Below are positions 1 through 64,000 of a DNA stretch of 64,000 bases, in pieces. The DNA comes from Methanogenium cariaci JCM 10550 (GTDB lineage: Archaea; Halobacteriota; Methanomicrobia; Methanomicrobiales; Methanomicrobiaceae). The notes under the pieces are model-generated. The model made no database searches, had not been told where the DNA came from, and saw only the letters and a program-made list of their open reading frames with translations. How positions within the stretch are numbered: position 1 is the stretch's first letter; each line of letters opens with the position of its first letter. The translations under genes were made by a program, and so were the position numbers. The stretch lies in NCBI RefSeq assembly GCF_001315945.1, contig NZ_BBBG01000007.1, positions 1 to 64,000 on the forward strand, written 5' to 3'.

Positions 1-85
1 CATGTACCGCCCCTGATCGATCACCCATGCACTCAAAGATACCGGAAAAAAAGAGGGCGGAAATGTTTGTGATCGGTAGGTGCAT

Positions 86-836
86 TCAGCCAATGTAGCT
101 GAGTTCTTCTTCGGCCTTTGCGTTCTCGAGTTCTTTTATCTTCTCGACAATACCTTCCATCTCAACGGCACGCTCTTCAAGTTTCGTGTCGTCGATATCA
201 AGGCCGGTCAGGGCACTCAGGATGCCGAGAACTGCATGGGCACTCTTTGGATCAACAATGTAGCCGGAGGTCTCCCCCCATCAGGCAGATGCCTTCTATT
301 CCGCGCTCGGCACCCAGACTCAGGAGTAGTCCGGATGCGCCGATGATGCCGCCGCCCGGTTCGTCCGTTGAAAAAATCACTCCCGCTTCTTCAGCGGACT
401 CCCGTAGGGCAACGTCACTGACTGCACCGAATACCCTGATCTCTTCCTGCAACTGGCCCGTCCCATAGCCTCCGAGCGTATAGATACGTTTTACTCCCAG
501 TTCCTCGGCGATGTCAAGATACGCGTCTGCAAGCAGATAATGTCCTTCTGCAGATGCGCTCTGCACATCCCCCCCTATCAGAAATGCAATCGAGTAGTCA
601 TCGGTATTGATGAGGTAGACTTCATTGCGTGAAAGACGGGCGACGCCGCTTTCATCAATAAGCACCTGCGGAGGAAAGAAGATGGACGTGATCTCTGCAA
701 TCTTTTCTGCACCAAATTCTTCAATCATGTGCTCGGCAACAAGTTTTCCCACCTGGCCGACACCGGGAAGACCTTCGATAAGAATATCAGCGTGATACGT
801 CTCATCGGCGAGCATTTTTATACGAATATCATCCAT
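86..836 (-). CDS. PAC2 family (proteasome assembly chaperone-like) protein, frameshifted
   Basis: PAC2-fold protein, a family related to eukaryotic proteasome assembly chaperones; its archaeal role is not settled. The start at 836 is preferred over an in-frame ATG at 953 because GGAGAG lies just upstream and the longer reading only overlaps nop10. The N-terminal half shows LIEGLPGVGQVGKLVAEH. At the C6 tract 274-279 (G6 on the coding strand) the frame breaks; with five Gs it reads LMGETSGYIVDP, a conserved family segment, and continues to a TGA at 86-88 (about 250 aa). It is the last gene of a minus-strand cluster and its ATG overlaps the nop10 stop by 8 nt. A second PAC2 paralogue lies at 45900-46624. 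Confidence 0.85.
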
Positions 837-984
837 AACGAACTCTCCGTCGATATTTTCCAAATCGATCCTGTGAGGAATACCGAGCCGGATGTGCCGT
901 CCGGGTTTCCGTTCCGCATTGCGGACAGGAAAAATTGAGGGTATAGGTTCCATCAGACGGGCATCGTCTAATTTTTCCGACCAT
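829..984 (-). CDS. nop10: H/ACA RNP protein Nop10
   Basis: Small zinc-ribbon protein of the H/ACA ribonucleoprotein that, with Cbf5, L7Ae and Gar1, directs RNA-guided pseudouridylation. The 51-residue reading starts MVGKIRRCPSDGTYTLN, has CPQCG, and ends with the family's HPARYS..DRFGKYRR segment. It is too short to be noticed by length alone but intact, with no frame break. The ATG overlaps the aIF2-alpha stop (TAATG) and the TGA overlaps the PAC2 start. The order aIF2alpha-nop10-PAC2 is widespread in euryarchaea, which supports the call. Confidence 0.93.
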   Translation of the reverse strand: MVGKIRRCPSDGTYTLNFSCPQCGTETRTAHPARYSSQDRFGKYRRRVRYG

Positions 985-1774
985 TAATTCTTACCAGAGC
1001 GTGCTTTCCGGACAAACTCGCCGGTGCCGCCTGCACGTTCAACAACACCAACTGCTGCTTTGGCAACTTTGTTGATGGCCTTTTCAGCGGATTTGTAATC
1101 GTGTGCGGTTACTTTTACCCGGTACTTGGGAGCACCAACATACACCAGTTCAATCTCAACCCCCCCTTCAATCGTGGCTGAGCACTGCGCAATGCCCGGC
1201 GAATGACATTGACACCGTCCGGTTTTGTTGATGTCAGAATCAGATGGCCGGTGATGGTAACTTTGGATAATTTTACGTTTTCCTGGGCAACTTCGATCAG
1301 TGCGTCTCCAACCTTTTTGTCCAGGTCCAGACGGCCGAGAGTTGCTTTTTCATCCGTGATGACATCTTCAAATACCGGGAATAATGCCCCCCCATATTCA
1401 CGGTAAAAGACATTCTGTATTGATTCTTCATCAGTGCCGGATGTCTTTGAGACAAATGAGACCCATTTCAGCGCTTTCTGCTCATTCTTCCATTCATGGA
1501 TCTTCTCTTTGCGCTGATGATCGTTTACATCCTTCAGAGAGAGATCGATATGGCCCTTTGATCTTTCAACATGGAGAACTTTGCATACGACCTTCTGACC
1601 TTCACGGACATAATCCCTGATGTGCTTAATCCAGCCTCTGGCTATCTCAGCGATAGGGATCAGGCCTTCGCGTTCCTCATATTCGTCCAAGGTTACGAAT
1701 GCAACAAAATCCTTTACATTCGCAACCGTGCAGACGACAAGTTCACCTTCGTCGGGCCATTCTCTCTCTAGCAT
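984..1774 (-). CDS. eif2a: Translation initiation factor aIF2 subunit alpha, frameshifted
   Basis: Alpha subunit of the heterotrimeric initiation factor that delivers Met-tRNAi to the small ribosomal subunit. An N-terminal S1/OB domain (EWPDEGELVVCTV, DEYEEREGLIPIAEI) is followed by the helical and alpha-beta domains. The C-run at 1150-1156 breaks the frame; five bases instead of seven give PRLKGVEIELVYVGAPKYR and a C-terminus ending VRKARSGKN at the TAA 984-986 (about 262 aa). ATG 1774 is preferred to GTG 1786, which would overlap the S27e stop codon; family members usually begin MLERREWP or similar. It is co-transcribed with rps27e (upstream) and nop10 (downstream). Confidence 0.93.
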
Positions 1775-1778
1775 GGGA

Positions 1779-1970
1779 TTACTCACTTAACTCTTCGATG
1801 ATCTCAGCATGAACCTTCGCGTTTCCGCTGGATGGTTCTGCAAGTACACTTCCGCAGACAACACAGTCGACGACGGTGCTTGCCCGCTGGAAGATGATCT
1901 GTTCGTTTTCACAGTCCTGGCACTTTACTTTGTAGAAAGCGCTTCGGTTCTCTCTGTTGATTCGTACCAT
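1779..1970 (-). CDS. rps27e: Ribosomal protein S27e
   Basis: Zinc-ribbon protein of the 30S subunit. The 63-residue reading MVRINRENRSAFYKVKCQD continues with paired cysteines CQDCEN and CVVCGSVLAEPSSG, the S27e zinc site. ATG 1970 is chosen over GTG 1979 because homologues start close to it; a GAGTGA motif precedes it. It overlaps nothing but lies directly behind L44e, whose TGA is at 1976-1978. No frame break. Confidence 0.95.
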   Translation of the reverse strand: MVRINRENRSAFYKVKCQDCENEQIIFQRASTVVDCVVCGSVLAEPSSGNAKVHAEIIEELSE

Positions 1971-1975
1971 TCTAA

Positions 1976-2254
1976 TCACTCCGTGAGTTCAAATTTGCCC
2001 GCTTTTACGCCACGACGCAGGTGTGCTTTCCCGCATGCTGTGCACCGGTAGCGTACGTTGATTCTCTTCGTTGGTTTGTCGCCACCAGGTACCTTTGAGA
2101 ACTTACCCCGGTTTCCGACTTTCCCGCGGCGTGCTTTCTGCCGATCGATCCAGTGAAGATGCATATCTTTCCCGCGCTTCACCTTTTCGACCTCATGGAT
2201 CTCGTGTTTCCTGCAATAAGGACAGTAGGTATTAAATTTCGTTGGCATTTTCAT
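1976..2254 (-). CDS. rpl44e: Ribosomal protein L44e (eL42)
   Basis: 50S protein near the E site with two CxxC zinc pairs, CPYCRKHEIHEV and CTACGKAHLR, plus the basic GKxSKVPGGDKPTKR stretch typical of the family. ATG 2254 (MKMPTKFNTYCPYC) is the likely start; in-frame codons up to 2290 lie in the 5' leader. About 92 aa, intact. It sits between the GINS gene (stop 2293) and S27e in one operon. Confidence 0.94.
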   Translation of the reverse strand: MKMPTKFNTYCPYCRKHEIHEVEKVKRGKDMHLHWIDRQKARRGKVGNRGKFSKVPGGDKPTKRINVRYRCTACGKAHLRRGVKAGKFELTE

Positions 2255-2292
2255 GGAATAAGCCCCCTGTGTGTGGATATTGAAACCCAATA

Positions 2293-2993
2293 TTATTTGC
2301 TTACCTTAATATTTAAGGCTATGTTGCGTTCATAAAGTACCTGCGCATTCCCCCCCAGAGGAAGCGAGACCAGGTCATCTTTAATAAGACTATATATTCT
2401 TCCGTCAGTCCCCCCCATAAAAGGTTCGATATCATCAAGGATATGAACCAGGTCATATCCCCCCCGGCAGTCTCCGGTAATTCCGGTTCCTCCGGGAGTA
2501 TTTCTTCATCCGGTTGCAGTGTGGGGGGGCAGGGTGCGGGCACTTCTTCCTCTACCTCTATCTCTACCTCCTCTTCAGCAGGAGGCAGAACGGTCCGGAC
2601 AACAGGTGTCCTCTTCGGCGATGCGCCATCGATGAGGGCATGCCTGCACGCGGTAATGGCTGCCTGAATCTCGTCATACATCTCCCGCTCTTCGGGGATC
2701 ATCTTCCGGAGATCCAGAGGGTCCACGTAGTGCGTGTCCATCTGGCCTATTGCCATCTTCAGGATCTTTTTAAACCGTTCCCGGGAAATGTCGTTCAGGG
2801 TTACCTTCAGGCTGTCAATCTCACGCATGAGATCAGATCCGCGATCGGTAAGAAAATTGTCGACAGACTGGGCCTCGGAATACAGTTCCCGTAACCTGAG
2901 CTGTCCTTTTTCAAAAATATCCGCGGATATCGATGTGAGTTTTCCGCTTTCCCGCTCATCCAGAACAACTATCCGCAGGTCTTCAAGCTCCAT
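2293..2993 (-). CDS. GINS complex subunit, Gins51 type, frameshifted
   Basis: Archaeal GINS protein, a partner of MCM and the RecJ-like GAN nuclease in the replisome. The N-terminal alpha-helical domain runs from MELEDLRIVVLDERESG to about residue 110, followed by a Glu/Pro-rich linker and a C-terminal beta domain, the domain order of Gins51 (Sld5/Psf1 type). Three G/C tracts (near 2350, 2410 and 2459) disturb the C-terminus. Correcting the third restores YDLVHILDDIEPFMG, and the other two each add one glycine, giving an end at ...ALNIKVSK and a TAA at 2293-2295. It lies directly downstream of priS, a common archaeal pairing. Confidence 0.85.
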
Positions 2994-3041
2994 ATATAAT
3001 CAACTCACCCCCCCATTCGATGGATCAGGCACCGGAACCTG

Positions 3042-4192
3042 TTAGCTCTCCGATGCCCCCCCGGCAGCAAAGAAACACTGCCATCTCATCCGGCACCCGA
3101 TTTTTTCCTTTCTTAATCGTATATGTCTGACCCGACATAGGCATTGTCAGAGGGAACGGGCATTCCACGGAGACCATGTCTCCGCCAAAGTCAACGACGG
3201 CATCCACGAGGGGGGGATCAAAACGTTCCAGATCCGCCACTGAAGCGAGTTCGGTGACCCGGAACCCTGAACCGCCATGCAGGGAGCGCGGCGCACGGAT
3301 CAGTCGTTTGATATCGGTGGTCACCGGTTCGTCGGTAAGGGCGGCCTTTGAGAGAATCAGGTGTCTCAGCGGTTCATAATCCTCTCCAATGATGGCACGA
3401 AGCGCATTGTTCTTCATCAGCGGTGCCGCCGAGGAGAGGTCGTCTAACGATCCGGTCAGCGTGTCCATGCCCTCGACAAGCGACCGTGCTGATTCCTTCC
3501 CCCCCACCCCCCCTTTCAGGGATGCGAGATACTTTATCCCGTCCTTTTCCCCCATATCATGGATGCGCTGCAGTTCTTCGCGCAGGGAATCCCGATAGCG
3601 TGCGGGCCAGCCGCCGCCTGCTCCCGCATGGGCACTGAGCATCACCCCCCCGGGTCGATGCCAATGCCGCAGACATAATCCACCAGCTCGCGCCGCTCCG
3701 GACTGCCCCCCCATTCCCGTATCTCAAGATCCCGGACATGAATGTGATATCCGCGCCCGCCGGAAAAGACCAGCGACATACTCTTTGTTGAAAATCCGAG
3801 TTCATCGGTGAGCATATCCACCAGTTTCAGGGTCTCGTCCTTTACCCGGGCAAGCATCGTATCGTAGGATACCTTCTGGACGATATGATCGGCATCCAGA
3901 TCAAATATCAGTCCGCACCGGACCAGATCTTATCGTTCATCGTCGGCGCTGACGGGAGTTCGTAGTATGCCGTGGAAAAATACATGTGGCGGGGCACGGT
4001 CACCCGCACATAGGACGCCAGTTCTTCCCGCGACTGAAACGCCATATGCCGCCGCATCGGCACTCTTGACTCATCAAAGGAGATAAATCCCCATTCACGC
4101 TGAAGGAGCGATGGCGGCACAAATACCGGGGGGGCATGTGCATAATAGGCCGCAAACTTCTGTCTGATATATTCACGCGTGGCAGGATTCAT
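3042..4192 (-). CDS. priS: DNA primase small catalytic subunit PriS, frameshifted
   Basis: Archaeo-eukaryotic primase that makes RNA primers with PriL. Seen in order: [19 protein letters not shown]; catalytic [17 protein letters not shown], the second active-site motif; and a C-terminal [11 protein letters not shown] element. Three problems occur: loss of one C near 3911 turns GAC-CTG into a TGA just before the catalytic aspartates; the tract near 3645 breaks the frame after GIGIDPG; and the tract near 3058 changes the C-terminus (true end FLCCRGASES). Corrected length is about 383 aa. The ATG overlaps the elp3 TGA by four bases. Confidence 0.92.
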
Positions 4193-5798
4193 CCAAGTCT
4201 CTTGATCATATATGGGCCTGATCGTTCATATCCGTGTCTGGCATAATATGGCCGGACTCCGATGCCGCTCATCACGCAACCGAGCGGTAGCCGTCTGATG
4301 CCGCCTGTTCTTCCGCCGCGTTCAGAAGGTCTGTGCCGTACTGCCGATGCTGCCACTCCCCCCCGGATGCGGTGGCATTCTTTTCCAAAGGAACCAGGGA
4401 GCCGTAGACATGCAGTTCCCGGATGATCGCACTTTCTGTCAGTTCGGTCCGCCAGGGATTGCCGGGGGGGTAACGCAGACGCACAAACCCGATCAGGGAG
4501 TCGGATGCCGTTACCGACAGGAAATGTTCGCTACCGCCACAGCATGCATATGTCTGTGTGTCGAGCACCGCCTCCTCTGCGGGTGCCGGAGCGCGGCCTG
4601 CTTCCCTGCAGCGGATACAGCGGCAGCTTCCCCCGGTCTCTAGCAATCTCTTCTGGGCGAGCTGCCGGAAATTGCTGTGATGCGATCCGGCGACGATCAG
4701 CCGTGCCGGAATGTCGCGCTGGACCCGCTGGAGACGGGTGTATTCCGGTATGCACGACTTTCCGAATGCGATCAGGTCAATCAGGTCTTCCTCCGGATAG
4801 GTCGTGTAGGCCCCCCCTGCCTCCCACAGGGATTCAATCTCCGAACCCGGAGTGACCAGGGTCGGATAAATCTTCAGGAAATCCGGCCGGTATGAGGGAT
4901 TCCGGAAAAGCTCTTCAAACATCCAGCGGTCATCGGCCATCGTTGCGGAAGGCAGATTCGGCATGATGTGAAAGCCGACCTTTATCCCGGCATCCCGCAA
5001 CAGGGTGTTTGCCGCAATCGTCTCTGCAACCCCCCCGTGCCCGCGACGGTTGTATGCGAGAATGTCATCTCTCAGCTGCTGCACGCCGAGTTCGACCTTC
5101 GTCACCCCCCCTAAGGAGAGCATACGGTCGATGTGTTCCTGTTTACACCAGTCCGGACGCGTCTCGAATGTTGCGGCAATACAGCGTGCCCGGGCGGTCT
5201 CGTTCCTGCGACACAGCTCCTCATACGGGGGGGCGCCGTCATCCGGAAGGATATCGCCTCCATACTCGTTCATCGCACGGATGCACGAACCCATAAATGA
5301 TTCCTGATAGACCGGGTCACGGGCGGTCATCGTGCCGCCCATGACGATCAGTTCGACCTTGTCGATATGGTGGCCGAGGAGTTCGAACTGAAGCAGTCGC
5401 TGACGGACCTGCACGTAGGGATCAAATGCATACTGGCGGCCCCCCCGAAGTGCCGCCGGTTCCTCCCCCCCGGTATAACTCTGGGGTGACCCGAACGGAT
5501 GGTCCGGCCCGCCCGGACAGGGCAGACATTTGCCATGGGGGGCATGGGTGGGGGGTGACGTCATCACCGCAACCGGTGCCACGCCGGAGAGTGTCCGGGT
5601 CGGTTTTACCTGGAGGATGATGCGCATTGCCTCAAATTCGTCGTCGGTTGCCGCGGCAAGTATGACGGAATTTTTGGGAATGGCAGAGAGCCCGTACTTC
5701 TTGGCCGTCTGAATCTTTATCTTCTGCACATCTGACGAGGTAACCCCGGGAAAAGAGAGCCGGGAAATAATTTCCCGGAAAATATCATTGTCCTGCAT
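4189..5798 (-). CDS. elp3: Elp3-like tRNA U34 carboxymethyltransferase (radical SAM + acetyltransferase)
   Basis: Radical SAM enzyme with a C-terminal GNAT domain that builds the cm5U34 tRNA modification from acetyl-CoA. About 536 aa. The read frame shows [15 protein letters not shown] but lacks the first cysteine of the cluster motif; reading the two neighbouring C6 tracts (about 5534-5551) as C4 and C5 gives [13 protein letters not shown], restoring CX4CX2C. Extra Gly residues from other tracts appear in the read frame. Loss of one G near 4274 makes an early TGA; the restored C-terminus ends [19 protein letters not shown] at 4189-4191, overlapping the priS ATG. Five bases separate it from UPF0058. 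Confidence 0.9.
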
Positions 5799-5803
5799 AC
5801 TGC

Positions 5804-6076
5804 CTAATTACCGGCAATAATCTCATCAGGGGGGGATGAATACTCCTGATACTCAAGTGAAGCGAGACCCTTGGACTTCAGGTATGAAACCAGTTCGTCA
5901 CCCAGCGTCAGAATTGCTTCCTTATGACAGGATTTATTTTTATGAATATGCACCGGGGGGGAGATGGAAAAAGCATCATACCCGGGTGTGCAAACCTCAT
6001 CGCCGTACGTTGATTCGTAGTATTTTTTCACATGGACAAAGAGCATGTGAAGATGTAGAAGTTCCTCTTTTTGCAC
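5804..6076 (-). CDS. UPF0058 family protein
   Basis: Archaea-specific protein of about 90 aa, function unknown. It begins MQKEELLHLHMLFVHVKKY and has the family's SPVHIHK-like segment, here read as SISPPVHIHKNKS with one extra proline from a C7 tract. First gene of the minus-strand translation/replication cluster and 5 bp from elp3. Family call is from resemblance; no role is implied. Confidence 0.8.
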   Translation of the reverse strand: MQKEELLHLHMLFVHVKKYYESTYGDEVCTPGYDAFSISPPVHIHKNKSCHKEAILTLGDELVSYLKSKGLASLEYQEYSSPPDEIIAGN

Positions 6077-6129
6077 CAGATCACCAATCCTTAGAATTAC
6101 TACTAATCAGGAATGCATATAGTTTATTG

Positions 6130-7006
6130 GTGATCTTTATATCGCAGTTTTCACATCCAATCGGAGCACTCGCGGGACTGGCCCTCGGAGATGCATTCGG
6201 CGCCCCCCCGTTTGAGGGGGCCCCCCCCACCGGAACACAATGTCCTCGAACCCGGCAATTTCGGAGTAAATCCGGGGAATTATGGTCAGTTTACGGATGA
6301 CACGAAGCAGACACTTGCAATATCCAAATCGCTGCTGAAATGCGGGCGTTTTGACTCGATGGATGCAATACATGCTTTGATAGAGGAATATGATCGGGAC
6401 CCGCGGTTCTATGGACCGACATCGGGGGAGGTGTTTACCCGGATCAAAACCGGATGCGCTCCACTGGAAGCGGCACGAACACTCTTTGAGGAGAAGGGTC
6501 TGGGCCGGACAAACGGCAGTGTGATGCGTGGCGTCCCCCCCATCGGGATCTGCTACCCGCCGGAGTCTGTCCGGGCCTGCAGCCTTGCGGCATCCCGCAT
6601 CACCCATTTCCACCCGGTCGCCTGCGAGGCGTCGGCCGTGTTCAACACCGTCATCTCCTGTCTTTTGCGGGGTGAGAGCCTCGCCCGTGCACGGGACCGG
6701 GCCATTGCATCCTGTGAAATTGCCGAAGTCCGTGCACGTATCGCTGCCCCGGAAGACTACCCGCTGCGCCCGTCCATGGATGCGCTCGACACCCTGCACG
6801 CTTCCCTTTCCCTTGCCCTCATGAGTGATTCGTTTCAGGATGCGGTTACCGGAGCCGTCATGCTGGGAGGAGATACCGATACCATTGCCGCCCTCTCCGG
6901 TGCACTGAAGGGTGCGGAATATGGTATTGAAGCCCTGCCTGACGCATGGCTCAGGAATATTGAAGGAATCGATGCGGTCATCTCCTGCGCCGAAGCCTGT
7001 GGATGA
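6130..7006 (+). CDS. ADP-ribosylglycohydrolase family protein, frameshifted
   Basis: DraG/ARH-fold hydrolase that removes ADP-ribose from proteins or related substrates using a binuclear Mg site. N-terminal metal motif GALAGLALGDAFGAP, internal FTDDTKQTLA, and C-terminal MLGGDTDTIAAL supply the acidic ligands. The frame breaks at adjacent G/C tracts (6202-6228), between GDAFGAPFEGAP and the rest. The start is uncertain: GTG at 6130 is the nearest candidate and has no clear ribosome binding site. The gene is divergent from the UPF0058 cluster and convergent with UPF0179, 15 bp apart. About 290 aa. Confidence 0.83.
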
Positions 7007-7020
7007 TAAGAAAAGATTGA

Positions 7021-7484
7021 TCAAAAGGGGCTCAAAAGAACCCGTTTCATCCTCTTCCCCCCCAGTTTGCAGGAGAGAATCGTTCCGTTATCGATCTCGG
7101 CGATGCGGTATCCCTCGCCGGGTACAATTCCTTCCGGATTGCAGAGTTCAAAGTTGACACAGTCACGGTGCGTGCATCCCCCCCCTTGTGGACAACGGTT
7201 GAATTGAGAATGGTGCGCTCTGCAGGGACCGCAGCAGGGACGGCGGCTTCCACCACTTCCACGGTGTAGGCACCATCCATATGGACCGGGCAGGAATGAA
7301 GGGTATTGGTCCGTACCCCCCCGACGATGCGGTATCTCTGGTGGGGTGACAGGTTATGGCAGACCTTTTTGAGCCTGCAGCCTTCACATGCATGGACCTC
7401 TCCCTTGTACACGAATTCAATGCCCTCCTGTGCGAGTGCTTTTCCTATCAGCGTAATCTTTGTGTGTTCGTCTTTATCGGTCAT
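7021..7484 (-). CDS. UPF0179 family protein, frameshifted
   Basis: Archaeal conserved protein of about 154 aa, function unknown, with four clustered cysteines suggesting a metal site: CEGCRLKKVCH near residue 35 and, after correction, CTHRDCVNFELCNPEG. Runs at 7178-7185 and 7057-7063 break the frame; the corrected C-terminus is KLGKRMKRVLLSPF with TGA at 7021-7023. Start MTDKDEHTKITLIG at 7484. It follows egsA on the same strand with stop and start almost touching, so co-transcription is likely. Confidence 0.82.
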
Positions 7485-7485
7485 T

Positions 7486-8577
7486 TCATTCCTCATATAA
7501 CATCGCGATCAGCTGCTCCGCCACCTCTTCGGTGATGCCCATGTCCAGAATGGTAAACCGTTCCGGACGGATACTTTTGGCAAGAATCAGGGCCCGTGCC
7601 GCCATATGGTCGTCAATACCTATCTCCTTTGGCGTTGTCGGCGCCCCCCCGATCGCTCTCAGGGAGTTTCGGATACCTCTCCAGTCACCGCCGTGCAGGT
7701 ACATTGTGATGATGGAACCGATGCCGCACTGTTCTCCATGCAGCCCTTTTCCCGGCGCGATCTGGTCAAGGGCATGACTGAACTTGTGTTCTCCGCCTGA
7801 CGCCGGGCGTGACGAACCCGCGATACTCATCGCCACGCCGGAGGAGAGCAGTGCCTTGATGACGGTCCATGCGCTCTCTTCGGCATGGGGTTTGATCAGG
7901 TCGGCATTCTTACTGATGATCTCTGCAGTCATGCGCGAAAGGGCCATGGCATACTCGGAGAGGGGTTCGCCCCCCCGGAGTCGGTGAGAGAGTTCCCAGT
8001 CAAGGATGGCCGTGTAATTGGAGATCACATCCGCACACCCGGCTGCAAGCAGACGGTGGGGTGCTGCGGCGATGATACCGGTATCGGCGATGAGGGCGAT
8101 GGGAGGGCTTGCCGCAAGCGATACGCTCCCCCTTTCACCGGCACCGACGCACGTGATGACGCAATACCATCATGAGACGCTGCGGTGGGGGGGATGCTGA
8201 TAAACGGACGGGAGCAGTTGTAGGAGACAATCTTTGCCGTATCAATGACCCTGCCGCCGCCGACACCAACGAAGACATCCGCACCGCATCCCGCCTCTTC
8301 CGCCTCGGTGATCACGTCCGGGGGGGTGATGGCATCGACAATGAACAGTTCCGCATCGGCCACCTCATTGATCAGGGAAAGCACCCGGTTGCCTGCGACG
8401 TTCATGGTCCCCCCTTCCACTGAATACGACGACAGAACCCGAGACATGGAGGTCTTCGCAGACCTTCGGCAGCTGTGTGAGCACGTCATGGCCGATGATC
8501 ACATCACGCGGCAGCTGCATCCATTTAGATTTATCCAAAACAGGTGTTTTGAGTAATTTTATACCGTCAGGACTCAT
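7486..8577 (-). CDS. egsA: sn-glycerol-1-phosphate dehydrogenase, frameshifted
   Basis: NAD(P)H-dependent reduction of dihydroxyacetone phosphate to sn-glycerol-1-phosphate, the stereo-defining step of archaeal membrane lipids. The cofactor motif [12 protein letters not shown] is followed by zinc ligands in [19 protein letters not shown] and HGEQCGIG. Frame breaks at 8409-8414 (five instead of six restores SGRGTMNVAG) and at 8128-8132 (a multiple of three gives [19 protein letters not shown]). Tracts at 8187-8193 and near 7973 only add Pro or Gly. Start [17 protein letters not shown] at 8577; about 360 aa. Divergent from the DUF63 gene, with 13 bp between the start codons. Confidence 0.93.
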
Positions 8578-8590
8578 GTACTATCATTAA

Positions 8591-9439
8591 ATGATGTGGG
8601 ATTTTATATACAAATATTACGTTGGTCCGACACTAAACGGAGAACCCTATACCATTGTCGATACTCTGACCTATGCCATCATCCTCATTCTTGCCGTATA
8701 CCTCGTATACCGGTGGCTGAAAAAGACGGGGGGGATTGACATCGACCAGCAATTTATTCTTTCGACCATTCCCTTCGTCGTTCTCGGAGGACTGCTGCGT
8801 GTTGTCGAGGATACGGGAATCATCCCGCGACCGTGGAATGTCATTCTGGTAACACCGATCATCTTCTTTGTGGTCTTTTTTATCACCATCACACTGCTTG
8901 TGATCTCAAGAACACTGGAAAAGAAGGGCCTGATTGCGTCCTATACCAAAGGCTACGCTGCCGGTGGTGTCTGCGCCTGTATCATTGCCGCCGCCGTTCT
9001 GGCATATTTCGGCATCACTGAGACACAGATTTCCCTCACGGTGCTCGTAACAATACTGACGATGGCGGCCGTCTCATCGACTGCGGTCTGGGCTCTGCTC
9101 CGCTACGGATTAAAATGGACGTTTACCGAGAATATTCTCTACAAGCTGCTGATCTTCGGCCACATGCTGGATGCCAGCGCGACCAGTTTCGGTATCGAAC
9201 TCCATGAACTGACCTACGTGGAGGTGCATGTTGTCGGCTCTCATCTCATCGAAGCCACCGGCACCGCATTTTCCATGTTCGCCCTGAAGCTGGCGGTGAT
9301 CATCCCTGCCATATACGTGCTTGAGATGTACCGGAAGGAAGGGAACAGCCAGTTGTGGCACCTGATTCTTCTGGCGATGATCGTTGTCGGCATGGCGCCC
9401 GGTATCCGGGATATGGTACGGATGATCCTCTATGTTTGA
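8591..9439 (+). CDS. DUF63 family integral membrane protein
   Basis: 282-residue membrane protein with about seven hydrophobic segments and no obvious catalytic motif beyond LLIFGHMLDASATSFGIEL and HVVGSHLIEATGTA, both conserved in archaeal DUF63. Function unknown. One G-tract adds a glycine (KKTGGID). The last 8 bases overlap the SpoIIM-like gene, so the two are probably translated together as a membrane pair. Confidence 0.85.
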   Translation: MMWDFIYKYYVGPTLNGEPYTIVDTLTYAIILILAVYLVYRWLKKTGGIDIDQQFILSTIPFVVLGGLLRVVEDTGIIPRPWNVILVTPIIFFVVFFITITLLVISRTLEKKGLIASYTKGYAAGGVCACIIAAAVLAYFGITETQISLTVLVTILTMAAVSSTAVWALLRYGLKWTFTENILYKLLIFGHMLDASATSFGIELHELTYVEVHVVGSHLIEATGTAFSMFALKLAVIIPAIYVLEMYRKEGNSQLWHLILLAMIVVGMAPGIRDMVRMILYV

Positions 9440-10001
9440 TGGCAGTTACCGCACAGCCGCGATTGTCACGGTGGGCATCCTCCTGCTCACCGGGATTATC
9501 GGGGGGGCATTTGCCGTGCATGCGGACCCTTCGGTGGGAGAATCACTGGTCGCCATGATGAACGAGGAGGTATTCAACAATATTGAATCAGAGAATCCTG
9601 CGATTGTTGCGTTCAACATCTTTGCAAACAATACTCAAACCTCTCTTATCCTGTTCATCGGTGGAGCGTCCTTTGGGCTGTTAACTGCACTGATTCTCTC
9701 GTTCAACGGGTTTATCATCGGTATCGTGGTCGAATTCGTCCGGCAGGAGCAGGGACTGTATGTCATTCTTGCGGGAATATTGCCGCATGGCATATTTGAG
9801 ATTCCTGCGCTGGTACTCGCGGGCATGTTCGGTATCCTGCTCGGAGAAGAGCTCTGGAAAGAATTGCATGGCAACGGGGATGCCATCTCTGCGGCACACC
9901 GGATGGGAAAACAATTCCTCGTCTATGTTCTGCCTCTTCTGGGAATCGCAGCGATTATAGAGGGGTTTATTACTCCCGAAATCATACAGTTATTTATCTA
10001 G
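9432..10001 (+). CDS. SpoIIM-like (stage II sporulation protein M family) membrane protein
   Basis: 189 aa with an N-terminal membrane segment, then NIFANNTQTSLILFIGG and a region GFIIGIVVEF..ILPHGIFEIPA, the signature of the SpoIIM/DUF95 family found widely outside spore formers. Probably four or five membrane spans. Role in archaea unknown. It overlaps DUF63 at its start and lies 11 bp ahead of proS, suggesting one transcript. Confidence 0.82.
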   Translation: MFDGSYRTAAIVTVGILLLTGIIGGAFAVHADPSVGESLVAMMNEEVFNNIESENPAIVAFNIFANNTQTSLILFIGGASFGLLTALILSFNGFIIGIVVEFVRQEQGLYVILAGILPHGIFEIPALVLAGMFGILLGEELWKELHGNGDAISAAHRMGKQFLVYVLPLLGIAAIIEGFITPEIIQLFI

Positions 10002-10012
10002 GTGAATGAGTA

Positions 10013-11458
10013 ATGCAGGAAGATAAGGGCGCACTCCCGCCGAAAGAGACGTTCAGTGAATGGTACAATGACATTCTCTGGCAGGCAGAGATCATGGATG
10101 TCCGGTATCCGGTGAAAGGGGGGGTATACGTATGGTATCCTCACGGATTTGCCATGCGAAAGGCGACCTATGCTATTCTCCGGGAACTGCTGGACAAAGA
10201 CCATGACGAGACCCTGTTCCCGATGTTGATTCCGGAAAACGAGTTCATGAAGGAAGCCGAGCACATCAAAGGGTTTGAAGAGGAGGTCTACTGGGTCACC
10301 CACGGGGGGGGCACGAGTGAACTTGATGTGCCGCTTGCCCTCCGCCCGACATCCGAGACGGCGATATACCCCCCCATGTACGCCCTGTGGGTCCGGTCGC
10401 ATGCGGATCTTCCGATAAAACTCTACCAGATCGTGAATACCTTCCGCTATGAGACAAAGCACACACGGCCGCTCATTCGCCTGAGGGAAATCACCTCGTT
10501 TAAGGAAGCACATACCGTTCATGCCACCTGGGAGGAGGCCGAGGCACAGGTGAACGATGCGGTGGACCTGTATCGTACGTTCTATGACCGGCTCTGTGTC
10601 CCGGTCATCGTCTCCCGCCGTCCGGAATGGGACAAGTTCCCCGGTGCGGATTACACCCTTGCAACCGATGTTGTCATGCCCGACGGGAAGACCCTTCAGG
10701 TCGGCACCGCCCATCATCTGGGTGACCACTTCTCCCGTACGTTTGATATCACCTATGAGGATGCACAGGGAGAACAGCAGCTGGCATACCAGACCTGCTA
10801 CGGGATATCAGAACGCTGCATCGCAGCACTTATCAGTACCCATGGTGATGACAAGGGTCTGGTCCTGCCGCCTGCCGTCGCACCGGTGCAGATTGCAATT
10901 GTCCCCATCATCATAAAAAAGCGTGAAGAAGAAGTTCGTGCGGCAGCGGAAGCACTCGAGACCGAACTCAAAGAGGCAGGCTACCGGGTCAAGACCGACT
11001 TCCGGAGCCTGCGGCCCGGTGCCAAATATTATCACTGGGAGATGCGGGGGGGTGTGCCGCTCAGAATTGAGATCGGCCCGCGTGATATCGATAACGGGGT
11101 GGTCATGACCGTGACCCGGCTGGGAGAAAAACAGACCGTCGCAAGGGATGCGCTGCTGCCCGGCATACAGGCAGTCATGGACGCGTTCACGGAAACACTG
11201 AAGGAGCGGGCGGAGCAGAAGGTGCAGGAACAGATTGTGCCCGCGTCCTCTCTTGACGAGGCACGTGAGGCAGCAGGCAAGGGCGTGGCCGTCATCCCGT
11301 GGTGCGGATGTAAGGAATGCGCCACCGCCATTGAAACCGCAATTGACGTCAGTGTGCTGGGCACCGATGTTCAGAGCAAATATGTCGCGGATACCGAAGG
11401 CACCTGTATCATCTGCGGCAAACCCGCACGTCCGGCAATCATTGCCCGGACCTATTAA
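10013..11458 (+). CDS. proS: Prolyl-tRNA synthetase, archaeal/eukaryotic type
   Basis: Class II synthetase charging tRNA-Pro; 481 aa, uninterrupted. Motif 2 region [17 protein letters not shown] and the archaeal zinc-type C-terminus ([17 protein letters not shown]) are present. Two tracts are in frame but add a residue each compared with the family: THGGGTSEL where THGG is usual, and [10 protein letters not shown] where AIYPMYALW is usual. These are the clearest examples of +3 tract inflation in an otherwise intact gene. Convergent with the next gene, stop codons overlapping. Confidence 0.95.
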
Positions 11459-12089
11459 TCCTCTTTTTTCCCTGTCCGGATACCGGCAACGACAGATGCG
11501 ATTGCCCCGATGATGACCGCACCATTCAGGGGGGGGTGGCCGTTGGCAGTGGTGCTGTCGTCTCCGGAACCGAGGTCTCTTCAGGAGTTGTCGGCTCATT
11601 ACGGGTATCCACGAGAAGGGGGGGCACGGTCGATGTCCCGTCCCCTCGCACATTGCCGAATTCATCGTACTGGGTGATGGTCAGTGCGTCAATCGTCCCG
11701 TCGGGCACCACCGGCACCACCCCGCTGACCTCTACCGAGAGATACTCCGATCGGCCCTGTGCATATTCGAGATAGTAGCCGTTGATAAATACCACTCCGT
11801 TTTCCTGGGAAAAGGTCTGAACCGGATGATTGTCAACGGTGAGGGTATACTGCCATTCGGGGTTTGTCAGTGCGGTAGAGAGCTCAAGCCGGTCACTCCC
11901 CCCCGGAAATGTCACCTCTCCTGACGGATCAAACGAGACACGGGCAGATACCCGGACGACGTCTCCGGGAGAGACATTCCCGGATTCATCAGTCACAATC
12001 TGATCAACGGTAAACGAGGCTCCACTGACAGAGATGGTTGTTATTGCTACACAGAAAAGAATCATTCCGGCACACAGTATCAAGCGCAT
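11455..12089 (-). CDS. Secreted, membrane-anchored protein of unknown function
   Basis: Begins [14 protein letters not shown], a signal peptide, followed by a beta-rich extracellular domain of about 150 aa and a Thr/Pro-rich stalk ([18 protein letters not shown]). The frame breaks at the C-run near 11531; the other frame supplies a membrane segment [16 protein letters not shown] and a basic end GKKED. This layout (signal, domain, stalk, anchor) is that of methanogen surface proteins. Start at 12089 is favoured by GGAGAG upstream. No specific family recognised. Confidence 0.7.
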
Positions 12090-12294
12090 ATGCTCTCTCC
12101 TTTGCCCTGACACAGATATATTTATCCCAAAAAAAGATTACTGCGGGGATCTAATATCTCCACCACCAAAGAGGACATTCTCTTATTCCCTCTTATGGTA
12201 TTTAATAATGCCGGATGTGTGCGAATACGTGCAAAAATTGGGGTAAAAAAGAAGAATCCTGTTATATAGTTATTTATTTTCCGGCAGATTTGTT

Positions 12295-12804
12295 CAGTCC
12301 ATTAAAAATACCGCTGCTGCAATGACCGAGGTCCATTGTCCGTCATCACCGACGACGGCACTCTTCGTCACGTTCATGGTCTGCTTGAGTGCACTCTCGG
12401 ATATACTGCCAAACATATCCTTTGCCAGTTTCTCTGCATATTTTCCGGACTGTTTGGGCCCCCCCTGACCAAAGGAATGATTCTCGGTAAAATATCCCCC
12501 CAGTGAGATTCCATATCCTCAGGAATGGCTACCCCGATGGATGCGCAAATTCTCCGGTGTGGTTCATTTGAAGACAGGCGGGAAAACACCGTGAAAACAA
12601 TACTGCCTGCGTGCATATCCGGGAGTGCCTCCTCTTTTGATATGATTCTGCATTTCGGGGGGGGAGGATTGAACTAACGGTAACAATATTGTAGCATTCA
12701 ATGGATGCGTCCCGCAATGCCATCTCAAATGAAGTCAGTTCATCCGGACTCTGGCCGGCACCACAGGTAAAAAACACACGTTTTGGTACAAATCTGTCGC
12801 TCAT
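12295..12804 (-). CDS. pdaD: Pyruvoyl-dependent arginine decarboxylase, frameshifted
   Basis: Makes agmatine for archaeal polyamine synthesis. The proenzyme cleaves itself at a Ser pair to form the pyruvoyl group; the site is visible in [27 protein letters not shown] begins at 12804 after GGTGG. Breaks at the tracts near 12659, 12496 and 12465; in the corrected frames [34 protein letters not shown] and [10 protein letters not shown] follow, with the end at ...AAAVFLMD (TGA 12295-12297), about 168 aa. Position and motif order match the family well. Confidence 0.9.
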
Positions 12805-12942
12805 AGTGTCCACCAAATAAGTATATACGTTTGGGTGCATGCTCACTTAAAGGAAATTGAAGAAACAGACAAATTCCTTTCCGGATGGGATGGATAATTC
12901 GGTATATAGCCAAAAACAAAAGAAATGGGTATCGTCACCGAT

Positions 12943-13464
12943 TTAATAATCCGGAGTTACCAGCGGATGGTATCCTCTTGCGGCAAGTTCCTTATCAACC
13001 ATAAAGAGAATATTCATGCCCATTTCATCACTGGCCATACTCAGTTTTTCAAGAATGGTGCGTGCGTTCTCCTCCTCTTCAACCTGTTCGTCCACAAACC
13101 ACTGGAGCAGATTATAGGTTGCATGATCGTGCTCCTCATGCGCAAGTTCAACAAGATTATCAATCTTTGCGGTGACCGACTGTTCGTGCTCATACTGGTA
13201 TTCAAAGGCCTTTTCCGGGGGGGATTCCCACAGGGAAGGCGGGGCGTCAATGGCCTGAAGTTCTATGATGCCGCCACGGGAAAGGACATAATCATAGAAT
13301 TTCATGGCATGGTCACGCTCCTCCATTGCCTGAATTCGTTCCCAGTGTGAAAAACCCCGCAGCCCGATTGAATCATACCAGGCGGACATGGACAGATAAA
13401 GATAGGAGGAATACAGTTCCCATTTGATCTGCTCATTGATTGCGTCAAGAATTTTTCCATTCAT
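12943..13464 (-). CDS. Ferritin (non-heme iron storage)
   Basis: Four-helix iron-storage protein, 173 aa. MNGKILDAINEQIKWELYSS with the first ligands (E..), ERIQAMEERDHAMKFYDYV and DEQVEEEENA carry the ferroxidase carboxylates and histidine expected for bacterial/archaeal FtnA. The start at 13464 is chosen over 13509 because homologues start MxxKIxDAIN and GGTGAC precedes it. A C7 tract adds one Pro or Gly but leaves the frame intact. Standalone gene between pdaD and the oxidoreductase. Confidence 0.92.
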   Translation of the reverse strand: MNGKILDAINEQIKWELYSSYLYLSMSAWYDSIGLRGFSHWERIQAMEERDHAMKFYDYVLSRGGIIELQAIDAPPSLWESPPEKAFEYQYEHEQSVTAKIDNLVELAHEEHDHATYNLLQWFVDEQVEEEENARTILEKLSMASDEMGMNILFMVDKELAARGYHPLVTPDY

Positions 13465-13545
13465 TTGTGTTTTGTCACCTCGTTCACCCTCAGCACCGCC
13501 CATTGACAATGCGCCATATATACCTATGGTTGGATCGGTTCGCAG

Positions 13546-14405
13546 TCATCTGCGCCCGTTGATAAAGCGTGTGACAAAGGACTGTTTATCCGCATATGTC
13601 TGCTGCAGGTGAGGGGTTCCCGTGTGGAATATCTCCCGTTGTTTCTGAAAGAGTATGCCCAGCGCAATTTTTCCTGCATCGTCATATTGGTATTCCCGTA
13701 GCAGACGGCAGGCTGCATCAAAGTCTTCCGGATGGTGGTCCGCCGGCACATACACCTGTGCGTCATACTCCTCTGTTTTATCCAGATAGCTTGCACAGAT
13801 CTGGAGGATGTCGATACAGGAAAACCCGGAATGGGAAATGCCTGCATGCATGAGCTCCTGGAGTTCTGTTCCCCGCCGGGAATAGCCCCGTGCAATAAAA
13901 CTGCAGCCCGCTGAAAGCAGCAGTTCCGGTGGGTTGAATGCAATCTCACCGGTATCCTGCGGGTTTGATTTGCTGTGGTATGCGCCGGGAGACGTGGGGG
14001 GGGTAAACTGCCCCCTTGGTCAGCCCGTAGACCCGGTTGTTATGCACCAGAACGGTCATGTTCACATTCCGTTTGGCGGCAAACAGGAGATGGGCGATAC
14101 CCTCCGCATAGGCGTCCCCCCCGTCCCCCCCACACAGCAGATCACCTTCAGGTCCGGGTTTGCCATACAGATGCCTGTCGCAAAGGAGACCGCCCTCCCG
14201 TGCAGGGAATAGAACGAGTTGATGTTCAGGTAATCGGCCATCTTTGCATGGCACCCGATCCCTGCAACGAGCACCATCTGTTCCCGGGGTATGCCCTTTT
14301 TTCCAGACGAAGAATGACATCCTTGAGTGCATGTTCGATGCCAAAATTGCCACATCCCGGACACCAGGTGTTCTGTGCATCTGTGATGAGTTCCCCCCCG
14401 GTCAT
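13546..14405 (-). CDS. 2-oxoacid:ferredoxin oxidoreductase, beta (TPP-binding) subunit, frameshifted
   Basis: Thiamine-pyrophosphate subunit of a ferredoxin-linked 2-oxoacid oxidoreductase (2-oxoglutarate/2-oxoisovalerate class; substrate not certain). Corrected reading: MTGGELITDAQNTWCPGCGN, GIGCHAKMADYLNINSFY with HGRA, and the TPP motif GDGDAYAEG..NN. The C-terminal half HAGISHSGFSCIDILQICASY reads cleanly to 13546. Tracts near 14394, 14120 and 13998 break the frame. The ATG overlaps the alpha subunit TGA (ATGA), so the two subunits are coupled. About 287 aa. Confidence 0.88.
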
Positions 14406-16078
14406 TCGACCAGCCCCCCCACAGGTCTTCCATCAGTTGATCCAGGGTGAAGGGCCGCCCGTCAAACCGGGGCAGTCTGATGTCAACGGGGGATGCCGTG
14501 CGCCTCACAGATGTCCGCTAACTGTCCAGAATAATTGTCTTCCAGAAGGAAGGTCATGCGGGAGTTGCGGGTGGCCTCACGCATCTCCTGTTCCGGGAAC
14601 GGGTGCAGAACAATGGCTGAACGAATGTTATCCCGACAATTCCCGCTGCCTCACGGCAGAGCGGGGGGGCGTTTGAACCCCATGCGATCAGACACCGGTC
14701 AGCCTCGCGGTTTCCTGAAATCTGCACCGGGTTCAGGCGGGAGACCGTCTCTGCCATCAACGGAAGTTTTCTCATCTGTTTTTTGGTCATGGCTGCGATC
14801 CCCATCCCATCATCAACGGATATCCCGCGTTCATCATGCGATTTGCTGTTTCCTTTTACAACCGACCGGAAAGGGGGGGCGGGGGGGAGGCGTATGGGGG
14901 GGATATGCCGTCTTCGGTGTTCCGGTATCTCAGGTATGCATCACTTTTTCCGGAGGGCAGAGACACCGGCGGGTGTGTCGGGAACAACTCCGGGGGGGCG
15001 ACCGTGTATATCCCTCCGACAGGGTCTTGTCCGTCATCAGGATGGACGGAACCTGAAACTGCCAGGATAATGAGAGGGCATGGCCCGCCCATTCCACTGC
15101 CTGCTGTGCATCTCCGGGGGCAACAACAAACCGGGGGAACTCGCCATGACCTGCATGAATCGCAAAGTGAAGATCTGACTGAGCGGTATACGTCGGAGTG
15201 CCGGTGGACGGTCCGCTTCTCTGTGCAAGAACGATGGTGATGGGAATTTCCGCCATGCCTGCCATGGAAAGGGCCTCTGTCATCAGGCAGAACCCCCCCC
15301 GCCGGATGTGCCGACCGCAGTCTTTGCCCCGGCATACACCATTCCCTCCGCCATGGTGATGACGGCAATCTCACTCTCCGGCTGGAAGACCTGTATCCCC
15401 CGTCTCAGCGGAAGCGCCCGCCATGAAATGAAGGATGCCGGTGGAAGGGCTCATCGGATATGCGATATACCCGTCGAGCCCGGCCGAGAGCAGACCCAGA
15501 CCGACGGCCTCATTCCCGGAGATGAGAATGCCCGGTGGCTGCGCATGGCGCGGCAATACTTTCTTCTCTGTCTGCATCCGGAAGGCGTCCCGGGCAATAT
15601 GAAGATTTTTTTCGGTGAATTTCGGCATCTCATGCGCAATGACGGATGCGATATCCTCCCATTCCATACCGAGGGCAAAAGCCAGAGCACCGATCATCGC
15701 GGTATTGCCCATGACGGTTGACCCTTCATTCGTTTCAACGATGCTCTTCAGGGGGGGATACCGGAACCGGTATCCGATGTTATGATATCGGAGTTGTAAA
15801 TGATCAGGGCATCCCGTTTGCAGTCGTTTTGATGCCGCCGGAGTGTTGTCTGATCCATTGCCAGCAGAATATCAATTCCCGAACGGCGTGCTCCGATCGG
15901 ATGAGTGCCGGCACGAATTACAGAAAAGTTGTGTCCGCCGCGTATCAGTGACGGATAGTCATAGTACATATATGCATAATATCCCAGGTGGGAAAAGATG
16001 CGGGCAATCGTCTGGCCCGCAAGATTGATTCCGGCCCCCCCGCCTTTCCCCCCCAATCAGAACAGAACATTCACTCAC
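14402..16078 (-). CDS. 2-oxoacid:ferredoxin oxidoreductase, fused gamma-alpha subunit, frameshifted
   Basis: One chain carrying the gamma domain (IGGKGGAGINLAGQTIARIF, YPSLIRGGHNFSVIR) followed by the alpha domain (ISGNEAVGLGLLSAG, YPMSPSTGILHFMA, GGGFCLMTEALSMAGMAEIP). It oxidises 2-oxoacids to acyl-CoA with reduction of ferredoxin, together with the beta subunit downstream. About 559 aa from a GTG at 16078. At least six G/C tracts break the frame (near 16040, 15752, 15295, 14995, 14880 and 14668); the end EDLWGLVE is recovered by shortening the last tract. Fused gamma-alpha order is typical of the KorA/VorA-type family. Confidence 0.85.
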
Positions 16079-16151
16079 CGAACCGTCATCTCCTCTGGAC
16101 CTGCATGGAGAGGGACAATACATAATGGTTGCGTATTTTAGACCATACGCA

Positions 16152-16905
16152 TCACTTTACAATTGCTGAAGCCTCCTCGTCAAACGGATTAGTCCGGAGA
16201 GCAAGAGAGAACATGTAGGGATAGCTGTTCTTCAGATACTCCATATACCGGACCCATTCGCTGACGAGTTCCTTATAAACCCGGTCAATATCTCCCCCCC
16301 GATATGCCGGCAGTCACTTTCCGGAAGACAGTCAAAACCGGGACGACATTGCAATTCCTCATTCAGGTGAAATACGGCACGTAGCAGTTCGGTAAATTTC
16401 TGATTCTCCAGAAGGACGGGGGGGTTTTCAAGCAGACGAATGAGAAAATCCCGTTTCTGCATAAGAAACGCATCCAGTTTTGCAAGGTCCATTTCGTCCC
16501 AGTTCACCGAAAAGGGGGGGTAGTCCTGAATGGATGCTGATGCACTGCGAAAATGGTCTGCCCCCCCCATTCATCGCCGATGATCAGTTTGTTTCGCAGC
16601 ACCGCTGAGTCCTCATCGTAATCGGAAAGGACGGTCAGCAAATGGTTCCCCACTTCGGCAAAGAACGTACCTATCACCATATTGAGTTTCTGCATCTTCT
16701 CCTGATGGGACCGGAGGGTCAGCAGGTGGTTGAGTACCACGGTCACCAGCAGGACACTGATGGGAAGAAATCCTATCGCATTAAAGAGATAATTGATAGT
16801 ATTTTCAGGATTGTGGAGCAGAAGCATCTTCGTTGAGTAAATGATTGCGGATGCTGCCACCAGAAATAGTGCCAGTTTCATTTCCCAGGTACCTAATTTT
16901 CCCAT
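16152..16905 (-). CDS. Membrane protein of unknown function, frameshifted
   Basis: Two hydrophobic N-terminal segments (KLALFLVAASAIIY and LFNAIGFLPISVLLVTVVLN) followed by a long soluble, probably coiled region (LRSHQEKMQKLNMVIGTFFA). Tracts near 16562, 16515 and 16296 disturb the frame; the corrected C-terminus reads DIDRVYKELVSEWVRYMEYL and ends NPFDEEASAIVK with a TGA at 16152-16154. About 250 aa. Start 16905 has GGAG 9 nt upstream; 16932 is also possible. No family recognised. Divergent from the lipoprotein gene. Confidence 0.65.
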
Positions 16906-17003
16906 TTTTGTCATCTCCCGGACATACGGCATCTCTCTGTCCGCACCTCCTGCCGAAGGGGGGGTCCGATAAGAATAAATACCGTTTTTCCGTATGGAAT
17001 GGT

Positions 17004-17480
17004 ATGATTAGAAAGGCATCAATGATTCTGATTGTTCTTGTCATTGGAATGGTATGTGTCGCCGGGTGCACGTCCGATTCCGGCGAGACCTCCCCTACTG
17101 CTACCCCCCCCACGGCCGTGCAGACACCGGTTCCGACAACGCAGGCGGCACCCGACCTCGTGCCCCCCCAGCCCACCGATGTCGTACCGAGCACCCAGTT
17201 AGTGGCGGTCGCTGCGTCAAAAGACCCGATCACCGGTGACATCACCGTCACGTTCCGGGGCGGAAAAGGGCAGGATCAGGTCGATACCCTCAAAGTGGTT
17301 GTGATCTCGGGTGCCGGTGTTACAACGACCAAATCCCTGAAACCCGACTCAAAAGACGTGGCGGTATTCAGGGTGGATGACGGAGAGGCGACACGGGGAG
17401 ACGACCGGGTCATCGTCACGGTATCCTACTACGATGGCAAAAGTTACATCATCTACGATGATGTCCTTTCCAGAAACTGA
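17004..17480 (+). CDS. Secreted lipoprotein of unknown function
   Basis: 158 aa. MIRKASMILIVLVIGMVCV is a signal sequence ending in a lipobox-like VAGC, followed by a Thr/Pro-rich linker and a small beta domain (TGDITVTFRGG, DRVIVTVSYYDGKSYIIYDD). This resembles the many archaeal proteins tethered by a lipid-modified cysteine with an Ig-like domain. The frame is intact although two C7 tracts lie in the linker. Its 3' end faces the RibD-type gene. Confidence 0.72.
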   Translation: MIRKASMILIVLVIGMVCVAGCTSDSGETSPTATPPTAVQTPVPTTQAAPDLVPPQPTDVVPSTQLVAVAASKDPITGDITVTFRGGKGQDQVDTLKVVVISGAGVTTTKSLKPDSKDVAVFRVDDGEATRGDDRVIVTVSYYDGKSYIIYDDVLSRN

Positions 17481-17506
17481 AGCGAAAAAAGGATGATTAC
17501 GATTTA

Positions 17507-18195
17507 TCACTCTTTTTTGAACCGACCAGTGCAGAAGCACTCCGTCGTCTATTCTTTGCATATCTCTGAGGACAAGGGAGGGAAATTCTGTTTCGCGGAT
17601 ATACCCGGTTCCGTCTGCAGGGGTGGGAGCATCCGCTCCGCCGATGATCATATTTCCGATACAGGTAAACAGTTCATCGACCAGTCCTTCTGCAAAGAGG
17701 GAGCCGATCAGCGTGCCGCCCCCCCCTCCACCATGAGCGTCCGGATGCCGAGGGTGCCGAGGTAGTCCAGCAAGGCGGAAAGATTGACCTGTTCGTCCCC
17801 CCCACACATCTGAATGTCGGCATATGGTGAGAGGGCAGCGGTTTTTTCCGGAGCTGCGAGACCGGAAACCGCAATGATCCTTCTGCCGGGACCTTTATGA
17901 AGGATATCCGCATCCACCGGTGTCCTCGCCCTGCTGTCAATGACAATACGGACGGGGGGGTGTTCATCCCGGCCTTCATCCAATCTCTTTTTTTGAGCAG
18001 CGCATCCTTAACGGTCAGGGAAGGGTCATCGGCAAGTACGGTCCCTATGCCCACCATGATCGCATCGCACTCTGACTTGATCAGATCGACACGCCTGAAA
18101 TCAGTCTCTCCTGATATTCTGACCTGTCTGCGTTCTTTCGTTGAAAGTTTCCCGTCTGCACTCATTGCCACGTTGACAAACACATGAGGCCGCAT
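17507..18195 (-). CDS. RibD C-terminal-type reductase (2,5-diamino-6-ribosylamino-pyrimidinone 5'-phosphate reductase), frameshifted
   Basis: NADPH-dependent reductase of riboflavin and F420 precursor synthesis. [19 protein letters not shown] is the family's N-terminus; [16 protein letters not shown] and [16 protein letters not shown] mark the dihydrofolate-reductase-like fold. Tracts near 17957, 17803 and 17722 break the frame. The uncorrected 3' end runs on into the convergent lipoprotein gene; changing the A6 run on the coding strand (T6 at 17513-17518) by one base ends it at once, for example WSVQKE with a TGA at 17507-17509. About 230 aa. The exact stop is uncertain. Confidence 0.83.
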
Positions 18196-18205
18196 ATTAT
18201 ACCAT

Positions 18206-18703
18206 TTATTCACGCCCGGATTTAGCCATATTGGTATCAGATTCGTGCATTTCACAGGTGATGAGGGAAAGAGAGAGGGAATTCATACAATACCGCGTCC
18301 CGTCCGGCAGGGGGGGCCCGTCATCAAAGACATGGCCGAGGTGTGCGCTGCACCGGCGGCAGAGCACCTCGGTGCGCACCATCCCGTGGGAATGGTCTTC
18401 ATGCCATTCGACATTATCCGGGCAGACCGGACGGGCAAAACTCGGCCACCCGGTCCCGGAGTCAAATTTATCTTTGGAAAAGAAGAGGTGGGTTCCGCAA
18501 CAGGCACACACATACACTCCTTCGTCATGGCAGTCTGCATATATTCCGCTGAAGGGTGTTTCCGTCCCTGCCTGTCGTGCAACACGATACACATCCGGAG
18601 GAAGCAGTATCCTCCATTCTTCATCCGTCCGGCGTATGACGGCGGTGCAGTAGGTCGTGCCTGCACACGCATCACATAACCGAAGGTGGTCCTCGGTTTT
18701 CAT
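18206..18703 (-). CDS. msrB: Peptide-methionine (R)-S-oxide reductase MsrB
   Basis: Reduces methionine-R-sulfoxide in proteins. [35 protein letters not shown] and the catalytic RYCMNSLSL are all present; the two CxxC pairs bind zinc. The N-terminus carries an extra cysteine-rich segment [10 protein letters not shown] before the domain. Start 18703 follows GGTAGGTG; the longer reading to 18817 is unlikely. 165 aa, no frame break, although the G/C run near 18312 gives a GPP that may be one residue long. It lies 10 bp upstream of the RibD-type gene. Last chromosomal gene before attL. Confidence 0.92.
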
Positions 18704-18838
18704 GCACCTACCTGTCCACACTCCCTGAAATACCTTGCCGACATGCAGCGGGCAAGACTTTTTTCTATCCTGACGGGGTGCGGGAGAACAAGAGAGCGAA
18801 AAATACCTTGCGCTCATCAGAATGAAAATGAAAGAATA

Positions 18839-18857
18839 AGTGCCTCAGGCCGGATTT
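18839..18857. repeat. attL core (19-bp direct repeat)
   Basis: AGTGCCTCAGGCCGGATTT, identical to 37657-37675, and equal to the last 17 bases of tRNA-Phe plus two flanking bases (reverse complement). It marks the left junction of the element. Confidence 0.93.
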
Positions 18858-18864
18858 CAGCAAA

Positions 18865-18878
18865 TAAGTATAATGCCC
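18865..18878 (+). repeat. Left arm of att-flanking inverted repeat
   Basis: TAAGTATAATGCCC, the exact reverse complement of 37636-37649. It lies 7 bp inside the left att core, as the other arm lies 7 bp inside the right core. Placement suggests recombinase or accessory-factor binding sites. Confidence 0.75.
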
Positions 18879-18913
18879 TAAATTTTTATATACGATATAA
18901 TCCCACACTAATT

Positions 18914-20210
18914 ATGGAAAAAAATGCCTTTCACGCAACGCGGCACCAGTATCAAACCTATGAAACACGGGCCATAGAAAATGCAATCAGTGATGGCAGA
19001 ATTTCCAAAAAGGAAGCCGGATACATCCGGGAATTCCTATCCGAGACCAATTCTCAGAAAGACCTGTCCGCGCAACGAAAGTTTAAACTCGCATCCAATC
19101 TCTGCACCGTCTCGCAATACACACCAGATATTGATGAGATGACAATAGGGGACCTATACGAGGCCGTGGAGAAGATCAAGAACGGGATATCTTCGCGGGG
19201 GAAGCCATACACACGGAACACTCAAAGCGATCTCTTACGCATCCTGAAGCGGTTCACTGTATGGTTGATTGAGAACGGGTATAGTGATCTTAATTTGAAG
19301 AAAGTGCAGAAGATCAAGATCCCGGCATACTCTACAAAGACCAAATCCGATAAGGACATCCTCAACGAGGAAGAGGTCCTTAAAATCATATCCGCTGCAA
19401 AAAGCATTCGATACCGTGCACTATTGAGCGTGCTGTTTGAGGGCGGATTCAGGATACAGGAATGCGCCGACATGAGATGGCAGGATGTCAGGTTCACAGA
19501 CTGGGGGGGCCCGCATCCGCACCGATGGCAAGACCGAGAAGGAGCGGGCCGTGCCGATCATTATGTATTGTGACACCCTCGCAAAGTGGCAGAGTGAACA
19601 CCCCGATCCGTCACCTGAAAACTATGTGTTTTTGAACCTGCACAATAAGCCACTGAAATATCAGAACACCCTTAAGACCATCAAACAATTTGCAGAGGAG
19701 GCAGGTATTGAGCGGAAGATCACGCCGCATATCTTCCGGCATTCACGCATTACATTTTGCCTGAGAAACGGCATGCAGGAGACACTTTTAAAGAAAACCT
19801 TCTGGGGGAATGAAACCACCGACATGCTGAAGATATACAGCCACCTCACACCGGGCGATGCAGACGAGGCATTCGCACGCATGGCAGGGGGGGTAGAGCT
19901 GCCGGAGGATGCCGGGGGGGAAGAGTCAAAGCTAAAGCCGGTGCAGTGTGACCAGTGCCATTATGTGAACGCACCCGGTGCCCGGTTCTGTAGCAGATGC
20001 GGTAAGGGACTTTCTGAAGAGGCCCGGGCAACCGTAGAGGGTGTCAAGGCAGAACTGAGAGACATCATGACAGAGGACCCGGTCACCCTCCTGGAAGCAG
20101 CACGGGAGATCGAGGCAATAAAGGCAGGCCGACAGGGTGGAGCAGTGCAGGCCCCGGAACAGGCCCGCCCCCCTGCCAAAGATTCCACTGAGACCGACAG
20201 CGCCGCATAG
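18914..20210 (+). CDS. Tyrosine recombinase (integrase) with C-terminal zinc ribbon, one frameshift
   Basis: Site-specific recombinase for the tRNA-Phe att site. An N-terminal SAM-like core-binding domain (about residues 30-140) is followed by a catalytic domain with Arg in GGFRIQECADMRW (near 178), HIFRHSR (His-x-x-Arg, near 272) and Tyr in DMLKIYSHL (near 306). A zinc ribbon CDQCHYVNAPGARFCSRCG follows at about residues 345-363, then an acidic helical tail. The G7 tract 19503-19509 breaks the frame between FTDWG and GARIRTDGKTEKERAV. Start MEKNAFHATRHQYQTYE at 18914; about 432 aa. It reads away from attL into the element. Confidence 0.93.
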
Positions 20211-20541
20211 ACGGGCACATCACCCCCCCTCTCTTATTCTCACTTCTGTTACACACGTGGACCCAGTGCGTCACCAAACTCTCGGAGAAAATGGACACCG
20301 AAAAAGGTCAACACATACATTACCTACACCCTCGCCCTGGGTCTCTCTTGGAGAAGAAGGGGTATGCCCTGCCGGTGAGTCCCCCCCAGCTGCAGGTGAC
20401 GGCCCGGCTCCGTCTATGATCTAACGCAAGAGAGGTAGGCATGGAAGATGGTGCGGACGGCCGGGCAATGTCAATAAGTCCTGCGCCCGACTCTCTCTAT
20501 TTATGAAGGTCCATAATAAAGAAAATCCAAACCACAATATT
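20211..20541. other. Gene-free stretch, 331 bp
   Basis: No reading frame with family resemblance, tRNA or long repeat seen. Contains C/G tracts near 20222 and 20384. Possible leader of the small membrane protein gene that follows. Confidence 0.5.
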
Positions 20542-20832
20542 ATGCCATACGACTGGCTAACCCTCCTATACCCTGCTGAATGGTGCTTCCGGTTCTTCAT
20601 CGCCTCGATTCTCATTCTCATTGTCTCACACTTATCTACCCCCCCGATATCTCAGATTGGATACTGGACAATGCCAGCTGCTGCAATCGGTGCATTCCTA
20701 CTCCAGCTAAGGTTCTGTACTTGTTTACAACCGGTAGAATGCCAGAAAGTGAATGAAGAACGGGATTTCGTTGTAGAGGAGAACCAATTTAGGTTCTCCC
20801 ATAATACTCAAAACAGATTAAAGGAATTCTGA
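20542..20832 (+). CDS. Small membrane protein, 'MPYDW' type, copy 1
   Basis: 96 aa from ATG 20542 (upstream in-frame codons to 20503 are less likely). MPYDWLTLLYPAEWCFRFF is followed by two hydrophobic segments (IASILILIVSHL and WTMPAAAIGAFLLQ) and a polar tail of about 40 residues. A second, damaged copy starts at 23281 with MPYDWPALLYPDEWCF. The shared opening and spacing to the membrane segments show common origin. Family not recognised. A strong hairpin lies 10 bp after the stop. Confidence 0.6.
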   Translation: MPYDWLTLLYPAEWCFRFFIASILILIVSHLSTPPISQIGYWTMPAAAIGAFLLQLRFCTCLQPVECQKVNEERDFVVEENQFRFSHNTQNRLKEF

Positions 20833-20842
20833 ATATTTATAT

Positions 20843-20882
20843 GAAATTCTACCCTGTCTCTTATGAGATAGGATAGAATTCC
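20843..20882. terminator. Long inverted repeat after the small membrane protein gene
   Basis: Arms 20843-20860 and 20865-20882 pair over 18 positions (15 Watson-Crick, one wobble, two mismatches) around a TTAT loop. It begins 10 bp past the stop codon. A transcript-end structure or a small RNA stem is likely; no T-run follows, so simple intrinsic termination is not proven. Confidence 0.55.
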
Positions 20883-21402
20883 AGTGATAATTATTACTAA
20901 AAGCCCTGTGAACCCGTAAATATGCACTATCACGTAAGTCTCCTGTTAATACGACTTTGACGGTAGTCACCGTGATCATTATGATAACTCTTAAATGTGA
21001 CAGAACATAATATATTTTGTCGAAATTATTTGTTCTATCAATAATGGGTGCACTCGTTGCACCTGCTGTTGGTTTTTGTTATCTAATTCTTTTAATTACC
21101 TCCTTATACAATATCTATTGTTTTTTCAGACGAATAATTCTTCTTTACCGTTCCTGTTTCGGGGGGGAATGTGGGTAACCTTACACGATAAACCATACTT
21201 ATTACGCACCACATAATTCTCCTCCTTTTCACCTCCGGTATTTAGATACTATACACCCCCCCGGTAAATAAAGGCAAGTCAGAATTAATGAAAGTGGGAT
21301 CATAGTGACTTCATGTGGGTAAGTTAAAATTTAATCGCCAACATAACCCCCTCTTAAACACTTTCGGAATAATTATCATTCCTCTTTCATAACAAGACGT
21401 CT
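20883..21402. other. Gene-free AT-rich stretch, 520 bp
   Basis: No supported reading frame. AT-rich, with a G7 tract at 21161 and a C7 tract at 21256. It may hold promoters for the flanking DUF2513 gene, but no box could be assigned with confidence. Confidence 0.5.
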
Positions 21403-21759
21403 ATGCAACGCAACTATGATCTCATTCGAGAAATTCTATTAGAAATAGAGAGCCGCCGGGATCTTCCCTTTACTCAGCTTTATCTTCAAGATGACAGCAA
21501 CAAGGATGAAGTTAGTTATCAGGTGAAAATAATGGCTGATGAAGGATTGATTGATGCTTCTTGTGACCGTACTTATGGACCATCCTATACCTATATTTAT
21601 GTAATAAAAGACCTGACACCAAAGGGCCATGACTTCATTGATAACTGCCGCGATGACGGTATTTGGAAGAAAGTTAAGGCTGAACTTGGAAATAAAATCT
21701 CATCTGTTCCCTTCGATATTATCACAGCACTTCTTATCAAGTATGCTATGGGCGTTTAA
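21403..21759 (+). CDS. DUF2513-like protein
   Basis: 118 aa beginning MQRNYDLIREILLEIESRRD, followed by YQVKIMADEGLIDASC and LTPKGHDFIDNCRDDGIWKK. This is the layout of DUF2513, a winged-helix-like family found mainly in phages and mobile elements. Function unknown; a DNA-binding role is inferred from the fold. No frame break. It faces the FRG-domain gene across 128 bp. Confidence 0.75.
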   Translation: MQRNYDLIREILLEIESRRDLPFTQLYLQDDSNKDEVSYQVKIMADEGLIDASCDRTYGPSYTYIYVIKDLTPKGHDFIDNCRDDGIWKKVKAELGNKISSVPFDIITALLIKYAMGV

Positions 21760-21887
21760 TTAGAGAGTGAGAACGGGTTGAGTAAAGGTATTATTCACCC
21801 TTCTTCAACCTCCATGTTTAGTTATCCTAGTGAGAGTATTTTATGGTATTTAGACCAGCAGGATATCATAAAATAATTAGATTTGAA

Positions 21888-23024
21888 TTACTTGTGTGCC
21901 AAATCTTCCAATTTTTTCTTCCCCCCCTTTAATTGCGATAAAAGGAAGGCAGCGTATGGATTGTCTTTTCTTATTGCAAGTGAACGGCTCAGATCATTTA
22001 TTGCATCATCAAACTGACGCATTTCAGTATATGCCTTCGCACGTAAGATAAGGGCAGTAGCACTATCAGGTTCAATATCAATAATCCGATCGCATATCTC
22101 AATTACACCCTGATAATCTTCTAAGCAATCTTTTATATTGGCACAATAAATGAGAGCTTCGTATGAAATAGGATTTATTTTTAGGGCTCTCTCCACATAT
22201 TCCAGTATTTCTTCTAAACTCGATTGCTCAGTGACATACATTGATTTTGCTTTATTCATCTGTTCCAAATATTCTTTGGAGTAGTATGGTTTTTCACAGC
22301 TATTTTCTGATGCAAAGCCTACCATGTCATTAAAAAGAGTTAATCCACTGATATCATGCAAATCCCGTAATTCAAATAATATTTTGGATTTTTGATCTGC
22401 ACTAATTCTAACCTTTTCTATCGATTCATCGATTATTTCAGGTTTTCCAAAAATGAATAACGAATGCTGTTTAGGGATTCTATTATTCAAATCTGAAGGT
22501 TCCCACACCCAAAGAAAATCCCCCCCCATTTCTTCCAAATATTTTTTAAATTTCCACCCAGAATTATCGCCATTTATTGGTTTGAATTTTTCAGGTTCAG
22601 ATGTATTAATGATATGTACAACACCGTCATTATCCGGATCATTTATAGATGCAAAATAAAGTGCAACCAAAGAAGAATACGTGAAATCGATTAATGCAGT
22701 TGCAGCACCATTATGCTGGAGTTCTGCCAAAAGCTCAAGGTCTTCCAGAGGGATGTTTCCTTTCTTATCATACCCCTTAAGTTTTGCATTAGAAATCAAA
22801 TCACAGTTATAGTCATTGAATTTTTTCAGCGCATCTTCACCTAGTTGATTATAACCAAGTCTTCTTGCAGCTGTGGAACTAATAGGATGTGAAATATCGC
22901 CCTGACCTCGGAAGGCAAATTTTCCATATTCGCATATTGTTAATTCTGTTATCTTTTCGAGATATTCTGTAACATTTATTACAGCTTTAGACCATTCTGA
23001 AGACTCAATTTCCTGTTCGGTCAC
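21888..23024 (-). CDS. FRG-domain protein with C-terminal TPR repeats
   Basis: 378 aa. The name-giving FRG motif is in YGKFAFRGQGDISHPISST; ELQHNGAATALIDFTYSSL and YFASINDPDNDGVVHIINT complete the domain (about residues 15-200). From about residue 265 to the end are two or three TPR-like repeats (LEYVERALKINPISYEALIY, RAKAYTEMRQFDDAINDLSR). FRG proteins are common in phages, plasmids and defence islands, usually with unknown substrates. One C7 tract gives EEMGGDFLW and may add a Gly. On the element it is divergent from copy 2 of the small membrane protein. Confidence 0.82.
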   Translation of the reverse strand: MTEQEIESSEWSKAVINVTEYLEKITELTICEYGKFAFRGQGDISHPISSTAARRLGYNQLGEDALKKFNDYNCDLISNAKLKGYDKKGNIPLEDLELLAELQHNGAATALIDFTYSSLVALYFASINDPDNDGVVHIINTSEPEKFKPINGDNSGWKFKKYLEEMGGDFLWVWEPSDLNNRIPKQHSLFIFGKPEIIDESIEKVRISADQKSKILFELRDLHDISGLTLFNDMVGFASENSCEKPYYSKEYLEQMNKAKSMYVTEQSSLEEILEYVERALKINPISYEALIYCANIKDCLEDYQGVIEICDRIIDIEPDSATALILRAKAYTEMRQFDDAINDLSRSLAIRKDNPYAAFLLSQLKGGKKKLEDLAHK

Positions 23025-23280
23025 ATGATCACATCCACATTCTTACTGCACAAGGTTGAGTACAACATACAATAGAACTGACAAGCAAATGAATAGAACT
23101 GACAAGCAAATGAAAACTCCGTACCGGGTTCACTCCTTCAACCGGGCAAGTTTTTCGATATCATCGGCAACCTGTTCTTTCCAAATAATATTCACCTGCC
23201 AGTAGTGACAAAAACTCCACACACCCCCCCGTGGCAAATTAATGAGCATCCTTTTTGGTCATCTCCCTAAAAACAACATC

Positions 23281-23460
23281 ATGCCATACGACTGGCCCGC
23301 ACTTCTCTATCCTGATGAATGGTGTTTTTCGATTCTTCATCACGGCAGTGATTGTCCTTCTAATAACGGATTATCCTCTCCGTTTGACTTGGTTACATAT
23401 TGGATATTGGTTGCTGCAGCTCTGGTGGCCTTTATCCTTCAGGCGCAGGTCCCGTTATAA
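23281..23460 (+). pseudogene. Small membrane protein, 'MPYDW' type, damaged copy 2
   Basis: Starts MPYDWPALLYPDEWCF, like copy 1 at 20542. Read with T5 at about 23327 the frame is lost; with T4 it continues RFFITAVIVLLITDYPL and HIGYW, matching copy 1 (RFFIASILILIV, QIGYW). A second shift near 23405 is needed to reach AAALVAFILQAQ, the counterpart of AAAIGAFLLQ. Either a decayed duplicate or two base-call errors. About 60 aa if intact, without the polar tail of copy 1. Confidence 0.6.
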
Positions 23461-23654
23461 TTTGTAACCAGAAAGATATTGGAAAAATAAATCTTGATGG
23501 CCATCCACAGTGACCGGTCATGATCCCTTCTTCATACCCAGTTGCCATGTAACTTCCACACGGTTATTTCAGATATTGTATGGCCCCTACAGAGGTACTT
23601 TACAGTAAAAAGCAAAAAGTATCAACCATCTGACAATCATTTGACAAGCAACCT

Positions 23655-24568
23655 TCAAGTTTTATTCACATTTTTCTCAAGTAGCTCAATAGTTGATTTG
23701 TAACAGTAAAAATACAAAGAATGCCGTTCCAACTCCGATTGTAGAGTTTCAACTAACTTTTTACAGTCAATATTCTCATACAATTCTGGAAGTATCTCAT
23801 CAAACAAAATTCTCATAGTTGCTATTTCAGATAATTGATTATTTTCCGTGCCATACAATTCTATCATATCGACAGAATGTAAAATGAAAGACTCAATCAT
23901 TGATTTATTTAATTTCTGATCAAACTCATCAGGATGATCATTAAAATATCCTATCTCCTCTGGCCTCTGATTGATATATTTTAACAAAATGTCTGCACCA
24001 CCATATACTATATCTGCAAAACAGGCCCCCCCTACATCCTCAAATCTCTTTAATGCTTTAAATGCCCCCCCCGTGTTAGGTCTAAATCCATAAAATCACA
24101 TTCTTCAAGGTATGCATACTTTGGATCATCTTCGATATCCACTAAGGATTGCAATTCCTCCCAAAAATGTGATCTTGAGCATGCAGAAATGAACGATGAA
24201 TATTTCACAAGCGGTTCCAGACCAACCATAATATCCGCCGTGACTTTTTTATCCCACCCTCTTTGCATAAATAATTCACTGTATGATAACAAAGCTCCTG
24301 CAAGGGTCGGAGAATAATCCCTTCTTTCACTATTTTTGCAATTTCTTACAATTTCTGATTTTAGATACCCACTATTTTCAAGAATTTTCAGCCAATTTAC
24401 TGCGGATCTTTGTTTGATTTTTTCGCCGTCCACTTCAAGCTTTGTGCTCCAGACAGGTTTACCTGAGAGAACAATTTCAATCATTGCACGAGTCAATTTT
24501 TTCCTCATGGCAGGGGGGGTCACATCATGGAAGTTAGGATGTGGAATTTTAGGGAGTTTTGTTTCCAT
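23655..24568 (-). CDS. Winged-helix-like protein of unknown function, frameshifted
   Basis: About 303 aa once tracts at about 24065 and 24028 are corrected (joining LDLTRG to AFKALKRFEDVG and ADIVYGGADILLKYINQRP). The N-terminus has a probable winged helix (KKLTRAMIEIVLSGKPVWST, SAVNWLKILENSGYLKSEI, DYSPTLAG), and the C-terminal half is acidic and helical. It could be a regulator of the accessory genes. No catalytic motif recognised. Base composition is AT-rich like the FRG gene and unlike the chromosome. Confidence 0.6.
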
Positions 24569-24688
24569 TTATTTCACCTTCTCACGGCATATTAGCAATT
24601 TCACAAACAGCAATAATACTAGTAGCAAATATTCTAGTATTGTAGAAAATCCTATTGCTATATGTAACTTCATGAGATAATAAAATTT

Positions 24689-25066
24689 ATGCGAATGGTG
24701 ACAAAGAGCGGACAGGTCTACGAGCAAACCTGTATACACGTCCCTCTTGAAATGAAACAGCAGGCTAAGGAAGCTGGCATCAATATGGCAGAGACTTTCC
24801 GGAATGCCCTTGCAGCAGAGATCAAGAACAGAAATCACCCCCGCCCAGACCCAGCAAGATCAGAACGGGGGGGGAGCAGCCTCAGACAGAGGTGCAGTCT
24901 AATGTCTACATCTACCCATATGAAACCCGTGGACAATGCCAGGCCACGACTGATAAGCCGTGATGTCCTAGAGGCACTTGATCCGCTATACCGGGCAACG
25001 GCGAACGTGCTGATCAGGCGTGGTGAGTGGGCAATAATCGATGAGACAGAAGAGGCGGTCAGATGA
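24689..25066 (+). CDS. Ribbon-helix-helix/CcdA-like DNA-binding protein, C-terminus uncertain
   Basis: The N-terminus QVYEQTCIHVPLEMKQQAKE followed by AGINMAETFRNALAAEI is a beta strand plus two helices, as in CcdA-like antitoxins and plasmid copy-control repressors. The G7 tract at about 24867 leaves the C-terminus ambiguous: as read it ends LIRRGEWAIIDETEEAVR at 25066; one base fewer gives SNVYIYPYETRGQCQATTDK and an earlier stop. No toxin partner is obvious nearby. A partial second copy of the RGEW region lies near 29500. Confidence 0.5.
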   Translation: MRMVTKSGQVYEQTCIHVPLEMKQQAKEAGINMAETFRNALAAEIKNRNHPRPDPARSERGGSSLRQRCSLMSTSTHMKPVDNARPRLISRDVLEALDPLYRATANVLIRRGEWAIIDETEEAVR

Positions 25067-25151
25067 AAGTAGGGTATCAAATGACACCCCCCCGCAACAC
25101 TCTCCATTTTATTCCGTGTTCATATAACCTTATCCCTGCTGAGGCAATGGC

Positions 25152-25397
25152 GTGACCAGAACGGATGCAGGCCCATGCACCCCCCCCTCCGATGATGTGG
25201 TGACCAACTACAAAGGCGTGAAGATGACACGAGGGGGGGAAGCTAACCGTTTACGTGCAGCAGACCCAAATGGCCTAGACATTGTGCCTGTGGGGGGGAC
25301 ACCGCCAAAGGTTCCGTGCCGGGCCACCACCAAACCACCAGAACCGCCGGAAGGAGGGGGGGACGACCCAACCCCAGAAGATAATCACCCGTTGTGA
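25152..25397 (+). CDS. Small Pro/Gly-rich reading frame before the primase gene
   Basis: 81 aa from a GTG at 25152, rich in Pro, Gly and charged residues, no recognised domain. Its TGA overlaps the GTG start of the PrimPol gene (GTGA), the coupling seen for real genes in this element. Two or three G/C tracts make the internal frame unreliable. Low confidence. Confidence 0.3.
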   Translation: MTRTDAGPCTPPSDDVVTNYKGVKMTRGGEANRLRAADPNGLDIVPVGGTPPKVPCRATTKPPEPPEGGGDDPTPEDNHPL

Positions 25398-27500
25398 TTC
25401 CGCCGCAGCTGCACGGGTGCCGGTTCATCCTCTTGAAACCAAAGAGAAAGGAACCACTTGAATACTGGAAGGAACAGAACTACGCACATGACTCGCCCCG
25501 CCTTCTTCAGCACATCAGGCAGGGTGGTAATTATGGCGTGATGGTGACCGGTGATCTTTGCGTACTGGATGCTGACAATGTCCCCGCCCTCTATGACGAA
25601 CCCTTCTTTTCTGATCTGATTGAGAATTCCTTTATGGTCAGCACCGGGCGGCACCGATACCGGGAGCCCACATCTATTTCAGATGCCCGGACCTGCCACC
25701 AATAAAGACAGTCCTGAAAACAGCAACAGACAAAGACCTGGGTGACGTCCGCGGGCCTGACTCTATGACTTATGTCGTCGGCCCCGGTTCAATCCACCCG
25801 GACACCGGGAAGACCTACGAGATCACCAACGACGTGGCCCCCCCGTCACCGTGCCTCTGGAGAAGGTGCGGGCATTCATTGACCGGTACGACGTCAAGAA
25901 GAAGGCCAAGACAAAGCGGACCGCAGAGGCCCGCACCGACGCCCCCCCACAGAGGCACAATTCAGCGAATATATCGGAAAGTCTGGGATTGAAGGTAACG
26001 GACTTCCTGATGCCTGAAAACCCACAATACCGAGGAGATGAGATCATCGGGAACCATCCCATTCATGGAGGGGATACCGGCACCAACCTAAGCGTAAACC
26101 CCCCCCATAAGAATGAATGGAGGTGCTGGCACCACGAGAGTGGAGGCGGGCCACTGGAGGCCCTCGCTGTGGCAGACAGAATTATCGACTGTTCGGAAGC
26201 CGGACCCGGATGCCTGGAAGGACATTGGCCCGCGGTGTTCGATGCACTCGACCGCCGGGGGGGATACGGTCCACAGCGTGAGAAGATGAACCGGGAACGA
26301 AAGCAGCAGGCCACCGGGCCAAGAGGCCCCATCCCTGCACGTGCAACAGCCGAACCAGAACCAGAAGGGGCAGACCCCGAAGTCTTGGCAGAGGCGGAAC
26401 GGGTGCTCACTGAAGAGGATCCCCCCCTCGCCTACTTTCTGGAAGTGTTCCATACATCACACGTGGGTGATGATATTGTGGCCAAATGCTGCTATTTATG
26501 TGCTGCCTCTCGTGTGGTGGCGACCTCTAAGGGATTACATGTTCTTACTATCGGCCCTTCTGGGAAAGGGAAGAGCAGCACGTATGATACGGTTCTTGAG
26601 CAGATGCCCGACAGGTGTAAGGTTGAAGGTAGCCTTTCTGATAAGGCGCTGTTATATCACAACCACCCTGAAGGTTCAATCATTGTTCGTGATGACAAGG
26701 AGATGAGTGACGCATTGCAGGAATTGTTCAGGGGGTGCCACATCGGACATTAGGAAACCGTATAAGCACCATACGGTTTTGAACGGCAAACCAACAACCC
26801 ACATTTTTCCCGCTCGGTGTGTCTGGTGGTTGGCAGCAACCGAAGATACCACAGACGATCAGTTCCATAACCGGTGCTTACAGCCATACGTAGACGACAG
26901 CAAAGAGGCAGATCGGGCATTTACTGAACATTTTCTCAGGAGTCTGGCAGAGGGTGCCAAAAAAGATCCACGGTTCACCGTGTGCCGATACATGTGGGAA
27001 ATGATCTCTTCTGAGGTGCTACCAGTATGGGTGTGGTTCTCAGAAGCGATCAAATATGATACCGAATCAAACCGACGGAACACCACAATATTTGCGGACA
27101 TGATCCAAGCCGTCACCCGCATGAGATACAAACAAAGGAAGATTGATCCAGACCGCGGGATAGTTGCAAGCATGGATGACTACGCCACGGCATATGAAAT
27201 TTATTCGGCGCTGTTTGGTGATGAGGGTTCACAGGGAACACAGCTCACACCGGACGAGGCCCGCGTACTGGGTGCAATGTATAAGATGACAACAGACAGG
27301 GTGGAAAAAATCACATTAAATTCACTGGTGAGTAAAACCGGCATTACCACCGATAAAGTACGCCGGGCCATACACGGGAGGAAAGACAGGAACCACAACC
27401 CCGGACTTCTCAGTAAATGCCCTGCGCTAACATTTGAGAAGAAAAACACATCAATACCCGGAACAGATGGGGGGGTAACCCGTTCAACCACGAAAAATGA
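25394..27500 (+). CDS. Primase-polymerase/helicase replication protein, frameshifted
   Basis: About 700 aa. (1) AEP primase-polymerase domain: metal motif VMVTGDLCVLDADN, then after one lost G near 25650 STGRAPIPGAHIYFRCPD and VGPGSIHPDTGKTYEI, as in bifunctional primase/polymerases. (2) A zinc-finger-like HGGDTGTNLSVN..WRCWHHESGGGPLEA module related to CHC2-type primase fingers. (3) P-loop ATPase with GPSGKGKSSTYDT and acidic SIIVRDDKEMSDAL. (4) C-terminal winged helix (LNSLVSKTGITTDKVRRAI). Tracts near 25840, 26100, 26417, 26733 and 27471 shift or lengthen the frame; the end is GNPFNHEK at 27500. Replication initiator of the element by inference. Confidence 0.85.
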
Positions 27501-27946
27501 ATACACTTGACGAGAGAGCATATATTGCATGGAACAGCCATGGCGGCATTTCCCTTATACCGGACATCATAGAAAAATCCCTCGTTGCCCACATTGCCCG
27601 CACTTTTCCCACACTTTGCCCGCAAATGGGCAAAGCGATAATCGGCACGTATGGCGCTTCTTTTCCTAATCTAACCAATATAATAATAAATAATAATTAT
27701 AATAATAACACTTTGCCCAACAAGGAGATGGAGAGAGAAGACAAATACCAAAGGGAGATCTGCACCCGTCTCACTCCATCTCTCTCACAGTCTGGGAATG
27801 GGCAAAGCGAACCGGAGGGACACCAAAAAACAATGCCAACCCCCCCACAAAATCAGAACCGGGAGCCAATACAGGCACGCCCACTCGTGGGCAACGCAGG
27901 GAAAAGCCGGGGGGGACAGTGGGCAAAGCGACCACCGGCGAGGTAA
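27497..27946 (+). CDS. Uncertain reading frame overlapping the candidate origin
   Basis: Begins with an ATG overlapping the primase stop (ATGA): MNTLDERAYIAWNSHGGISL. The middle is an Asn-rich run produced by an AT-rich DNA tract, and the rest has no recognisable domain. The same DNA holds five GGGCAAAG/CTTTGCCC repeats, so the frame may be partly or wholly incidental. Only the first 30-50 residues look protein-like. Confidence 0.3.
   Translation: MNTLDERAYIAWNSHGGISLIPDIIEKSLVAHIARTFPTLCPQMGKAIIGTYGASFPNLTNIIINNNYNNNTLPNKEMEREDKYQREICTRLTPSLSQSGNGQSEPEGHQKTMPTPPQNQNREPIQARPLVGNAGKSRGGQWAKRPPAR
27614..27928. other. Candidate replication origin: iterons around an AT-rich tract
   Basis: The 8-mer CTTTGCCC or its complement GGGCAAAG occurs at 27614-27621, 27628-27635, 27711-27718, 27800-27807 and 27921-27928. 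The first two form a perfect 8-bp inverted repeat with a 6-nt spacer; the three forward copies extend to TGGGCAAAGCGA. Between copies two and three lies about 45 bp of almost pure A/T (27668-27710). Repeats plus an unwinding-type tract directly behind a replication initiator gene are the usual design of plasmid origins. Confidence 0.6.
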
Positions 27947-28598
27947 AACCATGAACCTTGAGATCCCGCCGGTGATGCTGCCCGCATGATAAACGGGAGA
28001 AGAGAGCGAAACACCGTTTGTCTTCTCGGGAAGTGTCCTGCACCTAATGAAGAGTGGGACACCCCTTCATTCACATGCAACTTTTAGAGAGGCACCCTCC
28101 CATAGCATGCTATGATTGTTCTCTATTTTTAAAATAATTGATTCAATTAAAAATATCAGAATCATTCAATTCCAATCAAAAATTTGTAGCCATTAAAATG
28201 AATCATATGTTCAGGTTCATCTGCAATCCAGACCGCCAGGCAGATCCACGGACCATGAACATCAACCCGTATGTATTTCACCGAGTGCCTACGGGACGTG
28301 CTCACCTTCGATGAGTAAAGCCTTACAGAATTATTTTTGAGGTGGTTGATATGACATGTGATTCTAACGCTATTCTATTGCCTCCCAGAGAAGTGAGCCT
28401 ATGATCCACATTTCGGACACCGTAAAAAAGGGACGAGGATTGATAAGCCCTATCCTCTTTATGTCTTTGAGGAATGCTACCCCCACGGCAATTTAACATT
28501 TACCGGGCACTGATGGGGGGGAGACTCAAGCCTTAAAACAGAAAGGGACAAATAATAATGACCAATAATTTACTATTACAGCCTCCTTCGGGCTGGCA
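27947..28598. other. Gene-free stretch, 652 bp
   Basis: No supported gene. It holds a perfect 14-bp palindrome (28101-28114), an AT-rich segment after it (28115-28170) and a G6 tract near 28514. It separates the replication half of the element from the degenerate region and restriction genes. Confidence 0.5.
28101..28114. promoter_or_regulatory. Perfect 14-bp palindrome, possible operator
   Basis: CATAGCATGCTATG, followed by an AT-rich segment. Perfect dyad symmetry of this length suits a dimeric DNA-binding protein such as the ribbon-helix-helix-like product of this element. No binding evidence. Confidence 0.4.
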
Positions 28599-28826
28599 GT
28601 GATAGTTGCGATAGTTTCTCCAGTCATCTATAGATGGATTTTTAAAACGAATTTTAAGAATAATTTAAAGAGGATTTTGAAGAAAATGAAAGCAAATATC
28701 GTTAAGACAGGGATACTTGAAATAGTCGAGAGTATTGCAATTAGAACAATGTTCAAATTAATTTTTGAACATTATGATGTGGCTGTTGGTTCATCCCAAC
28801 TATCCCTGCTAAAGAACGGCTCTTAA
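28599..28826 (+). CDS. Small basic hypothetical protein
   Basis: 75 aa, IVAIVSPVIYRWIFKTNF as a possible membrane segment followed by a Lys-rich helix (KNNLKRILKKMKANIVK). No family recognised and no clear ribosome binding site. May be real because A/T-rich composition with low stop density persists across it; low confidence. Confidence 0.3.
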   Translation: MIVAIVSPVIYRWIFKTNFKNNLKRILKKMKANIVKTGILEIVESIAIRTMFKLIFEHYDVAVGSSQLSLLKNGS

Positions 28827-29911
28827 CTATACTTTTCTTTTACAATCCCTATTTATTGCATTCATCAAACATGAGCATCTTCCCAAACCTAAAAGTGCCT
28901 CAGGAAGACAAATACAAAATATAAGATTTCATCCATGATATGTTCTCATCATTGCTGGATGGTGACAAACATGGAAAGTGGACGGATCGACGAATATGTA
29001 ATGCTACGCTGATGCGTTCGGGATTGAACCGGAAGAGGTGTGAGCAGATGATACTTACCACCGCCCCCCCCTGGATGATGTCACGATAACTGCATATGTA
29101 ACCAACACCGCCGCCTTTGAATGCAAAGCCAATATGCTGGAAGAGATCCGGGAAGACCTCCACGACCAGATCCGCACCCTACGAGAGGAGGCCTGCGGGA
29201 TGCAGACAGGGACGACAACACGGGCATTGAAACAGTAATCAGGAAGATCATGGCAGGCGATCCCACCCGCAACTCTGACTGTAACTCTGGCTGTGTTCAC
29301 ATGAATAATGAGGTGCATCAGCAGGCCGAAGACACCGCCAGAACCTTGGCGGGCAATGCGAGCAGATGCAGGCACCACAGTCCCTGCTGCACAGGAGACT
29401 GACCGCCCCCCCCGGAAGACCGTAAGACCTACAATGCACTACTCAAGCGGGCCGACCCCCCCGTCACCGCCATTTGTGCACAGCTCATGGTGAGCCGTGG
29501 AGAGTGGATCCTCTGCGGATGAACTCACCGAGTGCACCACCAAGACCAGCAGCGCTGGCGGTCCAGAGACCCCCCCGCCGGAGGAGACGACCCGAACCGA
29601 AGGGTCTGACGATTGAAAGGTGGATATTCAAAAGGGACTCTTCATTAACTGAAGCAGAATGCCAAGAACGGGAAGCCATTTTCCCTCAATCAACACGTTG
29701 TTGAACGGTTGATGGCGTGGGATCAACTAAATAAGACGTTTTCTGTATGAGATTTCTGTCTCATTTTTCTTTTCTGTCGATGTTGAAGTATTGTTGATGA
29801 CTATTGAGAAATATCAAACAGATTCCATAAGGTTGATGTATGGTGCCAAACGAGTCAATTATTAACTTGAATTAATTTTTCATTCAATATCTAACCAAAA
29901 CGGAGTGACGC
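28827..29911. other. Degenerate region upstream of hsdR
   Basis: Fragments in several frames: DDVTITAYVTNTAAFECKAN with EEIREDLHDQIRTLREEA (29060-29240) and ALLKRADPPVTAICAQLMV with SRGEWILCG (29436-29521). The last resembles the tail of the gene at 24689 (NVLIRRGEWAII). C/G tracts near 29065, 29405, 29457 and 29570 break any frame. Likely remnants of a duplicated small-gene cassette; 28894-28904 also matches 11 bp of the att core. About 200 AT-rich bases before hsdR probably hold its promoter. Confidence 0.45.
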
Positions 29912-32774
29912 ATGGATCTCAATGAAAATCAGACGCGGAAACAAAAGATTGATGTCCGGCTCAAAGAGCAGGGCTGGGATGTTGACAGCCGTTCGCATGT
30001 CATCCCGGAGGTTGATACAAAGCAGTCTGATTTCAATGCCTGTGACTACAAGACCGTTGACGAAACGCTCAAGAACGATTTTGAAAGTAAATATGCAGAT
30101 TATCTCCTGCTGGACAGTCTGAGAAATCCTCTTGCTGTAATCGAGGCAAAACGGACATCAAAAGACCCCCCCGAAATCGGTCAAAAGCAGGCCGAACAAT
30201 ATGCCGATGATATCAAACGCCAGACGGGCCGGGATGTCTTCATTTTTCTCACAAACGGATATGAAATAAAGTTCTGGGACAGGCAGCGTTATCCTCCCCC
30301 CCGGATGGTGAACGGGTTCTACGCCCGCAAAGACCTTGAGCGGCTTCGCTTCCAGAATGAACAGGTTCAGCCGGATACACCGAGAGGAGTCAATACCGAT
30401 ATTGTTGACCGCCCGAAGAGTATCGAGAATGTCAAACGGATAGTGGAGCACATCCAGAAGGGCCACAGGAAAGCGTTGATTGTGATGGCTACGGGCACGG
30501 GGGGGAAGACCCGTGTCGCAATGGCAATTATCGATGCTCTCATGCAGGAGAACCGTGCTCACCGGGTGCTCTTCCTTGCAGACAGAAAGGCACTTCGTGA
30601 TCAGGCATGGAACAAAGGGTTTCAGGAGTTCTTCCCGCAGGAGGCGAAGGACAAAATCCTGCACGGGAATTTCAACAAGGAAAAGCGGCTCTATGTCTCC
30701 ACCATCCAGACATTTCAGGAAATTTATACCCAGAAAGATGAAAACGGTCAGTATCTCATCTCACCCGGTGAGTTTGACCTCATCATCTCTGACGAAGCAC
30801 ATCGCAGTATCTATAATAAATGGCGGGATGTCTTCACCTATTTCGATGCCATACAAATTGGGCTGACTGCAACGCCCGCAGACCTTGTTGACCGGGATAC
30901 CTTCCGGTTCTTCGGGTGTGATAACCAGGCACCAACCGCTCTCTACTCATATGAAGAGGCGGTGAAGGACGGTATCCTCTGTGACTTCCGCAAGAATATC
31001 ATGGGTGCTCAGACCCACTTCCAGATTGAAGGGGGGGTGAAGCCCTCAGACCTGAGCGAGACCGAACGGAACCGTCTCATTGAACAGGGCATCGACCCGG
31101 ATGAAATTGATTTTGATGGCTCTGTTCTGGAGAAGAAGATTGCCGTGAAGGGAACGTCTGAAGCAATCGTCCGGGAGTTCATGGATAATTGCCAGATGGA
31201 TGAGACCGGCACCCTTCCTGCAAAGACCATCTTCTTTGCCATATCAAAGAAGCATGCGAACCGCCTTCATGAGGCGTTCAATGACCTCTATCCTGAATAT
31301 AAGGGGGGGAATCTGGCACGCATCATTGTCTCTGAGGACTCCCGTGCACAGGATCTCATCAAAGACTTTGAGAAGGAGTCATTTCCCCGTGTTGCCATCT
31401 CGGTCGATATGCTGGACACCGGCATTGACGTGCCGGAGGTATGCAACCTTGTCTTTGCAAAACCCGTCTTTTCCAAGATCAAATTCTGGCAGATGCTGGG
31501 AAGAGGGACACGGGCGGATTCGGTATGCAAACACCGTGACTGGCTCCCGGACGGGAAGAAGGAGTATTTCAAGGTCTTCGATTTCTGGAATAATTTTGAT
31601 TACTGGAACATGAACCCAGGAGGAGGATAAACGAACCCATTGAAGCGATTACCAGCCGGATCTTTCTCCTGCGGGTCAAACAGCTTGACCACCTGATACA
31701 GGCAGGAGATGAGGAACATGCTGCGGTTATTCGGGCAAAAATCGAGGATGACATCCGTGCTCTCCCGTCAGATTCTGTAAGTGTGCGGGAACACGAGCAG
31801 GAAATACAGAAAGCACTCTCTCCAAAGTTGTGGGACAATGTTGCCATTGACCCGATTGCGTATCTGACATCCCATATGATGCCCCTGATGCGCTACCAGA
31901 TGGGTGTCAATCTCAAGGAAGCGTCCTTTACGATCAAGTCTGAGCGTCTTACGCTTGCTGTCCTAGAAGGAAATGACAGGGAAATAGAACGGCAGAAGAA
32001 CGCCATCGCTGAAATGGTTGACCTTCTCCCGCGTAATCTTGAAAAAGTCCGGCAGAAGGAAGACCAGCTGGATGACGTGCTCTCCCGGTCGTTCTGGAAG
32101 GGTCTTTCGTTCGAGGATACCCGGATGCTTGTGTCTGATATCGCACCGCTGATGAAGTACATGTCAAAGGAAACTCCCCCCCGATGATTGTTATCGACAT
32201 GGGAGATGTGATTGAGAAACGCAGCATCTGGGAGGTGAATGAGGATGCCCCCCCTCCCTATGTCACCGCATTTGTCAAGAAGGTGGAAGAGCGAATCCGC
32301 GAGATGGCGACCGAAGACCCTGTCATCCAAAAGATTGCAAACGATGAAGCCATCACCGAAACCGACCTCACCCGTCTGGAAGAAACCCTCACGGATGCCG
32401 GGGGGGTGAATATCAATGAGGAAGTCCTGCAGAAAGGCTACCGGCAGCCACGGGGGGGGACGCTTGTTGATTTTATCAAATCAGTCCTGGGACTCTACCG
32501 GGCACCCGACCCGAAAAAGAAGATCGATGAAGCGTTCCAGACCTTTATGGCTGAGAACAACAAGCACTACACCGCCGACCAGCTCCACTTCATCAGGACG
32601 ATTCAGACGGTATTTATGCGCAAAAAACACATAGATATGACAGATCTCTGGGACGCTCCGTTCACCAATTTTGGCATCAACGCACCGCTGCCGATGTTTG
32701 ACGAGGGCGACCTCAGGGCGTTCATTGGCATATGCCAGGGACTGGAACAGGAATTGTATGTTGCGGAGGCATGA
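29912..32774 (+). CDS. hsdR: Type I restriction enzyme, R (translocase/nuclease) subunit, frameshifted
   Basis: Motor and nuclease subunit of a type I system, about 954 aa. An N-terminal nuclease domain (YLLLDSLRNPLAVIEAKR with E-x-K) is followed by SF2 helicase motifs: P-loop read as ATGTGGKTRVAMAI (one Gly more than ATGTGKTR), DEAH in LIISDEAHRSIYNKWRD, GLTATP and MLGRGTRAD. A base lost at about 31627 makes an early TAA after NPGG; translation resumes as NEPIEAITSRIFLLRV. The tract near 32180 breaks the frame once more. The C-terminus ends GICQGLEQELYVAEA. Start follows GGAGTGAC. First gene of hsdR-hsdS-hsdM. Confidence 0.92.
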
Positions 32775-32783
32775 GGAGAAGTG

Positions 32784-33972
32784 GTGAAGAAGGAGTTGCC
32801 TGAGGGGTGGGAATGGAAGAGATTGGGGGATATTGGAGTATATATTAATGGCCGCGCTTTCAAGCCTCAGAGTGGACAAAAACTGGCATGCCAATTGTTA
32901 GAATTCAAAATTTAACAAACCAATTTAAAGAATTCAACTATTACAACGGCGAAGCTGATAGTAAATATTTTTTGAAAAATGGAGACATCTTAATATCGTG
33001 GTCTGCCTCTCTGGGCGTGTTCCTTTGGGAACGAGGAGATGCTGTATTGAATCAGCATATTTTCAAAGCTATTCCTGATTTAAATATTGTTGATAAGAAT
33101 TATTTCATTTATGCAATTCGGAATATTCTCGAAGATATGAAAAAATTCAGCCATGGATCAACAATGAAACACATAGTGAAATCAGATTTTGATAACACGA
33201 ATATCCCTATTCCACCCCCCCTCGAAACACAGCGCAAGATTGTTGACATCCTTGAAAAAGCAGAGGCGACTCAACGCCTTCGGGCAGAGGTAGATGCACT
33301 CATACAGAAGCTGGTGCAGAGCGTTTTTCTGGATATGTTTGGTGATCCTGCCTCTAATCCATACACTTGGAAAGAATGTTCCTTCGATAAAATTCTACTT
33401 AAAAGTCCTCAAAATGGACTCTATAAGTCATCCGATTTTTATGGGGGGGATGGAACCCCAATCATGCGAATTGATTCATTTTATGATGGCAAAATATATG
33501 GACTCGAAAATTTAAAGCGTTTGAAATGTTCTGAATCTGAAATAGAGAGATATGGTTTGGTAATTGAAGATATTTTAATTAATCGTGTCAATAGCATAGA
33601 GTACCTTGGAAAATGTGGTTTAATTGAAATTTTGTATGAACCACTGTTTTTGAATCAAACATTATGAGATTGAATATCGATACTGAAATAGCAGATCCTC
33701 GCTACATTACTGCATTATTGTGCACACAATATGTCAGAAACCAAATTATGAGTAAGGCCAAGAAAGCAGTAAATCAAGCTAGTATTAATCAAGGGGGGGA
33801 TGTAAAATCCTTGGAAATTCTGTTGCCACCCATTGAATTACAAAATAACTTTGCAAAAATTATTCAATTAATGGATGTTCTTCACAAGAAAATAATTCAC
33901 TCTGAGAAGAATTCTGCTGATCTTGTGAGGTACCTAATGTCCAAAGCTTTCATTGGAGAATTGACTATATGA
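32784..33972 (+). CDS. hsdS: Type I restriction enzyme, S (specificity) subunit, frameshifted
   Basis: Target-recognition subunit, about 396 aa with two half-domains. ELPEGWEWKRLGDIG opens TRD1; the central conserved region is PIPPPLETQRKIVDILEKAE; TRD2 follows (GDPASNPYTWKECSFD), and the distal conserved region is LLPPIELQNNFAKIIQLM. Lost bases near 32865 (before SEWTKTGMPIVRIQ) and 33642 (giving EPTVFESNIMRLN) break the frame; the tract near 33795 adds a Gly (NQGGDV for NQGDV). GTG 32784 follows GAGGAG. TRDs are AT-rich and vary between strains, so the target cannot be read off. Confidence 0.9.
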
Positions 33973-35497
33973 AACTAGCCCCCCCGAATTAAAATCAAAG
34001 ATTGACACCCTCTGGGATCGCTTCTGGAGCGGCGGGATGTCAAACCCCCTCCAGTCCATCGAACAGATGTCTTACATCATCTTCATGAAGCGGCTGGAGG
34101 ACATGGATGTCGTTGAGCAGAACCGTGCACGGGCACGGGATATCGAATATACGTCCGTCTTCGAGGGAAAGGATGCGTGCCGGTGGTCGAACTGGAAGCA
34201 CTATCCTGCCGAGCAGATGCTCGTGCACGTCCGTGATGTTGTCTTCCCGTTCATCAAGAACCTGCACAGCGAGGAGAAGACACTCTTCACCCGGCAGATG
34301 CGGGATGCAGTCTTCATCATCCCGAAACCGTCCCTCTTGCAGGAGGCGGTTGCCCTTATCGATGAGATGGATATCACCGCCCAGAACCGTGATACACAGG
34401 GCGACATCTACGAGTATCTTCTCTCCCAGCTCTCCACTGCAGGTATGAACGGACAGTTCCGGACACCCCCCCGGCATATCATCCGGATGATGGTGGAACT
34501 GGTTGAACCGGATGTCAATGACCGTATATGTGACCCTGCCTGCGGAACGGCAGGATTCCTGATCAACGCCTATGAATATATCATCCGGAAATACACCAGC
34601 CCCCCCGATATGCTGGAGGTTGACAGTGAGGGCGAATACCACAATCTCATCGGGGGGGATAATATCACTGACCAGCGGCATTGGGAGAAGCTCTGGAGTG
34701 ATACGTTCTATGGATATGATTTTGATTCCACGATGGCCCGCATCTCGCTCATGAACATGATGCTCCACGGGATTAAGGCACCACAGATTGAGCAGAAGGA
34801 TACGCTCTCCAAGCTCTACAATGAGGAGGAGCGGTATTCGGTGGTGCTTGCCAATCCTCCGTTCAAGGGGGGGAGTATCGATAAGAGCGATATCAGTGAC
34901 ATTCTGAGCCTTCCAACGACAAAGACCGAACTTCTGTTTGTGGAACGGATGATTCACCTCCTGACGATTGGCGGGCGGTGTGCGGTGATCGTGCCGGATG
35001 GCGTTGTGTTCGGGAGTTCAAAGGCGCATAAGAAACTCCGGCAGATGCTCCTTGAGGAGAACCAGGTCGAAGGTATTGTCTCCATGCCATCCGGTGTCTT
35101 CAGACCGTATGCAGGGGGGGTTTCCACCGCTGTGCTTATCTTTGCCAAGGGTGGAGCGACTGAGAAGGTCTGGTTCTATGATATGGAGGCAGATGGTTTC
35201 TCACTGGATGACAAACGGACGCTCATTGACGGAAAGGGTGACATCCCTGATATTATTGAGCATTTCAGGGGCCGGAGAGATGAAGTGCCTGAAGACCGGA
35301 AGGGCAAGTGCTTCTATGTGCCGTTTGAGGAGATCAAGGAGAATAATTTCGACCTTTCAATTTCGCGGTACAAAGAGATTGAATATGAAGAGATTGAGTA
35401 TGACCCTCCTGAAGTGATTATTGAGAAGATTGAGGGTATTGAGAAGCAGATATTGGTGAATCTTGATGAGCTGCGGGAATTGTTGAAAAATAGTTGA
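33969..35497 (+). CDS. hsdM: Type I restriction-modification methyltransferase, M subunit, frameshifted near the start
   Basis: N6-adenine methyltransferase, about 509 aa. The ATG at 33969 overlaps the hsdS stop; a C7 tract at about 33979 then hides the first 22 residues (KLAP, ELKSKIDTLWDRFW), so the clean frame begins at MSNPLQSIEQMSYIIFM. The N-terminal recognition domain is followed by SAM motif I DPACGTAGFLINA and catalytic NPPF in VVLANPPFKGG. Several tracts add single Gly or Pro residues. HsdM is last, an order R-S-M unlike the commoner R-M-S or M-S-R. Confidence 0.94.
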
Positions 35498-36008
35498 TTC
35501 CCAATATTTTTTATCATACTTAGGATATCGTCAAAATCCAGTAAACCATGCTATCACTGCCAAAACTGTTCCAATTCCTCTGAAAGCAGCCCCCGCATAT
35601 ACTACATATGAGCCACATGGTGCAGTGTCGCCCTGCATTCAGAACATGGATGTGATATACGACTCGTTGACGGTCTGGATCGTGTAGGGCGACAAGGTCC
35701 TGGCATCAAAGACGACCGGGGGGGTGGGATATGGATGTGTGGTAGTGTCCGCGAAGGTACAGAGTTCCTTATAAGCGAAGGTCTGCCTTTCTAATATATA
35801 ATATCTCACCGAAACAGACACCCTATTTTTCCAGATGGAACTCTGAGACAGACACAAAAATCTAAATCCAAAATCCCAAGGATCATTACTTTGATTTTTA
35901 GTTTTTCTTCCACCAAACCCAATCCAAGAATGCGAAGATAAGGATGTTCAGGGGGAACCGACACTTCACATTGCTAAATGCTATATGCCGATACATAGAC
36001 CACTGATC
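35498..36008. other. Gene-free stretch between hsdM and the Orc1/Cdc6-like gene, 511 bp
   Basis: A 72-codon minus-strand frame (35639-35857) has no recognisable features and a G7 tract inside it; not called as a gene. Likely intergenic, with promoters for the gene at 36009. Confidence 0.45.
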
Positions 36009-36878
36009 ATGGGAATATTCAAGGACAAAACCGTGTTATCCATCCAATACACACCCGAGAAACCCCCCTCGGCAGAGAGGAAGAAATACGTCATATGGCA
36101 ATGGCATTCAAACCTTACACAGCGGGGGGGAGCCACCCCCCCGCAATATCCTCATCTACGGAATGGCAGGGACAGGGAAATCCACGGTGACTGAATATGT
36201 TCTGCGGAAGTATCTCATTGCCCTCAAAGAACAAGACGTCTCCAATGTCAGGGTGGTCAGTCTCACGGTGGACAACTGGCCTGCATCCAAGGTTCTAACC
36301 GGTATTCTCCGGGAACTCAATCCGGATATGCACGTTTCCAGCAGAGGGTATTCTATCCCAGAATATTTTAACATGATTTGGGACACTCTCAACAAACAAG
36401 GACTTTCGATGATACTGGTTCTCGACAAAATTGATCTAATGAAAAAACCTGATATCCTCTACGAATTCTCGCGGGTCGCTGAAGGTGGACACCTCAAAGA
36501 CAATCGGTTTGTGTCCGTTGTGGGGATGCTGAAAAATGTAAGATTTACACACTTCCTCGACCCGGCAATTCTGTCGTCGTTCGGTAGCCTGTCCATGATC
36601 ACCCCCCCTCATACACCAAGGAGCAATTGACTGAAATCCTCGAAGATCGGCGAGTAGCATTCCATGAGGGAGTCCTGGAAGAACCTGTTATTCCGATGTG
36701 TGCTGCATACTCTGCAGAGGCTACTGGCAATGCCAGGGAAGCAATTGATATATTAAGATGTGCAGGAGAAATAGCAGAGAAACAAGGAGAGGATACGGTG
36801 ACACAAGAGCATGTCTTGCTCGCAGTGGAAGAATATGAGTGTGATTTCCCGTCATTCAGCGGAACGGTGGATGCCTGA
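36009..36878 (+). CDS. Orc1/Cdc6-like AAA+ ATPase, short, frameshifted
   Basis: Origin-recognition/helicase-loading ATPase family. Start MGIFKDKTVLSIQYTPEKP; after correction REEEIRHMAMAFKPYTAG, Walker A in YGMAGTGKSTVTEYVL, Walker B in SMILVLDKIDLMKK, and an AAA+ lid (ATGNAREAIDILRCAGEIA). Tracts at 36064-36069, about 36126 and 36138, and 36601 break the frame. Corrected length is about 290 aa, well below the usual 370-420: the C-terminal winged helix that binds origins is missing. An element-borne, possibly truncated copy; initiator function uncertain. Confidence 0.8.
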
Positions 36879-37635
36879 TGCTTACCGAACCACATCTTTT
36901 AGATCTTCCATGAAATTGGGAGTAAAAACCTCGATATGTACCTCAGTAGTTGGCTAAATTTAAGGCCAGCAGACCATTGTGAACGTGAGATAAATTCTTG
37001 CAAATTTACAGTAACATGATTCCAATTATCTTCACAGGAATTGTCTTGCAGGAAGACTAAGGCAGACAACACCGCTGTCAGCCCCCATAGGACTCCACCA
37101 GACGCACCAACCATGCAACACACGGGCCAATCCCGCCCCCCCCTGGCCAACAAAATATACTACACGAACTCTACACTTCGCAAAGGCATCCATGCAGCAC
37201 CACGTGAGAGCCATTTCAGGAGCACGCCCAATTGTTTATCGTCTCACACACAGGAGACAACAGCACGCTGCTAAATCGATGTGAGAGCAATTCACAGATT
37301 CCGTCCGGAAATCGGACGTATGAACGCCCGATAAGAGCAAGTTCAACCACCAGCGCACACAAAAACGTGTGTTCGCCATAGCAGGGATGCAGGGTAATGA
37401 CCATCCGATGAATGAACACACCAATTTCACTCAATCACGCAGCAACACAGGGCGTATAGCGGCACGTGAGTTCATGGCGCCGCATGACATAAGTATCTAT
37501 GAGATTGTAAAAATACGGCAACACAGGCGCAATATGACGACTGAAAACACACGTCAAACATACAAAAAGGGGGGGTGCCAGAATAATTTTCATCCTTCTG
37601 AAAAAAATTAGCGCAACGCACTTCTTTTTCCCATT
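36879..37635. other. Gene-free stretch before attR, 757 bp
   Basis: Short frames here lack any family resemblance. Contains an inverted repeat CGTCCG-GAAAT-CGGACG at 37302-37318 and two near-identical words, GCAACACAGGGCGTAT (37442) and GCAACACAGGCGCAAT (37518). Could hold binding sites for the neighbouring Orc1/Cdc6-like protein or recombinase accessory sites; nothing decisive. Confidence 0.45.
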
Positions 37636-37649
37636 GGGCATTATACTTA
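37636..37649 (+). repeat. Right arm of att-flanking inverted repeat
   Basis: GGGCATTATACTTA, exact reverse complement of 18865-18878, ending 7 bp before the right att core. Confidence 0.75.
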
Positions 37650-37656
37650 GGCGCGG

Positions 37657-37675
37657 AGTGCCTCAGGCCGGATTT
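37657..37675. repeat. attR core (19-bp direct repeat)
   Basis: AGTGCCTCAGGCCGGATTT, identical to 18839-18857, overlapping the 3' end of tRNA-Phe. Integration here leaves the tRNA intact. Confidence 0.93.
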
Positions 37676-37732
37676 GAACCAGCGACAACCAGATCTTCAG
37701 TCTGGCGCTCTCCCAATCTGAGCTACTAAGGC
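37659..37732 (-). tRNA. tRNA-Phe (GAA)
   Basis: 74 nt. Acceptor strand GCCTTAG pairs with CTGAGGC (one G-U), discriminator A, anticodon stem CCAGA/TCTGG around CTGAAGA, T-loop TTCAAAT. CCA is not encoded. The 3' 17 bases serve as the integration site of the 18.8-kb element. Confidence 0.97.
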
Positions 37733-37835
37733 TTGGATATTAAGATTGGTAGCACTTGGATATAATACCATCGATTTGTGTCCGGGTAAGCGAGTCAGGA
37801 TATTTATTCCACCACTTCCAAACTATACCAATATC

Positions 37836-38736
37836 ATGGGGGGGACAAAAAGGGAAACGCAAATTCCGGGAGAGAAAATCTGCTGAAAGCAGTCTCTGAA
37901 CGGAAAACAGAGGTTGTACATCTCTCGCACAACGATCTTGACGCAGCGGGATGTGATGCCGTGCACCGGATGAAATACCCCCCCGATGGCATATTCACCA
38001 TCTGGTCGTCCGTCGGTTCGTTCCCGTCGTTCCTGCGTGACATCGGCGCACTGCCGGGAAAAGGTCACCTCCTCAGCATCTCTGACCTTGGCTACTGCAA
38101 GGATGCGGATAAACTGGTGAAGAAGGCGATAAAGAACGGATGGGAGGTCTGCTGGCGCGACCATCACCGCTGGACGGATGAGGAACTGCTCTCGATTCAA
38201 CATACCGGTGTGACCTGCATGGTGGACACCACACGCTGCGCTGCGGCCGTATGTGCAGGGGATCTTTTGCCGGGGGATAAGACTGCGGAAGAAGTCGCCC
38301 GGGTCGTCTGTGACTACGACCTCTGGAAAAACGAGGATCCCCCCCGTGCAAAATGCTGGGTCAGATCTGTACAAAGCGACGCAATCTGAATCCGGTTCGC
38401 GACCGCCTCGCGAAAGGCATCATCACGGATGACTGGATAGAGGAAGAGTACCAAACGATTGAAAAAGAACGACAGGATGCGATAAAAAAGAGCATCCGGC
38501 GGATGAAGATCATCGAATCCCGCTACAAAATTGCCTTTGCCCCGATGTACGGCTATCCCAGTGAGACCGCCCACGAGATCCGGGATCTCTACCAAACTGA
38601 CATTGAGGTGGTATACGGGACAAACGGCCGGTTTTCCATACGTTCAGCCGTTCCCGTCAGTCACCTCATTGCACGCGAATTCTCCGGCGGCGGACACCCG
38701 CCTGCGGCAGGCGGCACGTTCACCCTGACTTCATAG
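37836..38736 (+). CDS. DHH-family phosphoesterase, frameshifted
   Basis: DHH-DHHA1 phosphodiesterase acting on short RNAs or cyclic nucleotides. Corrected N-terminus: DKKGNANSGRENLLKAV, VVHLSHNDLDAAGCDAV (metal motif), SISDLGYCKDADKLV, CWRDHHRWTDEE (DHH motif). The DHHA1 end has SHLIAREFSGGGHPPAAGG. Tracts at 37838, 37978 and 38340 break or lengthen the frame. ATG at 37836 starts just before the first tract; about 299 aa. It is the first chromosomal gene past tRNA-Phe. Confidence 0.85.
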
Positions 38737-38892
38737 ATAAAGTCTCCCTGTTTTTCCTGAAAAAAGCCGGCTGTTTCGATGAACTGGTTCGGGTTGCGGA
38801 TGCTCTTCCCTGATTACATACACCCATTCTCCTTCTCTTTTTTTGTGCACAATTCATAAAACATAATAGATTTCTCAACAAAAATAGATCTG

Positions 38893-39697
38893 ATGAATCA
38901 CAAAGGATTGGGATTGGTTCTTGTTCTCATCATGGCAGTGACAGTCGCATTTGCCGGCTGCACGTCATCTGATGATACACCTGCAAAACCGCAGGTGAAC
39001 ATCTCGGATAAGACCGTCTACATTGTTGGTATTGACGGGGATTATGCTCCCTACGCGTTTATCGACTCTGATGGAAATGCACAGGGCTTTGATGTCGAGT
39101 CCGTCAAATGGATCGCAGAAAATCAGGGTTTTGACGTAAAAATCCAGCCCATGGCCTGGGACAGCATCATTCCGTCACTCATGAACAACAAGATTGACAT
39201 GGTCTATGCAGGAATGACCATCACCCCCCCGGAGAGAAAAGAACAGGTAGACTTTTCGATTCCCTACTGGATCGTGAACCAGTCGGTTGCCGTGCATGAA
39301 GACTCGGGCTACACCCTTGATGACTTCAAGAACGGCACCCTCGTCATTGGTGCACAGAGCGGTACCACCGGTCAGATATGGATTGAAGAGAATCTCATCG
39401 AAACCGATCTCATGCCCAAGGAGAACCTGAAGGCCACGTACCCGAACTTCCCTCTGGTAGCAGAAGACCTGAAGATCAAGCGCATCGATGCGGCAATCTA
39501 TGACAAACCCCCTATGCTTGAGGCAATCGCCGGAAAGCCCATTGTCATCGTTGGTGAGATCAACACCGGCGAAGAGTATGGTGTGGCCATCCGGAAGGGT
39601 GACACCGAACTCTTAAACACCATGAATGCAGGTATCACCGCACTCATGGCAGACCCCCTACTGGGAAGAACTGAAGACCAAGTACGAAATGGCTTAG
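38893..39697 (+). CDS. ABC transporter substrate-binding lipoprotein, polar amino acid type
   Basis: Family 3 solute-binding protein. Signal MNHKGLGLVLVLIMAVTVAF with lipobox-like FAGCTSS, then GIDGDYAPYAFIDSDGNAQG, PMAWDSIIPSLMNNKIDMVY and GAQSGTTGQIW, which line the amino acid pocket. A C5 run near 39656 (four expected) breaks the last residues; the corrected end is DPYWEELKTKYEMA with a TAG at 39695-39697. About 268 aa. Followed by permease, ATPase and permease on the same strand. Ligand unknown; amino acid inferred from family. Confidence 0.9.
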
Positions 39698-39849
39698 TCG
39701 GAACAGACAGAAAATGGTGGAGGAAAACCACTCCACAACTTCTATTGCATACTACCGCCCAGTATATCCTGTAGGTACATATTCTGCTGTATAGATTCGC
39801 ACAGCGTAGTGAATGTGTTCCGGATTAAACGGGATTTCAAGGGTTTTCA

Positions 39850-40531
39850 ATGGGTTTCTTAGCAGTAATCACAGAATGGTTCCCATATATTATCGGGGGA
39901 ATTTTTGCCACCCTCGGACTTGTCGGGTCTGCACTGCTTCTGGGTGTGCTTTTTGGCCTGCCGATGGCAGTCGGCAGGTATACGGGAAGCGTCCGGTCCG
40001 TTTTTTCGTTGGCGTTTTTGTATGGTTTTTCCGTGGTCTTCCGGTGCTTGTGTTACTGTTCCTGTTCTTTTTCGGTATCTTTCCGGGACTGGGACTGGAC
40101 GTTCCGGCATTCGTTGTCGGCGCCACTGTGCTGGGGCTGAGGGGTGCTGCCTACCAGTCACAGATCTTCGCGGGGGGGCCATACAGTCGGTCAGTGAGGG
40201 GGGGCAGATGATTGCCGCACGTTCTCTGGGAATGACAAAACTTCAGAGCATACGCCATGTCATACTGCCGCAGGCCGTGCGTGTGGCACTTCCGGGATGG
40301 TCGAACGAGTATCCGAATATCCTGACCGATTCTTCCATCTGTTACGCCATCGGGGGGGTAATGGAACTCATGACACGGACATCGCAGGCGGTCTCCAATA
40401 CATCTGTCACCATGCCGTTATATCTCGTCTGTGCCGGTATCTTCATCCTCCTGAACTTTGCAGGGATGAGAGCTCTCCACATGATTGAAAAGAAGATAGA
40501 GATACCCGGATTCGGAACAGGAGCTGCATAA
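39850..40531 (+). CDS. Amino acid ABC transporter permease, frameshifted
   Basis: HisM/GlnP-type membrane subunit. MGFLAVITEWFPYIIGG opens the first span; VWFFRGLPVLVLLFLFFFG, the EAA-like loop GQMIAARSLGMTKLQSIRHV and later spans follow. A base lost near 39994 joins TGSV to RFFVGVFVWFF; tracts near 40172 and 40198 break the frame around IFRGAIQSVSE, and one near 40352 adds a Gly. About 226 aa, two bases before the ATPase start. Pairs with the permease at 41295 as a heterodimeric channel. Confidence 0.87.
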
Positions 40532-40532
40532 T

Positions 40533-41291
40533 ATGAAAAATAACGAGACAATACTCAGGGTTGAAAATATTCACAAGTCATTTGGAGATTTAGCGGTACT
40601 GAAAGGGGGGGTCTCATTTGATGTGAAAAGAGGAGAGACCATCTGTTTCATCGGCCCGTCCGGTACGGGAAAGAGTACCCTTCTGCGCTGCATCAACCTC
40701 CTCATCCAGCCCGATCAGGTTCGGTATGGCTCGGGGATGCAGAAGTCACGAATTCAGGTAAGAATATCAATCATTTCCGGCAGAAAATTGGCATGGTCTT
40801 CCAGAACTTCTTTCTCTTCGACCACTTGACGGCGGTGCGCAATGTCGAGATCGCCCTCATCAAAGTCCGGGGGATGAAGCCAAAGGAGGCCCGGGAAAAA
40901 GCCCTCGAGGAACTCCGGCAGGTGGGCATGGAGGAGTGGGCCGAGCACTATCCGGCAGAACTCTCTGGAGGTCAGGCACAACGGGTATCCATCGCCCGTG
41001 CCCTTGCGATGGACCCGGATGTCATCCTCTTTGATGAACCCACCTCGGCACTGGATCCGGAATTAACCCGTGAGGTCCTTGAGGTCATGAAGAAACTGGC
41101 TCTGGCAGGGATGACGATGCTTGTGGTCACCCACGAGATGGGATTTGCCTGTTCTGTCGCCAACCGCATCATGTTCATGGAGCATGGTGAGATAAAAGAG
41201 CAGGGATCCCCCCCATGAGTTGATGAACGACACGAGGTTTGAGCGCTGCAGGGATTTCATCGGCCAGTCCGACCATATCGATGGTGATTAA
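40533..41291 (+). CDS. Amino acid ABC transporter ATP-binding protein, frameshifted
   Basis: GlnQ/HisP-type ATPase. Walker [15 protein letters not shown]-loop in [15 protein letters not shown], signature [16 protein letters not shown], Walker [13 protein letters not shown] and switch His in VVTHEMG. A base lost near 40714 (restoring [15 protein letters not shown]) and the tract near 41212 break the frame; corrected end [13 protein letters not shown] at 41291. About 252 aa. Energises import with the two flanking permeases. Confidence 0.92.
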
Positions 41292-41294
41292 GGA

Positions 41295-41993
41295 ATGGAC
41301 CAGTCTGCGTTTATCTTCCAGATCCTACTCTCCGTCCTGATGGACGGGCTGGTGGTCACGATAAAACTGATCGCCATTACCGCCCCCCCGTTTGGTCTTA
41401 TTCTGGGCATTCTTGTCGCGGTCGGCCGGGTCTACGGGTCCAAACCCATGTCTCTCCTGTGCAAGGGTGCGGTCGGGTTTATTAAGGGAACACCGCTCCT
41501 GCTGATGCTCTTTATCCTGTATTTTGGACTGCCCTCAGTTGGGATTACCCTCTCGGCCTTTGTCGCATCGCTGGTCGGGTTTATTATGTGCAACGGTGCC
41601 TACAACTCCGAGTATATCCGGGGTGCGATCAGTTCGGTCAAGGAAGGCCAGATGATTGCGGCACAGGCACTCGGCATGACCCGGATGCAGGCCGTCCGCC
41701 ACATTATTCTTCCCCCCCAGGCACTCATACGGGCCATCCCGGGACTCTCCAACGAGTTTATCTATCTTATCAAATATTCGTCCCTTGCCTACATGCTCAC
41801 CGTCGTTGAACTGACCGGTTCGGGAAAGATGGTGGCAACGAAATACTTTGCATATACCGAGGTATTTCTGGCCGTTGGACTGGGGTATCTGCTTCTCGTG
41901 ACCATTACCACGATTGCCGTCATGCTCATCGAAAGAAAGGTGGCGGTGCCGGGAATGACCCAGTCCGGCCGGAGCATGCTGGATATTCTCTAA
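41295..41993 (+). CDS. Amino acid ABC transporter permease
   Basis: 232 aa, uninterrupted. About five membrane spans; coupling-loop motif EGQMIAAQALGMTRMQAVRH. Two tracts add residues in frame (ITAPPFGLI and ILPPQALI where ILPQA is usual). Partner of the permease at 39850. Last gene of the transporter operon. Confidence 0.92.
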   Translation: MDQSAFIFQILLSVLMDGLVVTIKLIAITAPPFGLILGILVAVGRVYGSKPMSLLCKGAVGFIKGTPLLLMLFILYFGLPSVGITLSAFVASLVGFIMCNGAYNSEYIRGAISSVKEGQMIAAQALGMTRMQAVRHIILPPQALIRAIPGLSNEFIYLIKYSSLAYMLTVVELTGSGKMVATKYFAYTEVFLAVGLGYLLLVTITTIAVMLIERKVAVPGMTQSGRSMLDIL

Positions 41994-42004
41994 TCTTTTT
42001 TGTA

Positions 42005-42798
42005 TCAGACAAAAACAAAGGCGTGTGCCGAGACGTCTTCCCAGTATTCTCGTCCGCCATCGGGAGCATATCCTCCTGCGATGAGGTCTTCGGGATCAAA
42101 ATACGGAAGAAGTCCTGCAAAATCCTGTTCTTTCCCGTCGATCACGGTCAGGGAGCGGATCTCATATGCATCCAGCAGGTCCGGAATGACCCGAAGGCGG
42201 TGTGTGGGAAGGGACAGAGTATTCTGGACTTCAAGAATCCCTGCAAGCCCGGGTATTCCCGGAAAGAGCGTGGAGCAGCACTCGTCTTCCGGGAAGCAGT
42301 TCACGCTCCAGAGCGGAGAACTGTTCGCCGATAATGACTGTCCCGTATACCCCCCCGGCGTCCCGCATCTCCCGCATCAGGAGGCAGTAGATGTTACAGA
42401 GGCTGCTCTCGTAGTCCTCCCGGTCGTGAAAGATGCCGTCTTCCACCTTCAACTGCAGCGGGGACGGCAGCACGGCCCAGACCTTTTTTGAGCAGGCAAC
42501 GGCGCGCGAAGCGTCATCGCGGAGTGATTCCGGAGACATCCAGGGTTCTTCGCGCAGAAATCCGGAACGAATGCCGCCCACGGAATCACGCACCCGGTCC
42601 GCATAGTACATGCCCCCCCCGTATGCCAGACGGTCCAGTCCTGCCTGATCCCGGAGCGAACGTTCAACCTTAAACGAGAGAAGGTCGCATCCCACCCCCC
42701 CCTTTTGCCGGGCCGCCCAGGCGGCAAGGGCGGGGATATCCGGGTCGGGTTCCTCCCCCCCCGAATGATTGAACCGGGAGATGTCTGCGTTTATTCAT
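42005..42798 (-). CDS. Conserved hypothetical protein, frameshifted
   Basis: About 262 aa from ATG 42798. Corrected segments: EEPDPDIPALAAWAARQKG, CDLLSFKVERSLRDQAG, YYADRVRDSVGGIRSGFL, KVWAVLPSPLQLKVEDGIFH, then PTHRLRVIPDLLDAYEIRS to a C-terminus EDVSAHAFVFV. Breaks near 42758, 42702 and 42290. Soluble, no catalytic motif I can name; charged residues and length suggest an enzyme or regulator. Convergent with the transporter operon, divergent from metG. Confidence 0.55.
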
Positions 42799-42840
42799 TG
42801 ATATTATGTATTTATACCATCAACGGCTAAAAAATTAGGC

Positions 42841-44865
42841 ATGAGTGATTCACCTCTGCTGGTAACCTGCGGACTTCCGTACACCAACGGGCACTGCCAT
42901 ATCGGGCACCTGCGTACCTATGTCCCTGCGGACTTCTATGTCCGTTATCTTCGCCATTCCGGTAAAGAGGCCCTTTTTATCTGTGGTTCAGACAATCACG
43001 GGACTCCCATCGTCATATCCGCCGACCAGAGCGGCAAGACTCCCCCCCGTGAAATATCCGAAATATATCATGACCACTTTGATTCGACATTTAAACGGAT
43101 GAATGTCATCTTTGACCGATTTGGTATGACGGATGACCCCCCCACCAACCATCAGCTGGCACGTGAGATGGTTCAGTCACTCATCGACAACGGACATGTC
43201 TATCAGAAAACGATCAGCCAGAGCTACTGCCCCCCCAAATGTCAGATGTTTCTGCCAGATAGGTATGTGGAAGGCATCTGTCCCCCCCACTGCGGTGCCC
43301 ATGCGCGGGGGGGAGATGAATGCGACCAGGGATGCGGCAAACACCTGGAGCCCGGTGAAATTACCCACCCGGTCTGTAAGGTCTGCGGCGAAAAAGCGAG
43401 ATGAGAGAACAGGAACATTATTTCTTCAAGCTCGGGGATTTCAGCGAGTACTTGCAGGAATACCTGCCCACACTGGGCGGCACGACAAATGCACGGAATT
43501 ATGCCATCGGGTGGCTCAAAGAAGGATTGCATGACTGGTGCATCACCCGGACGCTTGACTGGGGAGTGAAATTCCCCCCCGGCAATGAAGACCTGGTGGT
43601 CTATGTCTGGGTTGACGCACCGATTGGATACATGGCGTTCACCAAGGAGTGGGCGGAAGAGAACAACGGCGACTGGGAACAGTTCTGGCGGGGGGGCAGT
43701 CAGCCCATCACGCACTTTATCGGGCAGGATATCATCTACACCACTGTGTCTTCTGGCCAGCCATCCTGAAGGGTGCCGGGTATGCCACACCGGATGCTGT
43801 GGTGGCAAGCGGCATGGTCAAAATAAATGACAAGACCTTCTCCAAGTCACGGGGGGGATATGTCGTCTGGACGAATGACGATTACCTTGACCAGGGACTT
43901 CCGGCAGATTATCTCCGCTATTATCTGCTGGCCTATACATCGCACACCAAGGAGCTCAACTTTTCCTGGGAAATCTTCCAGGAACGGATCAATAACGAAC
44001 TGGTGGACACTCTGGGCAATTTCCTCTACCGGACCCTGCATTTTGCCGCAAACAAACTGGGAGGCATTCCGGAAGGTGCGCCTGCCCCTGAAATCTGCGA
44101 GAGGATTCAGGCAACCCTGGACAGTGTCAAAACGGAGATGGAACGGTATGAGTTCAAGAATGCCATCGATGAGATGATGGCGCTTGCCTCATATGGCAAC
44201 TCCTATATTCAGAACAATGCCCCCCCTGGAAACTCATCAAAGAAGACCGGGCGGCAGCAGAATCGGTGATCCTCAACTGTCTCCAGATTGCCAAGGCCTG
44301 CACGTTGCTCTTTGATGCACTGATCCCGGAAGAGGCGCAGAAGGCATGGGAGATGCTGGGATATACCGACAGCGTCACCGCGCACCAGATTGCAGAAGCA
44401 ACAGAAGGATTTGCGCACCATAATCTTCCCAAACCGTCTATTATATTTGCGAAAATTGAGGACGAGACGCGGGATACCCTGAACGAAATTATGAACAAAC
44501 GAATAGAGGAAGCAGAAATGAGCGAAAATACTGAAATACAGACAGAAGAACGTATCACCATCGACGAATTTGCACGTGTTGAGATGAAGGTTGCAACGGT
44601 TCTTGCAGCAGAAAAGATTGAAGGGTCAAAGAAACTGCTCAAGATTCAGGTGAATCTTGGGGATGAAGAGCGCCAGATCGTCAGTGGCATCGCCCAGCAC
44701 TACACGCCGGAAGAACTGGTTGGAAAGTCCGTTGTCGTGGTGACAAACCTCAAGAAAGCCAAACTCTTTGGCGTAGAGAGCGACGGCATGATCCTTGCGG
44801 CAGGAGACAATGCCTCGCTCCTGATTCCAAACGAGGACGTGGAACCCGGAACAAAAGTCCTGTGA
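42841..44865 (+). CDS. metG: Methionyl-tRNA synthetase with C-terminal tRNA-binding domain, frameshifted
   Basis: Class I synthetase, about 675 aa. HIGH in [15 protein letters not shown]; zinc knuckle region from [15 protein letters not shown] to [25 protein letters not shown]-like KTFSKSRG. From about 44560 a Trbp111/EMAP-type OB domain ([39 protein letters not shown]). Lost bases near 43400 (creating TGA after GEKAR) and 43740 (restoring [12 protein letters not shown]), and the tract near 44222, break the frame. Others add Pro or Gly in frame. Confidence 0.94.
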
Positions 44866-45357
44866 TTTTTCCCCCTGAAAATACTCTTTTTTTCATCCAT
44901 TCACGATTCCCGTCAGTTTGAATGCACTTCTGTCATCGGTGGCCACATAGCGATTTTATGGTGCATCCTATGGACATATGGCCGGGAAAATACGATCCAC
45001 ACAGACGCATGGAGGGGGCGGATCTCTGCCGAGACGACCCATCCATCCTACCAAAATATCCGTCAACAGAGATCCCTTAATAGTCTACAATCCGCTGGAT
45101 TTCGACCAAATACTCGGCATTTCGTGCGTATTTTTTCGGCAGAAAAATGGGCCGGAAATATGTCCATTCCACCCTCCAATTCGTCAACACCGGGTTTCAG
45201 AGAGGGTGGTCAGAGGGTTACCAAAGGGTGGGTGAATCAGGGAGGGCACCGACCGAAAGAAAAATGTCCATTTCCTGAAACCGAAGACAAAAAACCGTTC
45301 CCGTCTGGATAATAACCAATCAAACGTTGCAGAATACAAACCTGAGAAAAATGAAAA
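44866..45357. other. Gene-free stretch between metG and tRNA-Arg, 492 bp
   Basis: No supported frame. A minus-strand frame that seems to cross it is an artefact running through tRNA-Arg. Nothing else recognised. Confidence 0.5.
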
Positions 45358-45431
45358 CGGACCTGGAGGGATTCGAACCCCCGACATCCGGGTTAGAAGC
45401 CCGGCGCTATATCCTGCTAAGCCACAGATCC
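45358..45431 (-). tRNA. tRNA-Arg (TCT)
   Basis: 74 nt. Acceptor GGATCTG/CAGGTCC (one G-U), discriminator G, anticodon stem CCGGG/CCCGG around CTTCTAA, T-loop TTCGAAT. CCA not encoded. Lies downstream of the DUF473 gene on the same strand. Confidence 0.96.
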
Positions 45432-45487
45432 AAATATTCTGCTCTACACGGTTGTTTTCAGGGAAGATAAAATGAATGGAATTGATT

Positions 45488-45894
45488 TCATCCGGCACGA
45501 TAATGTGAGGGCCGCAGCACTTCCACAATGGTGGCTCGCCCCAGCCGGTACCATCCACAGACTTTGCCATCGCACCGTTCAGGTATCGCACCTGAATCCG
45601 TGCCGACATTCTCTCCCGTTCCTCATAATGATATGGCGCCGCATATTCAACCAGCCTCTTCATATTTATCGTCAGCGAGATCACCTGCACAATAATGCCC
45701 CCCCGGTCTCCGGCAGTAAAATCATCGAGATCAACCGACGTCAGCAACAGCACGTCACCGGGTGATGTTACCGTAAGAGAGATCAGATTATGCGCACTCT
45801 GCAGTTCCAGTGTGCGTGGCTTCCCTTTCTTGAGTTCTTCAATAATATGTGGTCCGATTCCAGTGAGTGCAATACACTTCAGCGTACAGTCCAT
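45488..45894 (-). CDS. DUF473 family protein, frameshifted
   Basis: Archaeal family of unknown function, about 135 aa. LKCIALTGIGPHIIEELKKG, RTLELQSAHNLISLTV, IIVQVISLTINMKRLVEY and YEERERMSARIQVRYL match the family closely. A C lost near 45544 sends the frame into tRNA-Arg; restoring it gives TGLGRATIVEVLRPSHYRAG and a TGA at 45488-45490. The N-terminal start is one of several adjacent ATGs, overlapping the PAC2 stop. Confidence 0.85.
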
Positions 45895-45899
45895 CATCA

Positions 45900-46624
45900 T
45901 CACCCGTACATCGGAAGGTGTTCTTTCTTCACCGGCTGCTGTTCTGCCCGTTCCACCTGTTCGGCCATCTGCTGCAACGAGGCTTCAATCTCCGTTGCCT
46001 GTTCAATCAGGGGATCGATACTCACCTTAAATCCGAACAATTCGTTCAGCACGGTCATTACTGCCGCAGCGGCCCGTGGGTCCGGGGCATTCACCGACTC
46101 CCCCATCAGTCCGGTTGCCAGTAACCCGTTTACCTTACATTCCGTAAGGACTGTCCCTGCAATTCCGGTAATACTTCCCATCGGCAGAATTTCGGTTTTG
46201 TCACGGATCTTTTCCAGTCCTGCTTCCTCTGTTGCAACCCCCGAATACCCGTTTTTCAACATCATTCGTTACAATCCCTGCCACAATCACCACCTCCTGC
46301 ACCGGAAACGCAGAGAGCCATTCCAGAATGCCGTTTCCCACCTCATAGCAGATCGCCGGATGAATGGGGGGGACATCAGATATGACGAGAACATACTGGT
46401 CTTTCTGAAATATCCGCATCGGGGGCATTGACGATGCCGTCCACCATCATTGCCAGTGGTGGGAAATATTTGCTGGTGATATTTCCAATATGCTCAAACT
46501 CCAGCTCATCGATCATATGAGCAAGCGCAATACTCCCAACAAGTCCGCTGCCGGGGGGGAACCCCAGCAGCACAATGAGATTCTCCTTCCGGTCGATTGG
46601 ATTTTGATTTCTGATGTCCTCCAT
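45900..46624 (-). CDS. PAC2 family protein, second paralogue, frameshifted
   Basis: About 240 aa. MEDIRNQNPIDRKENLIVLL starts the fold; FPGSGLVGSIALAHMIDELE is the PAC2 core, FPVQEVVIVAGIVTNDVEKR the middle and GIAGTVLTECKVNGLLATGL the C-terminal part, ending EHLPMYG. Extra bases in runs near 46551, 46420, 46367 and 46243 break the frame. Distinct from the PAC2 gene at 86-836, which keeps LMGETSGYIVDP. Translationally coupled to DUF473. Confidence 0.83.
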
Positions 46625-46772
46625 CTTCATCACCGTCCTCAAGACCTCTACAAGGGTAATGAGTAGACACAAGTATAAAAATGATGTCCGTATGGGGGAG
46701 AATAATGCTATGATCCGATTGCGGATATGATCAAGAACCAACACTCATATTGTCTGACGTCCTAGATCTGGT

Positions 46773-47120
46773 ATGCAGGAATATCCAATTAAAAGGGGAT
46801 ATACCAAAGAATTTGCCCTCCGGATGGTAGACGGTCTGACAGAACTCTTTGGTGAGACAGCAGAGGAACATGAGGGACACTATACCATCACATACGGATC
46901 GTTCAAGCGTTTTGAAGTATACACCGGTGAAAAAGGAAAAACGCTCATTGTGGATTCCGACTCGGACATGACAATATTTGATCGTCTGAGTGAGGAAGAG
47001 GCAAACGAGGTTGTACTCGATACCAACAAACGCTTCCGGCAGTACCTTGAGCTTGTGACCGGATACAACACCAAAGAACGAAAAAAGAATGCAGAAAAAG
47101 CTGCCAAAAAATCGGCATAA
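46773..47120 (+). CDS. DUF5611-like archaeal protein
   Basis: 115 aa starting MQEYPIKRGYTKEFALRMVD, with YTITYGSFKRFEVYTGEKGK and DTNKRFRQYLELVTGYNTKE, then a Lys/Ala-rich tail. Function unknown. No G/C tract and no break, useful as a control for the clean parts of the window. Convergent with leuS. Confidence 0.72.
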   Translation: MQEYPIKRGYTKEFALRMVDGLTELFGETAEEHEGHYTITYGSFKRFEVYTGEKGKTLIVDSDSDMTIFDRLSEEEANEVVLDTNKRFRQYLELVTGYNTKERKKNAEKAAKKSA

Positions 47121-47138
47121 CTTTTTTTATTTTCTCTT

Positions 47139-49915
47139 TTACTGCACAACAATTGCCGGTTTAAATGGCAGCGCCGCCCGTGCCTTGGGGTGACTGCTCT
47201 CCTCAGCACTGACGACCGAGACCGAGACGCCAAACTCACGCTCAAGGAAGTCCTTTACTTCACTGAACACGGTCAGTTCATCCGGCCCGGTTTCCATAAT
47301 TGTGGAGACCAGTTCCGGCGGGAAACGGTGTATCTGATTGGTGATCTGTTTTGCCGCATCCGTTGCCTCTTTGCCCCGGTTTCTCATCTCCTCGTTCTTC
47401 ATGATCTCGCCCATCACCTTCTTCCGGTCGGAGGCAGAGGCAATGATCCGGAATATGTCCCACTTCCATGCGGGTGCCACGTAGAGAGTGATCGATTCGG
47501 TATCGATCTGGATCAGACGCATGATGGATTCAATATCCTCAACAGTCCGGGACAGCAGTTCTTCAGAGAGTTCAAGACCCTCGTTGACGAGGGACGAATC
47601 TGCCTGTGGCCAGGGTGCGAATGCAACCGGTTCACCTGAACCGACCGTTGTCCAGAGTTCCTCACAGGTATACGGGATGAAGGGCGCAAGCAGCCGGACC
47701 CATGCCGATGCAATGGTGTGCAGAACCGCTGAACTGCGTATACCTTCCGGAAGACGGCGACGATACCACTTCAGATCCGATTCAATGCTGAAGTAGGCCT
47801 CCTGTAGTGCCTGACGGGTCTGGAACGATTCAAGGGCCTCTGTCGTCATCTCAATGTGCTTTTGCATGCGGGACAGCACCCATGCATCGATGTCATAGGT
47901 GTCCTCGCATCCAATACCCTCGTTGATAGTGTTCCAGAACCGTTCGATCTGTTTGCGTACCGACGAGACCAGTTCATTTCTCCAGTCAAAGTCCTGCCAC
48001 GGTTCGGCGCTGCCCACAAGGAACATCCGCACCGTGTCCGCACCGAATTCGTCCAGCGCATCTTCCAGCAGGATCACATTTCCTTTCGAGGAAGACATCT
48101 TGGCGCCTTCCAAAAGACCCATGCCAAAGATGACCATGCCCTGCGGCCGCAGTTCTGGAGGGAAGAGGGCGTCATGGTGGAACAGCTGGAATGTCAGGTG
48201 ATTGGAGATCAAATCTTTCGCGGAGAACCGGTAGTCATACGGATACCAGTAAAGGAATTCCTGCCTGAGGTCATCAAGCGTCTCTTGGGGAATGCCCTGC
48301 GGGTTCCCTTTGCCGAGGAATATGTACTCAAACACATCCGGGGGGGTGAGCAGTGCCGGATCAATCTTCCGGATCTTATGGGAGATGGTGTAGTAGGACA
48401 TATACATGGTCGAGTCGGACAGCGGCTCAACCAGCCAGTCCTTGTCCCATGGCACCCTGGTGCCCAGCCCGACTCTTCTCGTACATGCCCAGTCGTTAAG
48501 CCAGTCAATGGTACGGGTGAATTCCGCCCGGACTTCGGGAGGTACCAGAGCCAGGGATTCCAGATCGTTGTGGACATTCTCCTTCCACTCCGGATCACTG
48601 TATTTCAGGAACCACTGGTCCTGCAGAATCCTGACATACACTCGTGTCCCGCAGCGGCAGACGACATTCCGGTTGTCAAACTCAAACATCACCGCAGAGC
48701 CGTAGCGCTCGAGCATCAGTTCAGCGATCTCCTCTCTGGCTTCTTTTACCGGCTTCCCGCCATATTCCGGAAGCATCCTGCCTTTTGAATGTTCGGCGTT
48801 ATAGACTTCCTGAGTCAGGACTTCCATTGCCGGATCGTTCTGGTTACTGACACCGGAGCGTTCCACCGCATCCTGTGCCGGGCATCTGCCGTAGCTTTCA
48901 ACCGTGATCAGGGGGGGCACCGGGACAATATTCTGGTATTTGCCCTGCTGCTGCAGGTCACGGAGGGCGATATAGTCAAACGGTGCATGGGCGGGTACAC
49001 TCATCACGATGCCTGTCGCCATATCCGGGTCGACAAAGGCCGCGGGCAGAATCTGGACGTCACCGCTCAGCGGGTTGGAAACGGTCTGGTCAACGAGGTC
49101 TGCACCCGAAATCTCTCCGTCCAGTGTCACCTCATGGTCCTGCAGGCGAATCTTTTCCGTTGCTTCAGGGGGGACAGAATCCACTTCTGGCCGTCGACAC
49201 GCACCTTCTGGTAGGTGACGTCCGGGTTCACCCAGAGATTGGTCACGCCATACGTTGTCTCCGGTCTGAGGGTGGCACAGGGGGGGATGATGTAGTCGTT
49301 CCAGCTGAACATCACCAGCACGTACTTGACAATCTCTGCATGTTCCCCTTCGAGGAGGTCATGATCCCCGACCGGGTTGTCGCATCCCATACAGTATTTC
49401 ACCGGATGGGCGCCCCGTACTACCCGGTTTTGATCGTGCAGATGCAGGTACTGCCATTCAATAAATTTGGAGTAGGTCGGGTCCACGGTGGTAAACCGCC
49501 GTCTCCAGTCAATCGAAAGACCGCAGCGGCTCATTACCCGTTCGTATTCCTGACTGAAATGACGAACAATCGACATCGGTTCCGTGAATGTATCCAGCGT
49601 CTCCTGTGGTACGCGGTAGAGATCGGAATACAGCCTGACGGTCTTCTCATCCCCCCCTGCGGCAATCCTCCGTGATATACCGATCACCGGTGTGCCGGTC
49701 ACATGGAACGCCATCGGGTAGAGAACCTGATACCCCTTCATTCTCCAGAAACGTCCGATCACATCCGGCACAATGTATGTCCTGCCGTGCCCGACATGCA
49801 TTGCCCCGGACGGATAGGGATACGCAACGTTCAGGTAGAATTTCTTATTCGCACTCGGGTCGGACTCAAACTGCGACCGCCAGATCTCTTTATATTTCTG
49901 TTCAAAGTTTTTCAT
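47139..49915 (-). CDS. leuS: Leucyl-tRNA synthetase, archaeal type, frameshifted
   Basis: Class I synthetase, about 925 aa. HIGH region PYPSGAMHVGHGRTYIVPD, editing domain with YGVTNLWVNPD and GIVMSVPAHAPFDY, KMSKS as GAKMSSSKGNVILLEDA, and the archaeal C-terminal extension to FKPAIVVQ. The tract near 49169 is the only frame break (WILS to PPEATEKI); others add Pro or Gly. Start MKNFEQKYKEIWR at 49915. Stands alone between DUF5611 and the PIN-ATPase gene. Confidence 0.95.
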
Positions 49916-49985
49916 ATCAAATGATTGCACGTGTATCGCCCCAATCTGAAAGGTAATCCCTGAAATATTGTTCCCAAAAATAAAG

Positions 49986-51999
49986 TTAGTTTCCTACCGG
50001 CTTAAGGCGAATTGACTCATTCTCCTTATACCGGCGCAGCATGTCCTGTGCGATTCCACTGGTCTTTGATATGATGATCTCACCATTATCATTCACCGTT
50101 GCCGTGAACAGGTACTCTTTTCCGCCAAATACATCCACGATTCTCCCGCTGTTTTCCGGAGACATCACCGTGAGGTTCTTTTTGTCGACGTTCAGTTCAA
50201 TGGACTGCCCGTTTGCAGAAACACCTTCCACGGATGGTCTGCCGTCCGCAGGAGCCTCTTCTTCCTTTGCGGGTCCGAATTCTGAAAACGGCTTTATATC
50301 GATACCGATACTCAGTTTATTGACAATACCTGCAACATTTTTCCCTCCTTTTCCAATTGCAGCAGGCACATCCCGGTCATCGATATATACGACGGCCTTA
50401 TTGTCGGAGAGCATCTTTACTTCTATTGGCCCGTCAGTAAACCGCCCGAGTTCCTGTTTGATCTCACGTCCTGCCAGATTCCACGCAAGATTTTCATCTT
50501 CCGGCGGCACCTCCTTTTTCTCCTCCGGGGGCTCTTTGCTAATCTTCTTTGCTGCAGGGGGGTTGTTGTTCTTTCTTGTGTGAAGGAGCAGGGACTGGTG
50601 CAGGTGCAGGTGCAGGTGCAGGCGCAGGCGCTGCTCCCTGCATCTCTGCAGGCAGCACAATAGTCTGCCCTTCGTAGCAGAATACCTCACATGCAGTAGC
50701 ATCATCTGCACAACGTGATAGCCTGATGATCGGGCAATTTTTTGAGAGATCCTGCATCCCGCTCGGTTTTCCTACGACCAAAGATATCCGGTACACAGAT
50801 AACTCCGCATTTTCATCAACAAAAATCAGGGTGTCGACGGCGTTTGCGAGAGTACTAAAATCAATCCGGTTAATAAACCGCTGCAGGGCATCACAGGGTG
50901 TACGGGAATGGACGATGCCAATGGTGCCGACTCCTGCAAGGCGCATATCCGTATATACCTCGAAATCTTCCTCTACGCGGATTTCATCAAATATGACATG
51001 GTCCGGGCGTGTGAGTATCAGCACCTCTCCGGTCTTCTTCATGCTGCCGTCAAGTGTGGAGAACTGGGTGACCGAATCAGGTACCTGAAGATCACGTGGA
51101 TTTTCCATCGTACAGACCTGATGTCCGGATTCCATAAGGAAGGCTGCGATGTTCTGGGCGAGCGTGGTCTTTCCGGAACCCGGCGGGCCTGCAATAAGAA
51201 TGCCGGATGATTTTTGTAACAGGTGCTTTTTAATTTCCGGGGCGAGTGATTTAGGATCATACTGCTCCCTGAGCACCGGTCTGAACGCAGTGATGGCCAT
51301 GCCATCAGAGAACGGCCGGCGCACAATTGCAATTCTCATCGAACCTATCTGAACGACGGTCACTCCTTTGCGTTCGACTTCAACAAATCCGTCAGGGTCG
51401 CGTTTGGCCCGTTCCAGTATCTCCTGGGCCATCTGTCGGAGTTCATACTCGGAAAGGGGGGGATTTTCACGAAGTGTTACCAGATCGGAGCGTTCGATAT
51501 TTCCTTTTCGTGCCGTGGGTTTTACCCGTTCTTTCAGATGTACTGAGATCGTTGTTTCATCAAAAAACTGATCAATACTCAGGGGGGGTGAAAATTCTCC
51601 CGGCTGGGGGGGTTTGAGATACAGCACGTCCAGACCTTTTGCCTTTGCCACCTCTGCCTGCACGATGTCACTGGTTATAAATTTGACATCGTCGTATTCC
51701 AGTGCGACATTGCGAATCAGTGCATCTATCTCGCCGCCGCTTGCCAGTTTCACCTGTTCAAGACTGGGCCGTTTTCCGACATATTGTAATTCAATGATTC
51801 CTTTGCCAGCCATATCTGAAAGTTGCTGGAGTTCTATCAAACCGCTAAATCCTATTTCCCGTCCCTGATTTGCCTGAGATTCGAGTTCAGCCACAACAGC
51901 TTCCGGTATTATTATTGTATAACCGTTATATTCTCCCTCCTGTATCATGGAGGTGATGCGTCCGTCTATTACAACGCTTGTATCGGGTACTAATATCAT
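49986..51999 (-). CDS. PIN-domain/VirB11-like ATPase/KH protein, frameshifted
   Basis: About 671 aa, a widespread archaeal architecture. N-terminal PIN domain (LVPDTSVVIDGRIT, IIPEAVVAELE, KFITSDIVQAEVAK), then an AAA+/secretion-type ATPase (GILIAGPPGSGKTTLAQNIA, HVIFDEIRVEEDFEVYTDMR), then a KH-like RNA-binding domain (IDDRDVPAAIGKGGKNVAGI). A proline-alanine linker (repeat of GCAGGT/GCAGGC units, about 50595-50632) joins the last two; a G6 tract near 50555 breaks the frame there. Probably an RNA-processing or ribosome-linked ATPase; role unproven. Confidence 0.87.
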
Positions 52000-52060
52000 A
52001 AAAATATCACCAGACTAATATGGTGTCACTCATCCTTTTTATCATATGCCTCATCTGGAT

Positions 52061-52393
52061 TTACCAGCCTGCGCGCGATGATTTTCCGTCCAGTTCACGG
52101 AAAAAGCAGGTTTCGTATCCGGTATGGCAGGGCACACCGGTCTGGTGCACCATATAGAGGAGGGTGTCAGCATCACAATCCACCCGTATCGTCTCTATTT
52201 TCTGAAAATGTCCTGACTCTTCTCCTTTTTTCCAGATACGGCCTCTGCTGCGGGAAAAGTAATGTGCATATCCTGTGGACCGGGTCAAAGAGAGGGCCTC
52301 GGTATTGGCATATGCAAGCATCAGCACCCGCCCGGTCTCTGCGTCCTGTGTGATCACAGGCACCAGTCCTGAACTATTGTACTTAATATCCAT
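52061..52393 (-). CDS. hisI: Phosphoribosyl-AMP cyclohydrolase
   Basis: Third step of histidine synthesis. 110 aa, intact: [40 protein letters not shown] with the catalytic/zinc DCDADTLL, and [13 protein letters not shown]. Standalone HisI without a fused HisE, as in most archaea. Stop lies 3 bp after the A24 peptidase stop-start junction, suggesting a shared transcript. Confidence 0.95.
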
Positions 52394-52396
52394 CTA

Positions 52397-53206
52397 TCAG
52401 ACAACTCCCGATAGTGCCAGTATTAGTATTGTCATAATATCACCAATAAAGAGTGCAGAAATAAATCCCGCGCAAATGGGAAGGATGAACGGGACGCCAT
52501 AGGAGATCCAGACGGTTCCCGCTTTCCGGTAGAGTCTCAGTTCCTCCTGATACTCCTTTGGATTTCGTTTGAAATCCCGGGTATATAGTCTTCGTTCTCC
52601 GCGGATCATTCTGCGAATCGCCTCTCTGAACGAGAGGTAGCGGCGTGTCACCTCGCCATTCTCTCCTTCCGTGAACTCCTCCATGACAAAACCGAATTCG
52701 TCCTGAATGGTGTCTCCGGCAACCGGAAACCCCCCCACGAACATGTAGCGGAGGGGGGGACCATGATTTTTCCTGAGGCAGTTCATGGCAAATATGCCCA
52801 GAGGCGTCACCAGATTGAGCAGAACGGCATTCATGATCACCGAGATGGGGGGGAAGAACGCGATGATCGGGTAACCTGCATACGGTTCGGCGGGGAAGAG
52901 CGGTATGCACGCGGTAATGAAGATCATCGCCCATGCGTCCGCACCTCCGAAGAGGTGCAGGTAGGCGGAAGCGACGTAATAAAATACACAGAGCATCGCT
53001 GACAAAAATAACAGGCCCAGCGCAAACCGCGGGGGGGAATCACTGAATAATCCTGCATACGTGAGCACCGCCATTGGAAGTGCAACAACAAGCATGGGAT
53101 ACCATGTTTTAAACGGGACCCTACGTTCCCGCAGGTCCAGAACCGATGCGTAGATGAGAGTCAGGGCAATGGCCACTGAAGAGATGATCAGTGTCTGGTA
53201 GATCAT
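52397..53206 (-). CDS. A24-family prepilin/prearchaellin peptidase
   Basis: Membrane aspartyl peptidase that trims class III signal peptides of archaellins and pilins. The two catalytic aspartates lie in VLDLRERRVPFKTWYP and FGGADAWAMIF. About six membrane spans and a long cytoplasmic insert (MEEFTEGENGEVTRRYLSFR). 269 aa, in frame; tracts give PP and GG doublets that may be one residue long. Archaellin or pilin genes are not in the window. Confidence 0.85.
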   Translation of the reverse strand: MIYQTLIISSVAIALTLIYASVLDLRERRVPFKTWYPMLVVALPMAVLTYAGLFSDSPPRFALGLLFLSAMLCVFYYVASAYLHLFGGADAWAMIFITACIPLFPAEPYAGYPIIAFFPPISVIMNAVLLNLVTPLGIFAMNCLRKNHGPPLRYMFVGGFPVAGDTIQDEFGFVMEEFTEGENGEVTRRYLSFREAIRRMIRGERRLYTRDFKRNPKEYQEELRLYRKAGTVWISYGVPFILPICAGFISALFIGDIMTILILALSGVV

Positions 53207-53434
53207 ACTCATACGTTGTCTGTAGTATCATTTTAATGCATAATCATGATCGGGATGCATGCAGACACGACCGGTGCTCGTGAATATCGACACGGATTCT
53301 CTAAAAAAGGAACTACGATCAATCGCGAAGGGCGCTGATCCGAAACATACGGATTCATCAAAGTCTGGAACGGTTCCGAGAATCTCTCGGGTATTGTCGC
53401 ATACAAAGAATCGGGTTCTAAAAAGGGGGGGTTA

Positions 53435-53507
53435 CGCCCAGGACGGAATTCGAATCCGTGTCGCAGCCGTGACAGGGCTGCATGATAGGCCCCTACACTA
53501 CCTGGGC
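53435..53507 (-). tRNA. tRNA-Asp (GTC)
   Basis: 73 nt. Acceptor GCCCAGG/CCTGGGC, discriminator G, anticodon stem GCAGC/GCTGC around CTGTCAC, T-loop TTCGAAT. No encoded CCA. 23 bp from tRNA-Tyr on the same strand. Confidence 0.96.
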
Positions 53508-53530
53508 ATTTCGCACGCACATTCGACAAG

Positions 53531-53640
53531 TCCCGCCTCCCGGAGTCGAACCGGGGGGGACATCGCGGTAGCCGCGCAGTTACCGTCTTCCGGCAAACTA
53601 TACTACAGCCGCGCACTCTACCAGTCTGAGTTAAGGCGGG
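53531..53640 (-). tRNA. tRNA-Tyr (GTA) with intron
   Basis: 110 nt including an intron of about 33 nt after position 37. Acceptor CCCGCCT/AGGCGGG begins with the C1-G72 pair typical of archaeal tRNA-Tyr; discriminator A. Anticodon stem CGCGG/CCGCG. GTAG of the loop can pair with CTAC at the 3' splice site, giving the central helix of a bulge-helix-bulge. The intron holds a hairpin TTGCCG-GAAGA-CGGTAA. The variable region is three bases too long because of a G7 run at 53543-53549 (four expected). Confidence 0.9.
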
Positions 53641-53802
53641 CATTGCGCCGTGGTGCTCTACAATATACGACACGTCTGACCTTATAGTTTGTGTTTTGAA
53701 TCGGATATTGCCCCATTTCATCCGACCCAATCATTATATTCGCGCCATACGTATAGAGGATCATGTCTCACAAACCATACGAGACCGGGATCGTCGCAGG
53801 AG

Positions 53803-55340
53803 ATGCGGCAGGTCGCCTTCTTCGGCGATTCGAAACGTATTCGGAATAACGTAACTGTTTTTGACACCACCCTGAGGGATGGTGAACAGACACCGGGCGT
53901 GTCATTTACCCGTGATGAAAAGGTCACTATCGCACATCAGCTCTCGGATATTGGAGTTCATGCCATTGAAGCCGGGTTCCCTGCATCGTCTGCCGATGAG
54001 AAAGGGTTTGTACGGGAAATTATCTCAGAAGGACTGGAGAGTGACATCTGTGGTCTCGCGCGGGCGACCCGGGCGGATGTAGAGGCCTGCGCCGACTGTG
54101 GCGTAGACATCATCCATGTCTTTATCCCGACATCAGAGGTGCAGCGGGTGCACACCATCAGGAAGACCCACGAAGAGGTCGTCGACATCACGCGGTCAGT
54201 TGTCGGCTTTGCCCGTGACCATGCGGACCAGGTGATGTTTTCGGCGATGGACGCCACCCGCACCGGTATGGCTGAACTGACAGAGGTCTACCGGGCGGCG
54301 GTGGACGCCGGGGCAACGATTCTCAATGTGCCTGACACTGTGGGGGTGGCATCCCCCCCGTCGTCCATGAAAAAACTCGTGTCCGGCCTTGCAGACGCCC
54401 TCGCCTGCCCGCTTGATGTGCATTGTCACAATGATTTCGGCATGGCCGTCGCCAACACCCTGTCTGCGGTGGAGGGGGGCGCCTCCCAGGTACAGGTGAC
54501 GGTCAACGGTATCGGCGAACGGGCCGGTAACGCTGACATCGCACAGACGGTGATGGCACTGGAGTCCATATGCGGCATCAGAACCGGCATCCGCACCGAA
54601 CGACTGGTGGAGACATCCAGGACGGTCTCCCGCTTCTCCGGCATCTCTGTGGGCCCCATACAACCGGTTGTAGGGGGGGAGAATGCCTTCGCCCACGAAA
54701 GCGGCATACACGCACAGGGAGTGCTTGCAGATGCCAGCACCTTTGAACCCGGCATCATGACGCCGGAGATGGTTGGGCACCGCAGGAGGCTGAAACTGGG
54801 CAAACATGTCGGCCGCCATGCCGTCGCACGCATGCTCACTGATGCGCATATCGTCGTACAGGAGAGTGAACTGGACGAGATCGTGGCACAGGTAAAAGAA
54901 GTCTCAAACCGCGGCAGAAAGGTGACGGAGAACGATCTCTATGAGATTGCAGATATGGTTATTGGCGGGGCGGGGGTCGAAAAGATCATCGTCCTCCATG
55001 ACATCGCCATTATCAACGGAAATCACATCATGGCAACGGCCACGGTCAGGGCGAGTGTGAATGGAAAAGAGACGGTCTGCTGTAGGATTGGAAACGGGCC
55101 GGTCGATGCTGCCATGAAGCGGTCGTTGGTATCGTCCCGGAAAAACTCGTGTTAAAGGAGTTTTCCGTATCTGCCATATCGGGAGGGAGTGATGCCATTG
55201 GTCACGTATCCATTGCGGTTGAGGATGCCCAGGGCAGTATCTACGATGCCGGTGCCTCGTCAGACGATATTGTCCTTGCATCGGCAGAGGCGATGATCAA
55301 TGCACTGAACCTTGTCTATCGGTTGAAAAAAGGAGAATAA
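53803..55340 (+). CDS. 2-isopropylmalate/citramalate synthase family protein, one frameshift
   Basis: Condenses acetyl-CoA with a 2-oxoacid; LeuA (2-oxoisovalerate) or CimA (pyruvate). NNVTVFDTTLRDGEQTPGV opens the TIM barrel, HCHNDFGMAVANTLSAVEGG carries metal ligands, and a C-terminal LeuA dimer/allosteric domain follows (TVRASVNGKETVCCRIGNGP, SAISGGSDAIGHVSIAVE), so AksA, which lacks this domain, is unlikely. A lost A near 55117 (AAGCGG for AAAGCGG) ends the frame early; restoring it gives AAMKAVVGIVPEKLVLKEF. The start is uncertain: ATG 53803 lacks a well-spaced ribosome binding site. About 512 aa. Confidence 0.87.
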
Positions 55341-55706
55341 TCAGTTTATTGAGGGTGCCGGGGGGGCACCTTCAAGCGCACCCTTTATCTGGGCCTGGAG
55401 CTGCTCAAACTTGGTGGTGAGCGCTTTTTCCTGCTTCTCAAGTGATTTTATTCTGAGTTCAAATGTCTCGACCTTATCGGTCAGGTCGGCGATGACCTTC
55501 TCGCGATCCTGCTTCATCATCACGGTTCCGATGGTGACATAGACATCGGAGTCATCGGTGATGCCTCCAAGCTCCGTCTCTGCCTTGCGGGCTTCTTTTG
55601 CCATCATCTCAAACTGTGATTTCTGCTGAATAATGGTCCCGAGCTGCTGCTGGACCTGCTGGATCATTGCAATCTGATTCTGAATTTTCGGTGAAACGCC
55701 ATTCAT
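55341..55706 (-). CDS. pfdB: Prefoldin subunit beta
   Basis: Chaperone subunit that passes unfolded proteins to the thermosome. 121 aa, two long coiled-coil helices (IQNQIAMIQQVQQQLGTIIQ and ADLTDKVETFELRIKSLEKQ) joined by a beta hairpin (VYVTIGTVMMKQDRE). Ends PPAPSIN. Its ATG overlaps the pcc1 TGA. Last gene of the L15e-to-prefoldin cluster; convergent with the isopropylmalate synthase gene with no gap. Confidence 0.95.
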   Translation of the reverse strand: MNGVSPKIQNQIAMIQQVQQQLGTIIQQKSQFEMMAKEARKAETELGGITDDSDVYVTIGTVMMKQDREKVIADLTDKVETFELRIKSLEKQEKALTTKFEQLQAQIKGALEGAPPAPSIN

Positions 55707-55968
55707 TTCAATACTTCCTGCATCTCTTCTGCAATCATAATTATCCGGAGATACGAATTCACTGCCGCCCTGAGTGCGGAGATGTCCTCTCCCTCCACCG
55801 ACAGGAGAAGTCTCCCGTCCGTCTCATGGGAGAGTGAGGCGGATGAACGCCCCCCCATGTCCCCCCCATCTCCGGAAGCGCAGCCGCATATACTACGTCA
55901 GGATTACTCGTCCTGATGTGAAACGCTGCTCTGTGTTCCCGGTGGTCTCTCTGCGATTCTGAGGACAT
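55703..55968 (-). CDS. pcc1: KEOPS complex subunit Pcc1, frameshifted
   Basis: Dimerising subunit of KEOPS, which makes t6A37 of tRNA. Corrected reading: [86 protein letters not shown]. Tracts at about 55853 and 55862 break the frame. The N-terminus overlaps the end of the Brix gene by 65 bp in another frame; a later start is possible. Between Brix and prefoldin, the usual position in the cluster. Confidence 0.82.
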
Positions 55969-56351
55969 ATCCTTTCGCCTGTGCTCCATGAAACAGGATC
56001 TCTTTTGCACCTGCATCCGTACGGTGATATCCAGGCACTCTGCCAGTTCATGATACACCTTTTCGCTGCCGGTGCGGAGTCCCTTTTCCAGAGGCACGTC
56101 CCGGCGGGATACGGAAAATCCTGACAAAAATATCCCGGATATCGACTCACCGGAAACGTAAGTCTCAATCAGGGTTTTTCTCCCCCCCCTGCGTGAGACG
56201 ACCAAAACGGGATCTCCCCAGGATAATACTTCATCAACCCCCTGCCTTCCCACGGGGGGGGAATATTTTCCCCCCCCAGTGCGAATGCAAGGTCCTTTCC
56301 CAAGGTCCTCAGTTCCGGAGCTGGTTTCCGTGATGTTGTAACAAGCTTCAT
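55904..56351 (-). CDS. Brix-domain ribosome biogenesis protein (Imp4-like), frameshifted
   Basis: Single Brix domain, binds pre-rRNA during ribosome assembly. [20 protein letters not shown] is the family's opening; [34 protein letters not shown] and [12 protein letters not shown] follow. Adjacent tracts at 56255-56277 break the frame after LALGG; a lost A near 56004 hides the end [20 protein letters not shown], which stops at 55904-55906. About 149 aa. Its ATG overlaps the rpoP TGA. Confidence 0.85.
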
Positions 56352-56482
56352 CGGGCCTTGAGGGATTTTATCCCTGCCCCCCCGCGCTCTTTAAAGAGAA
56401 TTCGGTGGCCGCAGTACGGACAGCGGACGTTAATGTCCACCTCGACCTTCTGCTTGCACCGGGCACACTTGTATCCAGACAC
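56348..56482 (-). CDS. rpoP: RNA polymerase subunit P (Rpb12-like)
   Basis: Zinc-binding small subunit of archaeal RNA polymerase. GTG start at 56482; [30 protein letters not shown], end AGIKSLKAR. 44 aa; the C-run near 56380 adds one Gly in the read frame. Overlaps Brix at its stop (ATGA). Too short to stand out by length; found by position after L37Ae and by its two CxxC pairs. Confidence 0.92.
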
Positions 56483-56492
56483 GACGGAGTCA

Positions 56493-56783
56493 CTACTCCT
56501 TGATCAGTGAACGTTCGATCGTACGGAGTGCGACCTTCAGATTGGGTGTCTGCGGCGCATATGCTCCACCGGCAAACTTGAAACCGCACTTGCGGCATTC
56601 CCAGATACCGGTACCCTTGCGGGCAACAGCCTGTGTGTCACAGCGTGGACAGACATGCTTCGCATGTGATACTGTCTCGATTTCGTTGACACGTTTTCTG
56701 AGGAACCGGCCATAGCGTGGCCCGAATCTGCCTGCACTTCCTGTAATACGTCCTTTTGCTCTCTGGTTTCTCTTTTTAGCCAT
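56493..56783 (-). CDS. rpl37ae: Ribosomal protein L37Ae
   Basis: 50S zinc protein, 96 aa, intact. [20 protein letters not shown], then [20 protein letters not shown] with CxxC pairs. Usually preceded in archaea by Rrp42 of the exosome; here it follows SBDS directly after 50 bp, in which no gene fits. Confidence 0.95.
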
Positions 56784-56833
56784 GTAATATTGCCCCCCCT
56801 GATATGTCTGTATATATTTACTCTCAACCTTTA

Positions 56834-57540
56834 TTAATCCTGATCAAGAATCTTCACTTCAGCGTCCCCCCCTTTGGTGAGACGGTTGATAAGTGAGTAG
56901 AATTCTTCCTGTATACCCGCAGGATGCGCACAACACAGATCCATGATCCGTCGTTCTGCCACTGGTCCCGCTCGATGGTTGTTGCCGTGCGGATTTCGCC
57001 ATATGCCTTTGGTGCATAATCGGCAGGAATCTTCACGGCAAATTTCATCTCGGCAAACTTGATCGGAATTAATGGTCGTAATGCCTTTACGACATCCTTT
57101 ACCTGCTCATCCACATGTTTGAACGGGTCCACACTGACCTTCGCCTGCTCCATTGCCATATCAATGCGCTGGGGAGGGTGAGGCAGTTTTGTCTGGGGAT
57201 TAATCGCATTCCGGGAGATGAATGTTACAATCTGATTTCGCTTTTCCTCAGTCATCCGTTTCCGCTGTTCTGAGGTCAGGTGAATTTCCCCCCCTTTCCT
57301 GATGATACGCTCGGCGATCGGTTCGAATTCAACCGTATCAAATACCTTTTTCAGCGTCTCTTCAGGTGATTTTTCAGCTTTTGACGAATTTTCAAAGACG
57401 TACAATGCTGCCACTGCATCCTCTACCGGAATCTCGTCACCCTGCCGAATCGCAGCTGCGATGTCAGGGTCTACAAGGATCTCGAACCGTTCTCCATGGC
57501 TCTCAAGCCGTGCGACAACTGCCTGGTCAAGCGGAATCAT
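56834..57540 (-). CDS. Ribosome maturation protein SBDS, frameshifted
   Basis: SBDS/Sdo1 promotes release of the anti-association factor aIF6 from new large subunits. [20 protein letters not shown], domain I to [20 protein letters not shown], then domains II-III ([36 protein letters not shown]). A lost C near 56922 breaks the C-terminus; restored [20 protein letters not shown] and the end EVKILDQD at 56834. About 235 aa. The tract near 57293 adds a Gly. 20 bp from psmA. Confidence 0.93.
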
Positions 57541-57560
57541 ATCTCTGGTTCCCCCCCCAC

Positions 57561-58306
57561 CTATTCTTCTGAAGCCTGTTCCGGTTCAAACGTGGTGGTA
57601 TATTCGCTGACTTCTGACTTGGTCATCTTCCGGAACATGCCGGTCTCGAGAGGTATGATGCCAATCTCAACATTGTCCACGTCAAATTTGCCTTCTGTTG
57701 CAGCATACAATGCTTCAAGGCCAAGATTGATTGATGTGGCACAATCCATGTCGTCGCTGTACTTCTCGTCAAAGACCTTCATGACCGCAGGGCGGCCGGT
57801 GCCGATTCCCGTTGCCTTGTATTCCAGCAGGGTGCCGGACGGATCTGTCTCAAAGAGGCGAGGAGCTCCGTCACTCACACCGGCAATCAGCAGTGCTGTG
57901 CCGTACGGGCGGGCACCGCCGAACTGGGTATATGTCTGCATATGGTCGCAGAGTTTCTTTGAGAGCGTCTCAATGTCTATTGATTCATTATACGAGACAC
58001 GGTTTACCTGGCATTCCACCCGGGCCCGGTCAACAAGTGCCCGTGCATCTCCGACAAGACCGGAGGATGCAACGGCAACGTGGCCGTCAATCTTGAATAT
58101 TTTCTCAATTGATGTTTGTTCAAGGAGACGGGAGCTGACCCGTTTATCCACGATGAGCACAACCCCGTCTTTGCATTTGATACCGACTGCGGTTGTTCCC
58201 CCCCTCTTTACTGCTTCACGGGCATACTCTACCTGGTACAGTCTGCCGTCAGGCTGAACACCGTAATCGCCCTGTCATATCCCATTTGTGCCTGCATTGG
58301 CTGCAT
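57561..58306 (-). CDS. psmA: 20S proteasome subunit alpha, frameshifted
   Basis: Outer-ring proteasome subunit. Corrected N-terminus [56 protein letters not shown], the alpha-subunit signature; then [20 protein letters not shown] to [10 protein letters not shown] lost C near 58252 (CCTGAC from CCCTGAC) and the tract near 58202 break the frame. ATG 58306 has GGAGG 8 nt upstream and overlaps the pop5 stop by one base. About 248 aa. Confidence 0.95.
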
Positions 58307-58803
58307 CAGAAATCCTCCAAATCATCTGTATTTACGTACAGTGCTGTTGTTTGTTTAATACCCTGTTGAACTAAATCAACCTTTTGACCTGAGATCCTGA
58401 GGATCCGATAGGTATTTTCGCCGATTTCACAATTCCCCCCCTCATCAGAGGGTGGCGGACGGGTTGTGATCTTTTTCTTTAGTCCGTGAATGGTGCCGGA
58501 GGTGGCAAACGGGTGCAACGCTACCGGGGGGGTGCCATCCACATTCGTCACGGTTGCAAGCACGGTCTCCACATCTGGTTCTGTACCCCCCCGGATGCAG
58601 CGCAGGATCACAACACCCCTGTCACAGGATATGACACTGGTGCGCATTGATGCGGCGGCGTTGTCGCCAAACAACGAAGCCTCACATCCCAGAATCGCAT
58701 AGTGCATATCCCGTGCCGAAACGGGGGGGCACCACTGCGGCACCATCTCCGCTGCAATATAGCGCCAGTTCGGCCGCTGTGTCGGTGGCAGGGGGGGTCT
58801 CAT
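58306..58803 (-). CDS. rnp2: RNase P protein Rnp2 (Pop5)
   Basis: Protein subunit of RNase P that pairs with Rpp30 to aid tRNA 5' processing. RPNWRYIAAEMVPQWCPVSA-like core, SMRTSVISCDRGVVILRCIR, and an unusually long C-terminal extension with TIHGLKKKITTRPPPSDEGG and ISGQKVDLVQQGIKQTTAL, to NTDDLEDF. 165 aa; tracts give GG and PP doublets in frame. ATG 58803 overlaps the rnp3 TGA and follows GAGGTGATCG. Confidence 0.87.
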   Translation of the reverse strand: MRPPLPPTQRPNWRYIAAEMVPQWCPPVSARDMHYAILGCEASLFGDNAAASMRTSVISCDRGVVILRCIRGGTEPDVETVLATVTNVDGTPPVALHPFATSGTIHGLKKKITTRPPPSDEGGNCEIGENTYRILRISGQKVDLVQQGIKQTTALYVNTDDLEDF

Positions 58804-59449
58804 TCGATCACCTCCACGGACCGGGGGGGGTGACATCAGTTTTGCCGGGGTGGCAAGGGCGCTATCGACCTGCTCCTCATCAAGCCCCCCCGCCACCTTC
58901 CCCCCCAGAAGCGTGAATGCCCGGACAGACCGCAGGCTGGTGAGGGAGTGCCCACCGGAGGAGATGGTGAGCATAAATTCATATTTTTGGGACAAACGCC
59001 CGATTTCACGATACCGTTCCAGTGCCCGCTGTCTTCGCGGGCCGGACTCTGCAATGATACGCGACAGGTCAATATCCACGGCCACGCCCCGGTCTGCAGC
59101 CATCCGTGCACTGACATGATCAAAGGCCCGCTTGTCCGTATGGTAAATGCCCCGGAGAATGTGCAGGTGGAGATTCCCCAGAATCGCCCGGTTCAGGGCG
59201 GCATCTCCCGCATGCACCATCACGATGTCGGCCTTTGGTGCATTGCGGAGTGCATCCCTGCAGGACTTCACGGATTTTGCGGTGATCTCTGCTCCCGAAA
59301 GGAAACGGACATTTCCTGCCGTGCAGCCCGCAGGAATCCCAACTGCAACGGCAGCGGTAAAGCCCCCGTCGCTCAAGTTCATCTGCGAGTCTCCGGAGGG
59401 TGGTATTCCCTACCGGGTATGGATAGATACATGCGTCAGCAGTTTTCAT
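58800..59449 (-). CDS. rnp3: RNase P protein Rnp3 (Rpp30), frameshifted
   Basis: TIM-barrel subunit of RNase P. MKTADACIYPYPVGNTTLRR, then after correcting C5 near 59374 to C4: GFTAAVAVGIPAGC; ADIVMVHAGDAALNRAILGN, DKRAFDHVSARMAADRGVAV and TISSGGHSLTSLRSVRAFTL follow. Tracts near 58826, 58886 and 58902 lie at the end; the corrected terminus is MSPRSVEVIE. About 214 aa. Next to pop5 as in most archaea. Confidence 0.9.
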
Positions 59450-59540
59450 CATAAAACCCCCCTGCGGCAGAAATAAATCATTCGTGTCAGCCGGAAACTG
59501 CCACATTTATCCCGGCAAAACAGTGGTAAAAGAAAAAGGG

Positions 59541-60131
59541 TTATTTCCCTTTGTTTCCGTTTGAACGGATACTTGGGCGGGTGTGTTCGGTTCCCTTTCC
59601 GCGTTTGCGCATGCCGCGTCCCTTCACACCAGCACTGGTCAGACCGCGCTCGGCACGACCACGGTGAACAGGGTTTGCCATCCATCCGAGGTGTGGGTCA
59701 TTCACGATTGCCGGGTGGTGCCCGTCAACGAGAATTACTTCATACCACTTCTGGCGGCCGTCCTGTCCAACCCAATACGAGTTCAGCACTTCCATGTTCC
59801 GGAACCTGCGGCAGGCACGTTCTTCGGCAATCCGCTGGATGCTCTTTCCTGCGGTTGCACGGCGCATGCCCATGCGGTTTGTCCGGCGTCCACGGATGTA
59901 GCGGGACTTCCTTCGGCCACCGCGGCGAATGCCGACACGTGCCACAATGATGCCCTGCTTTGCACGGTATCCGAGGGTGCGTGCACGGTCGATACGGGTC
60001 GGGCGCTCAATGCGCACAACACTGCCTTCGCGTCTCCAGACCTGCATCCGGTTCCACAGAAGCTGTTTGACTTCTGACTGGTCGGGTTTTTTCCATGCCT
60101 CACGGACATAGGAGTACATTGATTTTGACAT
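59541..60131 (-). CDS. rpl15e: Ribosomal protein L15e
   Basis: 50S protein of 196 aa, very basic. [40 protein letters not shown] and [20 protein letters not shown] are characteristic; intact. First gene of the L15e-to-prefoldin cluster on the minus strand, 92 bp before rnp3. Confidence 0.96.
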
Positions 60132-60257
60132 TGGTTCTCACCATGAAGGTTCAGCCATCCGTAATGTATGGCCACATCCCTTTTTCCAGCGGGCATACAC
60201 CCGGCGGTTCTCATATATTTGATCTTTGGCTATTAAATATCTGGGGGGGTAACCGGT

Positions 60258-60721
60258 TCAGGACTTTCGCTTCTCGGTGACGCGGATGCCTCGATAGATG
60301 TCTCCGGGTACTGGCCGTCCTCGTCTTTTTCCGCGGATTTGACCATGTCCCATATGGTGAGAAGCGCCACACTGACACCGGTCAGGGCCTCCATCTCCAC
60401 ACCGGTCCGGCCGTATGTCCGCACGGCCACCTCTGCGGTGATAAACCCGTCGCCATCGTGGAAATCCACATCGACTCCGCCGACCGGCAGCGGGTGGCAC
60501 ATCGGGATCAGTGACGAGGTCTGTTTTACCGCCTGTATGGCAGCGATGCGTGCTGTTGCAAGCACATTTCCCTTGATGACCTCTCCTGCACGGATGGCCT
60601 CCAGTGTCTCCGGACGGAGGTGAATCCGGCCTTCCGCCCGTGCGAGACGGTGCACATCGGTCTTCTGCGTCACGTCCACCATATAGGCGCGGTCATTATT
60701 GATATGAGAAAATTCGGGCAT
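60258..60721 (-). CDS. moaC: Cyclic pyranopterin monophosphate synthase MoaC, frameshifted at the end
   Basis: Second step of molybdopterin synthesis. MVDVTQKTDVHRLARAEGRI, KQTSSLIPMCHPLPVGGVDV with catalytic MCHP, and YGRTGVEMEALTGVSVALLT are diagnostic. A lost G near 60290 alters the end; corrected SIEGIRVTEKRKS with a TGA at 60258-60260. About 154 aa. Start MPEFSHINNDRAY at 60721, not the upstream 60754. No other moa gene nearby. Confidence 0.94.
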
Positions 60722-60773
60722 ATTGTCTCTTTCTCCATATCCGGTCCCTGTCACTGCAGTGCCGGATATTCTG

Positions 60774-62260
60774 TCAAAATGCTTCGTTATGATCCGACTT
60801 AGTATGATATGCCTTACTCATGCCGCCGTTTTTCCCCGATATGGCCAGAGGAATTCGGGTGAGCAGATCGGTGGCGGCAAGGCCGTCGCCCCCCCGATCG
60901 ATCAGGGATTCTCCGGCACAGCCATTGACATAGGCGCCGAGGCTGCTGCCTCAAATGCGGGGAGACGGCAGAAGAGCGCCCCCCCCACCACGCCTGCGAG
61001 GACATCTCCGGTGCCGCCGACGGTCATATGCGGGGGGGTGCCGGTGCGGCTGAAGCGTACGCGGCTGGTGTCGGAGATGACATCGACCGGCCCTTTGGCA
61101 AGGGTGACCCCGGCAGGGCCGTGATCGCGCACCATGCGGCCCCGCCCGATGATGTCATTCGGCAGACGAAAGCCTGTCATCCGGGAGAACTCTCCTGCAT
61201 GGGGGGGGTGTATATCGAATCGCCTGCGACCGGCAGAGGCTGCCGGAGGGCATCTGCATCAAAGACCGCCCGCCCCCCCATATCCGGGGGCGATGTCGGT
61301 GATGACCCCCCCATGACTTTCCGTTCCCAGACCGCAGCCGCATACCGTGACATCCGCATGCGTTGCAAGCCCTGCCAGCCGGTTGGTATCCTCTTCACGG
61401 ATCATCCGCCCTTCGGTCTGTTCGACGATGAGATCAGGACAGGGGAGCATATGTGGGGTTGCCACCCGGACGATATCCGCTCCCGCACGGATGGCCGCCA
61501 TGCCCGCGAGATACGGCGCACCCTGATAGGGCCCGCCGCCGATGACCAGCACCTCACCGCCCGCCCCCCCTTGTGGCTGGCATGTCCCTTTTGTGGCACC
61601 ATCAGCAGGTCACCCGGCCCCCCCGTGAAGTACTCCGCCTCATCGGGAATGCCGATCTCGATTACCACGGGGTCGCCTGCTTTTGCACGGTGAAAGGAAC
61701 AGACAACAGAGGCAGGCAGGCCGGGGGTCGGGGTATCCGCGGCCACGACCGGGACACCCACATCCCGCACGACTTTGACGCAGGTGGCGTATGGCTCCCG
61801 GAGTGCTCCCGTGATACCGGTGCCCAGCATCGCATCGATGACGACATCCGCTGCAGAGATCCGGTCCCGGCATGCTCGAACGGCATCCGGGGGGGTATCG
61901 GCGATGATGACCGACACCCCCACAGTGGGAGAGTGCACGATAGTTTCGGGCCGCGTTCTCTGTTCGTATATCACGCGAGAGAACGATGACGGTCACCACG
62001 CAGTCCCGGCAGAGGTGGCGGGCCGCGACAAACCCGTCACCGCCGTTGTTGCCCTTCCCGCAGAGCACCACCACCTGTCCGGGAGACATGCCTCTCACAT
62101 AGTCGGCCAGACCTTTTCCCGCACTCTCCATCAGCTGAACGGCAGAGACGCCCAGCGCCTGTGCGTTGGCGTCAACCACCCGCATTCTCGCTGGGCTGAT
62201 ATAGCCCGTCTCCCGAAATTCACGGAATTCCATTGCATACTGCCAGGGATTCTTTTTCAT
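60774..62260 (-). CDS. nnr: Bifunctional NAD(P)H-hydrate repair enzyme Nnr, frameshifted
   Basis: N-terminal NAD(P)HX epimerase ([40 protein letters not shown]) fused to C-terminal ADP-dependent dehydratase ([56 protein letters not shown]). About 495 aa. Many tracts (near 61918, 61893, 61618, 61566, 61307, 61275, 61204, 61032, 60982 and 60894) and a lost G near 60938 break the frame; the corrected end reads [14 protein letters not shown] to [14 protein letters not shown] at 60774. Start at 62260 or 62233. Confidence 0.9.
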
Positions 62261-62364
62261 CGCATCCGTCCTCTTCCTGTCAGACTCTTTTGCCGTCCAT
62301 CCTCATTAACATTCCATCATGATGGCATCCTTCATCAGAGAGTAATGACAACTTCTACGCAGCA

Positions 62365-63771
62365 ATGACGTTTGAAGACGATGTCCGGGCGGTTGCCCGG
62401 CAGATACAGGATGCAGACGCAGTCACTGTGATATCCCATATCGATGCAGACGGCATCACCAGCGAAGCAATCATGATGCAGGCATGCATGGATGCAGGGA
62501 TTCCTGCACAGAGTGTCTTCGTACGTCAGCTTGAGCCCATGACCATGAAATATGTGCCGGAGGACTGCAGTCTGAAGGTCTTCATCGACCTCGGGGGGGC
62601 AGGGCAGCAAAACCTGCTGGAGGAGCGGGGGGGCATGGGCACCGAAGATGTGGCCATTATCGATCATCATGTCGCACAGAACGTGGAGACCCCTTACCTG
62701 CAGGCAAACGGTCATCCCTATGGCTACACCCAGCTCTCGGCGGCAGGTGTCGGGTATCTTGTTGCAAAGGAGATGAACCCCCCCGGACACCCGCACCTCG
62801 GCGTGCTCGCCCAGAACGCCGTCGTTGGGAATGTCGGTGATATGATGGCGCGGGAGCACTGCGGTCTGACCGGACCCGCACGGGAGATTGCGGCCGACGG
62901 GGAGCGGGCGGGCACCATACGAATCGTGCCGCAGGAACTGAACTGCTACGGTATCTCCACCCGCCCTCTCAGGGTCTGTCTTACGTTCAGCGACGACCCG
63001 TTTATTCCGGGCATATCCAATAACGAACTGAAGACAGAGGCATTTCTCCGAAAACTGGGGATAGAAGAGCGAACCTCAGGCGGCAGGCAGCAGGTATGGG
63101 AGGATCTGGATCAGGACGAGAAGTCTGCGATCATCAACGGCCTCGCCCAGCAGATGCTTGCAACCGGGCAGGATATCTCCCGCCTCCTTGCCGAACACTA
63201 CATCTTCCCAAACGAAGCGAAAGGGACGCCGCTCAGGAACGCGTCCGAGTATGCGACCATGCTCAATGCCTGCGGCCGCTGGGCCAAGCCGCGGGTGGGG
63301 GGGAGTGCGGTCTGTGCCGGTGATCGGGCACAGGCATACCGGGAAGGCGAGGAGATGCTGCGCCACCACAAGCGGATCATCCGGGAGATGATGGAGCATA
63401 TCCTTGACACCGGCACCACGGCACTGAGCCACATGCAGCACATCCATGTCGGCGACCGGTTCCCTGACACCATTGTCGGTATCGGGGGGGCGGGTATGGC
63501 CCTCTCCAAACTGGACTACGAGAAACCGATTATGATCCTCTGCTACCTCAATGACGACCCTGATCTGGTGAAAGTCTCCATGCGAACCAATACCCGCATG
63601 GTGGAACGGGGGGGCGTTGACCTGCAGGCCGCACTCATCACGGCGTCTGAAGAAATTGGTGGCGGCGGCGGAGGACATAAGATAGCTGCGGGAGCATATA
63701 TTCCACGGAATGCCGAAGAGGGGGGGTTTGCAGAACGTGTCAACAGAATTATCGCAAAACAGCGCAATTAA
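62365..63771 (+). CDS. RecJ-like DHH single-strand exonuclease (GAN type)
   Basis: Archaeal RecJ homologue of the kind that binds GINS and MCM. TVISHIDADGITSEAIMMQA (DHH motif I), VAIIDHHVAQNVETPYLQAN (DHH), C-terminal DHHA1 with GGGGGGHKIAAGA. 468 aa; read through in one frame, with tracts adding Gly or Pro (for example EIGGGGGGHK where EIGGGGGHK-like is usual). A GINS gene lies at the other end of the window. Its 3' end overlaps the next gene start. Confidence 0.88.
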   Translation: MTFEDDVRAVARQIQDADAVTVISHIDADGITSEAIMMQACMDAGIPAQSVFVRQLEPMTMKYVPEDCSLKVFIDLGGAGQQNLLEERGGMGTEDVAIIDHHVAQNVETPYLQANGHPYGYTQLSAAGVGYLVAKEMNPPGHPHLGVLAQNAVVGNVGDMMAREHCGLTGPAREIAADGERAGTIRIVPQELNCYGISTRPLRVCLTFSDDPFIPGISNNELKTEAFLRKLGIEERTSGGRQQVWEDLDQDEKSAIINGLAQQMLATGQDISRLLAEHYIFPNEAKGTPLRNASEYATMLNACGRWAKPRVGGSAVCAGDRAQAYREGEEMLRHHKRIIREMMEHILDTGTTALSHMQHIHVGDRFPDTIVGIGGAGMALSKLDYEKPIMILCYLNDDPDLVKVSMRTNTRMVERGGVDLQAALITASEEIGGGGGGHKIAAGAYIPRNAEEGGFAERVNRIIAKQRN

Positions 63772-64000
63772 CCGCGTCCGGACGATCGCGGATTATCAGT
63801 TCGGGAGAGGGGGGGCAGGGGGGGCTGCCCTCTTCCCGATGAATGTACATTCAAACTTTCCACCACCAAGCGGATACGCTATGTGATGCTGGACAAGGTG
63901 CGTATCGCAACCGTCCGGGCACATGACGGGCGGTTTACTCTGTCCATCGAAGGAGCGGAACGCCTCTGGCAGTATCTGCCCGCGCCCGTCTACCGGGTTG
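63737..64000 (+). CDS. PUA-domain protein, partial at window end, frameshifted
   Basis: Starts at GTG 63737 inside the RecJ-like gene: MSTELSQNSAINRVRTIADY, QFGRGAGAALFP, STTKRIRYVMLDKVRIATVR, AHDGRFTLSIEGAERLWQYL, the PUA-type domain of archaeosine tRNA-guanine transglycosylase relatives. Two G7 tracts at 63808-63825 break the frame. The gene runs past 64000, so its full family cannot be fixed; a tRNA/RNA-modification role is inferred from PUA. Confidence 0.65.

Follow-up and report, generated by a model that had tools for sequence, protein, structure and literature searches.

The attI site of integrons holds several binding sites for IntI, the extra ones being direct repeats on one side, and the attP site of pSAM2, a bacterial element with a tRNA gene as target, carries arm-type sites on both sides that are more distant and less symmetric than those described below. 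According to a 2021 review, the attP of lambda extends over about 240 bp with sites for Int, Xis and IHF, and no directionality factor is needed for integration or excision by any of the archaeal integrases characterised so far (PMC8371274). The passages of this review on att sites and directionality mention no inverted arm sites in archaea, and a text search of the review gave neither "zinc" nor "arm-binding" (PMC8371274).

The window analysed here, that is the whole stretch of 64,000 nucleotides from Methanogenium cariaci JCM 10550, contains an integrated element whose att sites share features with several of these systems. As in lambda, a tyrosine integrase is accompanied by extra sites that flank the core towards the element alone, present in attP and absent from attB; unlike in lambda, each side has a single mirror-image arm, no more than about 31 bp away from the crossover centre. 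As in integron attI, a core pair is joined by further copies of what appears to be the recombinase's own site type, but the extra sites are here inverted and symmetric. The tRNA-gene target together with arms on both sides of the core recalls pSAM2. The SNJ2-, SSV- and pNOB8-type integrases are likewise archaeal tyrosine recombinases that use tRNA genes; in contrast to the suicidal SSV type, in which the att site lies inside int, the core and one arm of the window element precede the int gene, whose ATG is at 18914.

Core, spacers and arms of the window element

The integration target is the gene for tRNA-Phe(GAA) (37658–37732, minus strand), the 3' end of which is restored by the element. The attR core AGTGCCTCAGGCCGGATTT within this gene (37657–37675, plus strand) is matched at 19 of 19 positions by the attL core (18839–18857, plus strand), a displaced copy of the tRNA 3' end (tRNA bases 57–75). 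This direct repeat of the tRNA 3' end, the restoration of the tRNA at one end and the presence of empty sites in relatives are the marks of a tRNA-integrated element. The empty sites are found in five other Methanogenium genomes, which have tRNA-Phe without element or arms, and the 3' flanks in two of them (L168 and L172) are visibly similar to the left host flank of the window.

The left arm TAAGTATAATGCCC (18865–18878, plus strand), a predicted accessory integrase site, is separated from the attL core by the 7-bp spacer CAGCAAA (18858–18864, plus strand). Its exact reverse complement, TAAGTATAATGCCC on the minus strand, forms the right arm (37636–37649), from which the 7-bp spacer GGCGCGG (37650–37656, plus strand) leads to the attR core. 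The 14-bp inverted repeat that the first-pass annotation had placed 7 bp inside both cores is thus confirmed in coordinates and in both spacers, and each arm copy occurs a single time in the window. In a random control with 400,000 pairs of 60-bp window stretches, in which equal spacing was not demanded, a run of 13 was found once and a run of 14 never. This result, together with the relatives that carry arms of their own, upholds the earlier opinion that a chance match is very unlikely. Immediately downstream of the left arm, a TATA-box-like sequence, TTTATATA (18885–18892, plus strand), was read from the sequence as part of the predicted int promoter.

The window also holds a type I restriction-modification cargo (29912–35497) with hsdR-like (29912–31630), hsdS-like (32888–33667) and hsdM-like (34037–35497) genes, of which hsdR and hsdS appear in pieces. 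An FRG-domain and TPR protein is encoded inside the element on the minus strand (21888–23024), and a 125-aa protein (24689–25066), with no Pfam match, is ribbon-helix-helix-like on reading.

Arms in related elements

The nearest genome match is Methanogenium sp. MK-MG, with an integrase 93% identical to that of the window. Its element, whose ends lie on different contigs and were paired by sequence only, shares the tRNA-Phe target and the core sequence with that of the window, likewise has spacers of 7 bp, and carries the arms AAAGTGTAATGCCC / AAAGTATAATGCCC, in which the first base of both arms is changed to A with respect to the window. The first-pass annotation had named related elements with the same integrase and tRNA site but without arms as the observation that would speak against its reading; this sister element has both arms.

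An integrase homologue was found in 126 of the 232 genomes of Methanomicrobiales, and regions were taken around many of these integrases. The att ends were paired solely on tRNA or core match, the arms playing no part in the choice, and this gave 30 pairs including the window element, 29 of them automatic and one (G096) taken manually from a previous search for exact repeats. The inner flanks were then scanned for their best inverted repeat without a positional prior, a strict test requiring a score of at least 9 and a centre at tRNA base 65–66. This test was passed by 21 of the 30 paired elements, in agreement with the symmetry about attP in the excised circle proposed at first pass. The controls passed at 1.3% (outer flanks), 0.33% (shuffled flanks) and 4.6% (flanks paired across elements), and none of the 30 host-side flank pairs passed, which places the arms on the element side only. 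The arms, if bound as predicted, set the 21 elements apart from a simple site of the loxP or dif type, which has a core pair alone.

The passing elements are inserted at tRNA-Thr, Phe, Glu, Ser, Arg and Gly, and int lies at one end in some and at the other in others (both orientations). Strong repeats include those of G067 (tRNA-Phe, 20/21), G014 (tRNA-Thr, 18/18), G094 (tRNA-Thr, 15/15) and G089 (tRNA-Glu, 13/13), and a weaker one with the same centre was seen in G165 (tRNA-Leu). The arm sequence differs between elements and is matched within each; even a small element of 4.5 kb (L124) is armed. The strict test was failed by nine of the 30 paired elements, some of them possibly wrong pairs (e.g. 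L121 and L126). In the reconstructed attB flanks of L093 and L097, arm-like or tRNA-like sequence past the host-side core hints that elements may be stacked in tandem at one tRNA gene.

A search of related elements for the same core-spacer-arm layout, recommended at first pass, found symmetric arms also at other tRNAs in distant relatives. The circular viral genome ThalV2 (Archaeoglobus host) carries GGGTTATAGACCTT-35-AAGGTTTATAACCC upstream of the integrase, and GacPV1 has a weaker repeat in a similar layout. The wider-phylum set comprised 20 regions, 13 of which were without a paired tRNA end and lay outside the comparison; the layout was seen in four paired sites (L157, L161, L151 and L150), the last of them weaker, with a score of only 8 and arms identical to those of GacPV1. 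At the paired tRNA-Gln ends of L147 and L148 the repeat was absent from the expected place, and L155 is probably mispaired. No clear arm pair was seen in the weaker relative vir524 (BK063669), a circular Caudoviricetes record in which a complete tRNA-Leu adjoins the integrase (L137, 29679–29764). The window integrase, searched against viral contigs, gave no match.

Crossover, arm motif and integrase

When attP and attB of the 30 elements were aligned on the arm centre, identity was 100% at tRNA bases 63–66 and 68–72 and 97% at base 67, and fell to 67% at base 62, with eight elements losing identity exactly at base 63. A predicted 7-bp crossover centred on base 66 would span bases 63–69, so that the symmetry of the arms and the block of identity point to the same place. 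In the window this crossover corresponds to TCAGGCC at 37663–37669 (plus strand), with its attL copy at 18845–18851. The conservation of bases 70–73 probably reflects the need of the element to restore the tRNA.

The arm motif, read outward, is roughly AAGTTnnWAATnCC. A profile trained on the arms, leaving out each element in turn, has its attP peaks on the two arms and on the half-site of the T-arm side, the latter peak not being fully independent since this half-site is in some elements partly tRNA-derived identity. The attP half-sites reached p ≤ 0.05 in 15 of 30 elements on the T-arm side and in 6 of 30 on the acceptor-stem side. In attB the best position of the profile is the T-arm of the tRNA (p ≤ 0.05 in 28 of 30 elements). 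This peak was still on the T-arm in the type-A elements alone (n = 18), where none of 300 column-permuted profiles equalled it. On the strength of these profiles the arms look like T-arm mimics, and a motif common to all four attP sites is supported for three of them and weakly for the fourth. An arm unlike the core, as in lambda-type sites, is not what is seen here, the arm profile matching the T-arm half-site and, weakly, the acceptor-side one. An argument from helical phase was dropped, as the centre-to-centre spacing of about 48 bp is a non-integer number of turns.

The tyrosine integrase gene (18914–20210, plus strand) has a PF00589 match in both halves, and its reading frame shifts at seven consecutive G (19503–19509). 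The frameshift may be an error of sequencing or a genuine interruption, the former being suggested by the intact MK-MG homologue, which reads through for 428 aa. The second half ends in a zinc-ribbon-like tail. In 62 aligned homologues (alignment A1), R180, H272, R275 and Y308 are invariant, which completes the catalytic R...HxxR...Y set, and the four cysteines of the C-terminal zinc ribbon are as invariant as these catalytic residues. The zinc ribbon was considered as a marker of arms and rejected, as its cysteines are invariant and the two armless relatives have a ribbon-like tail as well.

An AlphaFold2 model of the MK-MG integrase (mean pLDDT 91.6, pTM 0.84) begins with about 9 residues and a helix (residues 10–26) that leads into helices interpreted as the core-binding domain, followed by the catalytic domain, the zinc ribbon and a helical pair, so that the extension is C-terminal. 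A separate N-terminal arm-binding domain, a feature of lambda-type integrases, is not seen in this model, and the window integrase is accordingly predicted to differ from them in this respect. XerA, XerH, lambda Int and IntI4 are among the nearest solved folds, and the closest by sequence are the archaeal XerC-like 4a8e and XerA 5hxy.

Candidate readers of the arms

The first-pass annotation had offered a recombinase site, a directionality-factor site and an excision control element as roles for the arms. Of these, a recombinase site appears to fit best because the arms vary with the integrase sequence, resemble the T-arm in attB and belong to elements in which int is the only gene found in all 30; a directionality-factor site is less probable. 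Arm distance tracks integrase distance (rho 0.27, permutation p 0.001, 49 elements), although this covariation may reflect shared ancestry only; no single domain stands out when the correlation is taken domain by domain in the same 49 elements. With tRNA isotype the arms show a rho of –0.03 (21 elements, some arms being shifted by one base). Int forms the sole protein cluster present in all 30 elements, the next widest reaching 15, and no conserved accessory gene was found throughout the 30 by clusters at BLAST level, which fast-diverging small proteins, or a protein of the host, could escape. The tracking of the integrase by the arms, the sharing of int alone and the armed L124 favour the integrase as the candidate reader. 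The arms are very probably integrase landing sites and not a coincidence, and we consider it likely that the tyrosine integrase encoded by the element itself uses them as accessory binding sites.

In such an arrangement, the 61-bp attP of the excised circle would read arm, core half-site, 7-bp crossover, core half-site and arm, and the T-arm of the tRNA in attB would be one core half-site recognised by the integrase, the arms presumably being read through the same DNA-reading surface. attP would then have two extra sites, attL and attR one each and attB none. This unequal number could allow the integrase to tell attP, attB and attL/attR apart, and could set the direction of the reaction.

The arms might instead be bound by a protein other than the integrase, an accessory or directionality factor of the element or the host. 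The SNJ2 integrase is modulated by two small proteins, as described in the 2021 review (PMC8371274), a small dimeric DNA-binding protein would suit a symmetric pair of sites, and the 125-aa ribbon-helix-helix-like protein of the window is a candidate for it. We judge this unlikely, given that clusters other than Int reach at most 15 of the 30 elements and the ribbon-helix-helix-like small-protein cluster only 5, that an element as small as L124 bears arms, and that the arm motif is close in sequence to the half-site on the T-arm.

It is less likely still that the main function of the left arm is to act as an operator at the int promoter, for autoregulation. The TATA-like box lies 6 bp downstream of this arm in the window, several relatives have their left arm shortly upstream of int, and there are bacterial examples of tRNA-associated integrase genes autoregulated through an overlap of attL and promoter (PMC2951348), but an operator explains neither the equally conserved right arm, which is far from int when integrated, nor a symmetry centre on tRNA base 65–66. 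An operator role is compatible with the arms being integrase sites, as a side effect.

The likeness to the T-arm and the hint of tandem elements in the L093 and L097 flanks would also suit arms that are fossil tRNA fragments from earlier integrations. Fragments in one orientation, however, would not give mirror images at equal offsets in 21 of 30 elements, and the arms vary with the integrase sequence, which makes this origin very improbable. A chance match confined to the window element, for which no support was found, can be practically discarded in view of the random-pair controls and the recurrence in relatives.

The arms pin the predicted crossover to tRNA bases 63–69, give a means of mapping att ends in genomes and suggest how a single integrase family could use many different tRNA genes. 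The control of direction in archaea is left open by the 2021 review, and a conserved symmetric arm pair would be a simple cis-acting candidate for it. We tentatively put forward, as a possibility short of an even chance, that a broad archaeal integrase family with an invariant C-terminal zinc ribbon may pick tRNA genes through the near-universal T-arm, and that two outward T-arm mimics in attP may act as a built-in control of direction with no separate directionality factor.

Follow-up and report, generated by a model that had tools for sequence, protein, structure and literature searches.

A gene cluster of the methanogen Methanogenium cariaci JCM 10550 places two small membrane-protein genes on either side of a DUF2513 gene and a gene that joins an FRG domain to TPR repeats (FRG-TPR). 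Do these genes form one defence system, or does a single defence gene travel among neighbours? We analysed the surrounding 64,000 nucleotides of contig NZ_BBBG01000007.1 (assembly GCF_001315945.1), hereafter the window, together with related genomes. Our results favour, with a probability of about 0.7, a stand-alone FRG-TPR abortive-infection effector on an element integrated at tRNA-Phe, with the DUF2513 and membrane genes as neighbours rather than subunits.

An integrative element at tRNA-Phe and its accessory segment

The first-pass annotation had placed the cluster in a mobile element, and the borders of that element can now be given. An 18.8-kb integrative element (18839-37675) is inserted in tRNA-Phe. 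It is bounded by a 19-nt direct repeat, with attL at 18839-18857 and an exact second copy, attR, at 37657-37675 within the 3' end of the tRNA gene (37658-37732, minus strand). A tyrosine integrase gene (18686-20210, plus strand), read as two ORFs in different frames (18686-19573 and 19485-20210; PF00589 in both, E 1.7e-7 and 1.1e-14), lies at the left end. Five of six Methanogenium relatives (G083, G111, G037, G079 and G123) have an empty site, in which the left flank lies directly beside the right flank. In G083 and G111 the overlap between the two flank alignments is precisely the 19 nt, while 120-155 nt beside the junction have no alignment in G037, G079 and G123. The sixth relative, Methanogenium sp. 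MK-MG (G055), carries a related element at the same tRNA-Phe site. Thus, the locus has the features of a tRNA-integrated element, namely a direct repeat ending at the tRNA 3' end, an integrase at one end and an empty site in relatives.

The element resembles tRNA-targeting archaeal integrative elements with a tyrosine integrase and a primase: the integrase lies beside the att site, the target is a tRNA 3' end, and a primase gene and defence cargo are present. It differs in that many of its genes are broken in this assembly. Among these is the primase-like replication gene (25851-27510, plus strand; ORFs 25851-26753 and 26707-27510, matches at E 3e-19 and 6e-11), whose frames cluster with a 972-aa primase-like protein; the G055 element carries a D5-type primase. 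A small CcdA/CopG-like protein (24689-25066, plus strand; PF07362 at E 0.0018, below the cut-off) is common to both elements and belongs to the core, and type I restriction-modification genes (part of HsdR, HsdS and HsdM) occupy 29912-35497 on the plus strand. The window element is unremarkable but clearly delimited; it carries defence genes, among them a stand-alone FRG-TPR gene, and exact borders are now available for such an element of a methanogen. A search of an open library, judged by title, found no relevant literature on integrative elements in Methanomicrobiales. The G055 element also encodes a phage tail tape-measure protein (PF10145; L162 4610-7357), a hint of a viral origin.

Comparison with the G055 element delimits an accessory segment at 20351-24690, with approximate borders. 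Window positions 20195-20350 correspond to L162 1-157, and the two elements align again from the CopG-like gene onward (about 24690), so that the interval from the integrase end to this gene is about 170 bp in G055 and 4.3 kb in the window. The extra 4.3 kb holds both membrane-gene copies, the DUF2513 gene, the FRG-TPR gene and a broken gene (23655-24568, minus strand), whose ORFs 23655-23987 and 24050-24568 are in two frames and adjoin close to a run of C; one of these pieces matches PADLOC PDC-S02 weakly. Since the segment is extra relative to the G055 element, the label "accessory" proposed for 20542-23460 is right, although the segment is wider than that interval. The AT-richness reported for its genes was also confirmed, with a GC content of 0.35-0.38 between 21 and 24 kb and of about 0.50-0.56 in the surrounding sequence. 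A tandem repeat (23071-23114; 21-nt spacing, 23 nt shared) lies immediately upstream of the FRG-TPR gene.

The FRG-TPR gene and the adjacent DUF2513 gene

The FRG-TPR gene (21888-23024, minus strand) encodes a 378-aa candidate stand-alone defence effector of the PDC-S15 type. Pfam recognises FRG (PF08867) at E 1.7e-14, with 54.9 bits against a cut-off of 25, and the second domain is a clear TPR array (E 2e-8). The protein matches PADLOC PDC-S15 at E 1.8e-23; PDC entries of PADLOC are candidate defence genes. These matches support the earlier description of a defence-like enzyme fused to TPR, as a candidate read from sequence.

Residues invariant in 14 FRG proteins of the order include R39, G40, H104, T109 and D113. 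The full-length model has a pLDDT of 83. Because full-length fold searches were filled by TPR proteins, the FRG domain was modelled separately (pLDDT 78.6, pTM 0.79). A Foldseek search with this model lists ART-fold proteins in each of its top 12 rows, every one of them weak (E 0.11-0.4), with no single match standing out. A second structural comparison retrieved ART toxins and tRNA phosphotransferases (Tpt1) at Z 6.2-6.0; its best row (Z 6.2, 105 aligned residues, rmsd 3.1) is below the stand-out level when taken singly. Rhs toxins, which we take to be ARTs, are among the structural matches. The FRG domain thus tentatively models as an ADP-ribosyltransferase-like fold, and the excerpted text of PMC9503650 assigns the FRG family to the ART superfamily as a possible NADase. 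The window protein shares with PDC-S15 and PF08867 the F-R-G motif, the conserved H104, T109 and D113 and, tentatively, the predicted ART-like fold. It differs in its C-terminal TPR part and its archaeal host, and its enzymatic role is putative. FRG-TPR is probably an NAD-consuming gene of antiviral type and a candidate for defence.

FRG-TPR most probably works alone as an abortive-infection effector. Its C-terminal TPR part would sense or bind a cue of infection, whereupon the FRG domain at the N-terminus, with its predicted ART-like fold, would consume NAD+ or modify a target, so that the cell or the invader is stopped. The DUF2513 gene and the two membrane genes would be fellow cargo on the accessory segment and not subunits, as their distribution suggests.

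The nearest neighbour is the DUF2513 gene (21403-21759, plus strand), whose identity was confirmed at E 2.7e-23 in Pfam; it encodes a 118-aa protein (PHROG 585), and a search of the open library for DUF2513 by name found no paper. The two genes are only 128 nt apart, tail to tail, which would be consistent with a toxin-antitoxin-like pair with the membrane copies as bystanders. However, the two genes are convergent and form no operon. The window is the only place where DUF2513 is near FRG, and in G055, G083 and G085, which have both, the two are on different contigs or more than 600 kb apart. We consider such a pair very improbable.

The flanking membrane genes and FRG genes

The two membrane genes had been described as twins, and they are indeed homologous (blastn E 1e-8, 80% over 69 nt); a profile of what we call the YPxEW family matches both (E 1.2e-23 and 3.0e-10). 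Neither, however, reads intact. Copy 1 (20542-20757, plus strand) leaves its frame at about residue 57, and the C-terminal part of the family sequence is then found in a different frame. Copy 2 (23281-23481, plus strand), a probable pseudogene, is shifted by 1 nt within the first hydrophobic segment, regains its frame later and contains an in-frame TAA; as read, it is without the first hydrophobic segment. As sequenced, neither copy has an intact frame with two hydrophobic segments, possibly through sequencing error. The source assembly (2.69 Mb, 52 contigs, completeness 59%) is rich in frameshifts: the integrase is in two frames, and what reads as an essential methionyl-tRNA synthetase gene is also split. 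Sequencing error and decay are therefore indistinguishable in the window copies, and the living genome may hold an intact version of at least copy 1. On their sequence, the window membrane genes look damaged and would be degenerate members of a lineage-specific family.

The proteins of this family have about 70 aa and two hydrophobic segments, with Y-P-x-E-W-x-x-R-F invariant in a 21-row alignment; in three intact members that were scanned, the hydrophobic stretches are long enough for two membrane passes. Within the order, members were found in 30 of 232 genomes, as 63 rows of which 20 contain in-frame stops. Of 392 genomes scanned across the phylum, 13 have a member, and every one of these belongs to that order; a scan of genome contigs gave 13 loci that are Methanomicrobiales by title except one labelled "Euryarchaeota archaeon". 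No relatives were found in plasmids or in viral contigs. The family is thus lineage-specific, seen only in Methanomicrobiales in these scans. For comparison of neighbourhoods we used 62 rows, dropping as a duplicate row 63 (G000:C7:23324-23416), which overlaps copy 2, and leaving out a weak row in G000:C12 (E 0.51).

Could one or both of the small membrane proteins serve FRG-TPR as an anchor, a sensor or a restraint, and could DUF2513 act as a regulator? Such a functional cassette is suggested by the two family copies that bracket FRG-TPR and DUF2513 inside one accessory segment, and the first-pass annotation had proposed the membrane protein as the partner of FRG-TPR. The distribution of the genes argues against it. 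FRG is found in 12 of the 232 genomes and DUF2513 in 13, and FRG and the membrane family meet in three, all Methanogenium, which are 3/30 of the family-bearing and 3/12 of the FRG-bearing genomes. An FRG gene is within 5 kb of only 4 of the 62 family rows, and these four represent two loci. Membrane homologues are therefore mostly away from FRG, largely the pattern that the first-pass annotation had said would refute its proposal. Conversely, a family match within 5 kb accompanies two of the six Methanogenium FRG genes (those of the window and of G055:C116); of the other four, three have none on the contig and one (G083:C54) has a broken copy 8.3 kb away. FRG-TPR genes thus mostly travel without a membrane gene. 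FRG, DUF2513 and the membrane protein do not recur together as a conserved cassette, and the four genes of the window are not supported as one unit. They also lie on opposite strands, and copy 2 as read lacks the first hydrophobic segment. We regard a functional cassette as decidedly unlikely.

One observation counts against the stand-alone reading, though from two loci only: membrane genes lie near FRG above random expectation. Within the host family, 4 of 38 family rows are within 5 kb of FRG against 0.15 expected at random placement, an expectation that ignores contig ends and covers the host family only (38 of the 62 rows); the four rows come from two loci, one being the window that prompted the search.

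The second locus, at a tRNA-Thr in G055:C116, would again favour a cassette, as an intact FRG-TPR gene (381 aa, no stops) ends 18 nt from a family copy. This copy, however, is broken by two in-frame stops. In G083 the orthologous tRNA-Thr copy has both of these stops and lies beside another gene, which encodes a 433-aa protein with no match in Pfam; that of G111 is intact and adjoins an AN1 zinc-finger gene. Because the stops are common to G055 and G083 beside different cargo, the membrane gene was most likely already damaged when FRG-TPR arrived at this locus, and FRG-TPR would have been kept without a working partner.

The same locus suggests another explanation for the twin copies, namely that they mark recombination, in which a cargo block between repeated membrane genes is swapped among elements and its contents are arbitrary. 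Three species have three neighbours at the tRNA-Thr, and a different site in G111 holds another copy of the 433-aa gene together with a family fragment (85% identity across 1.5 kb). Yet the similarity between the window copies does not exceed that seen with copies from other genomes, which gives no sign of a recent exchange, and only a handful of loci bear on the question. We give this explanation a small chance, and the stand-alone FRG-TPR effector remains the preferred reading.

Intact members of the membrane family elsewhere

Genes of the family are met repeatedly next to different cargo, in many cases on mobile DNA, and the intact members bear on the functional cassette, as some in other genera abut or overlap HEPN-TPR and SIR2 genes. 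In G066 an intact family gene lies 12 nt ahead of a HEPN_LA2681-TPR gene, and in G043 one overlaps such a gene by 4 nt. In G007 an intact family gene overlaps by 11 nt a SIR2 gene that matches PDC-S65 (E 1.5e-113). These arrangements are at L115 4853-6992, L116 4423-6273 and L117 6568-8402. HEPN_LA2681-TPR proteins resemble FRG-TPR in having TPR fused to a predicted effector domain, here preceded in two genomes by an intact membrane-family gene, and differ in being without FRG. HEPN_LA2681 was not found in the source genome. The excerpted text of PMC3710099 describes HEPN_LA2681 as fused to TPR and in operon with it.

It is tempting to speculate that YPxEW proteins act in Methanomicrobiales as small membrane partners, undescribed so far, of exchangeable effectors, with the window as a decayed or mis-sequenced case with an FRG-TPR effector; "undescribed" is said of a family without an established name by which the literature could be searched. 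However, of the 7 HEPN_LA2681 matches in the order only 2, from a single genus, have a family gene upstream (for the seventh, G208, this is judged by the family listing alone), and 20 of the 63 family rows are broken. We consider this quite unlikely. What matters here is a lineage-specific membrane family that is now defined, and its intact members beside HEPN and SIR2 effectors rather than the window's copies.

Other neighbours of the family are varied. In G115, likewise from another genus, an intact family gene follows a nuclease-LTD lipoprotein gene with a 4-nt overlap, and further members lie near helicase-DUF2290 and type I restriction genes. An N6-methylase is within 5 kb of 4 of 55 family clusters against 0.58 expected, again ignoring contig ends (simulated P 0.003, uncorrected for the several families tried). 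In G104 and G088 an intact family gene overlaps by 20 nt a small protein whose family is unassigned; an 85-87 aa protein overlapping the end of the family gene was observed in one genus (L048 8913-9176, L050 7447-7710 and L046 2506-2763). The family domain may also occur as a fusion, inside a longer frame with a TPR-like start (L124 614-1381 and L123 2979-3728).

With the same random placement in the host family, 2 of 38 family rows are within 5 kb of a primase fragment (0.46 expected) and 8 of 38 within 5 kb of an element protein that we call FIET (0.66 expected). At 20 FIET loci picked regardless of the membrane gene, the genes downstream varied, so we do not claim a fixed "effector slot" beside the FIET gene. 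The one FIET copy tested had no Pfam match. The protein has 170 aa, starts near "ADFIET.NTK", occurs in 27 of the 28 host-family genomes and is often within 10 kb of integrative-element primases; copies are at L115 7385-7924, L116 6665-7186, L118 5473-5973 and L119 5928-6428.
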